NCBI RefSeq assembly: GCF_008629695.1
Contig: NZ_VWSH01000004.1
Location: 62,001-126,000, forward strand
DNA length: 64,000 nucleotides
Origin: Taibaiella lutea
GTDB taxonomy: Bacteria; Bacteroidota; Bacteroidia; Chitinophagales; Chitinophagaceae
Direction of reading: 5' to 3'
Part shown: positions 1 to 64,000 of the stretch, in pieces
Position numbering within the stretch: the stretch's first letter is position 1
Layout of the letters: each line of letters begins with the position of its first letter
Position numbers and translations under genes: made by a program
Notes under the pieces: generated by a model
What the model was told of the DNA's origin: nothing
Seen by the model: the letters and a program-made list of their open reading frames with translations, nothing else
The model's database searches: none

Positions 1-179
1 ATAGAAATGAAAGAAGCAAATACAAGAAAAGTCCACCAGAGCAATTGTAATCTTGAATAACTGTAGGGTTTCGGTTTTACGGAAGTGGCATCGCAGATAA
101 TGCAAAATCTTTTTTGCAGCCATATTGCAAGGAAAAACAGGCATGCGAATACTATAACATAGATGAGGCGGGCGTCCAT
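1..179 (-). CDS. 5' part of an integral membrane protein (partial)
   Basis: On the minus strand an ATG at 179 opens a frame with no stop for 59 codons, running off the left edge. The peptide begins MDARLIYVIVFACLFF, giving a hydrophobic helix at about residues 5-20. It continues with a short Cys-containing polar stretch (CIICDATSVKPKP) and a second hydrophobic segment starting near YSYSRLQLLWW. The layout TM, basic loop, TM fits an inner-membrane protein. I do not recognise the family and the rest lies outside the window. It is divergent from msrA, about 260 bp away. Confidence 0.6.
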   Translation of the reverse strand, partial: MDARLIYVIVFACLFFLAIWLQKRFCIICDATSVKPKPYSYSRLQLLWWTFLVFASFIS

Positions 180-386
180 ATTGGTTTGGTTTGAATGGGT
201 TAGCGTGTTAGTTAAAGTTCTTATATCAAAAATATAAAATTCAATTGAATAACAAAATATTCCTTCGACTAAATCTTTGATCGTTCCTGCAATCTTTATA
301 CGGTTATGCTTTTACATAGCCTGAATGCTAATAATAACCTGAAACAAAAAATCAAATCTGGTCGTTGGTTGATTAATGACCTGTCC

Positions 387-417
387 TTGTCTGTTATCTG
401 TTTCAGGCTTACCTTTA
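387..417 (+). promoter_or_regulatory. Putative Bacteroidota-type promoter of msrA
   Basis: TTG at 387-389 and TACCTTTA at 410-417 are separated by 20 bp. This resembles the Bacteroidota consensus TTG-N19-TAnnTTTG with A replacing the last G. Transcription would start near 423, just before the msrA ATG at 439. Confidence 0.4.
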
Positions 418-438
418 TTGAAATAAACGGAATTGAAA

Positions 439-930
439 ATGAATAATGAAAAAGCCATTTTGGCCGGCGGTTGTTTTTGGGGAGTAGAAGAACTATTCAG
501 ACATCATCATGGTGTCATCTCAACAGTAGTGGGCTACACAGGCGGCGATGTGGCCAATGCAACTTATCAAAATCATGGAACACATGCTGAAGCAATAGAA
601 ATAGTTTTTGATCCGGCTCAGTTATCTTACCGGGCGCTTCTTGAATATTTCTTTCAGATACACGATCCTACCACCCGCAACAGGCAGGGGAATGACATTG
701 GTACTTCTTACCGTTCTGCTATATTTTATATGGATGAAACACAACGGGAAACTGCGAAGGATTTAATAGCAGAAATGGAGGCTTCCGGGAAATGGCCCGG
801 GAAAATAGTAACGGAAATCGTTCCTGCAACTGATTTCTGGAATGCCGAAGAAGAGCATCAGGACTACTTGCAAAAACATCCTTACGGATATACCTGCCAC
901 TTTGAAAGGCCCGACTGGAAATTAAGTTAA
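439..930 (+). CDS. msrA: Peptide-methionine (S)-S-oxide reductase MsrA
   Basis: Reduces the S-epimer of methionine sulfoxide in proteins and free methionine, a cytosolic oxidative-damage repair enzyme. The 163-residue product carries the active-site motif GGCFWG at residues 10-15 with the nucleophilic Cys12. It also has the family landmarks VGYTGG, the HAEAIEI strand and the [13 protein letters not shown] segment. The size suits a single-domain MsrA without a fused MsrB. A TTG two codons upstream is also open, but ATG at 439 gives the normal N-terminus. The stop is 18 bp before the following acetyltransferase, so the two are probably co-transcribed. Confidence 0.95.
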
Positions 931-948
931 TTGCAATCTTATTGCTAA

Positions 949-1482
949 ATGGAAATACAACAAACCGATACACTGACATTAAGAAAAGCACATCTTTCTG
1001 AAAAAGCGATTATCTGGCAAATCCTGCAGGATGCCATCGAACAAAGAAAGCAAGAGGGCAGCAGGCAATGGCAGGATGGTTATCCCAATGAGCTTTCCAT
1101 TATTAATGATATGGAAAAAGGGTATGCTTATGTGCTTACGGAAAATGAAACGGTATTGGCTTATTCAGCCGTCATTTTCGATAAGGAACCGGCCTATGAA
1201 ATTATGGAAGGTAAATGGCTTTCTGATGGAGACTATCTGGTGGTACATAGGGTTGCCGTCTCCAGGCATGCAAAAGGAAAAGGCATTGCTACAAGGTTAT
1301 TCAGGCAACTGGAAAGCCTGTGCCTTCAAAAGCAGGTTTATAGTATAAAGGTTGATACCAATTTCGATAATATTCCCATGTTGAAAATACTGGATAGATT
1401 AGGTTATACCTATTGCGGGGAGGTTTATTTCAGAGGCGGCGCAAGAAAAGCTTTTGAGAAAGTATTGACTGAACAGCCATAA
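949..1482 (+). CDS. GNAT-family N-acetyltransferase
   Basis: A 177-residue protein with the GNAT fold. The acetyl-CoA binding motif A is visible as VHRVAVSRHAKGKGIATRLF at about residues 99-118 (R/Q-x-x-G-x-G/A type). It is followed by the motif B region, where a VDTNFDNIPMLKILDRLGY segment ends in YCGEVYFRGG. Proteins of this layout acetylate small amines, amino acids or protein N-termini; the substrate cannot be deduced. It follows msrA at 18 bp on the same strand and ends just before a 19-bp-stem hairpin, which fits a two-gene transcript. Confidence 0.85.
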   Translation: MEIQQTDTLTLRKAHLSEKAIIWQILQDAIEQRKQEGSRQWQDGYPNELSIINDMEKGYAYVLTENETVLAYSAVIFDKEPAYEIMEGKWLSDGDYLVVHRVAVSRHAKGKGIATRLFRQLESLCLQKQVYSIKVDTNFDNIPMLKILDRLGYTYCGEVYFRGGARKAFEKVLTEQP

Positions 1483-1502
1483 ACAAGCTATGATTGAACC
1501 TA

Positions 1503-1544
1503 AAACATTAATGACATTGCCCGCAGGCAATGTCATTAATGTTT
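1503..1544. terminator. Bidirectional hairpin between convergent genes
   Basis: A perfect 19-bp stem (left arm 1503-1521, right arm 1526-1544) with the tetraloop CGCA lies between the ends of the acetyltransferase and the HxlR gene. The outer ends of the arms are AT-rich, but there is no long T-run. It is probably a bidirectional terminator. Confidence 0.6.
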
Positions 1545-1592
1545 CTGAATAAAACTAATCAGGAGAACCTAACCTTTCCATTCCCACTTTAA

Positions 1593-1949
1593 TCAACGCT
1601 CCTTCCTGATCTTATCACGATGCATTGTGCCCCACTTAACCAGCGAAATCAACACATCACTTAATGTTGAAGCATATTCCGTAAGTTTATATTCAACAAT
1701 AACCGGGCTTTTGGTGTGAATTATCCGGACGACAAAACCATTTAGTTCCAGGTCTTTTAATTCATTGGACAGTACGCGTGCCGAAATACCTGTAACTGTC
1801 CTTTGCAACTCATTGAACCGCTTATCTCCTTCGCTCAATGCAGCTATTACGCGTAGCTTCCATTTCCCGCCGATAACATAAAGCGCGTCATCTATTGCAC
1901 CAACAGAACTAATGCACTCTTTTGAATTATATTTTATTTTGTCATTCAT
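1593..1949 (-). CDS. HxlR-family winged-helix regulator
   Basis: 118 residues with the hallmarks of the HxlR (DUF24) family: an N-terminal Cys13 followed by the helix ending in VIGGKWKLRVIAAL, then the recognition helix region RFNELQRTVTGISARVLSNE and the wing VVRIIHTKSPVIVEYKLTEYA. Many family members sense electrophiles, quinones or hypochlorite through the conserved N-terminal Cys and control a divergent oxidoreductase gene. Here the divergent neighbour is an azoreductase, and a perfect 28-bp palindrome lies between the two genes. Autoregulation and control of the azoreductase are the natural inference. Confidence 0.9.
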   Translation of the reverse strand: MNDKIKYNSKECISSVGAIDDALYVIGGKWKLRVIAALSEGDKRFNELQRTVTGISARVLSNELKDLELNGFVVRIIHTKSPVIVEYKLTEYASTLSDVLISLVKWGTMHRDKIRKER

Positions 1950-1972
1950 ATCTATTTGTAATTAAATAACTA

Positions 1973-2000
1973 AACAAAAGGTTAGCGCTAACCTTTTGTT
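1973..2000. promoter_or_regulatory. 28-bp perfect palindrome, probable HxlR operator
   Basis: The half-site AACAAAAGGTTAGC (1973-1986) is followed at once by its exact reverse complement (1987-2000). The palindrome sits 23 bp upstream of the HxlR start codon and 31 bp upstream of the TAnnTTTG element of the divergent azoreductase. That placement suits an operator controlling both genes. Binding by this HxlR protein is inferred. Confidence 0.7.
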
Positions 2001-2030
2001 CACTACTAAACTTTAATTACCAAATGTAGA

Positions 2031-2038
2031 TAGTTTTG
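2031..2038 (+). promoter_or_regulatory. -7 element of the azoreductase promoter
   Basis: TAGTTTTG matches TAnnTTTG exactly and lies 25 bp before the ATG at 2064. No clear -33 TTG is seen at the ideal spacing; the palindrome at 1973-2000 ends just upstream of where it would be. Confidence 0.5.
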
Positions 2039-2063
2039 CCGACATAAAAAATCAACAAACAAA

Positions 2064-2666
2064 ATGAAAAAGATATTGCACATTATTTCCAGTCCCAGAG
2101 CGGATAATTCTTTCAGTATTAAACTTGGAAATGCCATCGTAGATAAAATAAAACAGGAATATCCCGGCAGCAGTACAAACGAGGTTAATCTCGTCGAGCA
2201 TCAATTTCCGCATCTGGAAGAATCCCATCTTACTTCTTTCTTTACACCTGAAGAAAACAGGACGGCAGAACATGCGGAACTAATCAGGCATTCCGATCAA
2301 TCTATTGCTGATATAAAAGATGCTGACATTATTGTAATCGGAGCGCCTGTTTATAATTTCAGCATCCATTCTACTTTAAAGGCCTGGATTGACCATATTG
2401 TACGCGCAGGTATTACATTTAAATATGATGAAAACGGCCCTCATGGCTTATTGAACGGTAAAAAAGTCTATGTGGCAATTGCTTCGGGTGGTGTTTTTTC
2501 CGAAGGCCCGTTAAAACCTATTGACTATGTGGAACCTTATTTAAAAACAATTTTAAGTTTCATCGGACTTTCAGACATCACTTTTTTCCGTGTAGAAGGA
2601 GTGATGATGCCTGATTTAAAAGATAATGCTCTGGAAAAGGCAATCAGCAATATACATCTGAATTAG
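2064..2666 (+). CDS. azoR: FMN-dependent NADH-azoreductase / quinone reductase (AzoR-like)
   Basis: A 200-residue flavodoxin-fold oxidoreductase. The FMN-phosphate loop is seen as ISSPRADNSFSIKLG at residues 8-22. Family motifs GAPVYNFSIHSTLKAWIDH (about 94-112) and ASGGVFSEGP (about 141-150) follow. These enzymes reduce azo dyes and quinones by two-electron transfer with NAD(P)H and protect against electrophiles. The gene is divergent from an HxlR regulator with a palindromic operator between them, the classic arrangement of a quinone-responsive switch. It ends before a hairpin shared with the convergent glycosylase gene. Confidence 0.9.
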   Translation: MKKILHIISSPRADNSFSIKLGNAIVDKIKQEYPGSSTNEVNLVEHQFPHLEESHLTSFFTPEENRTAEHAELIRHSDQSIADIKDADIIVIGAPVYNFSIHSTLKAWIDHIVRAGITFKYDENGPHGLLNGKKVYVAIASGGVFSEGPLKPIDYVEPYLKTILSFIGLSDITFFRVEGVMMPDLKDNALEKAISNIHLN

Positions 2667-2691
2667 TGGCAGGTTTAGAATATTAAAATAT

Positions 2692-2731
2692 AAAAAGCGA
2701 AACTCATTACTTGAAATGGTTTTCGCTTTTT
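2692..2731. terminator. Bidirectional terminator
   Basis: An 11-bp stem (AAAAAGCGAAA at 2692-2702, TTTCGCTTTTT at 2721-2731) has T-runs on both strands and lies between the convergent azoreductase and DNA glycosylase genes. Confidence 0.7.
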
Positions 2732-2796
2732 TGTATATAAATCCTTTCGTAGGAAGATTGCACAGGTAATGAAATAATTCCGGTTATTAAGTCAAA

Positions 2797-3420
2797 TTAT
2801 AATCCTTTTACAGGACGGCTTACATAAATATTATCCCTTATGTAAAACCGCCAGGGTAATAAAGCATCTTCACCGGCATAATCAATACCGATACGCGGGC
2901 ATGCCACAATTTGTTTCTTATTTAAAGGATAGCTTACGTCTTCAATCCAGATAATGTCGCCATTAAGGTCCATTGCATTAATATCTCTGTCAACACCCAA
3001 TGCCTGTGATAATGCGCCCGGGCCTTTTGTAATATTGGATTTCAAAACGGTCATATTCCTTCTTTGCAGCATAATATCTATGCCCGTAGTCGGTTCAATG
3101 GCTCTTATTAAAACCGCATGCGGTGTATCTTTCGGGCCCGTAATTACATTCAGCAGTGAGTGAATGCCATAACACAAATAGACATAGGTTATGCCTCCAT
3201 CCTCAAACATGGTTTTGGTGCGGTTGGTAAATCTGCCATTATAAGCATGTGAGGCTTTATCGGTTATACCCATATAAGCTTCCGTTTCTACAATAATGCC
3301 CGCTGTAACATTACCATTTATATTAGTTGATATTTGTTTGCCAAGCAAGCTTTTTGCAATACTTATTACATCTTCACTTTGATAAAAGTGCAATGGCAAT
3401 TTTCGTTTTTCCTCATGCAT
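2797..3420 (-). CDS. 3-methyladenine DNA glycosylase (AAG/MPG family)
   Basis: 207 residues, the usual size of the bacterial AAG family. The monofunctional glycosylase excises alkylated purines such as 3-methyladenine and hypoxanthine, opening base-excision repair. Diagnostic segments are IIVETEAYMG (about 42-51, the Glu that activates water), DKASHAYNGRFTNRTKTMFE and the YVYLCYGIHSLLNVIT strand (about 79-94) whose Tyr intercalates into DNA. The TKGPGALSQALGV stretch is also typical. It is monocistronic, convergent with the azoreductase and divergent from the signalling operon. Confidence 0.93.
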   Translation of the reverse strand: MHEEKRKLPLHFYQSEDVISIAKSLLGKQISTNINGNVTAGIIVETEAYMGITDKASHAYNGRFTNRTKTMFEDGGITYVYLCYGIHSLLNVITGPKDTPHAVLIRAIEPTTGIDIMLQRRNMTVLKSNITKGPGALSQALGVDRDINAMDLNGDIIWIEDVSYPLNKKQIVACPRIGIDYAGEDALLPWRFYIRDNIYVSRPVKGL

Positions 3421-3574
3421 AACCGGAATATATTTATTTTGGGCGCCCTAAATTAAGAAGTTCCCTTTTGTTTATCTGAAGAAAAATTTTCTGAAAATAA
3501 CTGCAATAATGCAACAATTCGGGCTCATATTTGTATACATTTTAATTGGCTTTAAAACCTTGTGAATAAACTTG

Positions 3575-3604
3575 TTGGAATTCTTAAAATAAGCAATAAT
3601 TTTA
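3575..3604 (+). promoter_or_regulatory. Putative promoter of the 3.6-10.1 kb signalling operon
   Basis: TTG at 3575-3577, 19 bp, then TAATTTTA at 3597-3604: the spacing is exactly that of the Bacteroidota promoter, with A for the final G. The first start codon follows at 3632. Confidence 0.5.
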
Positions 3605-3631
3605 CGAAGCCAACTTACTGACCAAACATTT

Positions 3632-4759
3632 ATGATCTTAATTGTAGATGACAAAATTGAAAACATTACAGCCTTAAAAAAAGTTCTGGAATCGCACAAC
3701 TTTGTCGTAGATACCGCCCTTTCAGGACAAGAAGCCTTGAAGAAAATACTCAGACAATCTTATCAATTGATCATTTTGGATGTTCAGATGCCGGATATGG
3801 ATGGCTTTGAGGTTGCCGAATCAATTTCGGGATTTAGTAAAACCAATGATATTCCCATCATATTTCTCTCTGCCGTTAACATCAGTAAGGAATTTATTAC
3901 AAAAGGATATGCCTCCGGCGGGCACGATTATCTCGTGAAGCCATTTGATCCCGATATTCTTGTATTAAAAATAAGGACATTTATTAAGTTATATGAGCAA
4001 ACTTTGGAGCTGTCTAAAATGCAGCAGGTGCTTATTGACGAAATTGAACAACGTAAAAGAGCTGAACAGAAAAAGGACGAATTTTTGAGTATTGCAAGCC
4101 ATGAATTAAAAACGCCGCTTACATCCGTTAAAGGCTATATACAATTGGCTGAAATGTCTGTTCAGAGCAATGAAAAAGAAAATGCCCTCAATTTTATTAA
4201 CCGTTCCTCTAATCAGCTCAAAAAGCTGGATACATTAATTACCGAATTGCTTGATATTTCAAAAATGACAACAGGAAACCTGGAATATCATTTTGCGGAT
4301 TTTAATTTTGAGCCTTTTCTTGATAATGTAATAGATGTTATACTCCGTTCCAATCCCGGCCGGAATATTATCCGGAGCGGATATGCCGATTTTTTCATTA
4401 ACGGTGACGAATTCAGGCTGGAGCAAGTGCTGCTCAATTATCTTTCCAATGCCATTAAATACTCCACGGAACCGCATCCCATTTTAATTCATGTAGAAAC
4501 CACAGATTCCAATGAAGTTAAAGTGAGTGTAAGAGATAGCGGTATAGGTATCAGCAAAGCCGATCAATCCAATCTGTTCGGTAAGTTTTACAGGGCGGTA
4601 CAATCTTCCAGCAAATATCAGGGCTTTGGTATGGGGTTGTATATTTGTGCCGAAATTATTGAAAAACATGGCGGGACCTACGGTGTGGAAAGTGAGCCGG
4701 ATAAAGGTTCCACCTTTCATTTCACATTGCCTTTAACCAACAAAAACCATAATCATTAA
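3632..4759 (+). CDS. Response regulator-histidine kinase fusion (REC-HisKA-HATPase)
   Basis: 375 residues. An N-terminal receiver (1-120) has the acidic pair D6-D7, phospho-acceptor D50 in LIILDVQMPDMDG and conserved K103 in YLVKPFD. A short helical linker (120-148) leads to the DHp helix with H157 in ASHELKTP. The ATPase domain follows, with N-box LSNAIKYS, G1 box VRDSGIGIS and G2 box GFGMGLYI. There is no sensor or membrane segment, so the kinase probably takes its input through its own receiver. It is the first gene of a tight operon; the next gene starts 12 bp downstream. Confidence 0.92.
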   Translation: MILIVDDKIENITALKKVLESHNFVVDTALSGQEALKKILRQSYQLIILDVQMPDMDGFEVAESISGFSKTNDIPIIFLSAVNISKEFITKGYASGGHDYLVKPFDPDILVLKIRTFIKLYEQTLELSKMQQVLIDEIEQRKRAEQKKDEFLSIASHELKTPLTSVKGYIQLAEMSVQSNEKENALNFINRSSNQLKKLDTLITELLDISKMTTGNLEYHFADFNFEPFLDNVIDVILRSNPGRNIIRSGYADFFINGDEFRLEQVLLNYLSNAIKYSTEPHPILIHVETTDSNEVKVSVRDSGIGISKADQSNLFGKFYRAVQSSSKYQGFGMGLYICAEIIEKHGGTYGVESEPDKGSTFHFTLPLTNKNHNH

Positions 4760-4771
4760 GCCAAATATCTG

Positions 4772-7700
4772 ATGATCTCTCAATCGAACAATAACCTGAA
4801 AACGGGTTTCGGGCTTTCCATTTCCCTGCTGATTATAAGTTCCATCGTCTCCTTGTTCTGCATCCAGAGTTTATTGGATAGCTCACAATGGGTGCGCCAT
4901 ACCAACGAAGTGAAAAACACATTGGAAAATGTGTTGTCTTCTATGAAAGATGCGGAAACCGGACAACGTGGCTATTTGCTGACCGGTAATGATGAATTTT
5001 TGGATCCCTTTAAAGGTTCCTATGAAACCGCCAATATAAATATTCAGAGAGTAAGGAGCCTGACTGTTGACAATGCTATCCAGCAAAAATCTGCCGTCAA
5101 CCTTAAAAGCCTTGTCACTACTCAGATGTATAAGCTTCAATCAATAATTGACAAAAAGAAAAATGGAGATTCTGTGTCATTTAATGATCTTCTGGTGGGC
5201 AGGATTTATATGGATAGCGTGAGAAGGCAAGTTAAAATAATGAATGATGAAGAGAGTAAGCTTTTGGAAGTAAGAATTGCTTCACAACGTCGTTATGCCA
5301 CTTTTACTCCGGTAGTTATTTTCATTGCCGCATTATTGGCAATTATTATTTCTATTGTATTCTACAGGCGTGCCGTCAAAGATTTAAAAGCAAGAATCAA
5401 ATTACAGGCAAGCCTTGAAGCTAAAGATAAAGAAACGGTAGATCGTATTAACGCCATTCAAAATATTGCTTCTCAGATTTCAAGTGGTGATTATACCATT
5501 CGTCTGGATGACGAACAAAAGGATAATCTGGGCGACCTCTCCGTTTCTTTAAATAAAATGGCAGATTCCCTTTCTTATTCCTTCAATAAATTATCAGACA
5601 ATGAATGGCTGCAAAGAGGCGTAGCATTGCTGAATGATAAAATGGTAGGCGAAAAGGATTTGAATGTACTGACCCAGCAGATTGTTGAATTTACAGCAGA
5701 ATATACCGGTAGCCATGTCGGCGCTTTTTATTTGCATGAAAAAGGCGCATTGGTACTGCATGGCGGTTATGCTTTAATGGATTCCACCAAAACAGAAATA
5801 CCGTTGGGTGAGGGAATTGTAGGACAGGTGATGTCAAGCGGAAAAGAAATTATAATTCAGAATATAGATCCCGATTATGTTACAATTAGTTACGGCATCG
5901 GAAATATCAGGCCGAAAATGGTGGCGGCATTTCCGGTTTATTTTGAAACCGAGAAAATCGGCGTATTGGAATTGGCTTCCATGAATGCCCTTACAGAAAG
6001 GGAACAGATATTCTTGAAGTCCGTTGTTGAAAATATAGGCAATGCAATTCAGGCTGCTATTAATCACAAAAAACTTCAGGAATTACTGGAAGAAACACAG
6101 GCTCAATCAGAAGAACTGCAGGCACAGCACAGCGAGCTTGAAAATATGAATGCCGAACTGGAAGCTCATACCCAAAAGCTTCAGACATCTGAAGAAGAGC
6201 TGCGCGTACAGCAGGAAGAATTGCAGCAAAGCAATTTTGAGCTGGAAGAGCGGAACCGGATTATTAATGATCGTAACGAAGAAATTGTAAAGAAAGCGGC
6301 GGAACTGGAGCAAAGCACCAGATATAAATCGGAGTTTATGGCCAATATGAGCCATGAGCTCAGGACACCATTGAATTCTATCCTCTTGCTGTCGAGATAC
6401 CTTTATGAAAATTCGGAGAAAAACCTGAGCGAAGATCAGATGGAATCGGCTAAGGTAATTTTCAATTCAGGTAATGGGTTGTTGGAACTCATCAACGAGC
6501 TGTTGGATCTTTCGAAGATTGAAGCGGGCAAGATGGAATTGGATTATTCACAAATATCCGTTAGAGAAATTGTTTCCAATACCAAAAGCTTATTCCTGCC
6601 GCTTGCCAAAGAAAAAGGAATTGAGCTGAAATTTGCAGACGAAACGACTCAGGGTTTGCTGATGGAAACCGATAAGATGAAATTGGATCAGATTATTAAA
6701 AACCTTATTTCCAATGCCATTAAATTTACGGCTAAAGGCAGCGTTACTTTGAAGATCAATGAAATTGAAGGAAAGAACAATTTTATGGAATTTTCTGTAA
6801 TAGATACAGGTGTCGGTATTCCGAATGATAAGTTATCACTGGTTTTTGAGGCATTTACACAAGCAGATGGTTCTACTAAAAGAAAATACGGCGGTACAGG
6901 TCTGGGGCTTTCCATCAGCCGTCAGCTGGCAAGATTATTAGGTGGTGAAATTACGGTTACCAGTGAAGTAGGGCAAGGTAGTGCTTTTGTGCTGATTGTA
7001 CCTAAAGTACCCGTTTCATTGGAAGATATCAAAGAAGAGGAATTTATTTTACAGGCCAAAGCGCTTAAAGAGGCAGAAGAAGAACGTTTGCGTAAGTCAA
7101 AGTCAAGGAATGTTGTGGAAGTAATTCCGGAAGATGTAGATGATGACAGAAATGATATTCATGATGGTGATAAAATCATTTTGATTGTAGAGGATGACAC
7201 AGGATTTGCAAAAGCATTGATGCAATTTGCAAAAAAAGCAAGTTATAAATGTATTATAGCCGTCAGAGGTGATGACGCAGTTCGCCTTGCAAAGAAATAT
7301 ACGCCCAATGCAATTTTACTGGATATACAGCTGCCGGTTATGGATGGTTGGGAAGTAATGAATGAATTGAAATCCAATGCTGAAACAAGGCATATTCCTG
7401 TACATATTATGTCCTCAATGGAGGCTAAGCGGGAAAGCAGGTTGCAGGGTGCGGTTGACTTCATCAACAAGCCGATAGCCTTTGAGCAAATGCGTCAGAT
7501 GTTTGGAAAGATAGAGGCTGCATTGAATAAAAATCCGAAACGCGTTTTGATTGTTGAAGAAAATCCGAAACATGCTAAGGCGCTTTCTTATTTCCTGGAA
7601 AGTTATAATGTAACAGCAAGCATTGAGCATACCGTTAATGAAAGTGTACAGACCTTACAGAATAAAGATGTGGATTGCGTGATACTGGATATGGGGCTGC

Positions 7701-8350
7701 CCGATAAGACTTCTTATGAAACACTGGAAGTAATAAAAGCTACACCGGGCCTTGAAGACATTCCTATTATTGTTTTTACGGGTAAAAATTTATCACACCT
7801 GGAAGAAAGCCGCATCAGGCAATATGCCGATTCCATTGTGGTAAAGACCGCACATTCCTATCAACGGATTTTAGATGAAGTAGCATTATTCCTTCATCTG
7901 ATTGAACAGAATAAAGTGAAAATGAAGCATTCGGAACGTTTCGACCACATGAACGATATTCTTCAGGGCAAGACTATTTTGGTGGCAGATGATGACGTGC
8001 GTAATATTTTCTCATTAACAAAAGCGCTTGAAAAACATCAGGTAAAAGTAATTACAGCTACTGATGGTACAGAAGCATTGGACCAGCTGGAACGAAACTC
8101 GCATGTCGATATCGTGCTTATGGATATGATGATGCCTCAGATGGACGGATATGAAACCACAACCAAAATACGCAACAATCCAAAGTATAAAAACATTCCG
8201 GTTATTGCCGTAACAGCAAAAGCAATGCTCGGCGATCGCGAAAAATGCATAGCAGCGGGCGCGTCCGATTATATTTCCAAACCTGTAGATCAGGATCAAT
8301 TGGTTTCTTTATTGAGGGTTTGGCTTTACGATAAACAAGGCAATTCATAG
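4772..8350 (+). CDS. Large hybrid sensor kinase: CHASE3-HAMP-GAF-HisKA-HATPase-REC-REC-REC
   Basis: 1192 residues. A first membrane helix lies at about 13-33 and an extracytoplasmic CHASE3-type helical sensor (with DAETGQRGYLLTG) at about 38-175. A second membrane helix is near 177-197. A HAMP-like region (ISSGDYTIRL) and a GAF domain (about 290-425) follow, then a Gln/Glu-rich coiled coil. The DHp domain has the His in MSHELRTPLNS (about residue 527), and the ATPase has boxes SNAIKF and GTGLGLSIS. Three receivers follow, with acceptors in LLDIQLPVMDG, VILDMGLP and LMDMMMPQMDG. The middle receiver has degenerate loops (VEENP at the acidic pair, VVKTAHS without Pro). The multi-receiver tail suggests a branched phosphorelay with the REC proteins encoded beside it. 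Confidence 0.92.
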   Translation: MISQSNNNLKTGFGLSISLLIISSIVSLFCIQSLLDSSQWVRHTNEVKNTLENVLSSMKDAETGQRGYLLTGNDEFLDPFKGSYETANINIQRVRSLTVDNAIQQKSAVNLKSLVTTQMYKLQSIIDKKKNGDSVSFNDLLVGRIYMDSVRRQVKIMNDEESKLLEVRIASQRRYATFTPVVIFIAALLAIIISIVFYRRAVKDLKARIKLQASLEAKDKETVDRINAIQNIASQISSGDYTIRLDDEQKDNLGDLSVSLNKMADSLSYSFNKLSDNEWLQRGVALLNDKMVGEKDLNVLTQQIVEFTAEYTGSHVGAFYLHEKGALVLHGGYALMDSTKTEIPLGEGIVGQVMSSGKEIIIQNIDPDYVTISYGIGNIRPKMVAAFPVYFETEKIGVLELASMNALTEREQIFLKSVVENIGNAIQAAINHKKLQELLEETQAQSEELQAQHSELENMNAELEAHTQKLQTSEEELRVQQEELQQSNFELEERNRIINDRNEEIVKKAAELEQSTRYKSEFMANMSHELRTPLNSILLLSRYLYENSEKNLSEDQMESAKVIFNSGNGLLELINELLDLSKIEAGKMELDYSQISVREIVSNTKSLFLPLAKEKGIELKFADETTQGLLMETDKMKLDQIIKNLISNAIKFTAKGSVTLKINEIEGKNNFMEFSVIDTGVGIPNDKLSLVFEAFTQADGSTKRKYGGTGLGLSISRQLARLLGGEITVTSEVGQGSAFVLIVPKVPVSLEDIKEEEFILQAKALKEAEEERLRKSKSRNVVEVIPEDVDDDRNDIHDGDKIILIVEDDTGFAKALMQFAKKASYKCIIAVRGDDAVRLAKKYTPNAILLDIQLPVMDGWEVMNELKSNAETRHIPVHIMSSMEAKRESRLQGAVDFINKPIAFEQMRQMFGKIEAALNKNPKRVLIVEENPKHAKALSYFLESYNVTASIEHTVNESVQTLQNKDVDCVILDMGLPDKTSYETLEVIKATPGLEDIPIIVFTGKNLSHLEESRIRQYADSIVVKTAHSYQRILDEVALFLHLIEQNKVKMKHSERFDHMNDILQGKTILVADDDVRNIFSLTKALEKHQVKVITATDGTEALDQLERNSHVDIVLMDMMMPQMDGYETTTKIRNNPKYKNIPVIAVTAKAMLGDREKCIAAGASDYISKPVDQDQLVSLLRVWLYDKQGNS

Positions 8351-8356
8351 CGTAAA

Positions 8357-8734
8357 ATGACAACAGAGAAAAAGGTAATTCTTATAATTGATGACGATGC
8401 AAGAAATATATTTGCATTAAGTTTAGTATTGAGATCAAAAGGTTACAGCGTTGTTTCCGCTTCGGATGCTGAAACAGGCATTATGATTTTAAAAGAAAAC
8501 AATCTGGTAGGTATTGCGTTGTTAGATATGATGATGCCTGAAATGGACGGTTACCAGGCCTTGCAGGTTATAAGAAACACAGAAGGAATAAAAGATTTTC
8601 CCGTTATTGCAGTTACGGCGCAAGCCATGAAGGGTGATAAGGAAAGGTGCCTCGAAGCAGGTGCTACCGATTATATTTCAAAGCCAATCAACATGGACGA
8701 GTTGGAAGCCAAGTTGAAACAATTTTTAATCTGA
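8357..8734 (+). CDS. Single-domain response regulator
   Basis: 125 residues consisting only of a receiver: acidic pair in IIDDDARN, acceptor Asp in ALLDMMMPEMDG, Thr/Ala switch in AVTAQAMKG and Lys in YISKPIN. It closely resembles the third receiver of the preceding hybrid kinase, suggesting a duplicated receiver that shuttles phosphate between kinases. It starts 6 bp after the kinase stop and is followed 16 bp later by cheR. Confidence 0.92.
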   Translation: MTTEKKVILIIDDDARNIFALSLVLRSKGYSVVSASDAETGIMILKENNLVGIALLDMMMPEMDGYQALQVIRNTEGIKDFPVIAVTAQAMKGDKERCLEAGATDYISKPINMDELEAKLKQFLI

Positions 8735-8750
8735 GATGAAATAAATTTAG

Positions 8751-9560
8751 ATGATAACGGACGAAGAAATGGAAATGTTGCTTTATGACATTCTCGAAAT
8801 TTATGGCTATGATTTTAATGATTACGCAAAAGCATCTTTCAAGCGCAGGCTCAACAGGCTTATAACTTTGGATCGCTTTCCGAGTTTTGCGGAATTCAGG
8901 TTTCGCTTAAAAGATGACAAAGAATATTTCAATCGTTTCATTGAGCAGATAACGGTGAATGTCACCGAAATGTTCCGGGACCCTGATTTCTATCAGACTT
9001 TGCGTAAGGAAGTATTACCTATTCTTTCCACTTATCCTTTTATAAGAATCTGGCATGCAGGCTGCTCAACCGGCGAAGAAGTATTTAGTATGGCTATTAT
9101 ATTGAAAGAGGCCAATCTGCTTCATAAGTCCATATTGTATGCTACCGATATTAATGCTAAAGTAGTAACACAAGCTTCAACCGGTGTTTTCAATATGATG
9201 CATATGAAGCAATACACGGAGAATTATAATTTGTCAGGGGGGATTCATGATTTTTCGCAATATTATACTGCCGGTAATAACAAAGTAATTTTCGATCAGA
9301 GTTTTAAAAACCACATGGTGTTTTCCACACATAACCTTGTTGCTGAAAGCTCGTTCAATGAATTTCAACTTATTGTTTGCAGAAATGTTTTAATTTATTT
9401 CGAAAAAGATTTACAGGCAAAGGTTTTTAATTTGTTTGATGAAAGTCTTGAACGTCTTGGCTTTCTGGCTTTAGGTAATAAAGAATCTATCAGATTATCG
9501 CCTGCAAATGCTAAGTTTAAACAAGTTGGAACGGAGAAAATATGGAGAAAGATGATTTAA
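8751..9560 (+). CDS. cheR: CheR-type protein-glutamate methyltransferase
   Basis: 269 residues, the normal length for CheR. The N-terminal helical domain includes YDFNDYAKASFKRRLNRLI and ITVNVTEMFRDPDFYQ. The SAM-binding domain carries IWHAGCSTGEEVFSMA (about 99-114), the ATDINAKVVTQAS acid loop and CRNVLIYFE (about 212-220). CheR methylates glutamates on chemoreceptors, but no receptor, CheA or CheW gene is present here. The target may be a neighbouring kinase or a receptor elsewhere. It overlaps the cheB gene by 19 bp. Confidence 0.9.
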   Translation: MITDEEMEMLLYDILEIYGYDFNDYAKASFKRRLNRLITLDRFPSFAEFRFRLKDDKEYFNRFIEQITVNVTEMFRDPDFYQTLRKEVLPILSTYPFIRIWHAGCSTGEEVFSMAIILKEANLLHKSILYATDINAKVVTQASTGVFNMMHMKQYTENYNLSGGIHDFSQYYTAGNNKVIFDQSFKNHMVFSTHNLVAESSFNEFQLIVCRNVLIYFEKDLQAKVFNLFDESLERLGFLALGNKESIRLSPANAKFKQVGTEKIWRKMI

Positions 9561-10123
9561 AGAAAGCTACTAAATGTGTAGTAATCGGTGGTTCGGCCGG
9601 AAGCATCAAACCATTGTTGCAGATACTTTCCAAATTGAAAGCTTCATTGGATTTTCCTGTTATCGTTATTCTGCATCGCAAAAATGATCCCCGTTCCTCA
9701 CTGGAAACACTTTTGAATAATGGATGTGCATTGCCGGTTAAAGAAGGCGAAGACAAGGAAACACTGAAAAACGGCATAGTGTATGTTGCACCGAGCGACT
9801 ACCATTTGTTAATTGAAAATGACCATTCTTTATCTCTCGATGCTTCTGAAAAAGTACTTTGGTCAAGGCCTTCGATTGATGTTACCTTTCTGTCTGCTGC
9901 CGAAGTTTACAAGAAAAACTTACTGGGAATATTATTGTCCGGAGCAAATAACGATGGAAGTGTGGGCCTGGAAAGGATAAAAAATATGGGTGGAAAAACA
10001 GTGGTTCAAAGCCCCGATAATGCTGAAATGCCTGCAATGCCTCTTTCTGCAATCAACATATTCAAACCCGATTATGTGCTCAAGGATTCTGAAATAGCTG
10101 CTGTTATCAATCGTTTCAAATAA
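9542..10123 (+). CDS. cheB: CheB-type methylesterase catalytic domain without receiver
   Basis: 193 residues corresponding to the catalytic half of CheB. The catalytic Ser lies in VIGGSAGSIKPL (residues 14-25), the His in ILHRKNDPRS and the Asp in LLSGANNDGSVGL, together with VYVAPSDYHLL. The N-terminal receiver of standard CheB is absent, so regulation by phosphorylation would have to come from separate receivers such as the one encoded just upstream. It is translationally coupled to cheR and ends the operon before a strong hairpin. Confidence 0.9.
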   Translation: MEKDDLKKATKCVVIGGSAGSIKPLLQILSKLKASLDFPVIVILHRKNDPRSSLETLLNNGCALPVKEGEDKETLKNGIVYVAPSDYHLLIENDHSLSLDASEKVLWSRPSIDVTFLSAAEVYKKNLLGILLSGANNDGSVGLERIKNMGGKTVVQSPDNAEMPAMPLSAINIFKPDYVLKDSEIAAVINRFK

Positions 10124-10162
10124 CTCAATTTATATTCCCGAAACTTTATAATCCTTAAACGG

Positions 10163-10200
10163 AGAATGCCAAAATATTATCAATAATATTTTGGCATTCT
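10163..10200. terminator. Hairpin terminator of the signalling operon
   Basis: A perfect 17-bp stem (10163-10179 with 10184-10200) and the loop TCAA lie 39 bp after the cheB stop. No long T-run follows, so termination strength is uncertain. Confidence 0.55.
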
Positions 10201-10352
10201 TATGAAGAGTGGCAAACATTGATTATTCTTTATTGATTAAGAAAGTTACTACTTTAATGAAATTCTGATGTTTGTATAACATGCTCATTCCTTTGGTATA
10301 ATTGTGCATAACGAAATTTACGATGGTGTCCATAATCTGTCGTTTTTATAAA

Positions 10353-10658
10353 TCAGGAAGCTAATTCGTTTGTGGTTGTTAAATAGTTTCTTTCAAGTGA
10401 TGCGGGCCTTGCACACAGATTTCTTGCAAAAGAATATAATCTGCCTTTTTTATTTTCTGTATATGCGTGGATATTATCTCTGATTTCCTGTACTTTGAAT
10501 TTGATATAATACATTTCAAAAACCAATCTTAGTATATCTACCAGGCGGGAAAGAATGCTTCTTGCTTCCTGTGCATCGAATCCTTTAATAACAAGTGACT
10601 TTACTCTTTTATTATTAAAAAGGAATTTTGAATTTGTGTATTTTCTTGAACCGGTCAT
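10353..10658 (-). CDS. Hypothetical protein, 101 aa, second gene of a sigma-54-type transcript
   Basis: Not recognised. The product is basic and mostly helical by composition (VKSLVIKGFDAQEARSIL, then LVDILRLVFEMYYIKFKV), with Cys near the C-terminus (ARNLCARPASL) and no signal peptide or clear membrane segment. It begins 44 bp downstream of the small membrane-protein gene on the same strand. It is therefore probably co-transcribed from the -24/-12 promoter near 10960. The gene is divergent from the NtrC-type activator. Confidence 0.6.
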   Translation of the reverse strand: MTGSRKYTNSKFLFNNKRVKSLVIKGFDAQEARSILSRLVDILRLVFEMYYIKFKVQEIRDNIHAYTENKKGRLYSFARNLCARPASLERNYLTTTNELAS

Positions 10659-10702
10659 CGTATATAAGTTTTGATTGTTTGGAGTTATTGTTATGATAAT
10701 AT

Positions 10703-10903
10703 TTAATTAACTGCTAACGGTTGAGAAGCTATATAATTCATATTCGTAGATGACATATTAGTCTCGGCCGGCGACTGTAAACCATGAGCAGAATTAATTT
10801 CTGATTCTGTTTTATTTGCTATATAAAAAATGGCAGAAACATGCACCAATACAAAAGCAAAAAGAAAGGTCATTGTCCAAAGCATGTAATTTGACTTTTT
10901 CAT
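10703..10903 (-). CDS. Small single-pass membrane protein, 66 aa
   Basis: Not recognised. A basic start (MKKSNYML) is followed by one strong hydrophobic helix at about residues 8-30, which may act as an uncleaved anchor. The polar tail is rich in Ser, Asn and Thr. The start codon lies about 50 bp downstream of a perfect sigma-54 promoter match on the same strand, which supports a real regulated gene. It is transcribed away from the sigma-54 activator gene and followed by another small gene. Confidence 0.6.
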   Translation of the reverse strand: MKKSNYMLWTMTFLFAFVLVHVSAIFYIANKTESEINSAHGLQSPAETNMSSTNMNYIASQPLAVN

Positions 10904-10951
10904 AAAATGTGGTTGTTTAATGTTTTTTAGTTCGGTTGTTACAGGTATATA

Positions 10952-10967
10952 GGCAAAAAGCGTGCCA
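10952..10967 (-). promoter_or_regulatory. Sigma-54 (-24/-12) promoter upstream of the small membrane-protein gene
   Basis: Read on the minus strand: TGGCACG (10967-10961), four bases, then TTGCC (10956-10952), an exact fit to TGGCAC-N5-TTGC. Transcription would start near 10943, about 40 bases before the ATG at 10903. The flank AAAAGTTTGGCACG is shared with a second site near 14334. The next gene on the other strand encodes a sigma-54-dependent activator. Confidence 0.75.
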
Positions 10968-11091
10968 AACTTTTAAAGTATATGATAATCAACACTTTTG
11001 CTAATAGTGCCCTTGAAAATACTGGGGGATTTCCTACTCAAATCGGGAATTATTTCCACAACTTTTAAATGGGGCTGTGCTTATGATTTCC

Positions 11092-11099
11092 TATATTTG
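11092..11099 (+). promoter_or_regulatory. -7 element of the NtrC-type activator gene
   Basis: TATATTTG is an exact TAnnTTTG match, 54 bp before the ATG at 11154. It implies that the activator itself is made from a housekeeping-sigma promoter. Confidence 0.5.
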
Positions 11100-11153
11100 T
11101 ACTATATCAGGATTTAACCAAATCCAAATCAAACAAAATTTGTGCCGAGAATA

Positions 11154-12542
11154 ATGGGAAGAAGTATATTAATAGTTGATGATGAATTGTCTATTGGTCA
11201 GATTCTAAGTCAATTTCTGAGCAGGCATGGTTATAATACATCCGTAGCTACTTCAGGAAAACAGGCTTTAAAAGCGGTAAAGGATACCCGCTTCGATTTA
11301 ATTTTATGCGATTATAACCTGGGAGATATAAGCGGAATGGAGGTGATGCAGAAAGCATTGGAACTGCAACCCGGCACCATTGTTATCTTCATAAGCGGCA
11401 TGGACGATATTTCCACCGTAGTAAATCTTATTAAGGAAGGTGCTTACCATTTCCTTACCAAGCCTTTATATCCCGATTTGGTTTTAAAAACCATTGAAAA
11501 TGCTTTTGTAGATGTCAAGCCCAGTGTTCCCTCCGAAAATACCGAAACTTATGTTCCTCAGAACAGTACAAGGTATATAAAAGGTAAAAGCCCGGCGGCA
11601 CAACGTTTATTTCAGCACATTAATTTAGTAGCTCCCACCGATTACAATGTTATCATTCACGGTGAAACAGGTACCGGTAAAGAAGCCCTGGCCCATTTTC
11701 TTCATGTAGACAGCAAGCGTGCCAACGAACCTTTTATTGCAATTGACTGTGGCAGCCTTTCAAAAGAGCTTGCAGCAAGTGAACTGTTCGGACATAAAAA
11801 AGGGGCCTTTACAGGAGCATTGAACGATAAAAAAGGCGCCTTTGAATTGGCCGACGGCGGTACGCTCTTCTTGGATGAAATCGGCAACCTTCCTTATGAT
11901 ATCCAGAATTATCTGCTGCGCGCCATACAGGAAAAAACCGTCAGGAGAGTAGGGGATGTGCTGGAAACAAAAGTTGACGTAAGGGTTATTGCCGCTTCCA
12001 ACGAGAATTTACAAGACCTTGTCGCCGATAAAAAATTCAGGGAAGATTTATACCATCGACTGAATGAATTTACCTTGGAAGTTCCCACATTAAAAGAACG
12101 TAAAGAAGATATAGCCTTATTTGTTGAAGAATTTTTGCGTCAGGCAGAATTGCATCTCGGCAGAAAAAACAAAGGCCTTACAAAAGAAGTATGGAAGTTG
12201 TTTGAAAATTATTCCTGGCCCGGTAATATCCGTGAGCTGCAAAATGTTATTAAACGCACATGCCTGCTTACACCGGCCGATGAGTACATTGATTCTAAAA
12301 GCCTTCCGCTTGAAATGACCATGCGCACCTATGATAATGCACAGGAAACCAATAACGGAACGGAAGCAAAACCGGCTTCAACCAATGGCCTGAAGGATGC
12401 GGCATTGGAAGCCGAGCGCATAAAAATCTATAAAGTTTTGGAGAAAGTAAATTATAACAAAACTAAAGCAGCCGAAATTTTGTCTATAGACAGGAAAACG
12501 CTTTACAATAAGCTAAAAACCATTAACGAAGAATTAAAATAA
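11154..12542 (+). CDS. Sigma-54-dependent response regulator, NtrC family
   Basis: 462 residues. A receiver has acidic pair D9-D10 and phospho-acceptor D53 in ILCDYNLGDISG. The AAA+ domain has Walker A GETGTGKE, the sigma-54 contact loop GAFTGA and Walker B GGTLFLDEIGN, plus the sensor region KFREDLYHRLN. A C-terminal Fis-type HTH includes YNKTKAAEILSIDRKTLYNK. Phosphorylation should drive oligomerisation and open sigma-54 promoter complexes. An in-frame GTG at 11142 would add four residues; ATG 11154 is preferred because the receiver starts at once. The -24/-12 motifs at 10952-10967 and 14325-14340 on either side are its likely targets. Confidence 0.93.
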   Translation: MGRSILIVDDELSIGQILSQFLSRHGYNTSVATSGKQALKAVKDTRFDLILCDYNLGDISGMEVMQKALELQPGTIVIFISGMDDISTVVNLIKEGAYHFLTKPLYPDLVLKTIENAFVDVKPSVPSENTETYVPQNSTRYIKGKSPAAQRLFQHINLVAPTDYNVIIHGETGTGKEALAHFLHVDSKRANEPFIAIDCGSLSKELAASELFGHKKGAFTGALNDKKGAFELADGGTLFLDEIGNLPYDIQNYLLRAIQEKTVRRVGDVLETKVDVRVIAASNENLQDLVADKKFREDLYHRLNEFTLEVPTLKERKEDIALFVEEFLRQAELHLGRKNKGLTKEVWKLFENYSWPGNIRELQNVIKRTCLLTPADEYIDSKSLPLEMTMRTYDNAQETNNGTEAKPASTNGLKDAALEAERIKIYKVLEKVNYNKTKAAEILSIDRKTLYNKLKTINEELK

Positions 12543-12642
12543 ATGAAACGTTCATGATAATGTTTGTTGTTTTACTGTGCGGATTGAAAAATATTATCAA
12601 TGATAAGTTCCATCTGGCCAACCCGATAAAATACAATTTCAG

Positions 12643-13038
12643 ATGAAAAAATGTGTTCTGATTTATGAAGATGATCTTGATATCATGCAATTATGCAAGA
12701 TTATCTTAACTGCAAGCGATTATCAGGTCGAAACCAGAAATACCTGTGAAAATATTATTGCTGATGTTAAAGAAGTGAACCCCAATATAATTCTGATGGA
12801 CCTTTGGATTCCTGAAATCGGCGGCGAGCAGGCTATTATGCTTGTCAAACAGGAAGAAGCCTTTAAAGATATACCTATTGTTATTTTTTCTGCGAATGAA
12901 GAATTAGATACCATATGCAAAAGAATAAATGCATCCGGATATCTGAAAAAGCCTTTTGATATTATGGACCTGAAAAATATTATACAGCTTCACATAAGTG
13001 AGAAAAAACATTCGGAACAATCCACCCAATCGGTATGA
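12643..13038 (+). CDS. Single-domain response regulator
   Basis: 131 residues: a receiver alone, with acidic residues in IYEDDLDIMQL, acceptor Asp in ILMDLWIPEIGG, the Ser switch in VIFSANEE and Lys in YLKKPFD. The C-terminus is a short Gln/Ser tail. Its stop overlaps the start of the GAF-DHp gene (ATGA-type), so the two are translationally coupled. It follows the NtrC-type gene by 100 bp. It resembles the receiver at 61064 (both have a Trp-Ile-Pro motif after the acceptor), suggesting paralogues. Confidence 0.9.
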   Translation: MKKCVLIYEDDLDIMQLCKIILTASDYQVETRNTCENIIADVKEVNPNIILMDLWIPEIGGEQAIMLVKQEEAFKDIPIVIFSANEELDTICKRINASGYLKKPFDIMDLKNIIQLHISEKKHSEQSTQSV

Positions 13039-13739
13039 ATGAAATGAACCAGTCGGCCTTAAACGACAAGGAAATAATACCCGAAAACCCTTCCGATTTA
13101 ATTCAATGCATTGCTGAGGATGATTATGATTGGTTGACCAGGCAACTTGCCGCGCTTTTTGGCTTTTCCGATACGTTTATGACATTATGGGACGGGCAAC
13201 AATCCTCGCTTAAATCTTTTTCCGGCAAGCGGGAACAGGTTTCCGAAGATCTGCTTTATTCCTTATCCGCATTGGTTCATAGTGCTAAGGATTTTTATCT
13301 TATTGAAAATCTTTCTTCGCATCCTCAGACTGAAAAAATAAATATCCCTTCCCGTTTGAATTTCTTTGTCGGTGTTCCCTTCAAAACAAAAGCAGGTGCC
13401 GTAATCGGTGCTATCGGACTGATGAATGATATTGTGCCGGCCTCTTATAACGGGCATCAGCTGGAGCTTTTAAGAATACTGGTCATGTTGCTGACAGACA
13501 ATATAGAACTGCGTTACAATCATAAATCCCAGACTGATAAGGAAAAGCTGATTAACCGGAAGTTTACCCACGATTTAAGAAACCCCTTGACAGTCATTTC
13601 CCTGAATGCCGAAATAATCAATATGGAAAACAATTTGTCTGCCGGTGTCAGAGATATGTGCAACCAGGTAAAACAGGCCACAGGCAGCATGAACCAATTG
13701 ATTGATACCTTTGCGGCCATTCAAAAAAATGCCCAATAG
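13035..13739 (+). CDS. GAF-DHp protein lacking the kinase ATPase domain
   Basis: 234 residues. Residues about 20-160 form a GAF-like domain (NFFVGVPFKTKAGAVIGAIG is typical of the central strands). Residues about 168-230 form a histidine-kinase DHp hairpin with the H-box FTHDLRNPLTVI and candidate phospho-His179. The protein stops 55 residues after that His, and the following DNA is a hairpin and repeats, not an ATPase domain. It could be a phosphotransfer protein like Spo0B, or be phosphorylated in trans by another kinase. It is coupled by a 4-bp overlap to the receiver gene before it. Confidence 0.85.
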   Translation: MNEMNQSALNDKEIIPENPSDLIQCIAEDDYDWLTRQLAALFGFSDTFMTLWDGQQSSLKSFSGKREQVSEDLLYSLSALVHSAKDFYLIENLSSHPQTEKINIPSRLNFFVGVPFKTKAGAVIGAIGLMNDIVPASYNGHQLELLRILVMLLTDNIELRYNHKSQTDKEKLINRKFTHDLRNPLTVISLNAEIINMENNLSAGVRDMCNQVKQATGSMNQLIDTFAAIQKNAQ

Positions 13740-13763
13740 CTATTTTTGTAAATAACTATTGGG
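13732..13763 (+). terminator. Hairpin overlapping the stop of the GAF-DHp gene
   Basis: CCCAATAG-C-TATTT (13732-13745) pairs with AAATA-A-CTATTGGG (13750-13763), one mismatch, tetraloop TTGT. The stop codon is inside the left arm. It is a likely terminator of the 11.1-13.7 kb genes. Confidence 0.5.
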
Positions 13764-13774
13764 TAATTGTATAT

Positions 13775-13904
13775 AGAGACGCAACTGAAGTTGCTGATTT
13801 TTAAACGTCGTTGTTAGTGAATTTCACTAACAACATTCGCCTTGATAAGGAAAGGATACGGGGGTAAATGTATATATGCAGATGCAACTTTCCGTTGCAG
13901 GATA
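13775..13904. repeat. Cluster of short interspersed palindromes
   Basis: Three dyads lie in 130 bp. GCAACT-GA-AGTTGC is at 13781-13794. A 12-bp stem GTTGTTAGTGAA with its complement and a one-base gap is at 13810-13834. GCAAC-N5-GTTGC is at 13884-13898. The first and third share the flank TATA-(G/A)-(C)AGA-(C/T)GCAAC. The middle one belongs to the same family as copies at 19108 and 58633. They look like REP-type intergenic elements. Confidence 0.6.
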
Positions 13905-14255
13905 TTAATCTTGTTCGTTTTCTATCTCTTTCTGGATTGTATAACTATCGCAATACCATTCAAAAAACTCTTTGGGAGTTGGCGCTATATCCTTTTTGAA
14001 ATTTTCTTCTCCGTATTCCACCCAAAACCATTTAACAATAGTCGTTGCTTCACTATTGTGATAAGGTTGTATAATTTTGGCGCAATAATTCTGAAGAATA
14101 GAATAAGCGGTACTCCATTTAAGGCATTTTTTCAATCTGCTAAGCTGAAGCATTACGGCATCGGCGCCTTTTTTGCCCTTTACAGGTTCTTTTGCAAGTC
14201 TTTTCCAGGACATTTCAAATTTTTTGTCTATCGAAGTAAGTACGGCCTCTTTCAT
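13905..14255 (-). CDS. Hypothetical protein, 116 aa, behind a sigma-54-like promoter
   Basis: Not recognised. It is a charged, aromatic-rich protein (MSWKRLAKEPVKGKKGADAV, then IVKWFWVEYGEENFKKD and EFFEWYCDSYTIQKEIEN) without signal peptide or membrane helix, probably cytosolic. A long frame on the opposite strand covers the same DNA but is hydrophobic and unusual in composition, so this strand is preferred. A -24/-12-like motif at 14325-14340 reads towards this gene and shares its flank with the promoter at 10952-10967, tying it to the adjacent NtrC-type regulator. Confidence 0.6.
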   Translation of the reverse strand: MKEAVLTSIDKKFEMSWKRLAKEPVKGKKGADAVMLQLSRLKKCLKWSTAYSILQNYCAKIIQPYHNSEATTIVKWFWVEYGEENFKKDIAPTPKEFFEWYCDSYTIQKEIENEQD

Positions 14256-14701
14256 ATGTCAATTGGTTTGAAGATTGGTTAAATTAGGTTCAGCTGTTAT
14301 TTCCCTGCTGATATAATAACTATATCCAAATTTCGTGCCAAACTTTTGAAACCTTTCTCTGCTTATATGAAAAATACCTTGAAACCCTTATCTGGTAATG
14401 GTTTCATGTTTTATATTTTTTTTCAGCATTAAACCTGTCATATCATTTTAATTTCCGGAGAAAAAAATAATGGGGAATTCTATACACATGATGTGGCAAA
14501 ATTTTGACGCTCTCCGCTGGCTTTAACATTATTTTTGATAACAATTTTCTTTTCAAATGCAATGTGTTGCCATTAGCTATAGTTTTGGCGACTATAGCAT
14601 GTTGGGATAATATGTTTACAAGCCTTGTAAGGAACATTTATTTGTCTTAAACAAACAAAATAAAAGCGCAGGCATTATTATGAGAAATATAGATCTTCAT
14701 A
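14256..14701. other. Intergenic region
   Basis: It holds the sigma-54-like motif (14325-14340) and an imperfect dyad GAAACC (14381-14386) / GGTTTC (14400-14405). I see no other convincing gene; a 64-codon minus-strand frame at 14443-14637 has no supporting signal. Confidence 0.4.
14325..14340 (-). promoter_or_regulatory. Sigma-54-like promoter upstream of the 116-aa gene
   Basis: On the minus strand: TGGCACG (14340-14334), AAAT, TTGGA (14329-14325). The -24 half is perfect; the -12 half has G instead of C. The flank matches the site at 10961 for 17 bases with one change (CGTGCCAAACTTTTRAA on the plus strand). The start codon at 14255 would be about 58 bases downstream of the start of transcription. 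Confidence 0.6.
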
Positions 14702-15409
14702 ATGCAGCGCACCTTACTTTACCTCCTTATAATAACCATTACCGGTTGCGGCATAGCTAAGCCGGGTGCCAAATACCAGTTTTCGGATGGTTACTATAGT
14801 TCGCGTGGAATAGAAAATGTCCGTAAAGTATATATCTACAATCAGGACAGTACTATAAAAGTGTATCCCGTTACAAATGCCGGGAAACAAAGAAATGTGG
14901 ACACGACGAGACATCATGTACTTATGTATGGACAGGTTGAACCTCATAATATTAAAAAAGAACCTGTTTTCACAAAGGGCAGCTTTGATATAGACTTTCT
15001 TACCATTCCTATTAAATACCGCTTTCCCTCAGATGGATTTGTAAGGCAATTGAATGCAAATCTGAACGGAGGTCTTTATCTGGGCTATAGAAAAGATTTC
15101 TATATTCTGCGTTATAACGTCAGTCCGATAGGCGTTTCTACAAGATCAACCACACATCTCGGCTTTTCTGCAGGCGGCTATATAGGATTCGGAAATACAT
15201 TTATTTCGCAATATGTTACCCGGGGCTCAGTGCAATCGGAATATGACGGGTTAGTATTCAACCGCGGATTTGCCGCAATTGTTGCTTTAAACCGTTTTAC
15301 AGCAGGCCTCGCCATAGGTTGGGACCGGCTTTTAGACAGGAACAATGAATATTGGATATACAATAACAAATCCTGGGTAGGTATCGTCCTCGGATTAAAC
15401 CTCAACTGA
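14702..15409 (+). CDS. Predicted outer-membrane beta-barrel lipoprotein, 235 aa
   Basis: The N-terminus MQRTLLYLLIITITGCG is a lipoprotein signal with lipobox ITGC, giving a lipidated Cys16. The rest alternates short hydrophobic and polar strands rich in Tyr, Gly and Phe (NLNGGLYLGYRKDFYIL, LGFSAGGYIGFGNTFIS, AGLAIGWDRLLD). It ends in VGIVLGLNLN, a pattern of an 8- to 10-stranded outer-membrane barrel. I do not recognise a named family. It is monocistronic. Confidence 0.7.
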   Translation: MQRTLLYLLIITITGCGIAKPGAKYQFSDGYYSSRGIENVRKVYIYNQDSTIKVYPVTNAGKQRNVDTTRHHVLMYGQVEPHNIKKEPVFTKGSFDIDFLTIPIKYRFPSDGFVRQLNANLNGGLYLGYRKDFYILRYNVSPIGVSTRSTTHLGFSAGGYIGFGNTFISQYVTRGSVQSEYDGLVFNRGFAAIVALNRFTAGLAIGWDRLLDRNNEYWIYNNKSWVGIVLGLNLN

Positions 15410-15604
15410 CAAATATTGCCCGATGTAGCAGCATACTTTTTATAAATAAATGACAAATTCCTTTCCGATGCAACCAAACATTCAATTATCTGTTGGATGA
15501 TGGACTAACGACTCTTAATTACATTGCGAACATTAGTATAGATAGCGCAACAATTTTTAGTTGTCCGAATCAGATAAATTTCATTCATTTTAAACCAAAG
15601 TATT

Positions 15605-15961
15605 ATGCTTAAACTTCAGCAACAAAAAAGAACATCCTCAACTATACCATTAACGGTATTGACAGGCGCTATTGTAGGCTCAGCCGTGGCTTTGTTATTT
15701 GCACCAAGAAAAGGACGCGATTTCAGGAATGATATAAAAGGCAAAGCCCTGGAACTTAAATCCAGGTTCAATAACACTGCTATCAAAAACAGTAGTAGTG
15801 ATGAATCAGCATCTCATGTGGATATTTATAATAAAGCGACAATGCATACCGCGAAAACCAACAATATAAAAGAAGAACCCCGCACGTCGAAAGCCGCAGC
15901 GATGGTTAATCATCTGAAACATAGCAAGCATCCCGGCAGCGATCAACCTGAGATACTGTAA
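15605..15961 (+). CDS. YtxH-domain protein
   Basis: 118 residues. The N-terminal part has a hydrophobic Gly-rich helix with the YtxH signature (VGSAVALLFAPRKGRDFR, about residues 22-39), followed by a basic, low-complexity tail (ELKSRFNNTAIKNSSSDE). YtxH proteins are small membrane-anchored general-stress proteins of unknown biochemical role. The neighbouring MscS channel, catalase and DUF2383 genes suit a stress or osmoprotection region. Confidence 0.8.
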   Translation: MLKLQQQKRTSSTIPLTVLTGAIVGSAVALLFAPRKGRDFRNDIKGKALELKSRFNNTAIKNSSSDESASHVDIYNKATMHTAKTNNIKEEPRTSKAAAMVNHLKHSKHPGSDQPEIL

Positions 15962-16046
15962 ATAGATAATGTCTTCATTTATTACGACCACTTCATAACA
16001 TAATTGCTTTCAGCAATCATTTCATTCATTCACATGTTACCGAAAC

Positions 16047-17042
16047 ATGGATATTAAAAATGAGCATGACATAGCCAAAGCCTCAAGTACTCCGGCAAAC
16101 CACATGCTGTTTGCCGGAGGCTATGTGTTATTAGCTATTATAAGCCTGGGAGTTTATTTTTTATTCAGGTTGCACATCTTTGCGTTTACCCCTTTATTGG
16201 AAAAATTATTGCCCAAACTGGCCCTGGCCTGTTTTTGCACCTTTATTATACTGTCATTAGCCAGGTTTGCCGAGCGGTCAATTACAAGGCATGCACATGT
16301 AAAATCACAAGGATATAATCTGGTGCGGGTAATCCGTCTGCTTTCGCTTTTCGTAGTTTTTCTCGTTTTTATCTCTTTTCTGAATGCCAATTGGTATACT
16401 ACTGCCGCTTCATTAGGCATTGTATCCCTTATTCTTGGTTTTGCCTTGCAAACGCCCATTGCATCACTGATGGGATGGGTTTATATTGTGATTCGTTCCC
16501 CGTTCAAAGTTGGCGATCGCATTCAGGTAAGTAACTTTACCGGCGACGTAGTAGAAATCAATTACCTCGATACTACTCTTTGGGAATTTGCAGGAGATTA
16601 CCTTACCAATGATTTGCCAAGCGGCCGCCTCATAAGGTTTCCCAACAGCCTTATTTTTCAGGACGAAGTGTATAACTATTCATGGAACAAATTCCCTTAT
16701 ATATGGAACGAAATTCCCTTCCATGTTGCATATGAAAGTGATCTGCCTTTTATTGAGCAATCCATCCGGCGTATTGCCACAGAAGAATTGGGTGATATGG
16801 ATGAAAAGGTAAAAGAACTGCGGCAAATGATTAAAAAGACGCCCGTTGATGAATTGGAAGTCAAAGAATATCCCTTTGTTCAGCTCCGCATCAATGCCAA
16901 TACCTGGGTCGAAGTACTTTTGATTTATCTCGTAGAACCAAAACATTCCGGAACAACACGCACGAATCTGATTAAGCGAATCCTGGAAGAATTGATGAAA
17001 GAACCGGATAAAGTTATGTTCCCGAAAACCAATGCGCGTTAA
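16047..17042 (+). CDS. MscS-family mechanosensitive ion channel
   Basis: 331 residues. Membrane helices lie at about 20-42, 57-75, 95-115 and 120-145. The pore-lining region and beta domain carry the family signature: SLGIVSLILGFALQTPIASL, then GWVYIVIRSPFKVGDRIQ and VVEINYLDTTL. Such channels open under membrane tension and release solutes on hypo-osmotic shock. The C-terminal cytoplasmic domain is shorter than in E. coli MscS families with extended vestibules. It stands alone in the inner membrane stress context here. Confidence 0.9.
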   Translation: MDIKNEHDIAKASSTPANHMLFAGGYVLLAIISLGVYFLFRLHIFAFTPLLEKLLPKLALACFCTFIILSLARFAERSITRHAHVKSQGYNLVRVIRLLSLFVVFLVFISFLNANWYTTAASLGIVSLILGFALQTPIASLMGWVYIVIRSPFKVGDRIQVSNFTGDVVEINYLDTTLWEFAGDYLTNDLPSGRLIRFPNSLIFQDEVYNYSWNKFPYIWNEIPFHVAYESDLPFIEQSIRRIATEELGDMDEKVKELRQMIKKTPVDELEVKEYPFVQLRINANTWVEVLLIYLVEPKHSGTTRTNLIKRILEELMKEPDKVMFPKTNAR

Positions 17043-17262
17043 TACCTTATCAGTACATGTTTCAAAATGCAGGAATGACATCGTTTATAACAGGGTCTCA
17101 TTTTATAAAAGAAGTTATGTACCGTAATTAGCAACATCGCATCAGGCCTTGATTATCTCAACAAAACATGAGCCTTACGGACAAGTAAATTGAGCCATTA
17201 AGGAAATCAGCCAATCGTTATAAAGCCCACCTTTGCATTGTAATTTATTTAAAACAAAAACA

Positions 17263-18234
17263 ATGACAACAATCAAAAGAATAGCCCTTGGCGAAAATGG
17301 CCCGCTCGTATCCAAGCTCGGACTGGGATGCATGCGTATGTCTTCAGTTTGGGGAGGTCCTGTTAACGACGAAAGCGAAAGTATCGCTACCATTCAGGAA
17401 GCATTGGATAACGGCATTAATTTTCTGAATACCGGAGACTTTTACGGCAGTGGTCATAACGAACTGCTTGTAGGCAAAGCTATCAAAGGCAGGAGAGACG
17501 ATGCATTTATAAGCGTTAAATTCGGCGCTATATTCTACAACGGTCAGATGCTTGGACTGGACCTGCGCCCTGTGGCTATTAAGAACTTTATCAACTATTC
17601 TCTGGTGCGCCTGGGCATAGATACTATCGATCTTTATCAGCCATGCAGAATGGACGGCAGCGTTCCGATGGAAGATATAATAGGAACAGTGTCCGACCTT
17701 ATAAAAGAAGGAAAAGTGCGTCATCTGGGTGTTTCTGAAATAACTCCAGACCAGTTACGTAAAGCAAACAGCATATATCCCGTAACTGCATTGGAAATAG
17801 GTTATTCACTGGCCGATCGTCAGATAGAAACAGAACTTCTCCCTGTGGCGAAAGAACTGGGCATTGGCGTAGTTGCTTTTGCAAACACTGCTGAAGGACT
17901 GCTTACCGGTGAAATGAAGGCGCCGCTTGCAGCCAGCAGCTATCATAGCCACTTTTCACGTTTTCAGGGAGACAACCTGATAAAGAATTTGGAGAAAGTT
18001 GAAGTATTAAAGACAATGGCAAAGGAAAAAGGATATACACCCACACAATTAGCCATAGCCTGGGTAAATGCACAGGGCGATCATATCATGCCATTGGTAA
18101 GCATGAGCCGCAGAACACGCTTACCCGAAAATATACAGGCAATGGATATCGTTTTCACTCCGGAAGAGATGAATACTTTGAATACGCAGTTTTCGCAGGG
18201 TGCCATACTTGGCGGCACCTATTTGCAACGATAA
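17263..18234 (+). CDS. Aldo/keto reductase
   Basis: 323 residues forming an AKR TIM barrel with NADPH as likely cofactor. Visible are GLGCMRMS near the N-terminus, NTGDFYGSGHNELLVGKA with the catalytic Asp and Tyr, and AFISVKFG with the Lys. The fourth catalytic position, usually His in YxxHR, reads YQPCRMDG, as I recall from one subgroup of these reductases; activity may be altered. A TTG at 17233 is in frame, but ATG 17263 gives the normal start. It is followed by a hairpin terminator and an AraC regulator. Confidence 0.9.
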   Translation: MTTIKRIALGENGPLVSKLGLGCMRMSSVWGGPVNDESESIATIQEALDNGINFLNTGDFYGSGHNELLVGKAIKGRRDDAFISVKFGAIFYNGQMLGLDLRPVAIKNFINYSLVRLGIDTIDLYQPCRMDGSVPMEDIIGTVSDLIKEGKVRHLGVSEITPDQLRKANSIYPVTALEIGYSLADRQIETELLPVAKELGIGVVAFANTAEGLLTGEMKAPLAASSYHSHFSRFQGDNLIKNLEKVEVLKTMAKEKGYTPTQLAIAWVNAQGDHIMPLVSMSRRTRLPENIQAMDIVFTPEEMNTLNTQFSQGAILGGTYLQR

Positions 18235-18237
18235 TGG

Positions 18238-18262
18238 GATGGGGCTTTACAGAAGCCCCATC
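18238..18262 (+). terminator. Intrinsic terminator after the aldo/keto reductase
   Basis: GATGGGGCTT (18238-18247) and AAGCCCCATC (18253-18262) form a 10-bp GC-rich stem with loop TACAG, followed by TGTTTTAT. Its position between stop 18234 and ATG 18282 argues against the alternative upstream start of the next gene. Confidence 0.8.
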
Positions 18263-18281
18263 TGTTTTATATCTTTACATC

Positions 18282-19103
18282 ATGACAAATCCAACTGAAA
18301 TAATTCCCGGCGTTATCTTTTATTCTTATCACTCCGCAATGAAAAAAGATAAAGTGGGTTTCTTTGAACACAGTACTTTGGTATTACAGGTTTCAGGGCA
18401 ATTCACTTTGGAAACTGCCGGTCAGAAGATTTCAATGAATAGCGGCGAAATGCTCCTGATTCGTAAAAATCAGCTTGGAGAAATTACCAAGATGCCGCTG
18501 GAAGGAGGAGATTACCAGACCATTGTTATTTGTCTGAATGAAGAAATGCTACGGAATTTTGCATTAGAAGAACAGATAGAAGTCCGCCGGAAATATACAG
18601 GGCCCCTTAATGTTCTTATTCCTGAAAATGATTTCCTGCATGGCTTTTTCCAGTCAATAATACCTTATGTCCGTAATTCTGAAGAAAAGATAACCAAAGA
18701 CCTGGGTATGCTCAAAGTAAGAGAAGGCGTAAAACTCCTGTTGCATGCCATGCCCGAGCTAAAAGATTTTCTGTTCGATTTTTCTGAGCCGCATAAAATG
18801 GATCTGGAAAAATTTATGGTCAGAAATTTTCACTTTAACGTGCCGGTTGAAAAATTTGCAAGGCTCACGGGAAGAAGCCTTGCAGGATTTAAGCGTGATT
18901 TTCAAAAAGCATTTGGAATGTCGCCCAGAGCATGGCTGCAAGAAAAAAGACTGACGGAAGCCATGCATCTTATAGAAAAAAAGAAAAAGAAACCATCATC
19001 CATCTATCTTGAACTTGGTTTTGAAAGCCTTTCTCATTTCTCGCATTCTTTTAAGAAAAAATATGGCAAAGCCCCTACCGAATGGCTGTATCAGATAAAC
19101 TAA
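18282..19103 (+). CDS. AraC-family transcriptional regulator
   Basis: 273 residues. The N-terminal half is a cupin-like sensing domain (VLQVSGQFTLETAGQKISM, SGEMLLIRKNQLGEI). The C-terminal 100 residues hold two HTH motifs: FARLTGRSLAGFKRDFQKAF and IYLELGFESLSHFSHSFKKK, followed by YGKAPTEW. This resembles the group that controls oxidoreductases in Bacteroidota. An ATG overlapping the previous stop would add 16 residues, but the intervening terminator makes ATG 18282 the likely start. Control of the adjacent aldo/keto reductase is plausible but unproven. Confidence 0.9.
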   Translation: MTNPTEIIPGVIFYSYHSAMKKDKVGFFEHSTLVLQVSGQFTLETAGQKISMNSGEMLLIRKNQLGEITKMPLEGGDYQTIVICLNEEMLRNFALEEQIEVRRKYTGPLNVLIPENDFLHGFFQSIIPYVRNSEEKITKDLGMLKVREGVKLLLHAMPELKDFLFDFSEPHKMDLEKFMVRNFHFNVPVEKFARLTGRSLAGFKRDFQKAFGMSPRAWLQEKRLTEAMHLIEKKKKKPSSIYLELGFESLSHFSHSFKKKYGKAPTEWLYQIN

Positions 19104-19107
19104 CGCC

Positions 19108-19131
19108 GTTGTTGGTGTTTTCACCAACAAC
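19108..19131. repeat. REP-like palindrome (family A)
   Basis: GTTGTTGGTG-TTTT-CACCAACAAC, a perfect 10-bp stem just after the AraC gene. Related copies are at 13810-13834 and 58633-58657. It may also serve as a terminator. Confidence 0.65.
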
Positions 19132-19142
19132 CCAAGCAAATA

Positions 19143-20077
19143 TTATAGCTTCTTATATTTCCTATTCCCAATAAATGCACTGTAAAAGCCATTGTAATCA
19201 TTTTTTGCTGCCGGAACAAGAACAGTCTCCACTTCAAGTGCTTTGAGCAATTGTATCTTATCCGATTTATCAGCTTTTGAAAATTCAGGTATAATCCATC
19301 GGATAGTATTTTTGATTTTTGCCTTTTTTCGCAACAACCTTGCCCTGAAATTCAGCAGGAACCACAAATGGTTTTCTGTATAGTCCATCCCAAACCCAAG
19401 TATATCTATATCACGCGTAAAAAAGAGATGCACCCAGTTTTCATCGGCAGCATCAATCAGGTTACCAAGCCCTTTGCCGCTATTGCTTTTAACCATATGG
19501 TGTACCTTTTCAAGATAATCGGCATAATGTTCAAAGCCAATCATTATGGAAGCCTCGGGATAACTTTGGATCTTTCCTTTATGCCATTATTGCACTCGCC
19601 ATGAATATGCCATACTTTGTTGTTGCCGATCAGGTTATATCGATACAGACTGTACTTGGGCCTTTTCAGGTATTTGCCTGTTTGGCCCTCATACACATCA
19701 TCAATCGACCTTTCTATACAATAATCATAATTAGTAGTAATGAAATGTTGGTAGATACCACTATTCACAAGTTCCATGCACCTGTCGTGCGGCTTTAACT
19801 TCATTGCTTCCTCTCCAAGTAAAACTTTCAGTTGCCGTATATTGTCCTCAATCCTTCCGCTGCCGTTCATAGCAAAAGCCATCTCTTCAAATAGCAAAGT
19901 ATTGGATTTCCGTTCATCCAAGTCGATATTTATATTCACTTTGCTTTTTATGTTATTCAACAGTTCCTTCCATGATATCGAATCCTGATGAAGCTGATTA
20001 ATGCCATTTCTAAGGAAAAGATATCTTTCTTCTTTCCGATAATAACTTTCAAGCGATGCGTAGTTTCTGTCTGCCAT
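19143..20077 (-). pseudogene. SIR2-like domain protein, frameshifted
   Basis: Two consecutive minus-strand frames, 20077-19544 (177 aa) and 19544-19143 (133 aa), together look like one SIR2-like (SIR2_2-type) protein. The first has the N-terminal nucleotide-binding segment YLFLRNGINQ followed by SISWKELL, then HFITTNYDYCIE and the active-site strand VWHIHGEC. It then derails into KERSKVIPRLP. The second frame, read upstream of its ATG, gives KGKIQSYPEASIMIGFEHY, the expected continuation. One base missing near 19570-19585 explains the break. SIR2-like domains bind NAD and are often found in antiphage defence; a role here is inference. It is either a real pseudogene or a sequencing error. Confidence 0.7.
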
Positions 20078-20187
20078 ATTTGAATTACGAAGCAGTGTCT
20101 GGTATCTGCATTTTGTAATGACTGATTTTCATTACGAATTTCAATAAAAAAGGTAACTATATACATGTTTAGACAATATATTTAAAA

Positions 20188-20225
20188 GCCCTGAAAGGAC
20201 GAAAGAGAACAGGATAGGGTAAACT
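20188..20225. repeat. Degenerate copy of the 53-kb interspersed repeat
   Basis: AGCCCTGAAAGGACGAAAGA at 20188-20207 and the following bases resemble the reverse complement of the repeat units at 53041-53177, and strongly resemble the segment at 53181-53211 (CTGAAAGGACGAAAGAG, then ACAGGATAGG). It is an intergenic REP-type element. Confidence 0.55.
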
Positions 20226-20357
20226 TTATCCGCTAATAATAATGTGCAAATTCTATTTGTTAACTGTGGGCTGCAACTCATTGCTATTATATTTCATATT
20301 TTCATGGTTTTTTAAAAACGGTCGCCGTGGCATATTTTTATATTTAAAAACACCAGA

Positions 20358-20761
20358 ATGATAAAGCATCAACATATTTCCGACGATAAAATAGATGCAG
20401 CAAAGCAGCTTGAAAAAGAGAACAAACCGGAAGAGGCGGAGAAAGCCTACCTCGAAATTATTAAAGAGATACCTGCCGCTTATGAAGCTTACAACCGGCT
20501 ACTCATAATATACCGTAAACAAAAAGCTTACAGAAAAGAACTCGCCACAGTCAACAAGCTATCAGAGCTTTTGAGACCGAAATCCTTGATAAACAAAAAC
20601 AATGGATAAAAGAGAATAAGGCGACAGCCAGGTTAAGCAAATCGCTTGCCGAGAAACTGGGCGTTATTAACAATAAAGGGCTGCCGGTTGCTGAAAATCC
20701 TGTTGTGGAAAAATGGCGTAAACGAAAAGAAGTTATTACCAAACGATTGAAGAAAGACTGA
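20358..20761 (+). pseudogene. Small helical (TPR-like) protein, frameshifted
   Basis: The first frame (20358-20609) encodes one or two TPR-like helices (AAKQLEKENKPEEAEKAYLE, AAYEAYNRLLIIYRKQKAY). It then degenerates after VNK into SELLRPKSLINKN. A second frame takes over at 20558 with AIRAFETEILDKQKQWIKEN and runs to TGA at 20761, ending in the basic VEKWRKRKEVITKRLKKD. Restoring one A in AACAAG near 20556 joins the two into a coherent 134-residue helical protein. No function recognised. This is the second single-base break within about 1 kb. Confidence 0.65.
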
Positions 20762-20875
20762 TTGATATCTTACGGACTATAATCTTAAATCTTTTCCTAA
20801 ATTAAAAATAATCAATCGATCCACCGAACATTTGATGCTTACACACGTTGACCTATCTTACAAAATATCATTACT

Positions 20876-21334
20876 ATGCAAAATAATTCAGTGGACGTAG
20901 ATGTGTTGAACGATCTTATTAAAATCAACAACGATCGCGTCAAAGGATATGAAAAAGCTTTATCTGAGGTAAAAGTGGAAGATACAGACTTGAAAGTATT
21001 ATTCGCTAAAATGCTGAGGCAAAGCCAGGAACTTAAATCAGACCTTGGCATGGAAGTACAGGCTTTAGGTCACGATATGCCAACCGATACCACAACTGCC
21101 GGAAAAATATACAGAGGGTGGATGGATATAAAGGCAATTTTTACCGGAAATGACAGACATGCTGTACTAAGCAATTGCGAATTCGGCGAAGATGCTGCTC
21201 AAAATGCTTATAAAATGGCATTAGAAACCGATGGATTATCTGCTAATATAAGCAGCCTGATTACAACGCAGAAAGGGGAGCTGAAAATATCACATAATGA
21301 AATCAGAGCTATGCGCGATGCCGCAAAAGCTTAA
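20876..21334 (+). CDS. DUF2383 / PA2169-type four-helix-bundle protein
   Basis: 152 residues, all helical. The pattern VLNDLIKINNDRVKGYEKAL at the start, SQELKSDLGMEVQALGHDMP in the middle and GKIYRGWMDIKAIFTGNDRH followed by a paired-acid segment (CEFGEDAAQNAYKMAL) matches the PA2169-family ferritin-like bundle. The biochemical role is unknown; members accompany stress and catalase genes, as here. It is convergent with the cupin gene across a strong terminator. Confidence 0.85.
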   Translation: MQNNSVDVDVLNDLIKINNDRVKGYEKALSEVKVEDTDLKVLFAKMLRQSQELKSDLGMEVQALGHDMPTDTTTAGKIYRGWMDIKAIFTGNDRHAVLSNCEFGEDAAQNAYKMALETDGLSANISSLITTQKGELKISHNEIRAMRDAAKA

Positions 21335-21352
21335 ACATTATTATTGCCGACG

Positions 21353-21391
21353 AAAAATGACGAATAGCTTAATGTGCTATTCGTCATTTTT
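21353..21391. terminator. Bidirectional terminator
   Basis: A 16-bp perfect stem (21353-21368 with 21376-21391), A-rich and T-rich at its ends, separates the convergent DUF2383 and cupin genes. The cupin stop codon lies inside the right arm. Confidence 0.8.
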
Positions 21392-21901
21392 TGATTGTTC
21401 CCATAGTTTAACCAGACCTGCATCTTTGCCAAATAAAGGATCATAATCAGGTAAGGGTACCTCCGAAATATTTTTATCGGCCTGCGGACGTTCATTCAGT
21501 TTTCCGTAGTTCATGTCATAATCATACCCCTTAGGATATGCTCCTATACATGTTACAGCGTTTTCATCCATAAGGTTCTTGTGTGCAACACCTGCAGGTA
21601 TAACAACTATATCACCTGCTTGTATCCGTACTTTTGTACCGTCCTCTCCGCCAAACTGCAATATCGTACTGCCACGGCATACACCCATTAACTCATGTGT
21701 ATTGCTGTGATAGTGATGGTATGTAAATATGCCTGATTCCCAGAAATTATACCAGTTATTTTGCTTGAAAGTTTCTTTGAAGATGTCGGATAAATCTTCG
21801 GTGAATGAAAACGCATTTCTGTAAACTACAACCGGCAATTTGCTGTTGGGAAATATTCCGTTATCCTCCAACAGGAAAAGCTGTGTCTGCATTTTTTCCA
21901 T
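21377..21901 (-). CDS. Cupin protein of the YjlB type
   Basis: 174 residues from the ATG at 21901 (an upstream start at 21991 would add an unlikely extension that runs into the catalase leader). The cupin motif is seen as FTYHHYHSNTHELMGVCRG, followed by QFGGEDG, then VIPAGVAHKNL. The metal-binding His residues are therefore present. This matches Bacillus YjlB-like proteins of unknown function. It is divergent from the catalase gene; the two starts are 191 bp apart, so they may share control. Confidence 0.85.
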   Translation of the reverse strand: MEKMQTQLFLLEDNGIFPNSKLPVVVYRNAFSFTEDLSDIFKETFKQNNWYNFWESGIFTYHHYHSNTHELMGVCRGSTILQFGGEDGTKVRIQAGDIVVIPAGVAHKNLMDENAVTCIGAYPKGYDYDMNYGKLNERPQADKNISEVPLPDYDPLFGKDAGLVKLWEQSKNDE

Positions 21902-22092
21902 AGTACAATTAATTAAACAGGTAAGATATTCATAACGACTGGTTTGGCAGAATGTTGAGTAATGGAGAAAATTCCTTTTCCTTTTTAGCATACGTAACCA
22001 GCCATTTTCATTTGTCGTTACTTATCCGAACCATGAACAATAAGCGATGTTGTTTGGTTATAATACATTCCATACAACCAAAAACAACTATC

Positions 22093-24249
22093 ATGGCAAA
22101 GAAAGCGACACCTCAAAAAGAAGATAAAAAAGAAATCGACCTTAATTTAAATAAGGAAAATAGTACAGAAACCTTTATGACTACCGATCAGGGAGTTAAA
22201 ATAAATGATGATACGAATTCTTTGAAAGCGGGTGAACGGGGGCCGTCACTTTTAGAAGATTTTATTCTCCGGGAAAAAATTACTCACTTTGATCATGAAA
22301 GGATTCCCGAAAGAGTAGTGCATGCAAGAGGAGCTGCAGCCCACGGTTATTTTCAGGTTTATGAATCTATGAGCAAATATACTAAAGCAGGCTTTTTGCA
22401 GGATCCCTCCTTAAAGACACCTGTCTTTGTCCGTTTCTCCACTGTAGCGGGTTTCCGTGGTTCTACCGATCTGGCAAGAGATGTAAGAGGATTTGCGGTT
22501 AAATTTTACACAGAAGAAGGTAACTATGATTTAGTCGGTAATAATATTCCTGTCTTTTTTATTCAGGATGCTATTAAATTCCCCGATCTTATCCATGCTG
22601 TTAAACCTGAGCCGAATAATGAAATACCACAGGCTGCAAGCGCACACGATACGTTCTGGGATTTCATTTCCTTAACACCCGAATCCATGCATATGATTAT
22701 GTGGGCAATGTCAGACAGGGCTTTACCCCGCAGTTACCGTATGATGGAAGGATTTGGCGTCCATACATTTCGCTTTATAAATGAAAAAGGCATTGCTCAT
22801 TTTGTGAAGTTCCATTGGAAACCATTGTTAGGCATACATTCTGTTGTATGGGATGAGGCGCAAAAAATTTCAGGAAAAGATCCTGATTTTCACAGACGTG
22901 ATCTTTATGAAGCTATTGAGAACGGCGCTTATCCGGAGTGGGAGTTTGGCGTTCAGATTATACCTGAAAAAGACGAACATAAATATGGTTTTGATTTGCT
23001 GGATCCTACAAAGCTGATTCCGGAAGAATTGGTTCCTGTACAGCGAATAGGGAAAATGGTTTTAAATCGTAACCCTGATAACTTTTTTGCAGAAACAGAA
23101 CAAGTTGCCTTCCATCCGGGTCATGTAGTTCCCGGAATTGATTTTACAAATGATCCTTTGTTGCAGGGAAGGTTATTTTCATATACAGATACACAATTGT
23201 CAAGGCTTGGAAGTCCGAATTTCCATGAGATTCCAATCAACAGGTCTGTTAATGCCGTTCATAATAACCAGAGAGACGGCCACATGCGGCAGCAAATAAA
23301 TAAAGGCCAGGCCAGTTATCATCCTAACACACTTGGTGGCGGATGCCCTTATCAGGCCAAAATGTCGGAAGGAGGTTTTGCTTCCTATCAGGAAAGGGTT
23401 GATGGAAATAAAGTCCGTGCAAGAAGCCAAAGTTTCATGGATTTTTTCAGTCAGGCCACTTTGTTTTTTTCCAGTCAGTCCAAACCCGAACAAAAACATA
23501 TTATTGATGCTTTGCGTTTTGAATTGGGCAAAGTACAGACGGTTGCTATCAGACAACGAATGATAGGTTTACTGGCTTATGTTGACAAAAAGCTTGCGAA
23601 AGAAGTTGCAGATAACCTTGGACTGGAAGTAATGCCCGTTGAAGGTTTGCTGAACCATAATTTTGGTGCAGATGCCAATCCCGAAGATTATCAGAATCAT
23701 AAAGCTAAGCAATCTATTACTCAATCTCCTGCACTAAGTATGGCCGGTAGTGCAAAATCAGTACAAACAAGACAGGTGGCTATTCTTGCTGCTAATGGCG
23801 TTGACGGAGCTTCATTAAAAAAAGTGAAAAATGCGGTAGAAAAAGAAGGAGGACAAGTAAAAATAGTTGCATTGACCAATGGCGCCATTACAGATAATAA
23901 AGGCAATTCCATTCCAGTAGATATGAGTTTACTTACATCGGCTTCCGTCCTTTTTGATGCCCTTTATCTTCCGGATGGGGAGCAGAATAATAAAGCTTTA
24001 CAGCAGGACGGCGATGCAATTCATTTTATTAATGAAACTTACAAACACTGTAAAGCCATAGCTGCCGATGGTGCAGGCGCAGAACTTCTGAATGCAAGTT
24101 ATGTCGGCATGAAAATAAAAGATAAAGCAAATGATAACCCGGGTGTTTTCATAGGCAAGTCATCCAATGGATCTATCGTTGCAGATTTTGTCAGTGCAAT
24201 ACCTACACGCTTTTATGAAAGAGAAGAAAAAGGTAAGGTGCCAGCTTAA
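22093..24249 (+). CDS. katE: Large-subunit catalase (clade II, KatE/HPII type)
   Basis: 718 residues, the size of large-subunit heme catalases that dismutate hydrogen peroxide. Visible are the catalytic His in [14 protein letters not shown], the [19 protein letters not shown] segment and the distal Asn in [10 protein letters not shown]. The heme-ligand Tyr lies in [14 protein letters not shown]. The C-terminal ~150 residues (from [19 protein letters not shown]) form the DJ-1/PfpI-like domain typical of HPII. The frame is open further upstream, but ATG 22093 ([11 protein letters not shown]) is the expected start. A small acidic protein follows 57 bp downstream, before the shared terminator. 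Confidence 0.95.
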
Positions 24250-24305
24250 ACCCTGGATAAAAGCATAAACTTTATCCTTTCAATTAATAATTTCAAAACA
24301 ATAAA

Positions 24306-24524
24306 ATGGAACTCCACGAACAAATAAGAAAAGTCCTTTCAGAAAAAGGGATAAAAGATACAGAGGAATACAATTTGCGCGTATCAAAAACAGACATGCA
24401 AACAGAATTGACTGCACAAGGTTTCAGCAAAGAAGAAATTGATGAAGAACTGGAACGACTATGTCTTAATGGTACACTGGCAATGGATGAAATAAATATT
24501 TACGATTACGACGAACCGGTTTGA
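24306..24524 (+). CDS. Small acidic protein, 72 aa, downstream of catalase
   Basis: Not recognised. It is helical and acidic (MQTELTAQGFSKEEIDEELE, then NIYDYDEPV at the C-terminus) without signal peptide. The gap of 57 bp to katE and the strong terminator after it suggest co-transcription with the catalase. Confidence 0.65.
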   Translation: MELHEQIRKVLSEKGIKDTEEYNLRVSKTDMQTELTAQGFSKEEIDEELERLCLNGTLAMDEINIYDYDEPV

Positions 24525-24583
24525 CACATTTGAACCCTGGGCTTCTGATGATCATACTTATTCGCTTCGGTCTATTTTCCCCT

Positions 24584-24640
24584 AAAGCCGGATATAAATA
24601 ACATAGTTAATCTGAATTGTTGTTATTTATATCCGGCTTT
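24584..24640 (+). terminator. Terminator of the catalase transcript
   Basis: A perfect 20-bp stem, AAAGCCGGATATAAATAACA at 24584-24603 with its complement at 24621-24640, followed by TATTT. The remainder of the 24525-24951 gap holds only AT-rich DNA and the promoter element at 24881. Confidence 0.8.
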
Positions 24641-24880
24641 TATTTGCTTATTGCAAAATAAGCATCGTTAAAGGGTCACTAATATTTGATAAGTTCAACG
24701 GATTTCGGTTAAGATGATCTATCTCTGAAAATAAGGAATTCAAGGCATCTTCTTTATAATAAAGCAAGAAAACAGAACAGATTAATAAATATAAATGCAG
24801 GAATATTTACCTTACCTGAATGTTTGATAATATTAAGGTTTTTCAGAAAACCGGGGGAATAAAATAAACGTATAATTATA

Positions 24881-24888
24881 TACATTTG
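24881..24888 (+). promoter_or_regulatory. -7 element before the polysaccharide operon
   Basis: TACATTTG is an exact TAnnTTTG match, 63 bp before the first start codon of the operon at 24952. No good -33 box at ideal spacing. Confidence 0.5.
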
Positions 24889-24951
24889 CCTTTAATCCGG
24901 AAAGAGTAAACCAACCAAATTTCCCCGAATATTTAACCAAATAATTGACAG

Positions 24952-25332
24952 ATGAATAGGATTTTAGTTATTGACGATGATGAAATTATCCAAAACGTGC
25001 TTGAAAAGGTTTTGACCAAAGAAGGACACCATGTAGAAATTGCAAAAAATGGCAAAGAAGGATTGCAAAAACTGGACCTTATGCCTTATGAAATTGTAAT
25101 TACTGACCTTATGATGCCTTATGCAAATGGTTTTGAAATCATCAGTAAATTAAAACAACACCCTAATACCGAAAAAGCATCTATCATAGTTATATCGTCC
25201 ATCACTCAGGAAGACTCCGTTATGGATAGTTTCAAACTTGGTGTGGATGAATATATAAGAAAGCCTATGATGGTAGGTGAGCTTTTACTTCGTGTCAATA
25301 AACTTTTAGCCAACAGATCGAAATATGCCTGA
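24952..25332 (+). CDS. Single-domain response regulator leading the polysaccharide operon
   Basis: 126 residues, a receiver alone: IDDDEIIQ acidic cluster, acceptor Asp in VITDLMMPYANG, Ser switch in IVISSITQ and Lys in YIRKPMM. It overlaps the next gene (HEAT protein) by 8 bp. It has no output domain, so it most likely acts by binding a partner, plausibly the HEAT protein or the GT2 synthases encoded in the same operon. That would make polysaccharide synthesis switchable by phosphorylation (inference). Confidence 0.9.
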   Translation: MNRILVIDDDEIIQNVLEKVLTKEGHHVEIAKNGKEGLQKLDLMPYEIVITDLMMPYANGFEIISKLKQHPNTEKASIIVISSITQEDSVMDSFKLGVDEYIRKPMMVGELLLRVNKLLANRSKYA

Positions 25333-26479
25333 TATTTTACCGGTAAATGAAACCGGTGAAGGCTTTACAATTCCTTATTTCGATCAATGGATGGCAATGC
25401 CTGTCATTATCAGAGTAGCGGTTGTTTTCATTGGTATCTCAACGATATTTATATTATATATCCAGTTCAGGATATGGTTTACACGTTATAAAGGTTATCT
25501 CCTTAATAAACGGGTTGAAAAAGTAGTGCCTGTTATTGATGCGCTTATTGCAGAAGAAATCTTTATGAAAAGTGAAACGGGTCAGAAAGGCGCACCTCAT
25601 ATTAATTTTGATGCCTTCAGGATTCCATTGTTTGCCAATCATAAAAACAAACAGATTCTGATTGATCGCCTGATTAACTACAGAAGAAGTTTTTCAGGAA
25701 GCATTGGCAATCATTTTAAGCAATTGTACCTGGAGCTCGGGCTGGATAAGCTTTCGACTAAAAAGATGAACCGCCGCAGCTGGAATATGAAAGTACGCGG
25801 CATTCGTGAATTAACCGGTATGGATGTATCCATTTCCGATGTAAACATATTGCCGCTTACCAATAGCAAACGGCACGAATTACGTACGGAAGCAAGAAAT
25901 GCATATATCAAACTAAGTAAAAATGAGCCTTTCAAATTTTTTGATATCAGTTCGGAGCCTTTGCTTGACTGGGATCAGATTGAATTGTTCAAGACTATTA
26001 CTACAACAGAAAATATCGCCATACCAAACTTTGCACGTTGGGTAACTTATAGCAACAACAAAAGTATCATATCCTTCTGCCTGAAACTGATTGTACATTA
26101 CAATCAGCAAGATGCTGCGCCTGCCGTAATAAAATTGCTGGAAACGAAGGATCATATCTTAAGAGCTGAAGCTATTAATTGTCTGGGTAAATTAAAATAC
26201 GAACCGGCAGAAGCCCAGCTCAGGCACATTTATAGTAACCAGCCTTTAAATTGCCAACTTGAAATATTAAAAGCCATCGGCCGTATGTCAACCGGAGAAA
26301 GCGCCCAGTTCCTTCGTCAGGAATTTATGTATTCTACCGACTTCGACATTCGTAAAAATGCTGCTATGTCTTTTGTTCGCAACGCGAGTCCCGAATATAT
26401 TGATGAATTGATGGAAGCTTCAAACGATGAGAATAAACTCATATTGAAGCATAGTATGAACCCTTTAATCAAATATTAA
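25325..26479 (+). CDS. Membrane-anchored HEAT-repeat protein
   Basis: 384 residues. A single membrane helix at about 20-43 (VIIRVAVVFIGISTIFILYI) is followed by a cytoplasmic helical domain. The C-terminal part has HEAT-like pairs: AAPAVIKLLETKDHILRAEA, then AINCLGKLKYEPAEAQLRHI and LEILKAIGRMSTGESAQFLR, then the DIRKNAAMSFVRNAS pair. HEAT repeats are protein-interaction scaffolds. Lying between a lone receiver and two GT2 synthases, with 8-bp and 1-bp overlaps, it probably links signal input to the synthase complex (inference). Confidence 0.85.
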   Translation: MPDILPVNETGEGFTIPYFDQWMAMPVIIRVAVVFIGISTIFILYIQFRIWFTRYKGYLLNKRVEKVVPVIDALIAEEIFMKSETGQKGAPHINFDAFRIPLFANHKNKQILIDRLINYRRSFSGSIGNHFKQLYLELGLDKLSTKKMNRRSWNMKVRGIRELTGMDVSISDVNILPLTNSKRHELRTEARNAYIKLSKNEPFKFFDISSEPLLDWDQIELFKTITTTENIAIPNFARWVTYSNNKSIISFCLKLIVHYNQQDAAPAVIKLLETKDHILRAEAINCLGKLKYEPAEAQLRHIYSNQPLNCQLEILKAIGRMSTGESAQFLRQEFMYSTDFDIRKNAAMSFVRNASPEYIDELMEASNDENKLILKHSMNPLIKY

Positions 26480-27912
26480 TGCATTCTATACTCCAATGGA
26501 TTGCTGCTTTCTACGAAAGCACCGTGTTTGTCTATGGCTCGGTGCTGTTGGTTATATATGCGTTACTGGCTCTTTTGAGTTATATGGCTATCCGTGTTTT
26601 CTTACAAAAGGAAACCTATACCGATTATAGTGATCTGCTCAGTTCTGACCTTGCACCGGGCATATCTGTACTCGCACCTGCATACAATGAAGGTTTATCC
26701 ATCATCATGAATGTGCAGTCGCTCCTGACCTTGAATTATCCTGTATTTGAAATCATTCTTGTAAATGATGGCAGTACCGATAATTCTATGGAACAGCTTA
26801 TTAAAGAATTTGAATTAGTAAGAGTTGATTTTGCTTATAACCCGAAAATCAGGACCAAGCCGATTAATAATATTTATCGTTCCACCAATACAGCTTTCAG
26901 CAAACTGACCGTAATTGATAAAGTGAACGGCAAGAGCAAAGCAGATGCGGTAAATGCTGGAATCAATGTTGCTTCATTTGATTACTTTGTTTGTACTGAC
27001 GTTGATTGCATTCTGGATAAAGATGCTTTGTTGAAATTGATAAAGCCTGTAATGGATGAACAATCAAAAAGAGTAATAGCAACCGGCGCTACTCTGAGGA
27101 TTGCAAATTCATGCGTGATTGACAAAGGTGTTATTATTCAGATGAAGCCGCCACGAAACCTAATAGCACGTTTTCAGGAGATGGAATACGTACGCGCTTT
27201 TATATTAGGTAAGATGGGGTGGAGCTTTATCAACTGTGTGCCGAATGTATCAGGAGGTCTTGGTTTGTTTGATAAAGAAATTGCAATTAAAGCAGGTGGC
27301 TATGATCCTCTTTCATTCGGAGAAGACATGGAACTGATGGTCCGCATGTGTCGTTATGCCTGCGATAACCAGATAAAGTATGCCATACGATATATTCCTA
27401 CGACCCTTTGCTGGACCGAAGGACCGGCAAATATTAAAGTATTGAAAGCACAACGCACCAGATGGGCCAGAGGGCTTGCCCAACTTATGTATGCGCATTT
27501 TAAAATGTGCTTCAACCCAAGATATGGCCGCATGGGAATGATTACATTTCCTTACAATTTTTTCTTCGAACTGCTGGCCCCTCTTATAGAGCTTAGTGGT
27601 ATCCTGTATTATATTTTTCTGATTGTTACAGGTGGCGTCAATTATCAATATGCAATATTGCTGCTGTTGTTTGTTTATTCCTATTCCATTATGATTACCA
27701 CCATAGCCATTCTATGGGATCAGATTGCATTCAGGCATTATAAATCCTGGAAAGAAGTGTTATTCCTGTGCTCTACCGCTTTATTTGAATTCGTTTTATA
27801 TCATCCGCTGGTGGTTATATTTTCTCTGAGAGGCTATTATTATTTTCTCACGGGCAAGAAACATTCATGGGGCAATATGCAAAGGCAGGGATTTGCACAG
27901 GTAAAACAATAA
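26479..27912 (+). CDS. Processive family-2 glycosyltransferase (polysaccharide synthase)
   Basis: 477 residues. An N-terminal membrane helix (about 14-36) precedes a GT-A domain. Its motifs are VLAPAYNEG, LVNDGSTDN (first Asp), CTDVDCIL (DxD type), GEDMELM (catalytic ED) and QRTRWARG (QxxRW). These define processive beta-glycan synthases such as those for poly-GlcNAc, cellulose or hyaluronan. Three or four C-terminal membrane helices (about 355-460) would form the translocation channel. The sugar cannot be read from sequence. It overlaps the HEAT gene by one base and is followed 30 bp later by a paralogue. Confidence 0.92.
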   Translation: MHSILQWIAAFYESTVFVYGSVLLVIYALLALLSYMAIRVFLQKETYTDYSDLLSSDLAPGISVLAPAYNEGLSIIMNVQSLLTLNYPVFEIILVNDGSTDNSMEQLIKEFELVRVDFAYNPKIRTKPINNIYRSTNTAFSKLTVIDKVNGKSKADAVNAGINVASFDYFVCTDVDCILDKDALLKLIKPVMDEQSKRVIATGATLRIANSCVIDKGVIIQMKPPRNLIARFQEMEYVRAFILGKMGWSFINCVPNVSGGLGLFDKEIAIKAGGYDPLSFGEDMELMVRMCRYACDNQIKYAIRYIPTTLCWTEGPANIKVLKAQRTRWARGLAQLMYAHFKMCFNPRYGRMGMITFPYNFFFELLAPLIELSGILYYIFLIVTGGVNYQYAILLLLFVYSYSIMITTIAILWDQIAFRHYKSWKEVLFLCSTALFEFVLYHPLVVIFSLRGYYYFLTGKKHSWGNMQRQGFAQVKQ

Positions 27913-27942
27913 GCAGGCAGGCACAATTATATTCAAAAGAAA

Positions 27943-29448
27943 ATGGAAACAAGTATTTGGGATTATTTCAGTTCATTTTTCGAACGTGGCGTATTCATCT
28001 ATGGGATGACTATGCTTTTGGCTTATGCCTTACTTGCCATTCTTTCTTACATTGCCATCAACCGCTTTCGCAAAAAGGAACAATATACTGACTACAGCCA
28101 GCTTACAAGCTCGACCCTTGCTCCGGGCATTTCTGTTATAGCCCCGGCTTTCAATGAAGCTGTTACCATCATTCAAAACGTGCGTTCGCTGCTGACACTG
28201 AATTATTCGAGATATGAAGTGATTATTGTAAATGATGGTAGTACTGACGAAACGCTTCAGAAACTGATTGACGAATTCGATCTTGTTCATGTTGATTTTG
28301 CATACAACGAAAAAATTAAATCAAAACCGGTCCGGAGAATATTCAAATCGTCCAACACTGCGTATGAAAAGCTGGTAGTAATTGATAAAGAAAACGGAAA
28401 GAGTAAAGCCGATGCATCGAATGCAGGTATCAATGTTGCTTCTTTCAACTATTTTTTGTGTACCGATGTGGATTGTATTATCGAGAAAGACACTTTGATA
28501 AAAATGATTCAGCCTTTTATGTCGGAAGAAGGCAGGAAGATAAAAGAGGTTGGTGAGCCCTGCCCTGAATGCGGTTATGTTCATGTTATTGAAGACAATA
28601 AAAGAGTTATTGCGACAGGTGCAACCTTGCGTATTGCCAATTCAAGCGATATTGAAGATGGCGTATTGGTACGCATGCGTCCTCCAAAGCACTGGATTCC
28701 ACGTTTTCAGGAAATGGAATATATACGTTCCTATGTTCTTGGAAAGATGGGGTGGAGTATGATCAACTGTGTACCGAATGTTTCAGGAGGCCTGGGTTTG
28801 TTTGACAAAGAAATTGCGATCAAGGCAGGAGGCTATGATCCGTTATCCTTTGGTGAGGATATGGATCTTGTAACACGTATGTGTGCTTACATGCGTGACA
28901 ACAAACAAAAATATGCCGTAAGATATATTCCTTCGACACAGTGCTGGACGGAAGGACCGCCAAACCTGAAAGTATTCGGAAGGCAACGTACACGTTGGGG
29001 AAGGGGCCTGATTCAGATAATCACCATCCATAAAAAAATACTGTTTAATCCCAGATACGGAAGATTGGGCTTAGTGGTATTTCCCTATAACTTTCTGTTC
29101 GAGTTTTTAGCGCCTATTATTGAGTTTTGCGGTATCCTTTACTACATATACATTTTAATTACAGGGCAGATAAACGTACAAAATGCATTGGTATTACTGC
29201 TTTTTGTGTACCTGTATTCTGTAATGATTACTACCATTTCTTTGTTTTGGGATCAATTGGTAAACCGCAATTATAAAACATGGGCGGAGGTTTTCGGGCT
29301 TAGTTTAATGGCGTTCCTGGAACCCATTATTTACCATCCGCTCATTGTGTTTTTTGCATTGCGTGGGTATTATTATTTCATTACAGGGCAAAAGCACGTT
29401 TGGGGCAACATGCAAAGGCAAGGCTTTGGACAAGCTCCTAAAAAATAA
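27943..29448 (+). CDS. Paralogous processive family-2 glycosyltransferase
   Basis: 501 residues with the same plan as the preceding enzyme: N-terminal helix, VIAPAFNEA, VNDGSTDET, CTDVDCII, GEDMDLV and QRTRWGRG, then C-terminal membrane helices. Long stretches are nearly identical (GGLGLFDKEIAIKAGGYDPL in both), showing tandem duplication. It differs by an insertion of about 22 residues before KRVIATGATLRIAN containing CPECGYVHV, a possible half zinc knuckle. The pair might be a heterodimeric synthase or make two related polymers. Confidence 0.92.
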   Translation: METSIWDYFSSFFERGVFIYGMTMLLAYALLAILSYIAINRFRKKEQYTDYSQLTSSTLAPGISVIAPAFNEAVTIIQNVRSLLTLNYSRYEVIIVNDGSTDETLQKLIDEFDLVHVDFAYNEKIKSKPVRRIFKSSNTAYEKLVVIDKENGKSKADASNAGINVASFNYFLCTDVDCIIEKDTLIKMIQPFMSEEGRKIKEVGEPCPECGYVHVIEDNKRVIATGATLRIANSSDIEDGVLVRMRPPKHWIPRFQEMEYIRSYVLGKMGWSMINCVPNVSGGLGLFDKEIAIKAGGYDPLSFGEDMDLVTRMCAYMRDNKQKYAVRYIPSTQCWTEGPPNLKVFGRQRTRWGRGLIQIITIHKKILFNPRYGRLGLVVFPYNFLFEFLAPIIEFCGILYYIYILITGQINVQNALVLLLFVYLYSVMITTISLFWDQLVNRNYKTWAEVFGLSLMAFLEPIIYHPLIVFFALRGYYYFITGQKHVWGNMQRQGFGQAPKK

Positions 29449-29479
29449 ATTTACAATCGAAAAACTACACAGATCAACT

Positions 29480-32341
29480 ATGAAAAGAAGATCCCTGTTT
29501 ATAATTATTGTTTTGTTTGCAATAAGCCTTCCGCAAGTGTTCGGGCAAAAGAAAGACAGCGATGTATTGCTGAAGCAGATTAAAACCGAAATGGATGTAA
29601 ACCGCAATTATGCCAGGGCCTTGTCTATGGCTAAGGACGCAGCAAAAGACTTTCCGCATGATGCCGATTTCAGATTCTTATTAGGTCGCCTGTATTACCT
29701 CAACCGTGATTATATCAATGCAGAAAAGAAACTGGATGAGGTGATTAATAAGACACCTGAATACAGAGATGCTTATCTGGCCGCTGCAAATGTGCAACTG
29801 GCAAAAGGTTACAACAATAAAGCTTTACAATATCTAAACAGGGGTCAGTCAAAATTTAATTATGACAAAGATATCAGAGCAAAAAAACTGGCAGTATATC
29901 AATTTTATGGACTATATCAATTAGGTGATTTATATGCCGACAGCCTTATCAATATGTTCTACAGAGACACAATGATAAAAAGGGCTTATGTGGATTACAG
30001 AGTTCAGACAGGGAATGCATTTCTGAAAAATGGATTGACAGAAGCAGCTAACCGGGAATTTGCAAAGGCAATCCAGGTAGCGCCCGAGAATCAAATAGTA
30101 TTATCAAGCTTATTGGATGCAAGAATGAAATCAGGAGATAAGCAAAGCTCTTTAAATTTCATAAACAGCATGTTGTCGCGCCAACCTGATAATTATGATT
30201 TGCTGATGAAGAAAACCGGCATCCTGCAGGAATTGCATCAATATCCTGAAGCGATAGAGACAGCGCAGATTCTTCAAAAAAAATATCCAGGTGATGCAAA
30301 AGCACGTTCAATTGAAACGGAGCTTAAGCTGGAAGCAGCACGTTATTACAAGAGTACTGACCCTTACTATCAATATCAAAGTGTGCTGGAACACGCTCCG
30401 GGCAATAAAGAAGCATTAGACAATATCATAAATATTGCAATCAGCAGAGGCATGAATGACGAAGCGTTGTATTGGATAAATAAATCGCTTGGCAGTAATT
30501 CTTTTAATAAAGATCTGCTCATGAAGAAAATGAGCATTCTTGCACAGCAGCAAAAATTTACGATTGCAGCAGGTATTGCTGAAAGGCTTTATAAAAATGC
30601 TCCGGGCAAAGATACGCGCCAGACTTTCATTGACATGGAACTGGCCGCCGCAAGAGATTACAATGCTCAGGAAATGCCCGACAGCGCGTTGGATGCTTAT
30701 ACAAAAATATTGAAAGCGGAGCCAAGGCAGGCACAGGCGTTGAATAGTTCGGTCAACATCCTTTCCGCTCAAAAAAACTATACGGCGGCACTACAACTTC
30801 TGGATGAAGCCATTACCTATTACCCTGACGACTACAGATTGAAATTAAAGAAAGCTGCGATTATGCAGGAGAATGAACAATTTGATGAAGCAGCATTATT
30901 ATTTGATCAGGTACAGGCGGATAATCCGGACGATCAGAAAGCCATTAACAGCATGGTGGACGCTTATCTGCTTACGGGCAAAAAGATGATGGAAGTTATG
31001 GATTATGACGGCGCTGCAAAAGCTTATAACAGAATATTACAAATACAGCCCGCCAACAAAGAAGCCATAAATAACATAACGAATATAGATCTTGCTTTAG
31101 GCGGGGATGGCAATCAACGTGCCCTTGACAGAATCAACATTGCATTGGAGCAATACCCGGATGATAAAGATTTATTACTTAAAAAAGCAGAAGCGTTAAA
31201 CCGCCTGGGGCAGGTAGAGGCTTCCGGCAATATTACGGACAACCTCCGGGAACGTTATCCTTATAACACACAAATCCGCAGTCTTTATATAGATCAGCAT
31301 TTAACAATGGCCAATTATTACCGAAAAAACGGCGATACGTTAAATGCCATAAATGCTTATTACAGCATTCTTTCAGCCAACAGAAGAGACACAACCGCAT
31401 GGCTTGGATTAACCAATATCAGTTACGAACGCGGACAATATGCCGAGGCGATTGCTTATGCCGATACGTCATTGAATTTTTATCCCATGCAGGCAGATAT
31501 GATGCTGAAAAAAGCATCGGCACAGGAGCAGCTAAAACAGTATGACAGCGCTGCCAATACTGCCGCAGTTGTTGCCAGACAATATCCTGACCAGAAGCGT
31601 TATACTGATTTTGCGGCTTATCTTAAAGGAAAAACATTCAGGAATCAATTAGGCCTTTCGTATCTCAATTCGCATATCGATTCTACGCAGTCATCTAATA
31701 TTGCAACCTTGCAATACACGCATTTTTATAAAAAAATGTCGTTGACAGGTCGCCTGAATTTTGCGGGAAGATCGTATGGGACGGGGTTACAGCTTGAATT
31801 GGAATCCTATATTAATCATAGCGCAACCTGGTATTCATTTGTAAATGTAGGTGCTGCCAATAAATTGGTGTTCCCGAAATATAAAGCTGCATATAGTTTG
31901 TTTCACAATTTTGCACATGGTTGGGAAGCCGAGCTGGGTGGCCGTTTCCTTAATTTTGATTCCATATCAAGCGTATCGGCAGTTGGCTCCGTTGCAAAAT
32001 ATCTTGGTGATTTCTGGATTAATGCAAAAGGTTATGTCATTTTTCTTTCCGGCAAACAATATGGCGCTGTTAATCTCACCGCACGTCAGTACCTGAATAA
32101 TAAAACCGATTTCTTTTATGCAATCATAGGTTATGGCAACTCACCTGATGACTATACACGTACCTATCAATTCACCGATAATATCAATTACCAGACTTAT
32201 AGTATTGGTGCAGGTTATCAAAAAATGTTCAATTACAGAAATGTGGTAAGCCTTAACGCCAACTGGTATAACCAAAAAAGAGCAGAGGGTCTGTTTCGCA
32301 ACCAGTATGATATCTACCTGACCTTTTTAAGGAAATTCTAA
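29480..32341 (+). CDS. TPR protein with C-terminal YaiO-type outer-membrane barrel
   Basis: 953 residues from ATG 29480 (an earlier start would overlap the GT2 gene in another frame). A signal peptide (MKRRSLFIIIVLFAISLPQVFGQ cleaved near residue 22) precedes about 20 TPR-like helix pairs, for example FRFLLGRLYYLNRDYINAEK, ALNSSVNILSAQKNYTAALQ and TAWLGLTNISYERGQYAEAI. The last ~240 residues, from FRNQLGLSYLNSHID to YDIYLTFLRKF, look like a YaiO-family beta-barrel. TPR-plus-barrel proteins of this kind (PgaA, AlgK/E, BcsC) export polysaccharide across the periplasm and outer membrane. In E. coli, yaiO likewise sits near a GT2 gene (yaiP). Confidence 0.88.
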   Translation: MKRRSLFIIIVLFAISLPQVFGQKKDSDVLLKQIKTEMDVNRNYARALSMAKDAAKDFPHDADFRFLLGRLYYLNRDYINAEKKLDEVINKTPEYRDAYLAAANVQLAKGYNNKALQYLNRGQSKFNYDKDIRAKKLAVYQFYGLYQLGDLYADSLINMFYRDTMIKRAYVDYRVQTGNAFLKNGLTEAANREFAKAIQVAPENQIVLSSLLDARMKSGDKQSSLNFINSMLSRQPDNYDLLMKKTGILQELHQYPEAIETAQILQKKYPGDAKARSIETELKLEAARYYKSTDPYYQYQSVLEHAPGNKEALDNIINIAISRGMNDEALYWINKSLGSNSFNKDLLMKKMSILAQQQKFTIAAGIAERLYKNAPGKDTRQTFIDMELAAARDYNAQEMPDSALDAYTKILKAEPRQAQALNSSVNILSAQKNYTAALQLLDEAITYYPDDYRLKLKKAAIMQENEQFDEAALLFDQVQADNPDDQKAINSMVDAYLLTGKKMMEVMDYDGAAKAYNRILQIQPANKEAINNITNIDLALGGDGNQRALDRINIALEQYPDDKDLLLKKAEALNRLGQVEASGNITDNLRERYPYNTQIRSLYIDQHLTMANYYRKNGDTLNAINAYYSILSANRRDTTAWLGLTNISYERGQYAEAIAYADTSLNFYPMQADMMLKKASAQEQLKQYDSAANTAAVVARQYPDQKRYTDFAAYLKGKTFRNQLGLSYLNSHIDSTQSSNIATLQYTHFYKKMSLTGRLNFAGRSYGTGLQLELESYINHSATWYSFVNVGAANKLVFPKYKAAYSLFHNFAHGWEAELGGRFLNFDSISSVSAVGSVAKYLGDFWINAKGYVIFLSGKQYGAVNLTARQYLNNKTDFFYAIIGYGNSPDDYTRTYQFTDNINYQTYSIGAGYQKMFNYRNVVSLNANWYNQKRAEGLFRNQYDIYLTFLRKF

Positions 32342-32354
32342 ATGCATTTGAAGT

Positions 32355-34610
32355 ATGAGCAAAGTATTATTCTTTTTGACCACACTTTTTTTACCTGTCG
32401 TTTTAATGACAGCAAGCTGCAAAGGACAATCGCTGAAGCCTGTTGCAGGCGGCGCTTCTGTTTATGCTATTGTTATTGCGGATGGGGCCAACAAAAATGA
32501 TAATGAGTCTGCATTATTACTTCAAAAGTTTATAAAGCAATCAACCGGCGTTCTTCTCAATATTGTAACAGAAAATAAATACAAAGGGAATACAGCTTTT
32601 TACGTCGGACAAACCAGTAAGACAACTGCTCTTAATGAGTTTTCAAAAATTGAAAATGACGGTTACTTGATTGCAACGAAGGAGAAGAACATATTTATAT
32701 CCGGCAGAAGAGGCCATGCTACGGAATATGGTGTTTATCATTTTATAGAAACCTACATGAATTGCAGAAAATATGACGGCTGGCCTGCAATAGTTCCATT
32801 TTTAAAAGAGGTGGTACTACCTGCAGACTTATCCTTTGTTTCCAATCCTTCATTTGTGTATCGTCAAAGTTATTACCCCATGAGTAATGATGCCGAATAC
32901 CTCAACTGGCATGGCTTACACAAATTTGAAGATCTATGGGGCATCTGGGGGCATTCGTTTTTTAAACTGATACCGCCGCAGCAATATTTATCCACGCATC
33001 CTGAATATTTTGCGCTGGTAAACGGCAGGCGTACTCCTACGCAGCTTTGCTTAAGCAACCCGGAAGTATTGAAAATCGTCATTTCAAAACTCAGGCAAAA
33101 GATGACAGATAACCCCGATGCCGAATATTGGTCTGTAAGCCCAAATGACGGCGGCGGCAATTGCAGCTGTGATGACTGTAAAAAAGTTGATGCACAAAAC
33201 GGCGGCCCTTCAGGATCATTGATCCGGTTTGTAAATCAGGTGGCGGCATCTTTTCCCGATAAGAAAATCACAACGCTGGCATATGGTTATACTTCTCATG
33301 CACCAACACACATAAAGCCTGCGGGGAATGTAGTCATTTTATTAAGCACTATAGATGCTTACAGGGAAAAACCATTATCTGAAATTCCTTCTGCAAGCGG
33401 ATTCCGTAATGACCTTACTGCATGGAAAGATATCAGCACCGCAATTTTCATTTGGGATTATTGTACCCAGTTTACAAATTATATGGCTCCGTTCCCTGTC
33501 CAGAATAATTTTCAACCGGATTATAATTTTTTCAAAGATCAGCATGTTACCGGTGTCTTTGAACAGGGTAGTGGTGATACTTATAGTGATATGGCCGAAT
33601 TGAATAGTTATATCCAGGCTAAGTTGTTGTGGAATACCAAGGCAGATATAAAAGCAATTACAGATGATTTTTGTAAAGGTTATTATGGAACCGGCGCATC
33701 ATCTGTACAGCAATATCTTAATGTACGTCAACAGAATCTTATTGCTTCAGGCAAGCATCTTGATATTTATGGCAATCCGATTAATGACCGCAAAAGTTTT
33801 TTGTCACCTGAACAGTTGACAGCATACAATGCATTGATAGCTAAGGCTGCTGCTTCAAACACAAACCCTAAAATATCAGACAATATCGAACGCCTTCAAT
33901 TACCACTTCTATATACAACATTACAACAGTCGAGGCATTACGGAACAGAGGAACATGGTTTCCTTCAGCAAAACAATACGAATGTTTATAAGGTTAACCC
34001 CGAAATAATGAACAAAGTGCATGAATTTGTTGCAAAGGCAAAAAAGGTGGGTGTTGTTGAATTGTCTGAAGGCGGCTATAGCCCTGAAAAATATCAGGAG
34101 GAATGGAATGTCATTTTTGCGCGTACCTGGCCGGTAAATTTATTTTACGATGCAAAAGTAAAACTGGCAACGCCTTTTGCAGAAGATTATCCGGCAAAAG
34201 GCAACCATACATTAACGGATGGCATGACAGGTTTTAATGACTTCAGTTATAACTGGCTTTGCTTTTACGGAACCGATATGGACGCTGTTTTGGACGCAGG
34301 AAAAACAGTGGATTTTAAGACTATCAGTATTAATTTCCTTGACGATCCAAGGCATTGGATTTTCCTTCCCGTAAGTGTCAGCATTGCATTTTCAGATGAC
34401 GGAATAAACTTTAAAACGGCTTCCGAACAAAAAACACCCGTTGAACAGGAACATGATGACCTGTTTATCCGTAATTATAATTTTAAAGTCCCCGGTAAAT
34501 CAAGATATATAAAAGTGATTGCCAGAAACAATACAGGATTGCCTTCATGGAGAAATTACAGCAACAAAAAGCCTATGATTGCATGTGATGAAATTATGGT
34601 TATGCCGTAA
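32355..34610 (+). CDS. DUF4838 lipoprotein, probable glycan-active enzyme
   Basis: 751 residues. The N-terminus ends in VVLMTASCKGQ, a lipoprotein-type signal. The first ~150 residues resemble the alpha-glucuronidase-like N-terminal domain (YAIVIADGAN, then the HATEYGVYHFIETY segment). The central DUF4838 domain (about 175-440) carries EDLWGIWGHSFF, then EYWSVSPNDGGGNCSCDDC with a Cys cluster. The C-terminal ~150 residues look like an F5/8-type beta-sandwich (SINFLDDPRHWIFLPVSVSI). DUF4838 proteins are linked to glycan degradation. Fourteen bases after the YaiO gene, it may trim or modify the exported polymer (inference). Confidence 0.85.
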   Translation: MSKVLFFLTTLFLPVVLMTASCKGQSLKPVAGGASVYAIVIADGANKNDNESALLLQKFIKQSTGVLLNIVTENKYKGNTAFYVGQTSKTTALNEFSKIENDGYLIATKEKNIFISGRRGHATEYGVYHFIETYMNCRKYDGWPAIVPFLKEVVLPADLSFVSNPSFVYRQSYYPMSNDAEYLNWHGLHKFEDLWGIWGHSFFKLIPPQQYLSTHPEYFALVNGRRTPTQLCLSNPEVLKIVISKLRQKMTDNPDAEYWSVSPNDGGGNCSCDDCKKVDAQNGGPSGSLIRFVNQVAASFPDKKITTLAYGYTSHAPTHIKPAGNVVILLSTIDAYREKPLSEIPSASGFRNDLTAWKDISTAIFIWDYCTQFTNYMAPFPVQNNFQPDYNFFKDQHVTGVFEQGSGDTYSDMAELNSYIQAKLLWNTKADIKAITDDFCKGYYGTGASSVQQYLNVRQQNLIASGKHLDIYGNPINDRKSFLSPEQLTAYNALIAKAAASNTNPKISDNIERLQLPLLYTTLQQSRHYGTEEHGFLQQNNTNVYKVNPEIMNKVHEFVAKAKKVGVVELSEGGYSPEKYQEEWNVIFARTWPVNLFYDAKVKLATPFAEDYPAKGNHTLTDGMTGFNDFSYNWLCFYGTDMDAVLDAGKTVDFKTISINFLDDPRHWIFLPVSVSIAFSDDGINFKTASEQKTPVEQEHDDLFIRNYNFKVPGKSRYIKVIARNNTGLPSWRNYSNKKPMIACDEIMVMP

Positions 34611-34615
34611 AAAGC

Positions 34616-35140
34616 TTACATCTTCAATTGCTTCATCATTACTATGTTCTCGTATTTATTATGCTCCATTTGAAAAGTTGCTTTGCCTTTCGGTTCATAT
34701 TGCTGGCGTTCGTAAAAGCGGATAGCTCTGTTGTTGCTGTCCAAAACCCACAACCACATCCATTTATCTCCTTTTGATAAAACAGTTTGCTCCGCTTCCA
34801 TAAGCAGCCTGTAGCCAATGCCCCGGCCACAAAACCATTCCAGGATGTATAGCTTGTTTAGTTCCGGTCCTGCTATACCATTAACCGGTGCTTTCTTGTC
34901 AAACTCAATTTCCGCAACGCCTACCAGATTGTTCTTATGAGCGGCCACTATAACGCTGTCGGGGTTACTTTGGATAATATTTTCCAGGCGTTCAACTGCA
35001 AACTGCTTTGTAATAAAGTTCGCAAATTCATCAGACACACCTTCAATGCCATACGTCTGGATATATACCTGCTTGTAAAGTATGGACAATTTTTTCGCAT
35101 CGGAAAGAACGGCTTTCCTGTATTGAATATCCTGTGTCAT
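34616..35140 (-). CDS. GNAT-family N-acetyltransferase
   Basis: 174 residues from ATG 35140, one base after the stop of the DUF3830 gene. The frame is open further upstream but overlaps that gene. The acetyl-CoA site is visible as LEWFCGRGIGYRLLMEAEQ, preceded by the beta-strand KLYIL, and followed by MWLWVLDSNNRAIRFYERQ, the typical motif B. The substrate is unknown. It ends six bases from the convergent DUF4838 stop. Confidence 0.85.
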   Translation of the reverse strand: MTQDIQYRKAVLSDAKKLSILYKQVYIQTYGIEGVSDEFANFITKQFAVERLENIIQSNPDSVIVAAHKNNLVGVAEIEFDKKAPVNGIAGPELNKLYILEWFCGRGIGYRLLMEAEQTVLSKGDKWMWLWVLDSNNRAIRFYERQQYEPKGKATFQMEHNKYENIVMMKQLKM

Positions 35141-35141
35141 C

Positions 35142-35561
35142 TTATTCCGTTTCAAGTGAAGAAAACGACAATTCACATACTCCGCTTTTCCAGATGTGGT
35201 TTCCCAATGAAGCAAGCGCTTCTTTATCTTCATCAAAGACCTTTGAAAAAATATTGCAGCTGTCAAGGCCTTTCCCTTCGCCGTAATAAATGCCCATGCA
35301 GTTAGAGGTTTTAACTCTTGACGGACGTAAAGGCCCATATACCACCTCTCCCGGCACCGTAAAAACAGATGCGTTTTCCTGTATGATATCCAGAGACGGG
35401 GCATTATCAATCCATATTTCTTCGCCCGATGTCCTTGCATGCATAAATACACGACTGAAGGGTAGGGCTGCAGCAAAGGCTTTGCTTGTTACAGGTGCAT
35501 CTTCGTAATAGGCAAACCTGATAATGGTTCCTTCCGGTGTTGTTAGTTTATAACCTTTCAT
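35142..35561 (-). CDS. DUF3830-like (cyclophilin-like fold) protein
   Basis: 139 residues. The pattern MKGYKLTTPEGTIIRFAYYEDAPVT... with KAFAAALPFSRVFMHARTSG, IWIDNAPSLD, GEVVYGPLRPSR and MGIYYGEGKGLDSCN fits the DUF3830 / cyclophilin-like family, small beta-barrels of unknown activity. It overlaps the MarR gene by 4 bp (ATGA) and lies one base from the acetyltransferase, so it is the middle gene of a three-gene operon. Confidence 0.75.
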   Translation of the reverse strand: MKGYKLTTPEGTIIRFAYYEDAPVTSKAFAAALPFSRVFMHARTSGEEIWIDNAPSLDIIQENASVFTVPGEVVYGPLRPSRVKTSNCMGIYYGEGKGLDSCNIFSKVFDEDKEALASLGNHIWKSGVCELSFSSLETE

Positions 35562-36049
35562 TTGTTTTTACTTGTTTCTTTTATAGATACCCAACGGTTA
35601 AAAAAACTTTGTGTTGATAGTTGCTGTTCCGTTTCATCCAATGCCATTAACAGGTTGTGCGGGCCGGTCGTGATTTCATTAACCACCTCATTCATTATAT
35701 CGCAAACAGGCTGCATTGCTTCTTTAATGGATAATGCTTTCGGCGTAAGCGACAACATCCTTTTACGTTTATCAATTTTGTCTTTAGAAGATTTGATGAA
35801 CTTCTTTGATTCCATTTCCCTGACGAGCGCAATTACAGAAGGATGTGCATAACCTAACTCATCTGCTAATTCCTGTACGCTTATGGGAGATCTTCTGATA
35901 AGTATCAGTAAAACCGGCGACCATTTCGGCTCCCATGCTATGCCTTGTTTTTCATAGATAAGTGATACATCTCTTCTGATAATTTCGCCAAGGCGTATCA
36001 ATCTCGATGCTAATGCTATACCCTTGAGATCACTGATAATATAGGACAT
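35558..36049 (-). CDS. MarR-family transcriptional regulator
   Basis: 163 residues. The winged helix is seen as LLILIRRSPISVQELADELG followed by YAHPSVIALVREMESKKFI and the wing SKDKIDKRKRMLSLTPKA, flanked by N- and C-terminal dimerisation helices. A 24-bp imperfect palindrome centred on TACGTA lies 33 bp upstream of the start and is the likely operator. The gene leads a MarR-DUF3830-acetyltransferase operon, which it probably represses. Confidence 0.9.
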   Translation of the reverse strand: MSYIISDLKGIALASRLIRLGEIIRRDVSLIYEKQGIAWEPKWSPVLLILIRRSPISVQELADELGYAHPSVIALVREMESKKFIKSSKDKIDKRKRMLSLTPKALSIKEAMQPVCDIMNEVVNEITTGPHNLLMALDETEQQLSTQSFFNRWVSIKETSKNK

Positions 36050-36081
36050 CCGGACAAAGTATGATTGTTAATTAAATAAAT

Positions 36082-36105
36082 GTAGTTGACTACGTATTTA
36101 ACTAC
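36082..36105. promoter_or_regulatory. Probable MarR operator
   Basis: A 24-bp dyad starting GTAGTT and ending AACTAC, centred on TACGTA, matches its own reverse complement at 20 of 24 positions. It lies 33 bp upstream of the marR start. Size and position fit MarR-family sites. Confidence 0.6.
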
Positions 36106-36152
36106 GAAGATAGCATAAATATTGAATTGGCAAAATGTTTTCTAAAAAACAG

Positions 36153-36181
36153 GAAGCCCTTATCTGTTGAATAAGGGCTTC
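36153..36181 (-). terminator. Terminator of the Lys-rich small gene
   Basis: GAAGCCCTTAT (36153-36163) pairs with ATAAGGGCTTC (36171-36181). On the minus strand it is followed within a few bases by TTTTTT. It lies 29 bp beyond the stop of the small gene at 36210-36323. Confidence 0.7.
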
Positions 36182-36209
36182 TTGCTTTATGAATATTAGT
36201 TTGTGTCGA

Positions 36210-36323
36210 TTACAACGTACTGCGCTTGTCTTCTTTCTTCGCTTTTTTATCTGCTCTTTTTTCTTTCAGATTTTTATCTGCTTTCTTCTTTTCACCTTTT
36301 TGCACTGTTTTCTCTTTGGACAT
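36210..36323 (-). CDS. Very small Lys-rich protein, 37 aa
   Basis: ATG at 36323 to TAA at 36210-36212 encodes 37 residues of which nearly half are Lys or Arg (MSKEKTVQKGEKKKADKNLK, ending in KKEDKRSTL). There is no hydrophobic segment; it may bind nucleic acid or be disordered. A good intrinsic terminator follows. The opposite strand carries a hydrophobic, Leu/Phe-rich frame, the expected mirror image of Lys-rich coding DNA and not a gene. Confidence 0.55.
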   Translation of the reverse strand: MSKEKTVQKGEKKKADKNLKEKRADKKAKKEDKRSTL

Positions 36324-36400
36324 TTTATATTGTTTTTATACTTGTGAACTTATTTTTTCATGAAGATATTAATCGATTTCTAAACGGTCTGAATGCACTT

Positions 36401-36661
36401 TTAATATGGAACATCTAATTCTTCCAGGTTAAAATAAATGGTGTAATTATCATCAAGTCTTTCAATCTTATCTGTTATTTCCGAAGGTGTAGCATCTGAG
36501 AATTGCAAATAATAACCATATCTTGTACGATTGGTATCTCCATTGTTACATTCCACTTCTTCAGCATATTCCTCCAGCTCATCGTAAGAAATGCCTAACC
36601 ATCTGGCCAGCTTTTTCCTGAAATAATCTTCTTTATTATCAATATTATTATTTGAATTCAT
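36401..36661 (-). CDS. Hypothetical protein, 86 aa
   Basis: Not recognised. It is acidic and soluble, with an N-terminal helical part (KEDYFRKKLARWLGISYDEL) and a mixed C-terminal part (YGYYLQFSDATPSEITDKIE, then NYTIYFNLEELDVPY). There is no signal peptide. It stands alone in a stretch of small orphan genes. Confidence 0.6.
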   Translation of the reverse strand: MNSNNNIDNKEDYFRKKLARWLGISYDELEEYAEEVECNNGDTNRTRYGYYLQFSDATPSEITDKIERLDDNYTIYFNLEELDVPY

Positions 36662-36768
36662 CTTGTCCGGATTTTGATTTGTAATTCAGTGTCCAATAGA
36701 TAGTAGCTGAAAGACAAGTGGAGTGTTGAAATGGTTATAATAAAAATGACAGCATAATATCATAACCA

Positions 36769-36939
36769 ATGATTAGAGAAATTTATCTCAAAGGCATAAA
36801 TAAATCTTTGAGTTTAACGGAAGCCTGCAATCAAAATCCTGTTACTTTTTTTGATCTTACACAAGGTAGGCTATTTCAATTAAAAAGACAGAATAAGGAG
36901 TTTATAAGGTACTTCCCATTACTTGAAATTTATTTATAA
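36769..36939 (+). CDS. Possible small protein, 56 aa
   Basis: ATG 36769 to TAA 36939. The peptide begins MIREIYLKGINKSLSLTEAC and ends RYFPLLEIYL. Composition is protein-like, with balanced charges, but there is no recognised family or clear promoter. It lies between two small genes. Low confidence. Confidence 0.3.
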   Translation: MIREIYLKGINKSLSLTEACNQNPVTFFDLTQGRLFQLKRQNKEFIRYFPLLEIYL

Positions 36940-37031
36940 GCATAGCAGGCCTGTTTATAAATGTAAATGCAATAAAATAAAATTTAATGCGGATTTATCG
37001 GTATAGCTTTACATTATATAAAAATATAAAA

Positions 37032-37292
37032 ATGCAAAATACATTTTCCAGATCTTTCAGACTGGATGCAACAACTGAAAAGAAATTTTATTTCGTACCC
37101 GAGCAATCGAAAGATGCTTTACATTACAATGTTCATATCAATAATGATCCTGAATTGAAGAAATTTGTATTGACCAAAGGTGAAGGCCAATGGAAGATTA
37201 AAGAGCAGCAGATAAAATTACCCGAATGGGTTTATACATTGCAACCGCAATTTCACGAAAAAATAGAAGAGTCCTTAGACAGCCGTAAATAA
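37032..37292 (+). CDS. Hypothetical protein, 86 aa
   Basis: Not recognised. ATG 37032 (MQNTFSRSFRLDATTEKKFY) is preferred over an upstream in-frame ATG at 36987 whose 15 extra residues look like untranslated AT-rich DNA. The product is soluble and basic (KKFVLTKGEGQWKIKEQQIK) with a C-terminal helix. It is followed 50 bp later by another small gene on the same strand. Confidence 0.5.
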   Translation: MQNTFSRSFRLDATTEKKFYFVPEQSKDALHYNVHINNDPELKKFVLTKGEGQWKIKEQQIKLPEWVYTLQPQFHEKIEESLDSRK

Positions 37293-37342
37293 AGGGCAAC
37301 CAAAGTAAAACCGGCTTCTTATTTTTAATCAAATCGAATAGA

Positions 37343-37591
37343 ATGGTTAGCGAGATTAAATCTGATATCAGTATCATCCTGAATGAAAACACCGGCGCTG
37401 AGCAAAATATTGAAAACGGTAAGATTTTTAGTCTTTCTGCCTTGAGAGCACGTTTGTTTAAAGCAGGATACACTGCAAGGGAAATTAATGCTACAATGGC
37501 AAGCTATGCCAAACGCGGACTTATGACACCTTTAGCAGGAACAGAAAATGATGGGCAGTATGTTTTTAATAAAAAAGCCTACGAAGTATAA
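37343..37591 (+). CDS. Hypothetical protein, 82 aa
   Basis: Not recognised. The central part (FSLSALRARLFKAGYTAREI, then NATMASYAKRGLMTPLAG) resembles a small helix-turn-helix or wing arrangement, ending QYVFNKKAYEV. It could be a small DNA-binding protein, but no family is assigned. Confidence 0.55.
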   Translation: MVSEIKSDISIILNENTGAEQNIENGKIFSLSALRARLFKAGYTAREINATMASYAKRGLMTPLAGTENDGQYVFNKKAYEV

Positions 37592-37670
37592 ATGAGCATG
37601 AAAACATGCATCATGGCTTAATATCAGTGCTATTGGTTTTATACTACTATCAATCAACTTAATTATTTGA

Positions 37671-37720
37671 ATAACCGGAGGGTCCGATGTGATTTGCAGC
37701 TATTCTCTCTCTCCGGTTAT
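37671..37720 (+). terminator. Inverted repeat with a 30-base loop, possible terminator
   Basis: ATAACCGGAG (37671-37680) pairs with CTCCGGTTAT (37711-37720), followed by TTTTC. It could terminate the preceding small gene or form a leader hairpin for the next gene at 37745. Confidence 0.35.
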
Positions 37721-37744
37721 TTTTCATTTGATATTATACAGACC

Positions 37745-38026
37745 ATGCAGATAAAGTTAGTAACGGCAGAGCAATTTCAGTTTTTAAAGGAAGGTGATAT
37801 TTTAGAGAAATTTCCTGCAAACGGTAAGGCTGAAGCTATATTTGATAACCGGAGAAAAGCCGAAATCAACAAATACGAAATCAGAACGATTAACCACAAA
37901 AAGCAAAGCCTGAGCCTTGTGGCGGCAGAAAATGTTCAGGGAATTTTCACATGGCCTGGTGATGAGGAAAGGCTACATACCGATTGCCTGAGTCTTGTGT
38001 CTGAAGATATCTGGTGGATCTCTTAA
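37745..38026 (+). CDS. Hypothetical protein, 93 aa
   Basis: Not recognised. ATG 37745 (MQIKLVTAEQFQFLKEGDIL) is chosen; an upstream start at 37667 would run through the hairpin. The sequence suggests a small beta-rich domain (AEAIFDNRRKAEINKYEIRT) ending in EDIWWIS. There is no signal or membrane segment. Confidence 0.55.
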   Translation: MQIKLVTAEQFQFLKEGDILEKFPANGKAEAIFDNRRKAEINKYEIRTINHKKQSLSLVAAENVQGIFTWPGDEERLHTDCLSLVSEDIWWIS

Positions 38027-38108
38027 ATGACAGGAGTAAATGACGGTGGCACAGGAAGGTAAGCAGGATATGAATATTAAATCAAAAGTCCGTAAATGAT
38101 TTGCCGGG

Positions 38109-38279
38109 TCACGCTTTTTTTATCCCTTCGGTTAAGAGCTTTACTGCTTTGTGGACGCAGGAATTGAATTTCTTTTCACCTAAAAAGTCCTTTAATTTTC
38201 CCAGTGAGTGTTCTAATTGGTAGGCTACCTTATCCTGTAATACTTTTTTGTTATAAGTTGGTTTCGTCTCTTTAGCCAT
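38109..38279 (-). CDS. Hypothetical small basic protein, 56 aa
   Basis: Start ATG 38279 (MAKETKPTYNKKVLQDKVAY) in preference to an upstream ATG whose extra residues look like AT-rich leader. The product is helical and Lys-rich (KLKDFLGEKKFNSCVHKAVK). No family recognised. Confidence 0.5.
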   Translation of the reverse strand: MAKETKPTYNKKVLQDKVAYQLEHSLGKLKDFLGEKKFNSCVHKAVKLLTEGIKKA

Positions 38280-38562
38280 ATTGGTGGTTTGTAAATTTAA
38301 CACAAAGATAATATATATTAACAACAGCCAATGTTAAGTTTTCTTCTGAATAAATACTGATAAAAAAAAGGTAAAACAATTTTACTTGTGTTATAAAGCA
38401 ATAACAAGTGACCAGAGCTTCGCAGACAATCAAGCCGGATCAGAAATGGTCCGGTTTTTATTTTTACAAAGATGCTTCAATGACATGTAAATTATTAACA
38501 ATAACTTTTTGCAACAATAAGAGTGAATAATTATAACTTAGATTAAACAAAAATCTTATCGT

Positions 38563-40371
38563 ATGATTAATCTTCTACAAAAAAAGAATGGCTGCAACAG
38601 GTTCGTTTTCTTGCATAATGTGCAATTTTTGCGATTTGTCAGACCTTTATTTATTCTTTCTCTATTAGCAACTGCAGTAACCGGTTTTGCGCAATTCAAC
38701 AAAAGTTATTTATTGTCCAACAGAAGGTTGACTCCGCATTCAGTAATGAGAGCGTCTTTCGGGGGCATTTATGCAACAGCCGGAACCTATCCTGATACAG
38801 CCTACAGCTTTTACGGGAAACAACATGCCATCCTTCGCCTTGATGAAGATGGTATCTTTGTTGACCTGCTGGAAATTGAAGGAGCAGAATTTGAAAGCGC
38901 CTCCCATATTATTGAGGCGAAGAACGAGCAACTTTTATTTGCAGGTTATAATACACACGAGAAGGCCGTTATTGTTGTCAAATTAGATAAAGACCTGAAT
39001 GTAAAATGGTCTTTAAAAATCCCTGCGGAATGGTATGTATTTGCCAATCTTGACATTATAAGGCAATTGGTAGGAGAGGAAGATGCATCGGGCCCTGAAA
39101 AAAGAGACGAATTTTACTACATCGGCTATTCCGATAAAACAGGCGATCCGGCTTACCCTAATGATTACGCTTATTGCCTGGCCAAAATTGATGAGAATGG
39201 CAATGCCCTCTGGAATAACAGGTACATCATGAGCCCGCGCCCGGGCTTCAGCCTGCTTCAGGATAAGTTCGGTTCTTTGTGTGGTTATACGAACAGAGAC
39301 GACCGGAAATTTAAAATAGCCCTTGCAGGAACAAGGGTAGAAGAAACTCCCGCTGCTTCACTTAAAATACTCGGTGTTCTGACAGTGAACGATGACGGAA
39401 CGGTATTTGACGGATATCATAGTGTGTACACTTCAAGCTTTTACGAGTATAAAAATCCGCACATCAGCTATGACGCAGACAATGCTGTGTTTATCGTATC
39501 TACTATGGAGGTGTCCGGAACTCCTAATGTCGCCAGTGACCTTAATTTAATTCAGATTACACAAAATTTCAGTACGACTCAGGCGGCTATTTATTCAAGT
39601 GACTGCGAAAACTATAATATGGCTGTTTACAAAGCGCGCCTTTCTAATGAATACTTGCTTGGTTCAACCGAAACGGCCTGCACTTTGCCGGGCGGAGGTC
39701 TTTATGTAAGCACCTTTGGGTTATACAGGGTTGATGCGTCTTCGTTGGGTGTCAATGACTTTATCCGCTACAATATTTACTCCCAAAGACCAACTTCTCT
39801 TACAAGCAACAGAAATACTTTTTTTGTTGATCATGACGACAACAGCTACATGACCTCCAACAAGGTTTATTCGCCTTTTCAGTTTGACCAGCAGGTGCTC
39901 AGGACAGATTATTTCGGCGAAGCCTGCGGAGCCATCCATCTTACACCCCTTACGCGCAGGTACACCGCAGAGTTGCGCCCGCGGGTGGATTACAAAGAGG
40001 AAAAGCGTGATGTTACGGGATATGAACCTATTGTCAGCAAGGAACGGACAGATGTTTTCAACTGCGAGGATGCTCCGCCACAAATGTTCAGGGCTGTTGC
40101 ACCCGATAACAAAACAGTGCTGCCAAAAGTGTATCCAACCATTCTGGCACAAAATGAATTCATAACGCTTCAACTGACTGCGCCTTATTTGTCAGGCAGT
40201 ACCTGTTCCGTCTTCGATGTAAATGGCAAACTTCTGCTCTGTAAAGAACTTTCGGAACAGTCAGGAAATAATATTCAAATTAATGTAGGCGAAGCCCTCT
40301 CTGGGATATATCTGTTGCAATTAAAAAACAAGCAAGGAGACCTGTTTACACAGAAATTTATTATAAAGTAA
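38563..40371 (+). CDS. Secreted protein with type IX sorting domain, 602 aa
   Basis: The N-terminal signal region has its hydrophobic core at PLFILSLLATAVTGFAQ (cleavage near residue 43). The body is beta-rich with repeated Kelch/propeller-like strands (DPAYPNDYAYCLAKIDENGN, LWNNRYIM, then VLTVNDDGTVFDGYHSV) and no recognised catalytic motif. The last ~75 residues, from LPKVYPTILAQNEFITLQL to GIYLLQLKNKQGDLFTQKF, form a Por-type C-terminal sorting domain. Export by the type IX system to the cell surface or medium is expected. Confidence 0.8.
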   Translation: MINLLQKKNGCNRFVFLHNVQFLRFVRPLFILSLLATAVTGFAQFNKSYLLSNRRLTPHSVMRASFGGIYATAGTYPDTAYSFYGKQHAILRLDEDGIFVDLLEIEGAEFESASHIIEAKNEQLLFAGYNTHEKAVIVVKLDKDLNVKWSLKIPAEWYVFANLDIIRQLVGEEDASGPEKRDEFYYIGYSDKTGDPAYPNDYAYCLAKIDENGNALWNNRYIMSPRPGFSLLQDKFGSLCGYTNRDDRKFKIALAGTRVEETPAASLKILGVLTVNDDGTVFDGYHSVYTSSFYEYKNPHISYDADNAVFIVSTMEVSGTPNVASDLNLIQITQNFSTTQAAIYSSDCENYNMAVYKARLSNEYLLGSTETACTLPGGGLYVSTFGLYRVDASSLGVNDFIRYNIYSQRPTSLTSNRNTFFVDHDDNSYMTSNKVYSPFQFDQQVLRTDYFGEACGAIHLTPLTRRYTAELRPRVDYKEEKRDVTGYEPIVSKERTDVFNCEDAPPQMFRAVAPDNKTVLPKVYPTILAQNEFITLQLTAPYLSGSTCSVFDVNGKLLLCKELSEQSGNNIQINVGEALSGIYLLQLKNKQGDLFTQKFIIK

Positions 40372-40384
40372 CCGGTATTTTGTT

Positions 40385-40419
40385 TATGTGTCCCACACCT
40401 CGAAGGTGTGGGACATATA
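40385..40419. repeat. REP-like palindrome (family B)
   Basis: TGTCCCACACCT (40389-40400), loop CGA, AGGTGTGGGACA (40404-40415), extended by flanking T/A pairs. The same hairpin recurs at 43182-43218. It lies between convergent genes and may terminate both. Confidence 0.7.
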
Positions 40420-40434
40420 CACACTTATTGCTTT

Positions 40435-41514
40435 CTATTTCTTTCCTGCGAATTTTATAAAATAGATAAATAAGTTATTGTCCTGAATTTCTGTTTTTAC
40501 TTTGTCGAAACCCAGTTTCTGTATCATTGCAGATAACTTATTGATATCATATCTTTTATTTTCCTTGTTATTTACAGGAATCAATACTTCATTGTTGTTT
40601 TCCGTACGGAAACATTTTACTTTGACTTTACCGGCAATAAGGTCATTGTTCAGTATAAAAGTGTTGCCTTCATCTGATTTGATATCCATATCTTTCAATG
40701 GAAAAGTTATGCTGCCCGAGCCTGAATAAATACCGGTGAATGTATTGGTATCCACATTCGTGATACCCAGCTTCCTGAAATAACTACCGATGCCTGCTCC
40801 CAGGTAATATTTGACATATTCGGTTGAGTAGGATAAGTCGAACAGGAACATACCATTTAACTTAATGCCGACATTTGTATTGGTGATTTCGGTTTCGTTC
40901 ATACAGGCTTGTGTATTCTCAAACCTGCTGAATCCTTTTTCTCCCGTCAGGAATAACGACAGTTCTTTTCTTCCTGCCGAACTGATAAGTATGGGGGAAC
41001 TTACAGAAGCTCCTTTGTTCAGCAATGGTTTCTTTGATGCTGTGTCCCAACGCCTGATAACCTTTTCAGAGATATTTATCCCGATACTCAGCAATTGTAT
41101 AGTGACATCAAATGCATCTTCCCTGTCGTCGCCGAATACTTTGGACATGGCATATATCTCGTAATAATTTTGTGAAGATTTACATGGCGTTAAATTCAAT
41201 CCGAATTTATTTTTATAAACAAGATTTATGGGTTTTGATGTCCAGATAGTCAGGTTACTCGGATCCAGATCCTTTATGAATAAATCTTCAAAACCCTGCT
41301 CTCCGTTTTTAAAATCAAAACCACTTGTCTTAAAATCGTTGTAACTTAATAACGCCTTCAGATCATTGGAGAAGGTTGTCTTTTTCTTGTTTACGTAACT
41401 GCATTCACAAACACTGTGTAAAGGATCTTCTGAACCGGTATTGTCCTGAGACTTAGCTGCAAAAAAAGAGGATAAAAGGCCTATTGTTAAAGCCAATTGT
41501 TTGGTGTGGTTCAT
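40435..41514 (-). CDS. Secreted hypothetical protein, 359 aa
   Basis: It starts with a signal peptide (MNHTKQLALTIGLLSSFFA, cleavage near AKSQ). The mature part has a Cys pair (VCECSYVNKKKTT) and long beta-rich stretches (MFLFDLSYSTEYVKYYLGAG, IYSGSGSITFPLKDMD) with no recognised family. It is probably periplasmic or outer-membrane associated. It is divergent from the WG-repeat gene with a 195-bp intergenic region. Confidence 0.7.
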   Translation of the reverse strand: MNHTKQLALTIGLLSSFFAAKSQDNTGSEDPLHSVCECSYVNKKKTTFSNDLKALLSYNDFKTSGFDFKNGEQGFEDLFIKDLDPSNLTIWTSKPINLVYKNKFGLNLTPCKSSQNYYEIYAMSKVFGDDREDAFDVTIQLLSIGINISEKVIRRWDTASKKPLLNKGASVSSPILISSAGRKELSLFLTGEKGFSRFENTQACMNETEITNTNVGIKLNGMFLFDLSYSTEYVKYYLGAGIGSYFRKLGITNVDTNTFTGIYSGSGSITFPLKDMDIKSDEGNTFILNNDLIAGKVKVKCFRTENNNEVLIPVNNKENKRYDINKLSAMIQKLGFDKVKTEIQDNNLFIYFIKFAGKK

Positions 41515-41709
41515 TATAGGGATTATTGTTTTTTAATCGGTTGCGTCGATTATATGGCCGAAGGCGGTAAAAGTAGATTATTTTTCTTGTTGCTAACGTA
41601 ATATCAATGTACGCAACTTTTATAGAATAATAATAACCCGGATGTATTGTTTAATAACAATGCTCTTATGGAAATGCAGGAATTGCTGCATCTGTGTTAA
41701 AACTTAACC

Positions 41710-42621
41710 ATGAAAGCAGCTGTTATAACATTTTTATTGAATGCCTTTTGGATGGCTGGATTTTGCCGTGACTCAGAAATCAACCTTGCCGGATATCCTT
41801 TTGATATCAAAGTCCTACAAAACCTGTCAGACAAAAAGGACAGTATTATGCCGGTATTTAAAGAGGGTAAATTTCAGTATGTCGATGTAAAAACAGGGAC
41901 AAGGATATTTGAAAAGACATTTGATATAGCTTATCCATTCGATGGGAGGAATGCGGCTATAATAAAATCAGATGGCAAATATGGTATTATAGATAGGCAT
42001 GGTAAACTGTTGGCAGCACCTGAATATCGTAGCTTTCAATTATGGGATGCCCCTTTCAGGGAAAATTTTGTGTCATTCGACAATGCTTCGGATTATGGCT
42101 TTGATTTACAAAAGGGGATTTTTGTAAATCCGGGAAATGGTTGCGAAAAACCTTTTATGGAAAGGCCCTGTTGTGTCATTTATAAACAGGGCGATAAATA
42201 TGGTATCAGTAAAATAAAAGATAATAATTATAGCAGCCAGCGGATACTTATAGCGCCTGTATTCGATACGGTATATCTGATTAATGCTGCAATGGCTATA
42301 GGAAGTAAAGAAGACAAAATCATTTGTATAGATAGCTCGGGCAAACCATTTTTTCTCGGCATATATAAAGAGGTAATAATGTCCAGACCCCTGAATGAAT
42401 TTAGTTATCCCCAGGTAATAGGTCTGAATACAGGCAGGGACTGGGAGTATTATAGAGTAGGGCTGAAGCCGGAGCTGCTGTTGACCAGCGAATTCAAATG
42501 CTCAGGTATTGGTGAAGTCAGGATTAGAAATGCATTTGGCATTTATCAGGAAAAAGGAAAGTTCCATATCTTATATCAGGATGGCCAAGCGATGAAGGAG
42601 GCTTACGATTGGATTTCGTAA
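41710..42621 (+). CDS. WG-repeat protein, 303 aa
   Basis: A weak signal peptide (MKAAVITFLLNAFWMAGFC) is followed by WG/KWG-type repeats: FKEGKFQYVDVKTGTRIFEK, KSDGKYGIIDRHGKLLAAPE, YKQGDKYGISKIKDNN and later the FGIYQEKGKFHILYQDG unit. These beta-propeller-like repeats are common in Bacteroidota envelope proteins of unknown function. Confidence 0.75.
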   Translation: MKAAVITFLLNAFWMAGFCRDSEINLAGYPFDIKVLQNLSDKKDSIMPVFKEGKFQYVDVKTGTRIFEKTFDIAYPFDGRNAAIIKSDGKYGIIDRHGKLLAAPEYRSFQLWDAPFRENFVSFDNASDYGFDLQKGIFVNPGNGCEKPFMERPCCVIYKQGDKYGISKIKDNNYSSQRILIAPVFDTVYLINAAMAIGSKEDKIICIDSSGKPFFLGIYKEVIMSRPLNEFSYPQVIGLNTGRDWEYYRVGLKPELLLTSEFKCSGIGEVRIRNAFGIYQEKGKFHILYQDGQAMKEAYDWIS

Positions 42622-42828
42622 AATGGAACAATTGCAATTGCAGATGATGCTGTTTATATAATTGGGGATGATGGTGTTCCTTTTTTGTATTACAGGAAAT
42701 GATATGCTGATAATATAATTCTTGTTATCAGCGCGTTGTAACATCCCCTTCGGGATACGATGCGGGAACATAGATATGCCAAAACATTCTTTTACATACG
42801 AACAGAAGGTTTCCGCAGCAGAAAACAA

Positions 42829-43074
42829 TTAATCAAAGCAACCCTTCGATTCGTAATTTTCAAGCAATCTGATAATATATTCAATAACGATGGGTGGAAA
42901 GCAAAATACCATGCCCTTTTTTATCCATCCGAATGTTTCCGATTTTTCTAACATCATGTAATAACCATCCACGCTTACCGGATATACTTTCTTGCTTTCA
43001 GAATATTGGGCCTCGAAAATTTCCAGCAACCTTACATCTCCAACCGGATTTGGCTTAACCAATAGAAGTTTCAT
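42829..43074 (-). CDS. Hypothetical protein, 81 aa
   Basis: Not recognised. The peptide MKLLLVKPNPVGDVRLLEIF... has alternating hydrophobic and charged residues and a C-terminal helix (PIVIEYIIRLLENYESKGCF); it is probably soluble. It has no operon partner. Confidence 0.45.
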   Translation of the reverse strand: MKLLLVKPNPVGDVRLLEIFEAQYSESKKVYPVSVDGYYMMLEKSETFGWIKKGMVFCFPPIVIEYIIRLLENYESKGCFD

Positions 43075-43181
43075 TAACTGAAAATAGTTGCCTTTTTGTT
43101 AAGACCAACGTAATTGTCCGTGAACGGCAAATTAATGAACCTGTAAAACCATATTACAATGCCAACTCCTAAAGAGTCGTC

Positions 43182-43218
43182 ATATGTGTCCCACACCTCG
43201 AAGGTGTGGGACACATAT
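43182..43218. repeat. REP-like palindrome (family B)
   Basis: A perfect 17-bp stem (ATATGTGTCCCACACCT at 43182-43198 with its complement at 43202-43218) and loop CGA. It is the second copy of the element at 40385-40419. Confidence 0.75.
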
Positions 43219-43347
43219 TGTTAACGCGCGTTCCAAAACATTTAAGGTGCATGTAAAAAATTGTAACAATGGCAAGTATTTTCACAAACCATTTGAACAA
43301 GACACTACAGGATTCAATAGATAGATGTTTTAATGTTTTATTGATGT

Positions 43348-43371
43348 CAGATGTAATGTTTATTACATCTG
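43348..43371. promoter_or_regulatory. Dyad upstream of the ice-binding gene
   Basis: CAGATGTAAT-GTTT-ATTACATCTG, a perfect 10-bp inverted repeat 85 bp before the start codon at 43456 and 56 bp upstream of the -7 element. It is a candidate regulator-binding site. The gap 43075-43455 otherwise holds the family B hairpin and AT-rich DNA. Confidence 0.5.
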
Positions 43372-43426
43372 TGAAACTTACAATAAAAATACAGAATTGT
43401 GTAATGACGAGGACTTGAATCAGGGA

Positions 43427-43434
43427 TAATTTTG
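43427..43434 (+). promoter_or_regulatory. -7 element of the ice-binding protein gene
   Basis: TAATTTTG matches TAnnTTTG exactly, 21 bp before ATG 43456. Confidence 0.5.
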
Positions 43435-43455
43435 CCTTGAATCAAAACCATTCAT

Positions 43456-45351
43456 ATGACCAATTTTATAAAAAGCATTTCAATAGTAACAATCTTTTTT
43501 TTATTGCCGGAAATGAGTAAGGCGCAGGCTCCTAATCTTGGAACTGCAGCCTCGTTTGCACTCTTTACTGCTGTAGGTGCTGTAGGCAATACCGGAATAT
43601 CCCAGATTACCGGTAATGTGGGAACGAATAGCGGCGGCATAACAGGATTTGGAAACGTAAACGGTGTAATGCACAATACCGATGGGGCAACATTAACTGC
43701 CGCCGCGGATCTTTTACAAGCATACATACAACTTGATACTATATCACCCAACTTATTTCATGCTCCGTTATTAGGTAACGGAGACACTTTGATAGCAGGT
43801 ATTTATTCAATTTCGGGAAATACGGTGTTGGACCAGACACTTTATTTAAATGCTGCGGGCAATGCAAATGCAGTATTTATTTTTAAGGTAGCGGGTACAT
43901 TCTCATTGAATTCATTAGCTCAGGTAAAACTGATTAACGGGGCAATGGCATGTAACGTGTTCTGGAAAATTGAAGGACTTGTTGAAATGGCGCCTAACGC
44001 TGTAATGCGTGGTACCGTTGTAGCAAATAATGCTGCCATAAATATAAACTCAGGCGTAACGCTTGAAGGACGAGCACTTTCCACAGCAGGAGCAATAGCA
44101 GTGAGTAACACACTAACTTATACTCCGGTGGGTTGCGGTAGTCCTTTGTTGACGGGACCTGCAGCTCCCAATCTTGGTTCTGCATCTTGCTATGCACTCT
44201 TTTCGGGAAATGGTTCGAATATCAATAGCGGCAACACTTTCGTTGTAGGCGATGTTGGTACAAATGTAGGCTTGACAACAGGATATAATGCCTTAAATGT
44301 AACAGGAGCAATACATCCCATTCCGGATGGTTCGACAGCAAGCTGTGCTTCCGATCTTTTAAGCGCTTATAATTACCTTAATACATTGCCGGCAGATATT
44401 GAATTATTATATCCTGCACAATTTGGCAATAGCCTTGTGCTCACGCCACACACATACCTGATGAACGCTGCTACTTCTTTTACAGATACTTTGTATCTGA
44501 ATGCGCAGGGAGATTCAAATGCAGTATTTGTTATAAAGATAAATGGTCAGCTTTCAACAAGTACTTATGCAACAGTAACATTGATTAATGGCGCAAAAGC
44601 AAGAAATGTATATTGGAAGGTTGACGGAGCAGTAGATATAAATAATTTCTCCATTATTAAGGGAACAATTGTTTGTAATAACGGCGCAGTCAACCTGAAC
44701 ACAGGAGCGCAAATAGAGGGAAGGGCGCTTACTACCAACGGCGCTTTTACTGCTGATGCGATTAATATTGCAATTCCTTCACCTTGTATTGTACCGCTTC
44801 CTTTGGGATTGATTTATTTCAGAGGAAAGATGCTTAATAACAATGTATTGCTGGAATGGTCTACCGGCAAATACATGAATACGGGCAGATTCGTAATAGA
44901 AAAGAGCCAGGATGGCAATCATTTCGAGACTTTGTCTACACTCCATGCATTGTCAATCGCAGATGGCGATGCGTCAAATTATAATTATACTGATTATGAG
45001 CCTGCAACAGGGCCTAATTATTACAGATTATCAAGAAAAGATACAAAGGGTGATATAGAGTACTTTAAGACTATAATGATAAATATTGATGATAAAGCTT
45101 CTGAAAAAGCACAGTTTTATCCGAATCCGTGGACTTCCGGATTATATCTGGATGTAAAAGATGCTTCTGCCTTAAATAAAAGTCAGTTGAATATCTACAA
45201 TGTTTTGGGTGCTTTGATAATCCATATGGATATTACAGAACCAACAACATTACTTGATGCAGGAATAATGCCGGCAGGTGTTTATTATTATCAGTTAATA
45301 TCAGTCGATGGGAAAAAACAAACAGGAAAATTAGTATCAAAAGGAAGATAA
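43456..45351 (+). CDS. Ice-binding-like protein: two DUF3494 domains plus type IX sorting domain
   Basis: 631 residues. The signal peptide ends near FFLLPEMSKAQA. Two tandem DUF3494 (ice-binding) domains lie at about 24-225 and 235-440. Each has the start APNLG(T/S)A, the first-strand GNVGTN or GDVGTN, a cap helix (TAAADLLQAYIQLDT; CASDLLSAYNYLNTL), the DQTLYLNA or TDTLYLNA repeat, VFWKIEG or VYWKVDG, and EGRAL near the end. A linker with an FN3/beta domain (ILLEWSTGK-type) leads to a C-terminal sorting domain (YPNPWTSGLYLD, then GVYYYQLISVDGKKQTGKL). Related proteins bind ice or act as surface adhesins. Confidence 0.9.
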   Translation: MTNFIKSISIVTIFFLLPEMSKAQAPNLGTAASFALFTAVGAVGNTGISQITGNVGTNSGGITGFGNVNGVMHNTDGATLTAAADLLQAYIQLDTISPNLFHAPLLGNGDTLIAGIYSISGNTVLDQTLYLNAAGNANAVFIFKVAGTFSLNSLAQVKLINGAMACNVFWKIEGLVEMAPNAVMRGTVVANNAAININSGVTLEGRALSTAGAIAVSNTLTYTPVGCGSPLLTGPAAPNLGSASCYALFSGNGSNINSGNTFVVGDVGTNVGLTTGYNALNVTGAIHPIPDGSTASCASDLLSAYNYLNTLPADIELLYPAQFGNSLVLTPHTYLMNAATSFTDTLYLNAQGDSNAVFVIKINGQLSTSTYATVTLINGAKARNVYWKVDGAVDINNFSIIKGTIVCNNGAVNLNTGAQIEGRALTTNGAFTADAINIAIPSPCIVPLPLGLIYFRGKMLNNNVLLEWSTGKYMNTGRFVIEKSQDGNHFETLSTLHALSIADGDASNYNYTDYEPATGPNYYRLSRKDTKGDIEYFKTIMINIDDKASEKAQFYPNPWTSGLYLDVKDASALNKSQLNIYNVLGALIIHMDITEPTTLLDAGIMPAGVYYYQLISVDGKKQTGKLVSKGR

Positions 45352-45407
45352 AACAATGGCCATACGGCAGCACCTTAATAGAAAGGTGTTGTTGTATGTT
45401 TATTAAA

Positions 45408-45968
45408 CTAAAAATTCTCCAGCATGTTCCTTCTTTTATATTTCATGTTTTTATAAAAAGTAGGTGTAAGACCGGTAATCTTTTTAAACTGGGCGGAAAG
45501 ATGCGCCACGCTGCTGTAGCTTAATTTGTAAGAAATTTCCGTAAGATTGAATTCGCCGTATAACAATAATTCTTTTGCTTTTTCAATCTTGTGAATGATG
45601 ATGAACTGCTGTATAGTTATGCCTTTAACTTCCGAAAACATATTGGCAAGATACGTATAATCATAACCGACCTTTTGGCTGATATAGTCTGAATAATTCA
45701 TTTCGGGTGCTTCTTCCAGCACATGAATCATTTCTATTATCACGTTCTTCACCCTTTCAATTATAATGCTTCGTTTATCATCCAGCAGCTCCAGACCCGA
45801 TACTAAAAGATTTTTTTTAAGGAGTTCGCGTTTTCTGGGAGAAATATTTCCATTGATTTCCACAAATCCAAGGTCAATAGAAATATAAGGTAACTTAATT
45901 TTATCCAATTCTTCCTTTACCAGCATTTTGCATCGAAGGCTCACCATGTATTTTATATATAGTTTCAT
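45408..45968 (-). CDS. AraC-type HTH regulator, 186 aa
   Basis: An N-terminal domain of about 80 residues (MVSLRCKMLVKEELDKIKLP, then IDLGFVEINGNISPRKREL) precedes a double HTH. The HTH part shows YLANMFSEVKGITIQQFIII and LTEISYKLSYSSVAHLSAQF, followed by KKITGLTPTFYKNMK. It is shorter than classical AraC proteins. It is convergent with the ice-binding gene; a target is not evident. Confidence 0.85.
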   Translation of the reverse strand: MKLYIKYMVSLRCKMLVKEELDKIKLPYISIDLGFVEINGNISPRKRELLKKNLLVSGLELLDDKRSIIIERVKNVIIEMIHVLEEAPEMNYSDYISQKVGYDYTYLANMFSEVKGITIQQFIIIHKIEKAKELLLYGEFNLTEISYKLSYSSVAHLSAQFKKITGLTPTFYKNMKYKRRNMLENF

Positions 45969-46148
45969 TACCGGTGATTTTTATGGATTATTGGATTGTG
46001 GTCCAACAAAGGTAACTCAAAGCAGCACTGTGTGTATACGTTATACTTTATTGTTCACACAATCCCTTGCAGAGACGCTGTGAGCAATAATTGATTCATG
46101 CATTGGTCGAAGACATAAACCGTGGCGGAAAGACACTTCGGAACAAAA

Positions 46149-46180
46149 AACAAGCCGCAATCTCAGGACTGCGGCTTGTT
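46149..46180 (-). terminator. Terminator downstream of accC
   Basis: AACAAGCCGCA (46149-46159) pairs with TGCGGCTTGTT (46170-46180). On the minus strand the stem is followed by a T-rich tract, 19 bp beyond the accC stop. Confidence 0.8.
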
Positions 46181-46198
46181 CATTCAAAAGACAAAATC

Positions 46199-47536
46199 TT
46201 ATTTCAACTCAAAAGTTTCGATAAACTTGGTAGTAAAGTTTCCTTCGCGGAACTGTTCGTTCTTCATTAATTGCATATGGAACGGAATAGTGGTTTTCAC
46301 ACCTTCAATTACATATTCGCTCAAGGCACGCTCCATAGTAGAAATAGCTTCTTCGCGGGTTTGTGCAATAGCAATCACTTTTGCAATCATGGAATCATAA
46401 TACGGAGGAATGGTATAACCCGCATAGATATGAGAATCTACGCGAATGCCATGACCGCCCGGTGTATGCAATACCGTAATAGTTCCCGGACTCGGACGGA
46501 AGTCGTTGTAAGGGTCTTCGGCATTGATACGGCATTCGATGGCACACATTTTCGGTTCGTAGTTCTTACCACTGATCGGAATACCCGCTGCAATCTTGAT
46601 TTGTTCTTTGATAAGGTCAAAACTGATAACCTCTTCCGTTACGCCATGCTCCACCTGAATACGCGTATTCATTTCCATGAAGTAGAAATTACGATGTTTG
46701 TCCACCAAAAACTCAATGGTACCAACGCTTTCGTAATTAATAGAGGCAGCAGCTTTGATAGCAGCTTCACCCATTTTCTGACGTAACTCCGGTGTTAAAA
46801 ACGGCGATGGAGATTCTTCCACCAGCTTCTGGTGACGGCGTTGGATAGAACAATCACGTTCACTCATGTGGCAGACAGTACCGTATTGGTCGCCCGCAAC
46901 CTGAAATTCAATATGACGCGGATCTTCAATGAATTTCTCCATATAAATACCGTCGTTTTTGAAAGAAGCAGCAGCTTCCGCTTTTGCCGTAGTGAATGCT
47001 TTTTCAATTTCGCTTTCGCTCCAAACCACACGCATACCTTTACCACCACCACCTGCAGTTGCTTTAAGTATAACGGGGTAACCCATTTCCGTAGCTAATT
47101 GCTCAGCCTCAGCAACACTTTCCAACAATGCTTCGGAACCCGGAATAACAGGCACGCCTGCAGCAATCATGGTTTCTTTAGCCGTTATTTTATCACCCAT
47201 CTTCCGGATCATTTCAGGAGTGGGCCCGATAAATTTGATATTGTATTGAGCACAGATTTCAGCGAAACCTGCATTCTCTGCCAAAAAGCCATAGCCCGGG
47301 TGAATAGCATCCGCATTGGTAATCTCAGCAGCAGCCATGATGTGCGGGATATTCAGATAAGAATCCGCGCTTTGGGCCTTACCGATACAAACCGCTTCAT
47401 CAGCAAACCGTACATGCAAACTATCTTTATCAGCCGTAGAATAAATCGCAACGGTTTGGATACCCATTTCACGACAAGTACGGATGATACGAAGGGCTAT
47501 TTCGCCACGATTGGCAATCAGTATTTTTTTAAACAT
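46199..47536 (-). CDS. accC: Biotin carboxylase subunit of acetyl-CoA carboxylase
   Basis: 445 residues, the family length (E. coli 449). It carboxylates the biotin on AccB using ATP and bicarbonate, the first step of fatty-acid synthesis. It starts [20 protein letters not shown], has the ATP-grasp glycine loop [30 protein letters not shown] and the catalytic [15 protein letters not shown]. It lies downstream of accB on the same strand, separated by a 94-bp spacer holding a hairpin. Confidence 0.97.
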
Positions 47537-47559
47537 TATTTTGATTTGATGATTTGACG

Positions 47560-47618
47560 ATTTGATGATTTGATAATGAACGATTGTCAGTAATCAGCTC
47601 ATTATCAAATCATCAAAT
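47560..47618. repeat. Inverted repeat in the accB-accC spacer
   Basis: A perfect 20-bp stem (ATTTGATGATTTGATAATGA at 47560-47579, complement at 47599-47618) with a 19-base loop, flanked by further GATTTGA units. It may be a processing or attenuation hairpin that sets the AccB:AccC ratio, or a spread intergenic element. Confidence 0.55.
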
Positions 47619-47630
47619 TAGCTAATTAGT

Positions 47631-48125
47631 TTATGCCGGTTCAACCAGGAATAATGGTTGGTCATATTCGATAGGGGAAGCATCGTCCACCAATACTTTT
47701 ACGATACGGCCGCTGATTTCGCTTTCAATTTCATTAAATAATTTCATCGCTTCCACGATGCAGATAACCTGTCCTGTTTTGATTTCATCACCTACAGCAA
47801 CAAAAGCAGGCTTATCAGGACCTGAACTGCGGTAGAAAGTACCGATCATCGGAGATTTGATAGTTACTGTATTAGAAGCTTCTGCAGCAGGCGCTGAAGG
47901 AGCAGCCGGAGCAGCAGCAATTTGTTGCGGAGCCTGAGGAGCATGCATCATTTGCTGAGGTGCTTGTTGCATCATCTGAGGCATAGAAGCCTGAACCGCT
48001 ACAAACTGAGTTTCTGTATTTGCTTGCTTGATAGTGATTTCAAAATCACCGTCTTTAATGGATAATTCGCTGATATTTGATTTATTAACAGCTTTAAGCA
48101 ATTCCTGGATTTGTTTATATTCCAT
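47631..48125 (-). CDS. accB: Biotin carboxyl carrier protein of acetyl-CoA carboxylase
   Basis: 164 residues. The N-terminal domain (MEYKQIQELLKAVNKSNISE) is followed by an Ala/Pro/Gln-rich flexible linker (about 60-90, with MPQMMQQAPQQMMHAPQAPQ). The biotinyl domain contains VEAMKLFNEIES with the biotin-accepting Lys. It is the first gene of the accB-accC pair and lies 114 bp downstream of efp, an order (efp-accB-accC) common in bacteria. Confidence 0.96.
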   Translation of the reverse strand: MEYKQIQELLKAVNKSNISELSIKDGDFEITIKQANTETQFVAVQASMPQMMQQAPQQMMHAPQAPQQIAAAPAAPSAPAAEASNTVTIKSPMIGTFYRSSGPDKPAFVAVGDEIKTGQVICIVEAMKLFNEIESEISGRIVKVLVDDASPIEYDQPLFLVEPA

Positions 48126-48239
48126 GTTTCTTTATTTTGAAAAATGAGCTAATAATAAAAGATCATGATTCCCTGAAAAAAAATCCGGTTAAGGACTACG
48201 CACATTTCAGGCATATAATCTTTTGCTTTTGAAAAATAA

Positions 48240-48806
48240 TTATCCTTTTACTCTTTCCATATATTCACCGGAAGTCGTGTTGATCTTGATAAGTTCGTCA
48301 TTATCAACAAACAAAGGAACGCTGATAGTAGCGCCGGTTTCCAAAGTTGCCTGTTTCATGGCACGCGTAGCAGTATCGCCTTTAAGGCCTGGTTCTGTAT
48401 AAGTTACACGCAATACAACCGATGCAGGTAATTCAACGCCCATCGGCATTTCAGTTTCAGTATTGATAACTACATTACATTCCTGTCCGTCTTTGTAAAG
48501 ATCCGGACGGTCGATCATGTTTTCTGCAACAACTATTTGCTCAAAGCTTTCATTATCCATCAGGTTAAAACCGCTGTCGTCTTTGTACAGGAACTGATAG
48601 TTACGACGTTCTACACGAACAGGATAAATCATGTCGCCTGAGTTCCAGGTATGCTCGATACTGCGGTTATTGTCCACACCTTTCAATTTTGCCCAAACTT
48701 TAGCGGCAGCTCTTGCCGTTTTGTTCTGACCAAATTCTACAACGCTGTAAAGCGAGCCGTCCAATTTCAGGATAATACCATTACGGATGTCTGCTGTATT
48801 TGCCAT
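48240..48806 (-). CDS. efp: Elongation factor P
   Basis: 188 residues, standard three-domain length. EF-P relieves ribosome stalling at polyproline by placing a modified residue beside the P-site tRNA. The family signature VTYTEPGLKGDTATRAMKQA is present. The tip loop reads VEFGQNKTARAAAKVWAKLK instead of the usual PGKGxA-type loop, so Arg32 occupies the place of the E. coli modified Lys34. In Pseudomonas the equivalent residue is a rhamnosylated Arg32; no EarP gene lies in this window. Otherwise the sequence is intact and clearly functional. Confidence 0.95.
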   Translation of the reverse strand: MANTADIRNGIILKLDGSLYSVVEFGQNKTARAAAKVWAKLKGVDNNRSIEHTWNSGDMIYPVRVERRNYQFLYKDDSGFNLMDNESFEQIVVAENMIDRPDLYKDGQECNVVINTETEMPMGVELPASVVLRVTYTEPGLKGDTATRAMKQATLETGATISVPLFVDNDELIKINTTSGEYMERVKG

Positions 48807-48879
48807 TTAATTTTTATTTACCTTCCTAAAATTACAGGAAGGATTTTGTGAGAAATTTGCTTCAATAATAAACAGGCTG

Positions 48880-48887
48880 CAAAAGTA
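48880..48887 (-). promoter_or_regulatory. -7 element of the efp promoter
   Basis: On the minus strand TACTTTTG (TAnnTTTG) lies about 74 bp before the efp ATG at 48806. Confidence 0.5.
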
Positions 48888-49016
48888 AATATAAAGTTCT
48901 TTATCCGAAATTTCAGCGCATTAATTTCTTCGATTTGTGTAAAAAAAGTAAGAAATCGGACGCTTTTTGTTTAAAATCTTAATATTTCAATCATTTTTTG
49001 ATAAATTTTGGAAATT

Positions 49017-50633
49017 TTATTCCCCGATCGGATAAACTTTCAATCCCTTTATGACACCATTTGTAATATCCTCCACTATTTTTCCATCCCGATTTCTGAA
49101 AATATAATCATCCCCGCTGCCTTCATAAAAATAGAAATAATATTGAACGTTATACCTTTTTGCATCCGCCAACAATTCCGCAGTGCTATAATCATTTAAA
49201 GGATGGCAATACCAGGCATTTTCCGAAAACCAGGCAATCTTAATAATGGAAGACCCGGCGTCAGCATAAGATTTATTGGAGATGAAAGAGGATTTTACAA
49301 TATTTTCCTTCCAAAGACGCATCGCCGTTTCATGTTCCTCATATCCTGACCTAAACATACCTTTCATATCTGAAATAGGTGTAATTATAAAACTCAGGAA
49401 GAAAACAGCAATGAAAACGGGATACAAACGTTTGCCCAACTTTGGTTTTATAAATTCATCCGACATAGTCATAGCCAGAATACTTGCCAGCGGAATGGTG
49501 AACCATAAATACCTGCCATGGTCAAAAGTCAGCAGCCAATAGGGTAGCGGAAAAATGATGAATAAAGTAAGGATGATTTTTAAAGCGGTAGATTGAAAAA
49601 TGGTTTTTCTCTTCTGTACGAAAAACAAAATACTTAAAACCCACACCACAAAATAAAATGCCGAAATACGGTTAGAGCTTTCCGTCCATCCGACTATATT
49701 ATATAAGGTGCGCATGATTTGTTTTAAAAACAAATGCGGGCTTTGCCAGAAATTGGAAAATCTGCCTTGCGCCAGATAAGGGTCTTCAAAATAATATAAT
49801 GAACCCTGATAAGGCGGCGGTACAACGGCATGAACACTTGTCTTAAATTCCTGCGTGCCTACCAGCCACCAGCTCATATTCAGTTTGCCCGCTGTAGAAT
49901 AAGTCCAGATACCATATTTTTCATGCAGCAAATAAACCCAGGGCGATAGACAAAGCATCATAACAACAATGCTTGTCAGGCTGATAAGAAGCCACCTTTT
50001 GATTTTCAAACCTTCTTCCGAACGTAATTTTATTGCGGTAATTACTAATATCATTACAGGAAAAAAGACAAATGAATAAGCCTTGCCAAAGAACGCCAGG
50101 CAACCCGTAATGCCTAAGGCAATCCACCAGACAGGTTTTTGATTGTAATCCTCTCTTAACAAAATCAGTACGCCAACCGTGAGAAAGAAGAATTGCCAGA
50201 TATCGGTAAAAGACTGGAAATAAATAGTATAACTCCAGAAAACAGCCGACATCAGGCCAAAGCACCAACGTTCCCAATCATCATTCCTGAATTTCTGAAA
50301 CAACCTTTGTCCCGCAAGGACCATCCCCACAGCAGGAATAGTATTGATAATAATAGCAGATTTGAAAAGCGGCCAATGTGTGCATTTTACCAAAACAGCC
50401 GTGAGCCAGCAACCCATCGGGCTCCAGAATGCATTGACGGCATGTTGATAATCGCCTTCCACATATTTTGCCGTAATGTTCAGATAGCTGATGGCATCGG
50501 GGTCGATATAGTACTGAAAATAGGGCCAGAGAAATGCAACCATACAACATAACAACGCAGCAGGTACTATCATTTGTAAAAATGAGTTGCCTGTAATTTT
50601 ATTACCTGTATTTTGCTGTGGATTATCTGGCAT
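49017..50633 (-). CDS. GT-C-like multi-pass membrane glycosyltransferase, 538 aa
   Basis: About 10-12 hydrophobic helices. After the first helix comes YIDPDAISYLNITAKYVEGD, an acidic loop of the type that forms the active site in GT39/GT83-like dolichyl-phosphate-sugar enzymes. A soluble C-terminal domain (YADAGSSIIKIAWFSENAWY, then YFYFYEGSGDDYIFRN) would be periplasmic. The acceptor is unknown. It overlaps the next membrane protein gene upstream by 11 bp; the two look like distant paralogues and are probably co-expressed. Confidence 0.75.
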   Translation of the reverse strand: MPDNPQQNTGNKITGNSFLQMIVPAALLCCMVAFLWPYFQYYIDPDAISYLNITAKYVEGDYQHAVNAFWSPMGCWLTAVLVKCTHWPLFKSAIIINTIPAVGMVLAGQRLFQKFRNDDWERWCFGLMSAVFWSYTIYFQSFTDIWQFFFLTVGVLILLREDYNQKPVWWIALGITGCLAFFGKAYSFVFFPVMILVITAIKLRSEEGLKIKRWLLISLTSIVVMMLCLSPWVYLLHEKYGIWTYSTAGKLNMSWWLVGTQEFKTSVHAVVPPPYQGSLYYFEDPYLAQGRFSNFWQSPHLFLKQIMRTLYNIVGWTESSNRISAFYFVVWVLSILFFVQKRKTIFQSTALKIILTLFIIFPLPYWLLTFDHGRYLWFTIPLASILAMTMSDEFIKPKLGKRLYPVFIAVFFLSFIITPISDMKGMFRSGYEEHETAMRLWKENIVKSSFISNKSYADAGSSIIKIAWFSENAWYCHPLNDYSTAELLADAKRYNVQYYFYFYEGSGDDYIFRNRDGKIVEDITNGVIKGLKVYPIGE

Positions 50634-51963
50634 AGTTACTTTTTATTTTTCTCCCTTTCCATTTTTCGATGAATCCTGAAAAGCCCAGAATGCTTAATGA
50701 CGACATGACGAGCAATACAGGAAGAAAATATCGTGTATTTGCTACCGGACCTGTTATTACTGCAAAATAAAGAATATAAATTCCTGTAAGTACTTTTAGT
50801 TGCAATGAATATTTATGGTTGAATAGAAACAACATCCAGCCTATAACTCTTAATACATTGAATAAAACTGTCAGTAAAAGAAACGGCAGATAAGGATAGC
50901 CTTTCATGTAATTCCATGCGCCTTTTATGCCGTCTCTGGCGTATTCCTTATAAAAGTTAGGAGCTTCGGCATGAAAATAATAACCAATATAACCGGTGAA
51001 CAAATCCATGTCCGCCTTTCCCGGTTCAATAAAGAAGCGAATGCTTTCTTTTAAGTGGTACAAACTATATCCGGCAAAATTTTCTTTAATAATGGCTTTG
51101 GCTTGTTGGTCGGCGAATTCATATTGGGCCTTTAATCCTTGCTTCAATTGTAATTGCGCATTAATAGCATGAACTACAGAATCGCCATAATCAGGGCCAT
51201 ACTTTCTGTTGAGAAAAGCATGCACATTGAAATCTAAAAGATTGTGTGTTTGTACACTTGAAATATGATACAAACCGGTTCTTGATTTATTCCAGAAACC
51301 GTAAGAAATCATAATGACAAAAGGAATTATTCCAACAAATAACACCAATACCTTCCTTATTTTATAACTATACCAAACAGCAAAAATGACATGCAGTAAA
51401 AGATAAGGGTACATGATAGGTTTTGTGAGCGTAGCAAGTATCAACCATAAGCTCATCCATGCTATTCGCTTTGCATTGGGATTATTAATGGAAAGGACCA
51501 GTTGCCTGAAATAAAGCATCAGGAAGAATTGCAGTAAATGGTCCGGTGTTAGTGTTGTTGCGAAATATAATTGAGCCGGATAAAAAAAGATGAACAATAA
51601 ATAAAGCCATTTATACCTCGTTTCAGGAAATAGTTTCCGGAATAAATCGAAAATCATCCAGCAACAAGCTATGGATAATATATTCTGAAGAATAAAAACC
51701 GGTAAGTTCTGTAATCCGAAAATAGCATAAGAAACATACAGCAGGATAGAGTATAACGGCGTCCTGTTTGTCAATTGGAAATCTACAACCGGTAATGCAG
51801 GATTAGCACTGTAAAACCATCCATGTTGCAGATTTTGAGCGAGGTAAATGTATTCCCATGAATCCCCGTTATAGAAATGCCGCCAGCACATACCTCCTGT
51901 AAACCATAATGCGTGTAGCAGAATCAGTATGAAAAGGAATGTGAAATTCTTCTTTTGGAACAT
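50623..51963 (-). CDS. GT-C-like multi-pass membrane glycosyltransferase, 446 aa
   Basis: Start ATG 51963 (MFQKKNFTFLFILILLHALW); an in-frame TTG upstream at 52002 is less likely. About ten hydrophobic helices. The first periplasmic loop (HFYNGDSWEYIYLAQNLQHG) carries the acidic motif typical of GT-C enzymes. Similar segments occur near NRTPLYSILLYVSYAIFGLQ and FYPAQLYFATTLTPDHLLQF. It overlaps the 538-aa gene by 11 bp. Role in surface glycan assembly or lipid A-type modification is inferred from family only. Confidence 0.75.
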   Translation of the reverse strand: MFQKKNFTFLFILILLHALWFTGGMCWRHFYNGDSWEYIYLAQNLQHGWFYSANPALPVVDFQLTNRTPLYSILLYVSYAIFGLQNLPVFILQNILSIACCWMIFDLFRKLFPETRYKWLYLLFIFFYPAQLYFATTLTPDHLLQFFLMLYFRQLVLSINNPNAKRIAWMSLWLILATLTKPIMYPYLLLHVIFAVWYSYKIRKVLVLFVGIIPFVIMISYGFWNKSRTGLYHISSVQTHNLLDFNVHAFLNRKYGPDYGDSVVHAINAQLQLKQGLKAQYEFADQQAKAIIKENFAGYSLYHLKESIRFFIEPGKADMDLFTGYIGYYFHAEAPNFYKEYARDGIKGAWNYMKGYPYLPFLLLTVLFNVLRVIGWMLFLFNHKYSLQLKVLTGIYILYFAVITGPVANTRYFLPVLLVMSSLSILGFSGFIEKWKGRKIKSNYAR

Positions 51964-52091
51964 AAGGCTTGATATTGGAATCTCTTTTGACGATTCCCGC
52001 AATTAGTTTTCAAAAATAATGTGGAAAAACTATAATTTGGCATCTTGGAATTATAATGTGATTTATTTGTCCTTTTCATTTTACAAAACGC

Positions 52092-52640
52092 TTGGCCAAA
52101 GATTATAAACATATTGATGAAGCAACACTTATGGCTCGGTTCCGTGCTGATGGCAATACCGAATGGTTAGGCATTATACTGGAACGTTTCACATTGGTGC
52201 TTTTCGGGGTTTGTATGAAATATCTGAAAAATGAAGAGCAGGCAAAAGATGCGGTGCAACAGGTTTTTTTAAAAGCCCTGGCTGAAATACCAAAATATGA
52301 AATCGACAATATTGGTGGTTGGCTGTATCAGGTGGCGAGGAATCATTGCCTGAGCCAATTGCGCACCAGGAAAGACTTTACAGGTGATGAACCTTTAAAA
52401 TATATTCCACAACCTGAAGAAGTGCCTGTATCTTTGTTATTGGAGAAGGAGCAGGATATTGACAGGATGAAAGCAGCATTGAAAGAAATTAAAGAAGAAC
52501 AACGAATCTGTATCGCCTCCTTCTATCTTGAAAAGAAAAGCTATGCCCAGATTGCACAGGAAACCGGTTGGGATATAAAGCAGGTAAAAAGTAATATTCA
52601 AAATGGTAAACGAAACCTGAGAATGAAATTGGAATCCTGA
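52092..52640 (+). CDS. ECF-type RNA polymerase sigma factor
   Basis: 182 residues, starting at a TTG codon (no ATG upstream; the first internal ATG would cut into region 2). Region 2 is VLFGVCMKYLKNEEQAKDAV followed by QVFLKALAEIPKYEIDNIGG and WLYQVARNHCLSQLR. Region 4 is IASFYLEKKSYAQIAQETGW followed by DIKQVKSNIQNGKRNLRMKL. It is followed 29 bp later by a small membrane protein that resembles an anti-sigma factor. This is a common Bacteroidota pair. Confidence 0.9.
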   Translation: MAKDYKHIDEATLMARFRADGNTEWLGIILERFTLVLFGVCMKYLKNEEQAKDAVQQVFLKALAEIPKYEIDNIGGWLYQVARNHCLSQLRTRKDFTGDEPLKYIPQPEEVPVSLLLEKEQDIDRMKAALKEIKEEQRICIASFYLEKKSYAQIAQETGWDIKQVKSNIQNGKRNLRMKLES

Positions 52641-52669
52641 ATTATCATTGAAGCAATAAACATTAGAAA

Positions 52670-53029
52670 TTGAATCGGACCAACAAAATATGGAATGCAG
52701 ATGAAAGTATAGCGATTGATGAAAATCAATTGCTTGCTTATCTGGAAGGTCGTTTGTCTTCCGAAGAGCAGCATAGGTTGGAGGAAGTTTTAGAATCAGA
52801 TCCTTTTTTGAATGATGCAGTTGAAGGTTTGGCAGAGATAAAAGATAAAGAACAGCTAAAGCAAATTGCCGCACAAATAAATCAACAACTCAGAAGGCAA
52901 ATCAAAAACAGAAAGGCGCACAGGAAATCAAGAACCAGATTGACGGAACATTGGGGATGGTTGTATGTTTTGATTGTATTGGGTCTGGTATTGATGGCAT
53001 GGTGGGTAATAAAGTTGATGGAGCAATAG
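52670..53029 (+). CDS. Putative anti-sigma factor, small membrane protein, 119 aa
   Basis: Starts at TTG 52670; no earlier in-frame ATG exists. The N-terminal part (DENQLLAYLEGRLSSEEQHR, then LEEVLESDPFLNDAVEGL) resembles the zinc-less anti-sigma domain common in Bacteroidota. A basic middle (QLRRQIKNRKAHRKSRTRL) precedes one membrane helix (about residues 98-116). It probably holds the upstream sigma factor at the membrane. Confidence 0.7.
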   Translation: MNRTNKIWNADESIAIDENQLLAYLEGRLSSEEQHRLEEVLESDPFLNDAVEGLAEIKDKEQLKQIAAQINQQLRRQIKNRKAHRKSRTRLTEHWGWLYVLIVLGLVLMAWWVIKLMEQ

Positions 53030-53040
53030 GTAAATTTTGT

Positions 53041-53213
53041 AACGATGGGTTTTACCCATCGCTATTATCTTTCGCCCTTTCAGGGCTAATTGGATTCAAT
53101 CCTATAAACAGAAATTAATGATTATTGCATAACGATGGGTTTTACCCATCGTTATTATCTTTCGCCCTTTCAGGGCTTAACCTGAAAGGACGAAAGAGGA
53201 CAGGATAGGATGA
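53041..53213. repeat. Two tandem copies of an interspersed palindromic repeat plus a degenerate third
   Basis: AACGATGGGTTTTACCCATC at 53041-53060 and 53131-53150 starts two 46-47-bp units, 90 bp apart. Each has a second dyad (GCCCTTTCAGGGC) at its end. A related segment with CCTGAAAGGACGAAAGAG follows at 53180-53213. A degenerate copy is at 20188. The double-hairpin layout is typical of REP/RAYT-type elements; no transposase gene is in the window. Confidence 0.7.
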
Positions 53214-53272
53214 AATCATATCAGATATAGAATACAATCCTGTCAAACATCTAAAGTCTAATATCTAACATC

Positions 53273-53677
53273 TCAAAACGGCAACCCGTCATCATGCACT
53301 TCTTCCTGTATATCATCCTGAATCTGCTGGCTTGATTCTGAAGTCTTCTTATCCAGTTTCATCATACTTACAGCCCTTACCTCCGTAAAGTATTTCTTAA
53401 CACCTGCAGCATCCGTATAAGACCTGTTGACTAACTTTCCCTCAATCATCACAAAGCTTCCTTTGTTTAATTGTTGTTGCATTCTTTCCGCAAGTTGGTT
53501 CCAGCCTATGACCGTATGCCACATCGTTTCTTCCTTCCATTCGCCATTTTGAAGTTTATAACTTTCGTTGGTAGCTAAATTAATGCGTGCAACCCTTGCG
53601 CCGCTTTCCAGTGTTTTCATTTCCGGCTCTGCGCCCAGGTGTCCAATCAATTGAACTCGATTTCTTAATGTGCTCAT
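53273..53677 (-). CDS. ssb: Single-stranded DNA-binding protein
   Basis: 134 residues from ATG 53677 (MSTLRNRVQLIGHLG), the usual short Bacteroidota SSB. The OB-fold shows NRVQLIGHLGAEPEMKTLES, ARINLATNESYKLQNGEW and MWHTVIGWNQLAERMQQQL, then GSFVMIEGKLVNRSYTD. The acidic tail ends DDGLPF, the protein-interaction tip. An upstream in-frame start would add 40 non-conserved residues. Adjacent to ComM/YifB-like and repair functions further downstream; it is divergent from a zinc-ribbon protein. Confidence 0.94.
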   Translation of the reverse strand: MSTLRNRVQLIGHLGAEPEMKTLESGARVARINLATNESYKLQNGEWKEETMWHTVIGWNQLAERMQQQLNKGSFVMIEGKLVNRSYTDAAGVKKYFTEVRAVSMMKLDKKTSESSQQIQDDIQEEVHDDGLPF

Positions 53678-53857
53678 AATACTAAAATTTAAAAAATGAT
53701 AAATTGTGATTTTCTGTACCGGAAACCAAATTTTGTATTTCCTGATTCCTGATGCAAAGATGCTATCGACCGTAAAGCTTAGTCGGTTTTTACCCATTTA
53801 TGAGCGGATGTAACTATTTGTACCCGTTTGTTATCGGATAATTCGTATATTTAAAGC

Positions 53858-54235
53858 ATGGAAACAGCAACACCAAGAGTCTGCCTCGCTTGTGGAAAAG
53901 CGCTGAAAGGAAGGCTGGACAAGAAATTCTGTGATGATTATTGCCGTAATTCTTATAATAATCAGCAAAACAGCGACCAGAATAATTTCGTCAGGAACGT
54001 CAATAACATCTTGCGGAAAAACAGGAGACTGTTAGAAGAATTAATTCCTGAAGGAGAAGAAATGAAGAAAGTCCTGAAAGAAAAGCTCGCTTTATCAGGC
54101 TTCAATTTCAAATATCACACTCATCAATATCAAAATCAGAAAGGGCAGGTTTACTTTTTCAACTATGAATTTGGCTATTTACTACTGGATGGCAGCGAAT
54201 GGATTTTAGTAGTGAAAAGGAAAGCAGAATTGTAA
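53858..54235 (+). CDS. Zinc-ribbon hypothetical protein, 125 aa
   Basis: The N-terminus carries VCLACGKALKGRLDKKFCDD followed by YCRNSYN, a C-x2-C ... C-x3-C zinc ribbon. A helical middle (FVRNVNNILRKNRRLLEELI) and a beta-rich C-terminal part (FNFKYHTHQYQNQKGQVYFF, then NYEFGYLLLDGSEWILVVKR) follow. Such proteins occur in Bacteroidota without known function. Its last 139 bases (54097-54235) recur at 54789-54927 after an inserted lipoprotein gene. Confidence 0.7.
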   Translation: METATPRVCLACGKALKGRLDKKFCDDYCRNSYNNQQNSDQNNFVRNVNNILRKNRRLLEELIPEGEEMKKVLKEKLALSGFNFKYHTHQYQNQKGQVYFFNYEFGYLLLDGSEWILVVKRKAEL

Positions 54236-54268
54236 GTGGTAAGCATATCTTTATTTTAAACTAATCCT

Positions 54269-54787
54269 ATGAAGAGAAAAATAGTTTTTGTCACACTTTG
54301 TCTTTTGTATTTATCAGGTTGTAACAGATCATCTCATTATTTAAAAATATCAGAGTATAAAATAAGAGAGAATGCTTTGGGAAATTTCGAACCTGTAAAA
54401 GTCCTGTTTGTAGGTCCAAGCAAAGAATATACTGAAAACAGGGATTATTATAATCAAGTAATAGTCGTATCTCTGATTGATGGAGATACTGTTAATGTAC
54501 TTTATGCAGATGAACCTGACTTTAATAGAAATGATGGTGATACAAAATTTTACTTTGTAGATCCTGAACATATTGCCAAAGCGGTTAGCCAATATGCTAT
54601 AGAATCAATTAAAGATTCAACTACTATCAACCTTATACATGATGCTGCAAATGACACAGCCATTCATAGTTATTCAATTGGTGATTATAAAAAAGTAATG
54701 GTAAATCCTAAATATATAGAAGCGGTTAAGAATAATCATCCTACCTTATTTGGCAAAGTAGTAAGAGATACAACACATGTCCTGTAA
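54269..54787 (+). CDS. Hypothetical lipoprotein, 172 aa, between 139-bp direct repeats
   Basis: The signal MKRKIVFVTLCLLYLSGCNR contains lipobox LSGC, giving a lipidated Cys18. The remainder is soluble and not recognised (KVLFVGPSKEYTENRDYYNQ, then VVSLIDGDTVNVLYADEPDF). It sits between the original and the duplicated 3' end of the zinc-ribbon gene; its stop is two bases before the second copy. It could be deleted by recombination between the repeats. Confidence 0.6.
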   Translation: MKRKIVFVTLCLLYLSGCNRSSHYLKISEYKIRENALGNFEPVKVLFVGPSKEYTENRDYYNQVIVVSLIDGDTVNVLYADEPDFNRNDGDTKFYFVDPEHIAKAVSQYAIESIKDSTTINLIHDAANDTAIHSYSIGDYKKVMVNPKYIEAVKNNHPTLFGKVVRDTTHVL

Positions 54788-54788
54788 T

Positions 54789-54927
54789 AGGCTTCAATTT
54801 CAAATATCACACCCATCAATATCAAAATCAGAAAGGTCAGGTTTACTTTTTCAACTATGAATTTGGTTATTTACCACTGGATGGCAGCGAATGGATTTTA
54901 GTAGTGAAAAGGAAAGCAGAGTTGTAA
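54789..54927 (+). pseudogene. Duplicated 3' fragment of the zinc-ribbon gene
   Basis: 139 bases matching 54097-54235 at 134 positions by direct comparison, with the reading frame and stop codon kept (GFNFKYHTHQYQNQKGQ..., one Leu-to-Pro change in GYLPLDGS). It lacks a start codon and the zinc ribbon, so it is a gene remnant. Confidence 0.8.
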
Positions 54928-55048
54928 ACCATATTACAATTTTAAATACCCATCCAAATCTTTCTTATGAGTTTTTCGTCTTTCGATAAGCATGCATTGC
55001 ACTTTAATTATAAATCGAAATCCTATTACTCATCTGAAAATGATATTC

Positions 55049-56497
55049 ATGAACAAACTCAGTTTAATTGCCGTAACCGTATTCACTTTTTTTGCTTCCT
55101 GCACTAAATATGAAGCAGGCCTGGGCTCAGGCGATGTAGCTCTTTCCGGAGATACCTATTCCGAAACCGAAGAAAGCCCTTTTATCAATGTCTCAGAAAA
55201 GCCCGTTTCCACTTTCTCCATTGATGCCGATGGTGCATCCTACTCGAATATACGCAGGTTTCTGATGAAGGAAAATCAGCTGCCGCCAAAAGGTGCCGTA
55301 AGAACAGAAGAACTGATTAATTATTTTCAACTCGACTATACCTTTGACAATCCATCCCATCCTGTTTCAATAAACGGCGAAGTAAGCCAATGCCCCTGGA
55401 ATGATGCGCACAAGCTGATAAGAATCGGTCTTAAAGGAAAATCAATTCCTAAAGCTCAGCTACCCAATTCCAACTTTGTCTTTCTGATAGACGTTTCCGG
55501 TTCGATGGCAAGTGAAGATAAACTGGAGCTTTTGAAAAATGGCTTTAAATATTTTGTAAATGAAATGTCTCCTGAAGACAAGGTTGCAATCGTAACATAT
55601 GCCGGAGATGCAGGTGTGGTTTTGGAATCAACATCCGGAGCAGAGAAAGACAAGATCAGGAAAGCAATTGATAAATTAGGCGCCGGAGGAAGTACCGCCG
55701 GAGCAAAAGGTATTACTACCGCATACGAAATTGCCCAGGCTAACTTCATCGAAGGTGGAAACAACAGAATAATCTTAGGCACAGACGGTGACTTCAATGT
55801 TGGGCCTTCCAGTCAGGAGGAATTGGTGAAATTGATTGAAGAAAAAAGAGACATGGGTATTTTTATAACAGTATTGGGAGTTGGCAGAGGTAACCTCAAC
55901 GATGCTGCATTAGAGCAGATAGCCGATAATGGCAATGGCACCTATGAATATATTGACAACCTGGAACAATTAAGAAAAGTGTTCATCTACGACTATAATA
56001 AGTTCTTTACGGTAGCCAAAGATGTAAAAGTACAAGTCGAATTTAACCCTGAAAATGTGGAATCCTACAGGCTGATAGGTTATGAAAACAGGACATTGAA
56101 CAAAGAAGATTTCACAGATGACAAGAAAGATGCCGGTGAAATTGGCTCCGGCCAGAACATTACAGCGCTTTATGAAATTATCCCCAAAGCTAATACCGAA
56201 TTCAAATCCGTAAAAACCTTTAAGATAGATTTCAGGTATAAAATGCCTGATAGCAATGAAAGCATTCCGCTGTCCTTAGACATTTTTGATCAGGGTAAAT
56301 CATTTGACCAATCCTCTGACTTTATGAAATTTACTGCAGGCGTTGCATCTTTTTCAATGCTCCTTACCAATTCGCAATACAAAGGCAATAGCAGCTACGA
56401 TGCCGTTTCAGCCTGGTTAAATAGTACAAACCTGAATGATGAACACAACTTTGTTTCAGAATTTAAAACCATTGTACAGAAAGCAAAATCATTGTAA
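55049..56497 (+). CDS. vWA-domain lipoprotein of the YfbK type
   Basis: 482 residues from ATG 55049 (MNKLSLIAVTVFTFFASCTK), a lipoprotein signal with lipobox FASC. The N-terminal segment (TFSIDADGASYSNIRRFLMK, then PPKGAVRTEELINYFQLDY) is the YfbK-specific domain. The von Willebrand A domain has the MIDAS motif LIDVSGSM, the second site GGSTAGAKGI and GTDGDFNVG. The C-terminal DUF3520-like domain follows (from AKDVKVQVEFNPENVESYRL). It is probably a metal-dependent adhesion or assembly factor in the envelope. Confidence 0.88.
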   Translation: MNKLSLIAVTVFTFFASCTKYEAGLGSGDVALSGDTYSETEESPFINVSEKPVSTFSIDADGASYSNIRRFLMKENQLPPKGAVRTEELINYFQLDYTFDNPSHPVSINGEVSQCPWNDAHKLIRIGLKGKSIPKAQLPNSNFVFLIDVSGSMASEDKLELLKNGFKYFVNEMSPEDKVAIVTYAGDAGVVLESTSGAEKDKIRKAIDKLGAGGSTAGAKGITTAYEIAQANFIEGGNNRIILGTDGDFNVGPSSQEELVKLIEEKRDMGIFITVLGVGRGNLNDAALEQIADNGNGTYEYIDNLEQLRKVFIYDYNKFFTVAKDVKVQVEFNPENVESYRLIGYENRTLNKEDFTDDKKDAGEIGSGQNITALYEIIPKANTEFKSVKTFKIDFRYKMPDSNESIPLSLDIFDQGKSFDQSSDFMKFTAGVASFSMLLTNSQYKGNSSYDAVSAWLNSTNLNDEHNFVSEFKTIVQKAKSL

Positions 56498-56504
56498 GCC
56501 CCTG

Positions 56505-56550
56505 AAATAAAAAATTGGCCTACTTTTATAAGCCGGCCAATTTTTTATTT
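56505..56550. terminator. Bidirectional terminator
   Basis: A perfect 16-bp stem (AAATAAAAAATTGGCC at 56505-56520, complement at 56535-56550), with a GC core and T-runs on both strands, separates the convergent vWA and reductase genes. Confidence 0.9.
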
Positions 56551-56561
56551 TAATAATTCCC

Positions 56562-57659
56562 TTAAAATTTCTCGTCAAAATCCACTACAACCCTTTCCGT
56601 TCTCGGATGCGACTGACAAGTAAGGATATAACCCGCAGCTAATTCATCCGCTTCCAAAGCATAATTCACCTCCATATCCACCTCTCCTGAAACCAGTTTC
56701 GCCTTGCAGGTAGCACATACACCACCTTTACACGCATAAGGCAAATCAGCCCCATTCATCAACGCAGCGTCAAGAATATTCTCACCACCATAAGCAAGGT
56801 TCATCTCAAAGGCAGCGCCATCCAGCTTTACAGTTACCTGGCTTACCTTCGACGGATCAATTTTTTGTTGCTTTTCCACCCATTCCTTATGTACAGCCTT
56901 AGGCTGGTCAGGCGATGCAAACAATTCAAAATGAACTTTATGGGCATCCATCTTCCTGTCCTCTACAAAATAAGAACGCAAACCTAAAATCATATCCTCC
57001 GGCCCGCAGATAAATATTTCATCCATAGAAGCCGCATCAATCAAAGTCTCACTGAAAGCTGCCGCCTTTTCTTTGTTGATTCTCCCGTTGAACAAAGGTG
57101 TATCCATAGTCTCACGCGTAAAAACATGATACACCCTCAGGCGGTTCATATATTTATTCTTCAAAGCCTCCAAAGCCTCCTTGAAAATAATAGAACCACG
57201 ATTTTTATTACCATACACCAAAGTAAACTCGCTTTGAGGCTCCAGCTTCAACACCGACTTCATAATACCCAGAATAGGCGTAATACCGCTTCCCGCTGCA
57301 AAAGCAAGATATTTCCTGGCGGTCTTTTCCTTATTCCTCGGCGTGAATTTCCCCATCGGCGGCATCACCTCTATTTCATCACCCGCCTTCAATTCTCCAT
57401 TTACATAACCACTGAATTTTCCCTCATCCACCTTCTTAACCGCTACACGCAATTCATTATCATGAGGCGCAGCACAAATAGAATAAGAACGGCGAATCTC
57501 CGTACCACCGATAGTCTTGCGCAAAGTCAGGTATTGGCCCGGCGCAAAATTAAAAGTCTCTTTCAGTGATTCTGGTACATCAAAAGTAACCGACACACAA
57601 TCAATGGTTTCAGGCGTTACTTCCTTTACTTTTAATAAATGAAAATGAGTTGTCGACAT
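56562..57659 (-). CDS. PaaE-like ferredoxin-NAD(P)H oxidoreductase
   Basis: 365 residues. An FAD-binding domain (about 1-105) carries RRSYSICAAPHD. An NAD-binding domain (about 110-235) carries FAAGSGITPILGIMKSVL and FICGPEDM. A plant-type 2Fe-2S ferredoxin domain at the C-terminus has the Cys set CKGGVCATCKAKLV and the fourth Cys in ILTCQSHP. This is the layout of the phenylacetyl-CoA epoxidase reductase PaaE and of related electron-transfer proteins. No paa genes are nearby, so the partner is unknown. Confidence 0.9.
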   Translation of the reverse strand: MSTTHFHLLKVKEVTPETIDCVSVTFDVPESLKETFNFAPGQYLTLRKTIGGTEIRRSYSICAAPHDNELRVAVKKVDEGKFSGYVNGELKAGDEIEVMPPMGKFTPRNKEKTARKYLAFAAGSGITPILGIMKSVLKLEPQSEFTLVYGNKNRGSIIFKEALEALKNKYMNRLRVYHVFTRETMDTPLFNGRINKEKAAAFSETLIDAASMDEIFICGPEDMILGLRSYFVEDRKMDAHKVHFELFASPDQPKAVHKEWVEKQQKIDPSKVSQVTVKLDGAAFEMNLAYGGENILDAALMNGADLPYACKGGVCATCKAKLVSGEVDMEVNYALEADELAAGYILTCQSHPRTERVVVDFDEKF

Positions 57660-57789
57660 ATTGCGCGCAAAATTAAAGAATGCAAGCCTAATTTCATTGT
57701 TTTTTATATCCGGCCTTAAAAATCAGTACATTTTCAGCAAATACGTTAAATCATTTCACTATTATCAAACCCCGATCAGAGACTATTTG

Positions 57790-58120
57790 CCCGATTATTC
57801 CCTCATTTACAAATTTTGTTTCCAGTTTTAACACATTTATTCCCTCTATTTTAAAAATCATCCCCTGCATTATTATAAGTATTTCGTGCACTTTAATAAG
57901 TGTTGCGTGTTTTGAAAGAATTCTTTCGTGTTATTAAATAAGTGTTCCCCGCATTGTAAGATTCATCCCGTGTACTTGTATAAAAATCCCGTGTATTATT
58001 ATAAGTGTTTCGTGTACTTAAATAAGTGTCACGTATTTTGGCACGATTATTGCTGTATATTAAATAAGTGCTTCCGTAATTATAAACTTAGTTCTCTGTT
58101 TTGAAATAAAAATACAGTGC
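57790..58120. repeat. Degenerate 21-bp periodic array (about 16 units)
   Basis: A CGTG-type core recurs every 21 bp at 57885, 57906, 57927, (57948 degenerate), 57969, 57990, 58011 and 58032, exactly in phase. Weaker units lie before (57801, 57822, 57843, 57864) and after (58053, 58075, 58096, 58116). The consensus is roughly AATAAGTGTTYCGTGTAYTT. The spacing equals two helical turns. The region 57660-58195 has no gene; the array ends about 75 bp before a small HTH gene, and a sigma-54 promoter match lies inside it. Confidence 0.85.
58039..58054 (+). promoter_or_regulatory. Sigma-54 promoter match inside the 21-bp array
   Basis: TGGCACG (58039-58045), ATTA, TTGCT (58050-58054): an exact -24/-12 match. 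Transcription would start near 58065 and run into the small HTH gene at 58196 with a leader of about 130 bases. The array units upstream could be activator sites. Confidence 0.6.
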
Positions 58121-58195
58121 ATCGAACTGACATATTTATCTTTTCTTTCACGTAATTCAATCATTATTATAATCATTTAGAAAAAATAACACGCT

Positions 58196-58552
58196 ATGCT
58201 TACATTTCATCTGTCCCCCATCTTTAAGGCAAGAGGCATTGAAAAACCCTATACATTTCTTGTGAAATCAGGCTTTACACCACATACCGCCACCAATATT
58301 TTAAACAATGAGACAAGGTCTTTACGGCTCGACCATATTGAACTACTTTGCAAAGCTTTGTTATGTGAACCCAACGACCTTTTATTGTGGACACCTGACA
58401 ACAAAGATGCCTATGCCCCCAATCTGCCCTTGCAACAGCTCCGTCAGTCCGAAAGCGACAATGATTGGCAAAATACCTATGCCGCCATGCCATACCAGAA
58501 ACTAAAGGAAGTGACAAAAACTATTATGCAACGTGAAAACATGAAAGGGTGA
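58196..58552 (+). CDS. Small HTH (Cro/C1-like) protein, 118 aa
   Basis: The N-terminal 70 residues (GIEKPYTFLVKSGFTPHTAT, NILNNETRSLRLDHIELLCK, then ALLCEPNDLLLWTPDN) show the five-helix XRE-type fold with the recognition region around FTPHTATNILN. The C-terminal part (QLRQSESDNDWQNTYAAMPY) is polar and of unknown role. The protein lacks membrane or catalytic motifs. The 21-bp array with its sigma-54-like promoter lies directly upstream and may be its operator or promoter region. Confidence 0.75.
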   Translation: MLTFHLSPIFKARGIEKPYTFLVKSGFTPHTATNILNNETRSLRLDHIELLCKALLCEPNDLLLWTPDNKDAYAPNLPLQQLRQSESDNDWQNTYAAMPYQKLKEVTKTIMQRENMKG

Positions 58553-58632
58553 GCGGTGTCCCCGCATCGTTTCCCATAGGGGACGTTGCGAACGCATCTG
58601 TCATAGCGCCATTAGAAGAATATTTTTCCGCC

Positions 58633-58657
58633 GTTTATTGATGTTTTCACCAACAAC
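58633..58657. repeat. Degenerate REP-like palindrome (family A)
   Basis: GTTTATTGATG-TTTT-CACCAACAAC resembles the family A hairpins at 13810 and 19108, with an imperfect left arm. Confidence 0.45.
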
Positions 58658-58730
58658 AATTCTTAAAACTATTTAATGATATCTAATGCATAATTGCTAT
58701 TTTTATGCACATTGGAAATGATAAATCATT

Positions 58731-60272
58731 ATGTTGGTAAAAGTATTTGCAAGTGCCGTTTTAGGAGTAGAAGCGCAAACCATAAGCGTAGAAGCCGATG
58801 TCGTGGCAGGCACAACAGGATATATAATCGTTGGTCTGCCCGACAATGCCGTTAAAGAAAGCATCGAGCGTATTTTATCCTCCCTCAAAAACAATAAATT
58901 TGAACGGCCACGCACTAAAGTCGTTATCAACATGGCCCCTGCCGATTTAAAAAAAGCAGGCTCTGCTTACGATTTGCCAATCGCCATAGGTATGTTAGGT
59001 TCTACCGGACAAATATCCGCGCATCTCTTCAAAGATTATATTGTTATGGGTGAACTTTCCCTCAATGGCGATGTGCAACCCCTTAAAGGCGTATTGCCGA
59101 TGGCAATTCAGGCAAAAAGAGAAGGCTTCAAAGGAATGATATTACCGGCACAGAATGCAAGAGAAGCAGGTATGGTCTCCGGCCTCGAAGTATACCCGGT
59201 AGAACATTTGAGACAAGTTGTTGATATATACAATGGCGTATCAGATATACAAACCATAAAAGTAGATACAAGAGCAGAATTCTTCAACGCACAAAGCCAT
59301 TTTGAATTAGACTTCAACGATGTAAAAGGACAGGAAAATATAAAACGCGCTTTGGAAATTGCCGCAGCAGGAGGGCATAACGCTATACTTATTGGCCCGC
59401 CCGGAGCAGGAAAAACAATGCTCGCCAAAAGGCTTCCCACCATTTTGCCGCCGCTTACATTGCACGAAGCGCTTGAAACAACTAAAATCCATTCCGTAGC
59501 AGGAAAATTACCCGCACACGCAGCATTGGTTTCTCAACGTCCTTTCCGCAGCCCGCACCATACCGTCTCAGATGTCGCATTGGTTGGTGGCGGAGGCAAT
59601 CCGCAACCCGGCGAAATTTCATTGGCACATAACGGCGTTTTATTTTTAGACGAATTGCCCGAATTTAAAAGAACCGTTTTAGAAGTCATGCGCCAACCCA
59701 TGGAAGAACGCAGGGTAACCATTTCCAGGGCAAAACTGAGCATTGACTTTCCTGCCAGCTTTATGCTCATTTCCTCCATGAATCCCTGTCCTTGCGGCTA
59801 TTACAATCATCCTGAAAAAGATTGTACCTGTACCGCACAAATGGTGCAGCGATACCTCAATAAAGTATCAGGCCCATTACTGGACAGGATAGACTTACAC
59901 GTAGAAGTTACACCCGTGGCTTATTCCGAGCTTTCGTCCACCCAAAGTTCCGAACCCAGTGCAGCGATCAGAGAACGCGTTATCAGAGCCCGGAATATTC
60001 AGGCCGAACGGTTTAAAGGCCAGGAAGGTATTTATTGTAATGCAATTATGACCAGTAAATTGTTAAAGGAAATCTGTGTATTGGATCAACCTTCAGCAGC
60101 TTTATTCAAAGCCGCTATGGAAAAGCTGAATCTCAGTGCCAGAGCTTACGACAGGATACTGAAAGTATCAAGAACCATTGCCGATTTAGCAGCTTCCGAT
60201 GTCATAAAACCCGAACATGTTGCCGAAGCCATACAATACAGGAGCTTAGATAGGGAAGGGTGGGCAGGATAA
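58731..60272 (+). CDS. yifB: YifB/ComM-type Mg-chelatase-like AAA+ ATPase
   Basis: 513 residues. It begins MLVKVFASAVLGVEAQTISV with an N-terminal ComM domain. The AAA+ core has Walker A in ILIGPPGAGKTMLAKRLP, Walker B LFLDELPEF, then the Cys-bearing MNPCPCGYYNHPEKDCTC element and VSGPLLDRIDLHVE. The C-terminal Mg-chelatase subunit domain ends in the EHVAEAIQYRSLDRE segment. ComM-type helicases drive branch migration during natural transformation. It is monocistronic. Confidence 0.95.
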   Translation: MLVKVFASAVLGVEAQTISVEADVVAGTTGYIIVGLPDNAVKESIERILSSLKNNKFERPRTKVVINMAPADLKKAGSAYDLPIAIGMLGSTGQISAHLFKDYIVMGELSLNGDVQPLKGVLPMAIQAKREGFKGMILPAQNAREAGMVSGLEVYPVEHLRQVVDIYNGVSDIQTIKVDTRAEFFNAQSHFELDFNDVKGQENIKRALEIAAAGGHNAILIGPPGAGKTMLAKRLPTILPPLTLHEALETTKIHSVAGKLPAHAALVSQRPFRSPHHTVSDVALVGGGGNPQPGEISLAHNGVLFLDELPEFKRTVLEVMRQPMEERRVTISRAKLSIDFPASFMLISSMNPCPCGYYNHPEKDCTCTAQMVQRYLNKVSGPLLDRIDLHVEVTPVAYSELSSTQSSEPSAAIRERVIRARNIQAERFKGQEGIYCNAIMTSKLLKEICVLDQPSAALFKAAMEKLNLSARAYDRILKVSRTIADLAASDVIKPEHVAEAIQYRSLDREGWAG

Positions 60273-60436
60273 GTAATCTTTGGGGTTGCAGATAATAACA
60301 GATAGACACCCGGGCCTCTATAAACTTTTTCTCGTAGCCAATGTAGAGGAAGTATTCGTATTGAAGTTACCATAACCAGATCTGTTAAACCTTGATTATG
60401 GGTTCTTTAAGAACATTATCTATCAATTCAAACATC

Positions 60437-60444
60437 TAACTTTG
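60437..60444 (+). promoter_or_regulatory. -7 element before the heme oxygenase gene
   Basis: TAACTTTG is an exact TAnnTTTG match. The in-frame TTG at 60442 lies inside it, which supports ATG 60454 as the true start and implies a very short leader. Confidence 0.5.
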
Positions 60445-60453
60445 CATTCGACT

Positions 60454-61029
60454 ATGTTATCGGAAGAATTAAAGAGCAAAACAGCCACGAATCATCAGCA
60501 ACTGGAAAAAAAGATGATTTACAGCATTCGTATGATGCGGGACGCCAATGATTATGCCAGCCTTTTGCAGTTGTTCTACAGTTATTTTGGCGGGTTGGAA
60601 CACTTGATTAAATTGCATATAAATACGGACATATTGCCCGATTATGCCAAACGAAGAAAAGCTGACCAATTGGCTTCAGACCTTTTAGCCTTATCCGCGC
60701 CTGTTCCATCGTTGGCAGAAGCAGAATACCTGCCGGAAATAACCAACGATGCACAAGCTTTGGGTGCTACATATGTAATAGAAGGCTCAACTCTTGGCGG
60801 ACAGATCATTAAAAAAATATTAGGCAAACAATTAGGCATTGATGATGACCGTGTAATATCATTTTTTAATGGCTACGGAGAAAACACAAACAGCATGTGG
60901 GATAATTTCAAAAATGCTATTGATAAAAACAGTGACATTGAAACGTATGAAACTGTAATTGCAGCCGCTAATGAAACATTTCAAAAATTAAGTGAATGGT
61001 TCGACATTCACTATGAATTTATCAAATAG
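60454..61029 (+). CDS. Heme oxygenase-like protein (BphO type)
   Basis: 191 residues, all helical. The proximal heme-ligand region SKTATNHQQLEKKM lies at about residues 6-19, with the His in the usual N-terminal position. The distal helix is seen as ALGATYVIEGSTLGGQIIKK, a clear heme-oxygenase signature. It would cleave heme to biliverdin, iron and CO, and proteins of this subgroup commonly supply chromophore to bacteriophytochromes. No phytochrome gene is visible in the window; a lone receiver gene follows 34 bp downstream. Confidence 0.85.
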   Translation: MLSEELKSKTATNHQQLEKKMIYSIRMMRDANDYASLLQLFYSYFGGLEHLIKLHINTDILPDYAKRRKADQLASDLLALSAPVPSLAEAEYLPEITNDAQALGATYVIEGSTLGGQIIKKILGKQLGIDDDRVISFFNGYGENTNSMWDNFKNAIDKNSDIETYETVIAAANETFQKLSEWFDIHYEFIK

Positions 61030-61063
61030 GTTATTGATAGTTAAGCGTTCTAAATAGTAAGAT

Positions 61064-61435
61064 ATGAATACGAGTGAAAGAAAAATAATAATTTTTGATG
61101 ACGATGAAGACATTGTTTCCGTATGTCAATATATCTTAATGGAAAAAGGTTGGCAAGTATATCCTTTCGCTGATTGTAATGACCCGATTGCAAAAGTTGA
61201 AAGTATAATGCCTGACGTAATTTTAATGGATAACTGGATTCCCGATGAAGGTGGAATAATCACCACTCAAAAGATAAAAAGTTCCGAACACCTGATGCAT
61301 ATTCCTGTTATTTTCTTTTCTGCAAGTGGAAATATCAAAAATTTGGCAGAAGAAGCCGGAGCCGATGCTTATTTAAGCAAGCCATTCGACCTCGATGCAC
61401 TTGAAAAAGTCGTCAGGTATCGCCTTGAAAGTTAG
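61064..61435 (+). CDS. Single-domain response regulator
   Basis: 123 residues, a receiver alone: FDDDEDIVS acidic cluster, acceptor Asp in ILMDNWIPDEGG, Ser switch in IFFSASGN and Lys in YLSKPFD. It lies 34 bp after the heme oxygenase gene and is convergent with a large PAS kinase. The WIP motif after the acceptor also occurs in the receiver at 12643. Confidence 0.9.
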   Translation: MNTSERKIIIFDDDEDIVSVCQYILMEKGWQVYPFADCNDPIAKVESIMPDVILMDNWIPDEGGIITTQKIKSSEHLMHIPVIFFSASGNIKNLAEEAGADAYLSKPFDLDALEKVVRYRLES

Positions 61436-61466
61436 TGCATGCAACCACCTTGATTTTTTTGCGCTA

Positions 61467-64000
61467 TTATTTAGAGCCATTAACAGGTATGGAAAACCAA
61501 AATGTCGATCCTTCCCCAAGGACGCTTTCAACTCCTATCTCTCCGTGGTGGCGTTTTACTATTTCAGCGGAAATATATAATCCCAATCCCAAACCGGCGA
61601 AATGTGTAGAGGACTCCTGCACACGATAAAAACGGTCAAATAAGAAATCTTTTTTGTTTTTCGGAATTCCAATCCCGAAATCCCTTACCTCAACACGAAA
61701 CGAATTTTCGCTAAAGGAACATGTTATCTCAACTTTACCTGCATCAGGAGAGTATTTTATTGCATTGGTAAGAAAGTTATTTATAACTTGTTCTAAACGC
61801 GCTCTGTCTGCCTTTATAATGATGTTTTTCTCATTGCAATTTAGTATCAGTTCATGTTTATGATTTTGCGCCCTTACCTCGTCAATACTTTCCTGAATCA
61901 TACCCCTGGCATCAAATTCAGAATAATTAAGGAGCATTTTCCCTTCCTGGATTTTGGTGACATCTAATAAATCGTTCAATAAAACAGTCAATTTATCGGT
62001 TTGCTTTACAGCCTTTAAAATAAAAGTAACCAACGGATCTTTCAAGTCCATTTTTTGGGTTAACCGTTCCAGTATCTGCAATGATCCCTTCAAGCTTGTG
62101 ACAGGTGTTTTAAGCTCATGGCTTGCAATGCTCATAAACTCGTCCTTCTTATACATCAGTTCTTCTGCAGATTTGCGCGCACGTATAAGATCTGTAACTT
62201 CAAAGCCAAACAATGCCAGGCCATCAATGTTACCCGTATCATCATATACAGGTGCAATGATAATATCAAACCAGTGATCAACCTGCGTCGATGACTTGCC
62301 TTCCTTCCTGGTAACATGATAGGTTTTGCCTACGTAAGTTACGCCGGTTTCAAAAACATCATTTTCTGTCTTCAGGAATTCCGCATTGTCAAATAAAGTC
62401 GCAACTTCAGCAGAAGGCTTCCCAATCAGATTATCCTGTCCGTCAAACTTTTGATATGCTTTGTTTACAAACTCATATGCTAATTCCGGACCGCGTCGGA
62501 TCGTTATTAAAGCAGGCGCATTGTCAAAAATGCTATAGAACTCATCTTTCTGTTTTTTTATAGTTTGTAATAACTCAATAAGCCGGTTTTCTGATTCTTT
62601 TTGACGCGTAATATCTACGATTGATCCAACTAAACGATAAGGTGTTCTGAACTCATCCTCCAAAATACTTCCGCGATCCAGAATATAGGCATAATTATTG
62701 TCTGCTTTTAAAAAACGGTATTCTGCAGACCATTGCTTATTATTATTGTTTATAGCATGAAATACTCCTTCCTGAACTCTTTTGCGGTCATCGGGATGAA
62801 TCTTGCTAAACCAGAATTCGACGCTGTTAGTTTCTTCGTTGCATTCATAACCAAACATAATGGTGAAATTATCGCTCCTCCACATTGTGTTGGTAACCAG
62901 ATTCCAATCCCATATCGTATCATTGGTAGCTTTTGAGACCAGATTAAAACGTTCTTCGCTTTCAGTCAATTTTTGCGTGCGTTCAAAAACCCGGTCTTCT
63001 AATTGGTTATTGAGCGTCTTGAGCCCCTCACGGGCTGTGATCAGTTCATGGTAATTTTTCCGCAATTTCTGCTCTGATGATTTACGTTCGGTAACATTTG
63101 TAAGATTAATCACAAATCCATCATCCATTTTTACGGCTGTTACCTGAAACCACAACTGATCCGCAGTCTGCAATTCTGTTTGCAGTGGTTTTCCGCTTTC
63201 TACCACCTTTATAAATTGCTCCATGCTTATGTTGCCGATTAAGTCAGCAAATGACTTAATAGAGGGATGTAAATTTAAATCATCCCCTGTCTTTTTTACA
63301 AGATCTAAAGCAGTACTGTTATAAGCTGTGCAAATAAAATCTATAATCTTAAAAGCATTATTCCTTAATACTTTGAATGCAAGTATCACCGATGAACTTG
63401 CATTGAAAACACCACTGATAATACTGTTCAGTTCTGTTATCAACGAAATATCGATGAACGTAATGACTACGCCATCCAGCTGTTTGTCCTTTCTGACAAA
63501 TGGCATGATGCGCATTAAATTATTAGAACCGTTTTTCAGCTTCACTTCTTTTTCCAACACCTGTTCATTTGACAAAACAGCGTGTATGTCATTGATCAGA
63601 CTATCGTATTCAATGTTACTGGAGATGTGATTGATAGGGCGGCCGACGTCATTTGGTATTAAATTAACCATCTTTACGGCAGCGGGATTAAACTTTCTGA
63701 TTCTCAGGCTTGAGTCAATGAAAATTTGTCCGATGTCAGTACTTTTAAAATAATTATCGAGATCATCGTTAAGTTCCGTCAGTTCATTAATCTTTACCTG
63801 GTGCTCGGTGTTTAAAGTGTGCAATTCTTCATTTAATGACTGAAGTTCTTCGTTACCTGATTGTAACTCTTCATTGGCCGAAAGCAATTCCTCGTTACTT
63901 GATTGCAGCTCCTCATTAGTTGTTTCCATTTCCTCTATAGCCATCTGTAAATTGGTCCGTGTCTCGTTTAGCTCGGCTTCCAATTCCATCAGATACTCAT
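61467..64000 (-). CDS. Large PAS-histidine kinase, 3' part (probable CheB-CheR-PAS-HK fusion)
   Basis: The frame is open to the right edge (codons EYL precede the first ATG at 63989), so the gene continues upstream. The visible ~844 residues start with the coiled coil that follows the CheR domain in CheB-CheR kinases (LNETRTNLQMAIEEMETTNE, then EELQSSNEELLSANEELQSG). Then come PAS domains at about 50-160, 175-290, 335-465 (NDTIWDWNLVTNTMWRSDNF) and 475-610. The DHp has His in SIASHELKTPVTS and the ATPase has SNAIKYSPDAG and GLGLGLYISAE. Upstream methyltransferase and esterase domains are expected outside the window. The kinase end faces a lone receiver gene. Confidence 0.85.
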   Translation of the reverse strand, partial: EYLMELEAELNETRTNLQMAIEEMETTNEELQSSNEELLSANEELQSGNEELQSLNEELHTLNTEHQVKINELTELNDDLDNYFKSTDIGQIFIDSSLRIRKFNPAAVKMVNLIPNDVGRPINHISSNIEYDSLINDIHAVLSNEQVLEKEVKLKNGSNNLMRIMPFVRKDKQLDGVVITFIDISLITELNSIISGVFNASSSVILAFKVLRNNAFKIIDFICTAYNSTALDLVKKTGDDLNLHPSIKSFADLIGNISMEQFIKVVESGKPLQTELQTADQLWFQVTAVKMDDGFVINLTNVTERKSSEQKLRKNYHELITAREGLKTLNNQLEDRVFERTQKLTESEERFNLVSKATNDTIWDWNLVTNTMWRSDNFTIMFGYECNEETNSVEFWFSKIHPDDRKRVQEGVFHAINNNNKQWSAEYRFLKADNNYAYILDRGSILEDEFRTPYRLVGSIVDITRQKESENRLIELLQTIKKQKDEFYSIFDNAPALITIRRGPELAYEFVNKAYQKFDGQDNLIGKPSAEVATLFDNAEFLKTENDVFETGVTYVGKTYHVTRKEGKSSTQVDHWFDIIIAPVYDDTGNIDGLALFGFEVTDLIRARKSAEELMYKKDEFMSIASHELKTPVTSLKGSLQILERLTQKMDLKDPLVTFILKAVKQTDKLTVLLNDLLDVTKIQEGKMLLNYSEFDARGMIQESIDEVRAQNHKHELILNCNEKNIIIKADRARLEQVINNFLTNAIKYSPDAGKVEITCSFSENSFRVEVRDFGIGIPKNKKDFLFDRFYRVQESSTHFAGLGLGLYISAEIVKRHHGEIGVESVLGEGSTFWFSIPVNGSK

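Follow-up and report, generated by a model that had tools for sequence, protein, structure and literature searches.

A GAF–DHp protein without an ATPase domain, linked to a lone receiver, in Taibaiella lutea

Gene P0001 of Taibaiella lutea (13035..13739, plus strand) encodes a 234 aa protein composed of a GAF domain and a DHp (HisKA) domain, with no ATPase (CA) domain. Positions are those of the window, the whole 64,000-nucleotide stretch of DNA analysed. The truncated form is common to three genomes of two genera and is always located directly behind a receiver of the P0002 type. The shortened form persists next to the same partner in two genomes from a second genus, so P0001 is probably a working part of a relay and not a broken kinase. 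The explanation favoured here, with a chance close to even, is that P0001 is a working dimeric GAF–DHp protein serving in phosphotransfer and/or as a phosphatase, with the lone receiver P0002 and probably the adjoining NtrC-type regulator as its partners. It is based on the intact reading frame, the absence of CA, syntenic orthologues of the same form, the linkage to the receiver and the missing NtrC kinase.

Domain composition and integrity of P0001

The reading frame of P0001 starts with ATG, is intact and lies well inside a 741-kb contig (the genome has 4.27 Mb in five contigs). The DHp part, a two-helix domain at about residues 165–233 (13527..13733, plus strand), was recognised by Pfam as HisKA (E 1.6e-8; 34.9 bits against a cut-off of 26.9; residues 178–226), in agreement with the structural model. 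The presumed phospho-acceptor, His179 (codon 13569..13571, plus strand), is located within HDLRNP, in the context FTHDLRNP, and 55 residues remain before the stop codon. In the phosphatase motif of HisKA proteins, H-E/D-x-x-T/N as given in the accessible text of PMC3510030, the place of T/N is taken by Asn183 (codon 13581..13583, plus strand). No CA (HATPase_c) HMM matched the protein, so it does not qualify as a canonical histidine kinase; the four-helix Hpt domain is likewise absent from its Pfam matches at E ≤ 1. The initial annotation, made from the sequence alone, had described a GAF–DHp protein with an intact H-box and no ATPase domain, ending 55 residues past the histidine of HDLRNP; both the sequence and the Pfam results agree with it.

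A further in-frame stop codon lies within a few codons of the P0001 stop. When the region 13740–16000 was compared in six frames with the domains of the window's own kinases, nothing credible as a CA remnant appeared among the matches listed, which included those of the CA-bearing query DHp_CA. A frameshift or readthrough was therefore rejected, and the earlier view that P0001 is not a frameshift product stands, none being visible. Two other origins were discarded: truncation by a mobile element, as the region 3′ of the gene is not repeated at length elsewhere in the genome, and recent truncation of a paralogue, the genome containing no close DHp.

The hairpin that the initial annotation placed after the gene end is real (13732..13763; −16.2 kcal/mol, z −4.09), but it spans the stop codon and, according to a consensus scan, is terminator-like for the minus strand. 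A terminator-like stem-loop with a T run was found by the scan at 13781..13794 (plus strand); the scan gave three sites, compared with 3.1 in shuffles, i.e., no excess. Downstream of P0001, at window positions 13810–13834, there is a perfect 12-nt inverted repeat, GTTGTTAGTGAA/TTCACTAACAAC (z −4.64), a weak and incomplete copy of which lies in another part of the genome.

The GAF domain, at about residues 24–168 (13104..13538, plus strand), scored below the Pfam cut-off (GAF_2, 15.3 bits against 28.6) and was assigned by structural comparison. An AF2 model built from 16 aligned proteins has a pLDDT of 73.9; in this model the GAF domain is followed by a long helix (140–174), helices 182–196 and 203–233, and the end of the protein. 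A Foldseek search with the model yielded 316 PDB chains at E ≤ 0.001, the best 50 of the 316 being mostly GAF-containing, and VIA-align gave Z up to 15.2 across residues 17–168. The predicted fold supports a GAF assignment for residues ~24–168, a support that is not independent proof, as the aligned proteins contain GAF themselves. The model is poor at residues 170–179, and its break at 175–181 is probably an artefact, because the input alignment had a misplaced gap just before the histidine. No DHp fold match was present among the listed structure matches, which is uninformative in either direction. A single-sequence model (pLDDT 37.5) was discarded.

In the genome as a whole, PF00512 (HisKA) was found at 33 places and PF02518 (HATPase) at 56 places. 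When matched by position and frame, 32 of the 33 HisKA places have an HATPase in the same frame, P0001 being the sole exception. Of the HATPase frames, seven have fewer than 300 aa. One of them lies in an RsbR-S-T-like cluster and presumably encodes an RsbT-like protein; the other six, by a reading of their sequences, appear to be kinases of the HisKA_3 or LytS type. It is very improbable that P0001 is half of a split kinase, in which a separate ATPase protein would phosphorylate His179 in trans: no bare CA partner was found in the operon or in the HATPase frames read, which are the seven short ones beside 17 longer ones that lack HisKA. The idea has a basis in the accessible part of PMC3591291, where EnvZ can be split in vitro and where, of 42417 HisKA proteins in SMART, 1556 are without HATPase, 711 of the latter containing HE/DxxN/T and being proposed as possible split kinases.

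The 32 complete HisKA kinases, together with the ability of DHp domains to dimerise, also leave room for P0001 as a dominant-negative or adaptor DHp, which would enter mixed dimers with a complete kinase and be phosphorylated by that kinase or inhibit it. DHp dimers are usually specific, which counts against such a role. The genome also contains no close full-length paralogue, the best matches of the P0001 DHp in its own genome having i-E values of only 0.0037 and 0.0058. With RetS–GacS as a precedent (PMC12189002, in the text available), an adaptor role is conceivable and quite improbable.

Neighbouring genes and syntenic orthologues

The lone receiver P0002 (12643..13038, plus strand; 131 aa) belongs to Response_reg according to Pfam (E 1.9e-17); its phospho-acceptor is Asp53, and the conserved residues D10, D11, D53, S83 and K103 are all kept. 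Its frame overlaps that of P0001 by 4 bp (ATGA). The adjoining gene (11142..12542, plus strand; start at 11142 with GTG or at 11154 with ATG) encodes an NtrC-type regulator comprising receiver, AAA and DNA-binding parts, with relatives 50–64% identical. The 4-bp coupling to a lone receiver and the NtrC-type neighbour had both been pointed out from the sequence and were confirmed. The regulator is put forward as the likely target of P0001; this is a guess, because the orthologue loci have a 1324–1331 aa CheB–CheR–HK between NtrC and the receiver–DHp pair.

Other signalling genes are present in the window. The region 3632–10123 encodes a receiver-kinase, a hybrid kinase with three receivers, a lone receiver, CheR and CheB; this cluster is conserved in two congeners (L046 and L047), with no NtrC–receiver–DHp genes behind it. 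Its genes, with kinases at 3632–4759 and 4772–8350, are possible candidate phosphodonors. A second lone receiver (61064–61435), 33% identical to P0002, is convergent with a large PAS kinase (61467–63989), and in congener G002 a receiver of this type is found beside a large kinase.

The orthologues of P0001 were reached through the closest relatives of the window's NtrC, which are those of G020 (64% identical) and G210 (63%), from genus g18 of the same family. At these loci (L279 and L280) the NtrC gene is followed by a CheB–CheR–HK of 1324 or 1331 aa, a lone receiver and a DHp-only protein. The DHp-only proteins, identified by synteny and Pfam, have 229 aa with His177 (L279 1945–2634) and 232 aa with His180 (L280 15935–16633); in Pfam, both match HisKA (E 1.2e-7 and 1.1e-7) and no second domain. 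Both contain the motif HDLRTPLTS and stop 52 residues past the histidine. The initial annotation had regarded an ATPase domain at the corresponding point of orthologues as fatal to its reading; CA is absent from both proteins found, which share the form of P0001 (234 aa) and differ little from it in length. The neighbouring receivers are 51% identical to P0002; the corresponding figure is 33–34% for three further lone receivers from the genus of the window. The likeness to P0001 lies mainly in the DHp domain (18 of 54 residues identical, E 2e-7 in a single comparison), and a comparison of profiles with hhalign aligned the N-terminal domain of the orthologues only with the end of GAF (95%).

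Between G020 and G210, the DHp-only protein is 33% identical (51% in the DHp part, 25% in the N-terminal part), while identity is 87% for NtrC, 85% for CheB–CheR–HK and 92% for the receiver. The dN of the DHp-only gene is 0.71 against 0.05–0.09 for its neighbours, i.e., about 8–15 times higher. Its rough dN/dS is 0.30–0.39 (0.30 for the DHp part), untrustworthy values as dS is saturated or near it; for the neighbour genes dS is saturated and dN/dS was not obtainable. The high rate may reflect fast adaptation or weak constraint. Spo0B, according to the excerpted text of PMC6136694, is poorly conserved even within a genus.

The difference in dN, taken from two genomes of one genus, is among the arguments for P0001 being a decaying remnant, a GAF histidine kinase that lost CA and is under weak selection; the nearest homologues of P0001 are full GAF kinases, and its branch in the tree is very long (3.36). 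Against this stand three genomes of two genera that agree in truncation, frame, His motif and neighbouring receiver, the rough dN/dS of 0.30 in the DHp part (dS being near saturation) and the lack of a CA remnant among the matches listed for 13740–16000. Decay is considered improbable. The favoured explanation of a working phosphotransfer and/or phosphatase protein has points against it as well: there are three members in all, the two from outside the genus resemble P0001 over the DHp alone, and the dN of 0.71 fits weak constraint.

Each of the three congeners has its NtrC relative (57, 57 and 50% identical) arranged tail to tail with a complete DHp–CA kinase. No orthologue of this kinase was found in the window genome, where the G003 kinase matches nothing better than a different kinase at 28% identity. 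The G003 kinase is nearest to ZraS and AtoS in NCBIfam, far under their cut-offs. Among 29 NtrC relatives besides the window's own, examined over 1.5 kb on each side, a CA-bearing ORF accompanies 20 and a lone receiver 10, by the test used. The receivers of congeners G002 and G003 have no adjoining DHp-only gene.

Relatives and other CA-less forms

Direct protein searches with P0001 found homologues only, 19–35% identical and nearly all in kinase-length frames; no orthologue was obtained by this route in congeners or the family. Matches occur in at least 10 of 59 relatives, at least 71 of 394 family genomes (E ≤ 1e-3) and at least 26 of 395 class genomes (E ≤ 1e-5), each count including the window genome's own match; these are lower bounds because neither orthologue, similar to P0001 over only ~54 residues, was picked up. 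The 10 records obtained from a plasmid search all cover less than 80% of the query. When both GAF and DHp are considered, the best sequence relatives are full GAF kinases that belong to different families of the class (L268, i-E 1.9e-13). CA is present in all 34 GAF-kinase rows, which comprise the nearest full-length homologues, so the CA-less state of P0001 looks derived. In the tree, P0001 groups with three full GAF kinases (99/97).

A second set of GAF–DHp proteins without CA was found in the family. A search of the 394 family genomes with a 251 aa GAF–DHp protein of G321 listed 22 places at E ≤ 3.2e-57; 20 of them, in 19 genomes, have frames of 238–275 aa, and the other two have 360–370 aa. 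The proteins of this orphan family (233–257 aa) end at the DHp domain and contain the motif QSH[ED][FI]R[GQAR]P (QSHEFRGP or QSHDIRQP); their sites include L131–L150 and L224–L241, e.g., L056 3372–4127 (minus strand) and L238 5001–5732 (plus strand), and Flavipsychrobacter stenotrophus RB1R16 is among the named carriers. CA is absent from 23 of 23 rows, four of which are fused to a C-terminal PAS-like part, and the histidine is retained in 18 of 19 aligned members. In a simple comparison, 16 of 18 neighbourhoods contained no receiver or kinase. The orphan family thus resembles P0001 in having GAF and DHp and no CA, but differs from it in the QSH[ED] motif (FTHDLRNP in P0001), the absence of T/N and the usual lack of a receiver or kinase neighbour. 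It forms a separate clade (99/99), though the AU test does not reject a tree that unites it with P0001 in one clade (p 0.078). CA loss has probably, though not provably, occurred at least twice.

Several other reduced forms were observed. At L165 7899–8672 (plus strand; L133 2255–3028) there is a tandem second copy of the orphan GAF–DHp gene, with Tyr in place of the phospho-acceptor His (QSYEFRQP). L145, L151, L152, L154 and L153 encode GAF–DHp followed by a PAS-like domain, or GAF–PAS–DHp, with no CA by reading; the CA test covered the four loci other than L153. Proteins of about 222 aa with GAF, a short helical tail and no His motif are encoded directly behind PAS histidine kinases (L053 3833–4501, L054 3648–4316 and L057 3267–4058); they perhaps represent a further stage of DHp loss. 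In L051 (plus strand), a GAF–DHp ORF (3175–3942) is separated by a 60-bp gap from a CA ORF (4003–4380), this pair being either a split kinase or an assembly frameshift.

Possible mechanism and comparison with known systems

In the favoured explanation, P0001 would have lost its CA domain or never possessed one, and would be incapable of autophosphorylation. Another kinase would charge the lone receiver P0002, and His179 would take the phosphoryl group from P0002~P; P0001 may then pass the phosphate to its NtrC-type neighbour and/or drain it, the GAF domain setting the rate of exchange. We infer that P0001 dimerises, that phosphate moves in this direction, that NtrC takes part and that GAF gates the exchange. 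A more specific version is tentative and rather unlikely: a Bacteroidota relay of kinase, lone receiver, GAF–DHp protein and NtrC, in which the signal-gated step would fall to a bare DHp, equipped with a sensor of its own and lacking any remnant of CA, the whole set having replaced the NtrC kinase of the congeners.

P0001 could alternatively be a dedicated phosphatase, which would only dephosphorylate the receiver and/or NtrC, with no relay. This is a serious alternative to phosphotransfer, because HD-x-x-N in P0001 is an intact HisKA phosphatase signature. According to the available part of PMC3510030, HisKA proteins cannot act as phosphatases without the T/N, which HDLRN and HDLRT both hold, and in NtrB or EnvZ the DHp domain is by itself sufficient for that activity. 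T/N is present in P0001 and both orthologues, in contrast with 7 of 34 GAF kinases and none of 23 orphan rows. His179 and Asp180 are, however, also kept in all three proteins, weak evidence from three sequences, and the Asp/Glu of the motif is needed for kinase activity only (PMC3510030, same part). T/N also occurs at 26 of the 30 HisKA places read in the genome, P0001 included, and may therefore be inherited. A pure phosphatase is a minority possibility, if a substantial one; the present sequence data would suit relay and phosphatase alike.

HisKA proteins without HATPase, with their published count (PMC3591291, available text), and phosphotransferases derived from degenerate kinases are already known. 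P0001 falls in the former class, having a HisKA match, no HATPase match and the motif. This class was proposed as possible split kinases, whereas P0001 is coupled to a receiver and has no CA partner in the frames examined. The DHp fragments of NtrB and EnvZ, described in the accessible text of PMC3510030, share H-D/E-x-x-T/N with P0001, but they are laboratory fragments and P0001 is a natural gene. CA-less or split HisKA proteins have been counted in databases (PMC3591291) and are mostly unexplained. In the case of P0001, the receiver partner is conserved, there is a likely output regulator, and the congeners have a full kinase at the same NtrC gene; in this context, the role of a CA-less DHp, as a relay, a drain or both, can be asked directly. 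No paper was found on this gene set in Bacteroidota or on a bare GAF–DHp protein that accompanies a conserved receiver at the site of an NtrC gene, which does not prove that there is none. If the favoured explanation is true, a two-component system has been rewired by dropping a kinase domain.

Spo0B and ChpT retain a CA-like fold, and Spo0B has no sensor domain. Together with PhyT, they are described as degenerated kinases in the available text of PMC5898713. The initial annotation had suggested a Spo0B-like protein; P0001 has the DHp domain and histidine of that class, but it ends 55 aa past the histidine and has no degenerate CA domain, so membership was not upheld. By analogy, it is plausible that P0001 works like Spo0B or PhyT, because the receiver, DHp and NtrC genes are linked. 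The Spo0F–Spo0B–Spo0A system is similar in combining a lone receiver, a His phosphotransfer protein and a DNA-binding regulator, and Spo0B is likewise poorly conserved within a genus and found by neighbourhood rather than by sequence (PMC6136694, as excerpted). It differs in that P0001 consists of GAF and DHp with no CA, and in that the output of the P0001 set is of the NtrC type. PhyT of Sphingomonas, which is related to kinases but whose ATPase domain has degenerated, moves phosphate from a lone receiver to PhyR and so provides a precedent for the order kinase, lone receiver, degenerate-kinase phosphotransferase, regulator (PMC5898713, accessible part). Within the same text, the SdrG–PhyT–PhyR system resembles P0001 in its kinase-derived protein with no working ATPase, its sensor part, its lone-receiver partner and its place at the locus of the target regulator; PhyT, unlike P0001, is membrane-bound, is of the HWE/HisKA_2 type with HRxxN, keeps the degenerate ATPase domain and has its receiver encoded elsewhere.

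Follow-up and report, generated by a model that had tools for sequence, protein, structure and literature searches.

The well studied bacterial polymer synthases of the synthase-dependent type are switched by c-di-GMP. A c-di-GMP receptor is typical of the pga, bcs, pel and alg systems, and is not universal among synthase-dependent systems. The PNAG system of Escherichia coli (pgaABCD) shares with the operon described here a processive GT2, an outer-membrane TPR-barrel exporter and a hydrolase of the β-GlcNAc class. The bcsABZC cellulose system has in common with it a GT2 synthase, a periplasmic TPR region with an outer-membrane barrel and a glycoside hydrolase, and in the E. coli yaiO-yaiX-yaiP-yaiS operon a YaiO barrel is encoded alongside a GT2 (YaiP). 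No published description of a receiver–HEAT–GT2 module was found in the open-access literature, and an operon survey (PMC7112194) mentions neither Bacteroidetes nor HEAT nor YaiO.

The operon lies in the window, the whole 64 000-nucleotide stretch of Taibaiella lutea DNA that was analysed, and consists of six genes with the following features.

24952..25332, + strand: single-domain CheY-like receiver (126 aa; PF00072, 4.1e-24)
25325..26479, + strand: membrane-anchored HEAT-repeat protein (384 aa; HEAT_2, 2.3e-11)
26479..27912, + strand: GT2a, processive family 2 synthase (477 aa; PF00535/PF13632)
27943..29448, + strand: GT2b, processive family 2 synthase (501 aa; domain matches; 63% identical to GT2a)
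28531..28596, + strand: 22-residue PCPECG insertion in GT2b, missing from GT2a (GT2 alignment)
29480..32341, + strand: TPR array and YaiO outer-membrane β-barrel, putative exporter (953 aa, ATG start; PF19413, TPR_19, TIGR04390)
32355..34610, + strand: DUF4838/GH163, putative endo-β-N-acetylglucosaminidase and putative lipoprotein (PF16126, 4.5e-97)

The initial annotation of this DNA had proposed a polysaccharide operon of six genes with gaps of at most 31 bp. The ORF coordinates bear out these boundaries, with overlaps of 8 and 1 bp followed by gaps of 30, 31 and 13 bp in gene order, and each of the named domains (receiver, HEAT, two GT2s, TPR–YaiO and DUF4838) is confirmed by a profile match. 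The conservation of gene order, which had been put forward as a check, is found as well: about 30 Chitinophagaceae or Chitinophagaceae-like loci have all six genes in the same order. Since, in addition, dN/dS in close pairs of relatives lies between 0.009 and 0.10 across all six genes, the arrangement is not due to chance. All six genes are under purifying selection. The locus is conserved as a single unit that contains all the parts of a synthase-dependent exopolysaccharide system. Its secretion machinery is well supported; from this and the comparisons below we infer its control mechanism and the identity of its polymer. The G+C content of the operon is unremarkable. The exact promoter TTTG-N-TAnnTTTG was not found; a lone TACATTTG is present at 24881 and was not counted as evidence.

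The operon differs from each of the described systems. Compared with pga, it has two synthases, neither the PgaB deacetylase nor PgaD is found among the six genes and no deacetylase domain was matched. Compared with bcsABZC, PilZ, BcsB and a GH8 hydrolase were not found in the operon, and the CelA model scores 22–28 bits versus 699. The E. coli yaiO operon encodes a putative deacetylase and a broken acyltransferase and is devoid of a receiver, a HEAT protein or a TPR fusion, while YaiP lies on a long branch of the tree, distant from the GT2s of the window. A further difference from pga concerns control, for which the operon has a receiver and a membrane HEAT protein instead. Genome-wide domain searches detected no GGDEF or PilZ domain anywhere in the genome of the window, whereas the same searches succeed in E. 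coli and other controls. The proposed absence of a c-di-GMP component thus extends to the whole genome, in which no diguanylate cyclase or PilZ-type c-di-GMP receptor for synthase control was detected, and control is therefore taken not to run via c-di-GMP.

The exporter belongs to the YaiO family according to both PF19413 (1.7e-36, 126.3 bits versus a cut-off of 23.9) and TIGR04390 (88.8 bits versus 32). These family models match although BLAST of the TPR–YaiO protein against E. coli YaiO returned nothing, and the PgaA equivalog model remains below its cut-off (52.1 versus 366.65 bits). Nine TPR_19 stretches are present, and the architecture is that of a periplasmic TPR array joined to an outer-membrane barrel, a putative export route. 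YaiO occurs as one copy only in the genome.

Both GT2a and GT2b contain PF00535, PF13632 and PF13641 and have intact QxxRW, DxD and ED motifs, as is the case for processive synthases. GT2a keeps NDGSTD, CTDVDC, FGED and QRTRW, and forms one clade with 28 other GT2a sequences. A decaying GT2a was considered and is ruled out by these intact motifs together with a dN/dS of 0.02–0.05. The PCxECG motif is found in 29 aligned GT2s, in none of the GT2a clade and none of the single-copy GT2s, and is absent from PgaC. Two paralogous synthases, as annotated initially, are indeed present in the window, but this is not the general state. Single-GT2 versions of the cluster occur in Sphingobacteriaceae and other lineages, including a five-gene order (L017) and orders without a receiver (L103, L110 and L120). 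A single GT2 is the ancestral state and the duplication is limited to this Chitinophagaceae group. The closest named family for GT2b is PgaC/IcaA (23% identity to PgaC over 393 columns, 9e-21). The two synthases score 116 and 107.5 bits with the PgaC equivalog model, far under its cut-off of 422.3, and therefore suggest the sugar only tentatively. A search of solved structures with the GT2b sequence gave no close relative.

The spread of the cluster was followed in 395 Bacteroidota genomes picked independently of neighbourhood. The HEAT protein is present in about 51 of these, and 45 copies were inspected. A GT2 gene lies directly 3′ of the HEAT gene in 44 of the 45, a receiver is nearby in 38 and a YaiO barrel in 36; the core of receiver, HEAT protein and synthase recurs phylum-wide in Bacteroidota. 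The receiver was initially described as a lone one. This is correct for the arrangement in this genome but not in general, as 18 of the 45 clusters include a histidine kinase.

The receiver of the window consists of PF00072 alone without an output domain, which makes it a CheY-like single-domain response regulator. It has the phosphosite Asp52 (codon 25105–25107) and Lys104, which among the cluster receivers are kept in 59/64 and 64/64 cases, respectively, so control through receiver phosphorylation is plausible. The HEAT protein has a single N-terminal transmembrane stretch inside a long helix (residues 27–84), followed by an α-solenoid (structure model with pLDDT 86). The solenoid is predicted to be cytoplasmic because some relatives carry a signal peptide and LysM ahead of the single transmembrane helix. 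Fold matches were sought as well and are uninformative: designed alphaReps, armadillo repeats and importins, that is, a generic solenoid. It is the gene order that suggests a contact between receiver, HEAT protein and synthase.

We consider it rather probable that the operon encodes a synthase-dependent exopolysaccharide system that is switched post-translationally by receiver phosphorylation via the HEAT protein. A kinase encoded elsewhere in the genome, and within the cluster in relatives, would phosphorylate the receiver. The phosphorylated receiver would then act post-translationally on the membrane-anchored cytoplasmic solenoid, and the HEAT protein may in turn activate, restrain or position the synthase, in either direction. 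The main competing explanation, which we regard as unlikely, also has an exopolysaccharide operon, but with the receiver serving as a phosphate sink or acting on another target and with HEAT as a constitutive scaffold for assembly or localization. HEAT and GT2 indeed stay together although seven of the 45 clusters have no receiver nearby, the receiver gene immediately precedes the HEAT gene in just 24 of the 41 copies sampled, the phosphosite is lost in a Sphingobacteriaceae branch (Asp to Glu, with the acidic pocket altered too), and LysM repeats on a HEAT relative would suit anchoring to peptidoglycan. These observations are countered by the prevalence of the receiver and its phosphosite given above and by the 8 bp overlap of the receiver and HEAT genes in the window.

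DUF4838 is present in just nine of the 45 sampled clusters and an enzyme of the alkaline phosphatase/sulfatase fold, replacing or accompanying it, in 24, and hence the polymer or its decoration varies. Several of these sulfatase-fold domains are fused to the C-terminus of the GT2 (in L090, L094, L095, L098, L101, L104, L109, L111–L113 and L124). The sulfatase-type clusters also encode membrane proteins of 373–395 aa, for which Pfam returned no match. Such enzymes would be consistent with a decorated or anchored surface glycan as the product, carrying for instance phosphoglycerol or phosphoethanolamine. The operon of the window has no sulfatase-fold gene, however, and we consider this product improbable.

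In the operon of the window the enzyme encoded with the synthases is a predicted glycoside hydrolase. No PgaB- or BcsZ-like gene had been recognized initially, a statement that needs to be revised. The protein scores 325.5 bits with PF16126 (cut-off 26.6), and DUF4838 is annotated as GH163 endo-β-N-acetylglucosaminidase (PMC9870897, PMC10154615), so a plausible PgaB/BcsZ counterpart is present. Its model has a hexosaminidase-like N-terminal and a CBM32-like C-terminal domain, with the GH20 enzyme BT0459 as the top structural match (Z = 23.0), followed by GH115 and GH84; the α-glucuronidases GH115 and GH67 are likewise similar. A sequence search of solved structures retrieved essentially the C-terminal domain only. 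The protein is the sole copy in the genome. Its annotation as a lipoprotein holds in part: the window copy and some relatives have a cysteine that could belong to a lipobox, whereas L014, L111, L116 and L126 lack it, and lipoprotein status is thus not a conserved feature. In Polaribacter, a GT2 (MED152_03905) and a GH163 (MED152_03915) are jointly upregulated, 8.8-fold and 18.5-fold, respectively (PMC9870897). These locus tags are one tag step apart, matching the GT2–YaiO–DUF4838 order of L116 and L126.

It is very unlikely that DUF4838 serves the catabolism of foreign glycans and only happens to adjoin the operon. The characterized GH163 from Bacteroides thetaiotaomicron cleaves host N-glycans (PMC10154615) and BT0459 is a hexosaminidase from a glycan-degrading gut species. 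However, DUF4838, which in the window is encoded with a synthase and an exporter, directly follows YaiO in the loci from Chitinophagaceae as well as in L017, L103, L110, L120, L116 and L126, and a non-systematic look recognized no SusC/SusD-type partner among the identified cluster genes.

Within the receiver-switched exopolysaccharide system that we favour, GT2b and/or GT2a would polymerize a sugar nucleotide on the cytoplasmic side of the membrane and pass the chain outwards via their own membrane helices, as their motifs and family suggest. From the architecture of the exporter, the chain would run along the periplasmic TPR array and exit by the YaiO barrel, and DUF4838/GH163 may trim or clear it, a role that PgaB and BcsZ have elsewhere. 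GH163 cuts β-GlcNAc bonds, and PgaC/IcaA is the family closest to the synthases. On these grounds β-linked (N-acetyl)glucosamine is most likely a constituent of the polymer, an assignment of moderate confidence.

As a tentative generalization, which may well fail, there could be a Bacteroidota-wide class of synthases gated post-translationally by a phospho-receiver via a HEAT solenoid in replacement of c-di-GMP/PilZ, with an obligate GT2a and GT2b pair, the latter marked by CPEC, in Chitinophagaceae. A genome with no detectable c-di-GMP component still carries the same kind of machine, the core of which is conserved across Bacteroidota. The operon also suggests that GH163 can be a partner in biosynthesis, beyond a catabolic role alone, and the receiver–HEAT–synthase core is a testable candidate for the control of biofilm-type polysaccharides in Bacteroidota.

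This machinery is of the synthase-dependent exopolysaccharide kind without being a pga or a bcs system, the equivalog cut-offs for both having failed, and what distinguishes it is a receiver–HEAT–GT2 core without c-di-GMP. Reading of the window bore out the six ORFs of the initial annotation, with their coordinates and junctions, and Pfam and NCBIfam confirmed the domain of every one of the six proteins. The receiver comprises 126 amino acids without an output domain. GT2a and GT2b, the two family 2 synthases, are indeed paralogous (63% identity), and their NDGSTD, CTDVDC, ED and QxxRW motifs are all intact. The TPR-YaiO and DUF4838 proteins of the operon are each the only copy in the genome. 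The catalase ORF upstream ends at 24249, about 700 bp from the receiver gene; the interval contains a single small ORF, identified by eye, and the next listed ORF beyond DUF4838 is on the opposite strand. Elsewhere in the window, a 177-amino-acid ORF (19544–20077, − strand) resembles, by eye only, a fragment of a SIR2-like protein and is a possible defence-gene remnant.

A set of 395 genomes from the phylum was searched with HEAT profile A1, itself seeded from GT2-bearing loci; the matches were chosen without regard to neighbourhood. About 51 genomes match at E ≤ 1e-15 (hand count from the table). ORFs in 40 fetched regions were labelled with purpose-built profiles; together with L017–L020, homologous loci from other genomes, these gave 45 HEAT copies with E < 1e-15. 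GT2 lies directly downstream on the same strand in 44 of the 45, and since the GT2 model used has just five matches across the genome of the window, chance adjacency is negligible. Within 10 kb of HEAT we find a receiver in 38 cases, YaiO in 36, a sulfatase-fold protein in 24, a histidine kinase in 18 and DUF4838 in nine, counts that do not demand a single operon and that come from profiles iterated on those very loci.

The full six-gene order, proposed to be conserved, recurs in about 30 of the 38 loci (37 strong) retrieved with GT2b from a species-representative collection, given a contig that extends far enough. The nearest locus is that of Taibaiella chishuiensis, and L014 and L021 have identical gene content. 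As two further genomes of the genus lack the HEAT gene, the operon is accessory. L024, on a contig titled Beijerinckiaceae (Alphaproteobacteria), yet with a Chitinophagaceae-type operon at 79% identity, is probably a misassigned metagenome contig. L017, L103, L110 and L120 combine HEAT, one GT2, YaiO and DUF4838, with a receiver alongside in L017 only. All six Sphingobacteriaceae loci (L050–L054 and L056) have a single GT2; in each, an epimerase-domain protein separates YaiO from DUF4838 and an actin-like (ALP_N) protein separates the receiver from HEAT, for example:
L053:7835-8854, actin-like protein
L054:2989-4008, actin-like protein

A GT2 fused to a sulfatase/alkaline-phosphatase-fold domain (∼1134–1270 amino acids), possibly a synthase–decorator fusion, occurs in L090, L094, L095, L098, L101 and L104 and also in L109, L111, L112, L113 and L124. 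A membrane protein of ∼390 amino acids with a recurring DKTV motif stands beside YaiO in several loci; the two copies tested (L090 and L115) have no Pfam match:
L090:4613-5800, DKTV membrane protein
L095:4343-5530, DKTV membrane protein
L099:7724-8875, DKTV membrane protein
L115:13155-14327, DKTV membrane protein

A FastTree phylogeny built from 110 sequences groups 29 GT2a in a single clade (support 0.986); the GT2b copies are not recovered as one. Both nest among the single-copy GT2s of DUF4838-type clusters, as would be expected had a single tandem duplication taken place in the Chitinophagaceae group and both copies been retained. Rough dN/dS values for GT2a and GT2b in five pairs of relatives, some near synonymous-site saturation, are 0.017–0.064. 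GT2b carries an insertion that is possibly a metal or redox site:
28531-28596 (window, + strand), insertion of 22 residues containing CPEC, following the DxD helix of GT2b
The PCxECG motif within it is present in 29 aligned GT2s and the stricter PCxECGY pattern in 24, none of them in the GT2a clade or in single-copy loci, and we take the insertion as a GT2b-specific gain. Sphingobacteriaceae single GT2s have another insertion (VIPDTG) at this position.

The initial annotation recognized no PgaB/BcsZ-like gene. This is corrected here: a DUF4838 protein has been annotated as GH163 (PMC9870897), and the predicted structure of the operon's DUF4838 protein (pLDDT 88.6) best matches the GH20 enzyme BT0459 (Z 23.0, r.m.s.d. 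11.9 over 535), followed by GH115 (Z 18.2, r.m.s.d. 4.6 over 492) and GH84 (Z ∼15). GH163 of B. thetaiotaomicron cleaves GlcNAc-β-1,2-Man (PMC10154615). Taken together, these matches and the GH163 activity make a β-GlcNAc-active enzyme likely. The C-terminal domain resembles CBM32-like folds, including chitosan-binding modules among many (4zz5, Z 14.7, r.m.s.d. 2.4 over 124), which says little as the fold is common. In Polaribacter, GT2 MED152_03905 is up 8.8-fold and GH163 MED152_03915 18.5-fold (PMC9870897); the tags are one gene apart, like GT2 and DUF4838 in L116 and L126, and we infer that both belong to the Polaribacter version of the operon.

The proposed absence of a c-di-GMP component holds genome-wide: GGDEF and PilZ searches gave no match, whereas identical searches found both domains in the controls. 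Among 64 cluster receivers (the L050 entry being a LuxR-type receiver, the wrong one), the phosphosite Asp52 is kept in 59 and Lys104 in all. In L051, L053 and L054, where the actin-like gene has been gained as well, Glu replaces the phospho-Asp and the acidic pocket is changed, so the phospho-switch is probably lost. Some HEAT relatives have a signal peptide, then LysM repeats (L018 by Pfam, L117 by eye) and then a transmembrane helix. N-terminal extracytoplasmic extensions are found at:
L018:1690-3489, LysM repeats (Pfam)
L117:9173-10618, LysM-like and SPOR-like stretches (by eye)
L102:8376-10289, LysM-like and SPOR-like stretches (by eye)
By this architecture, the HEAT N-terminus would be extracytoplasmic, and the solenoid would share the cytoplasm with the receiver and the synthase active site. 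The model of the window's HEAT protein has a single long helix (27–84) followed by the solenoid. Receiver conservation, the predicted cytoplasmic solenoid and this model together suggest that the signal would pass from the receiver through HEAT to the synthase.
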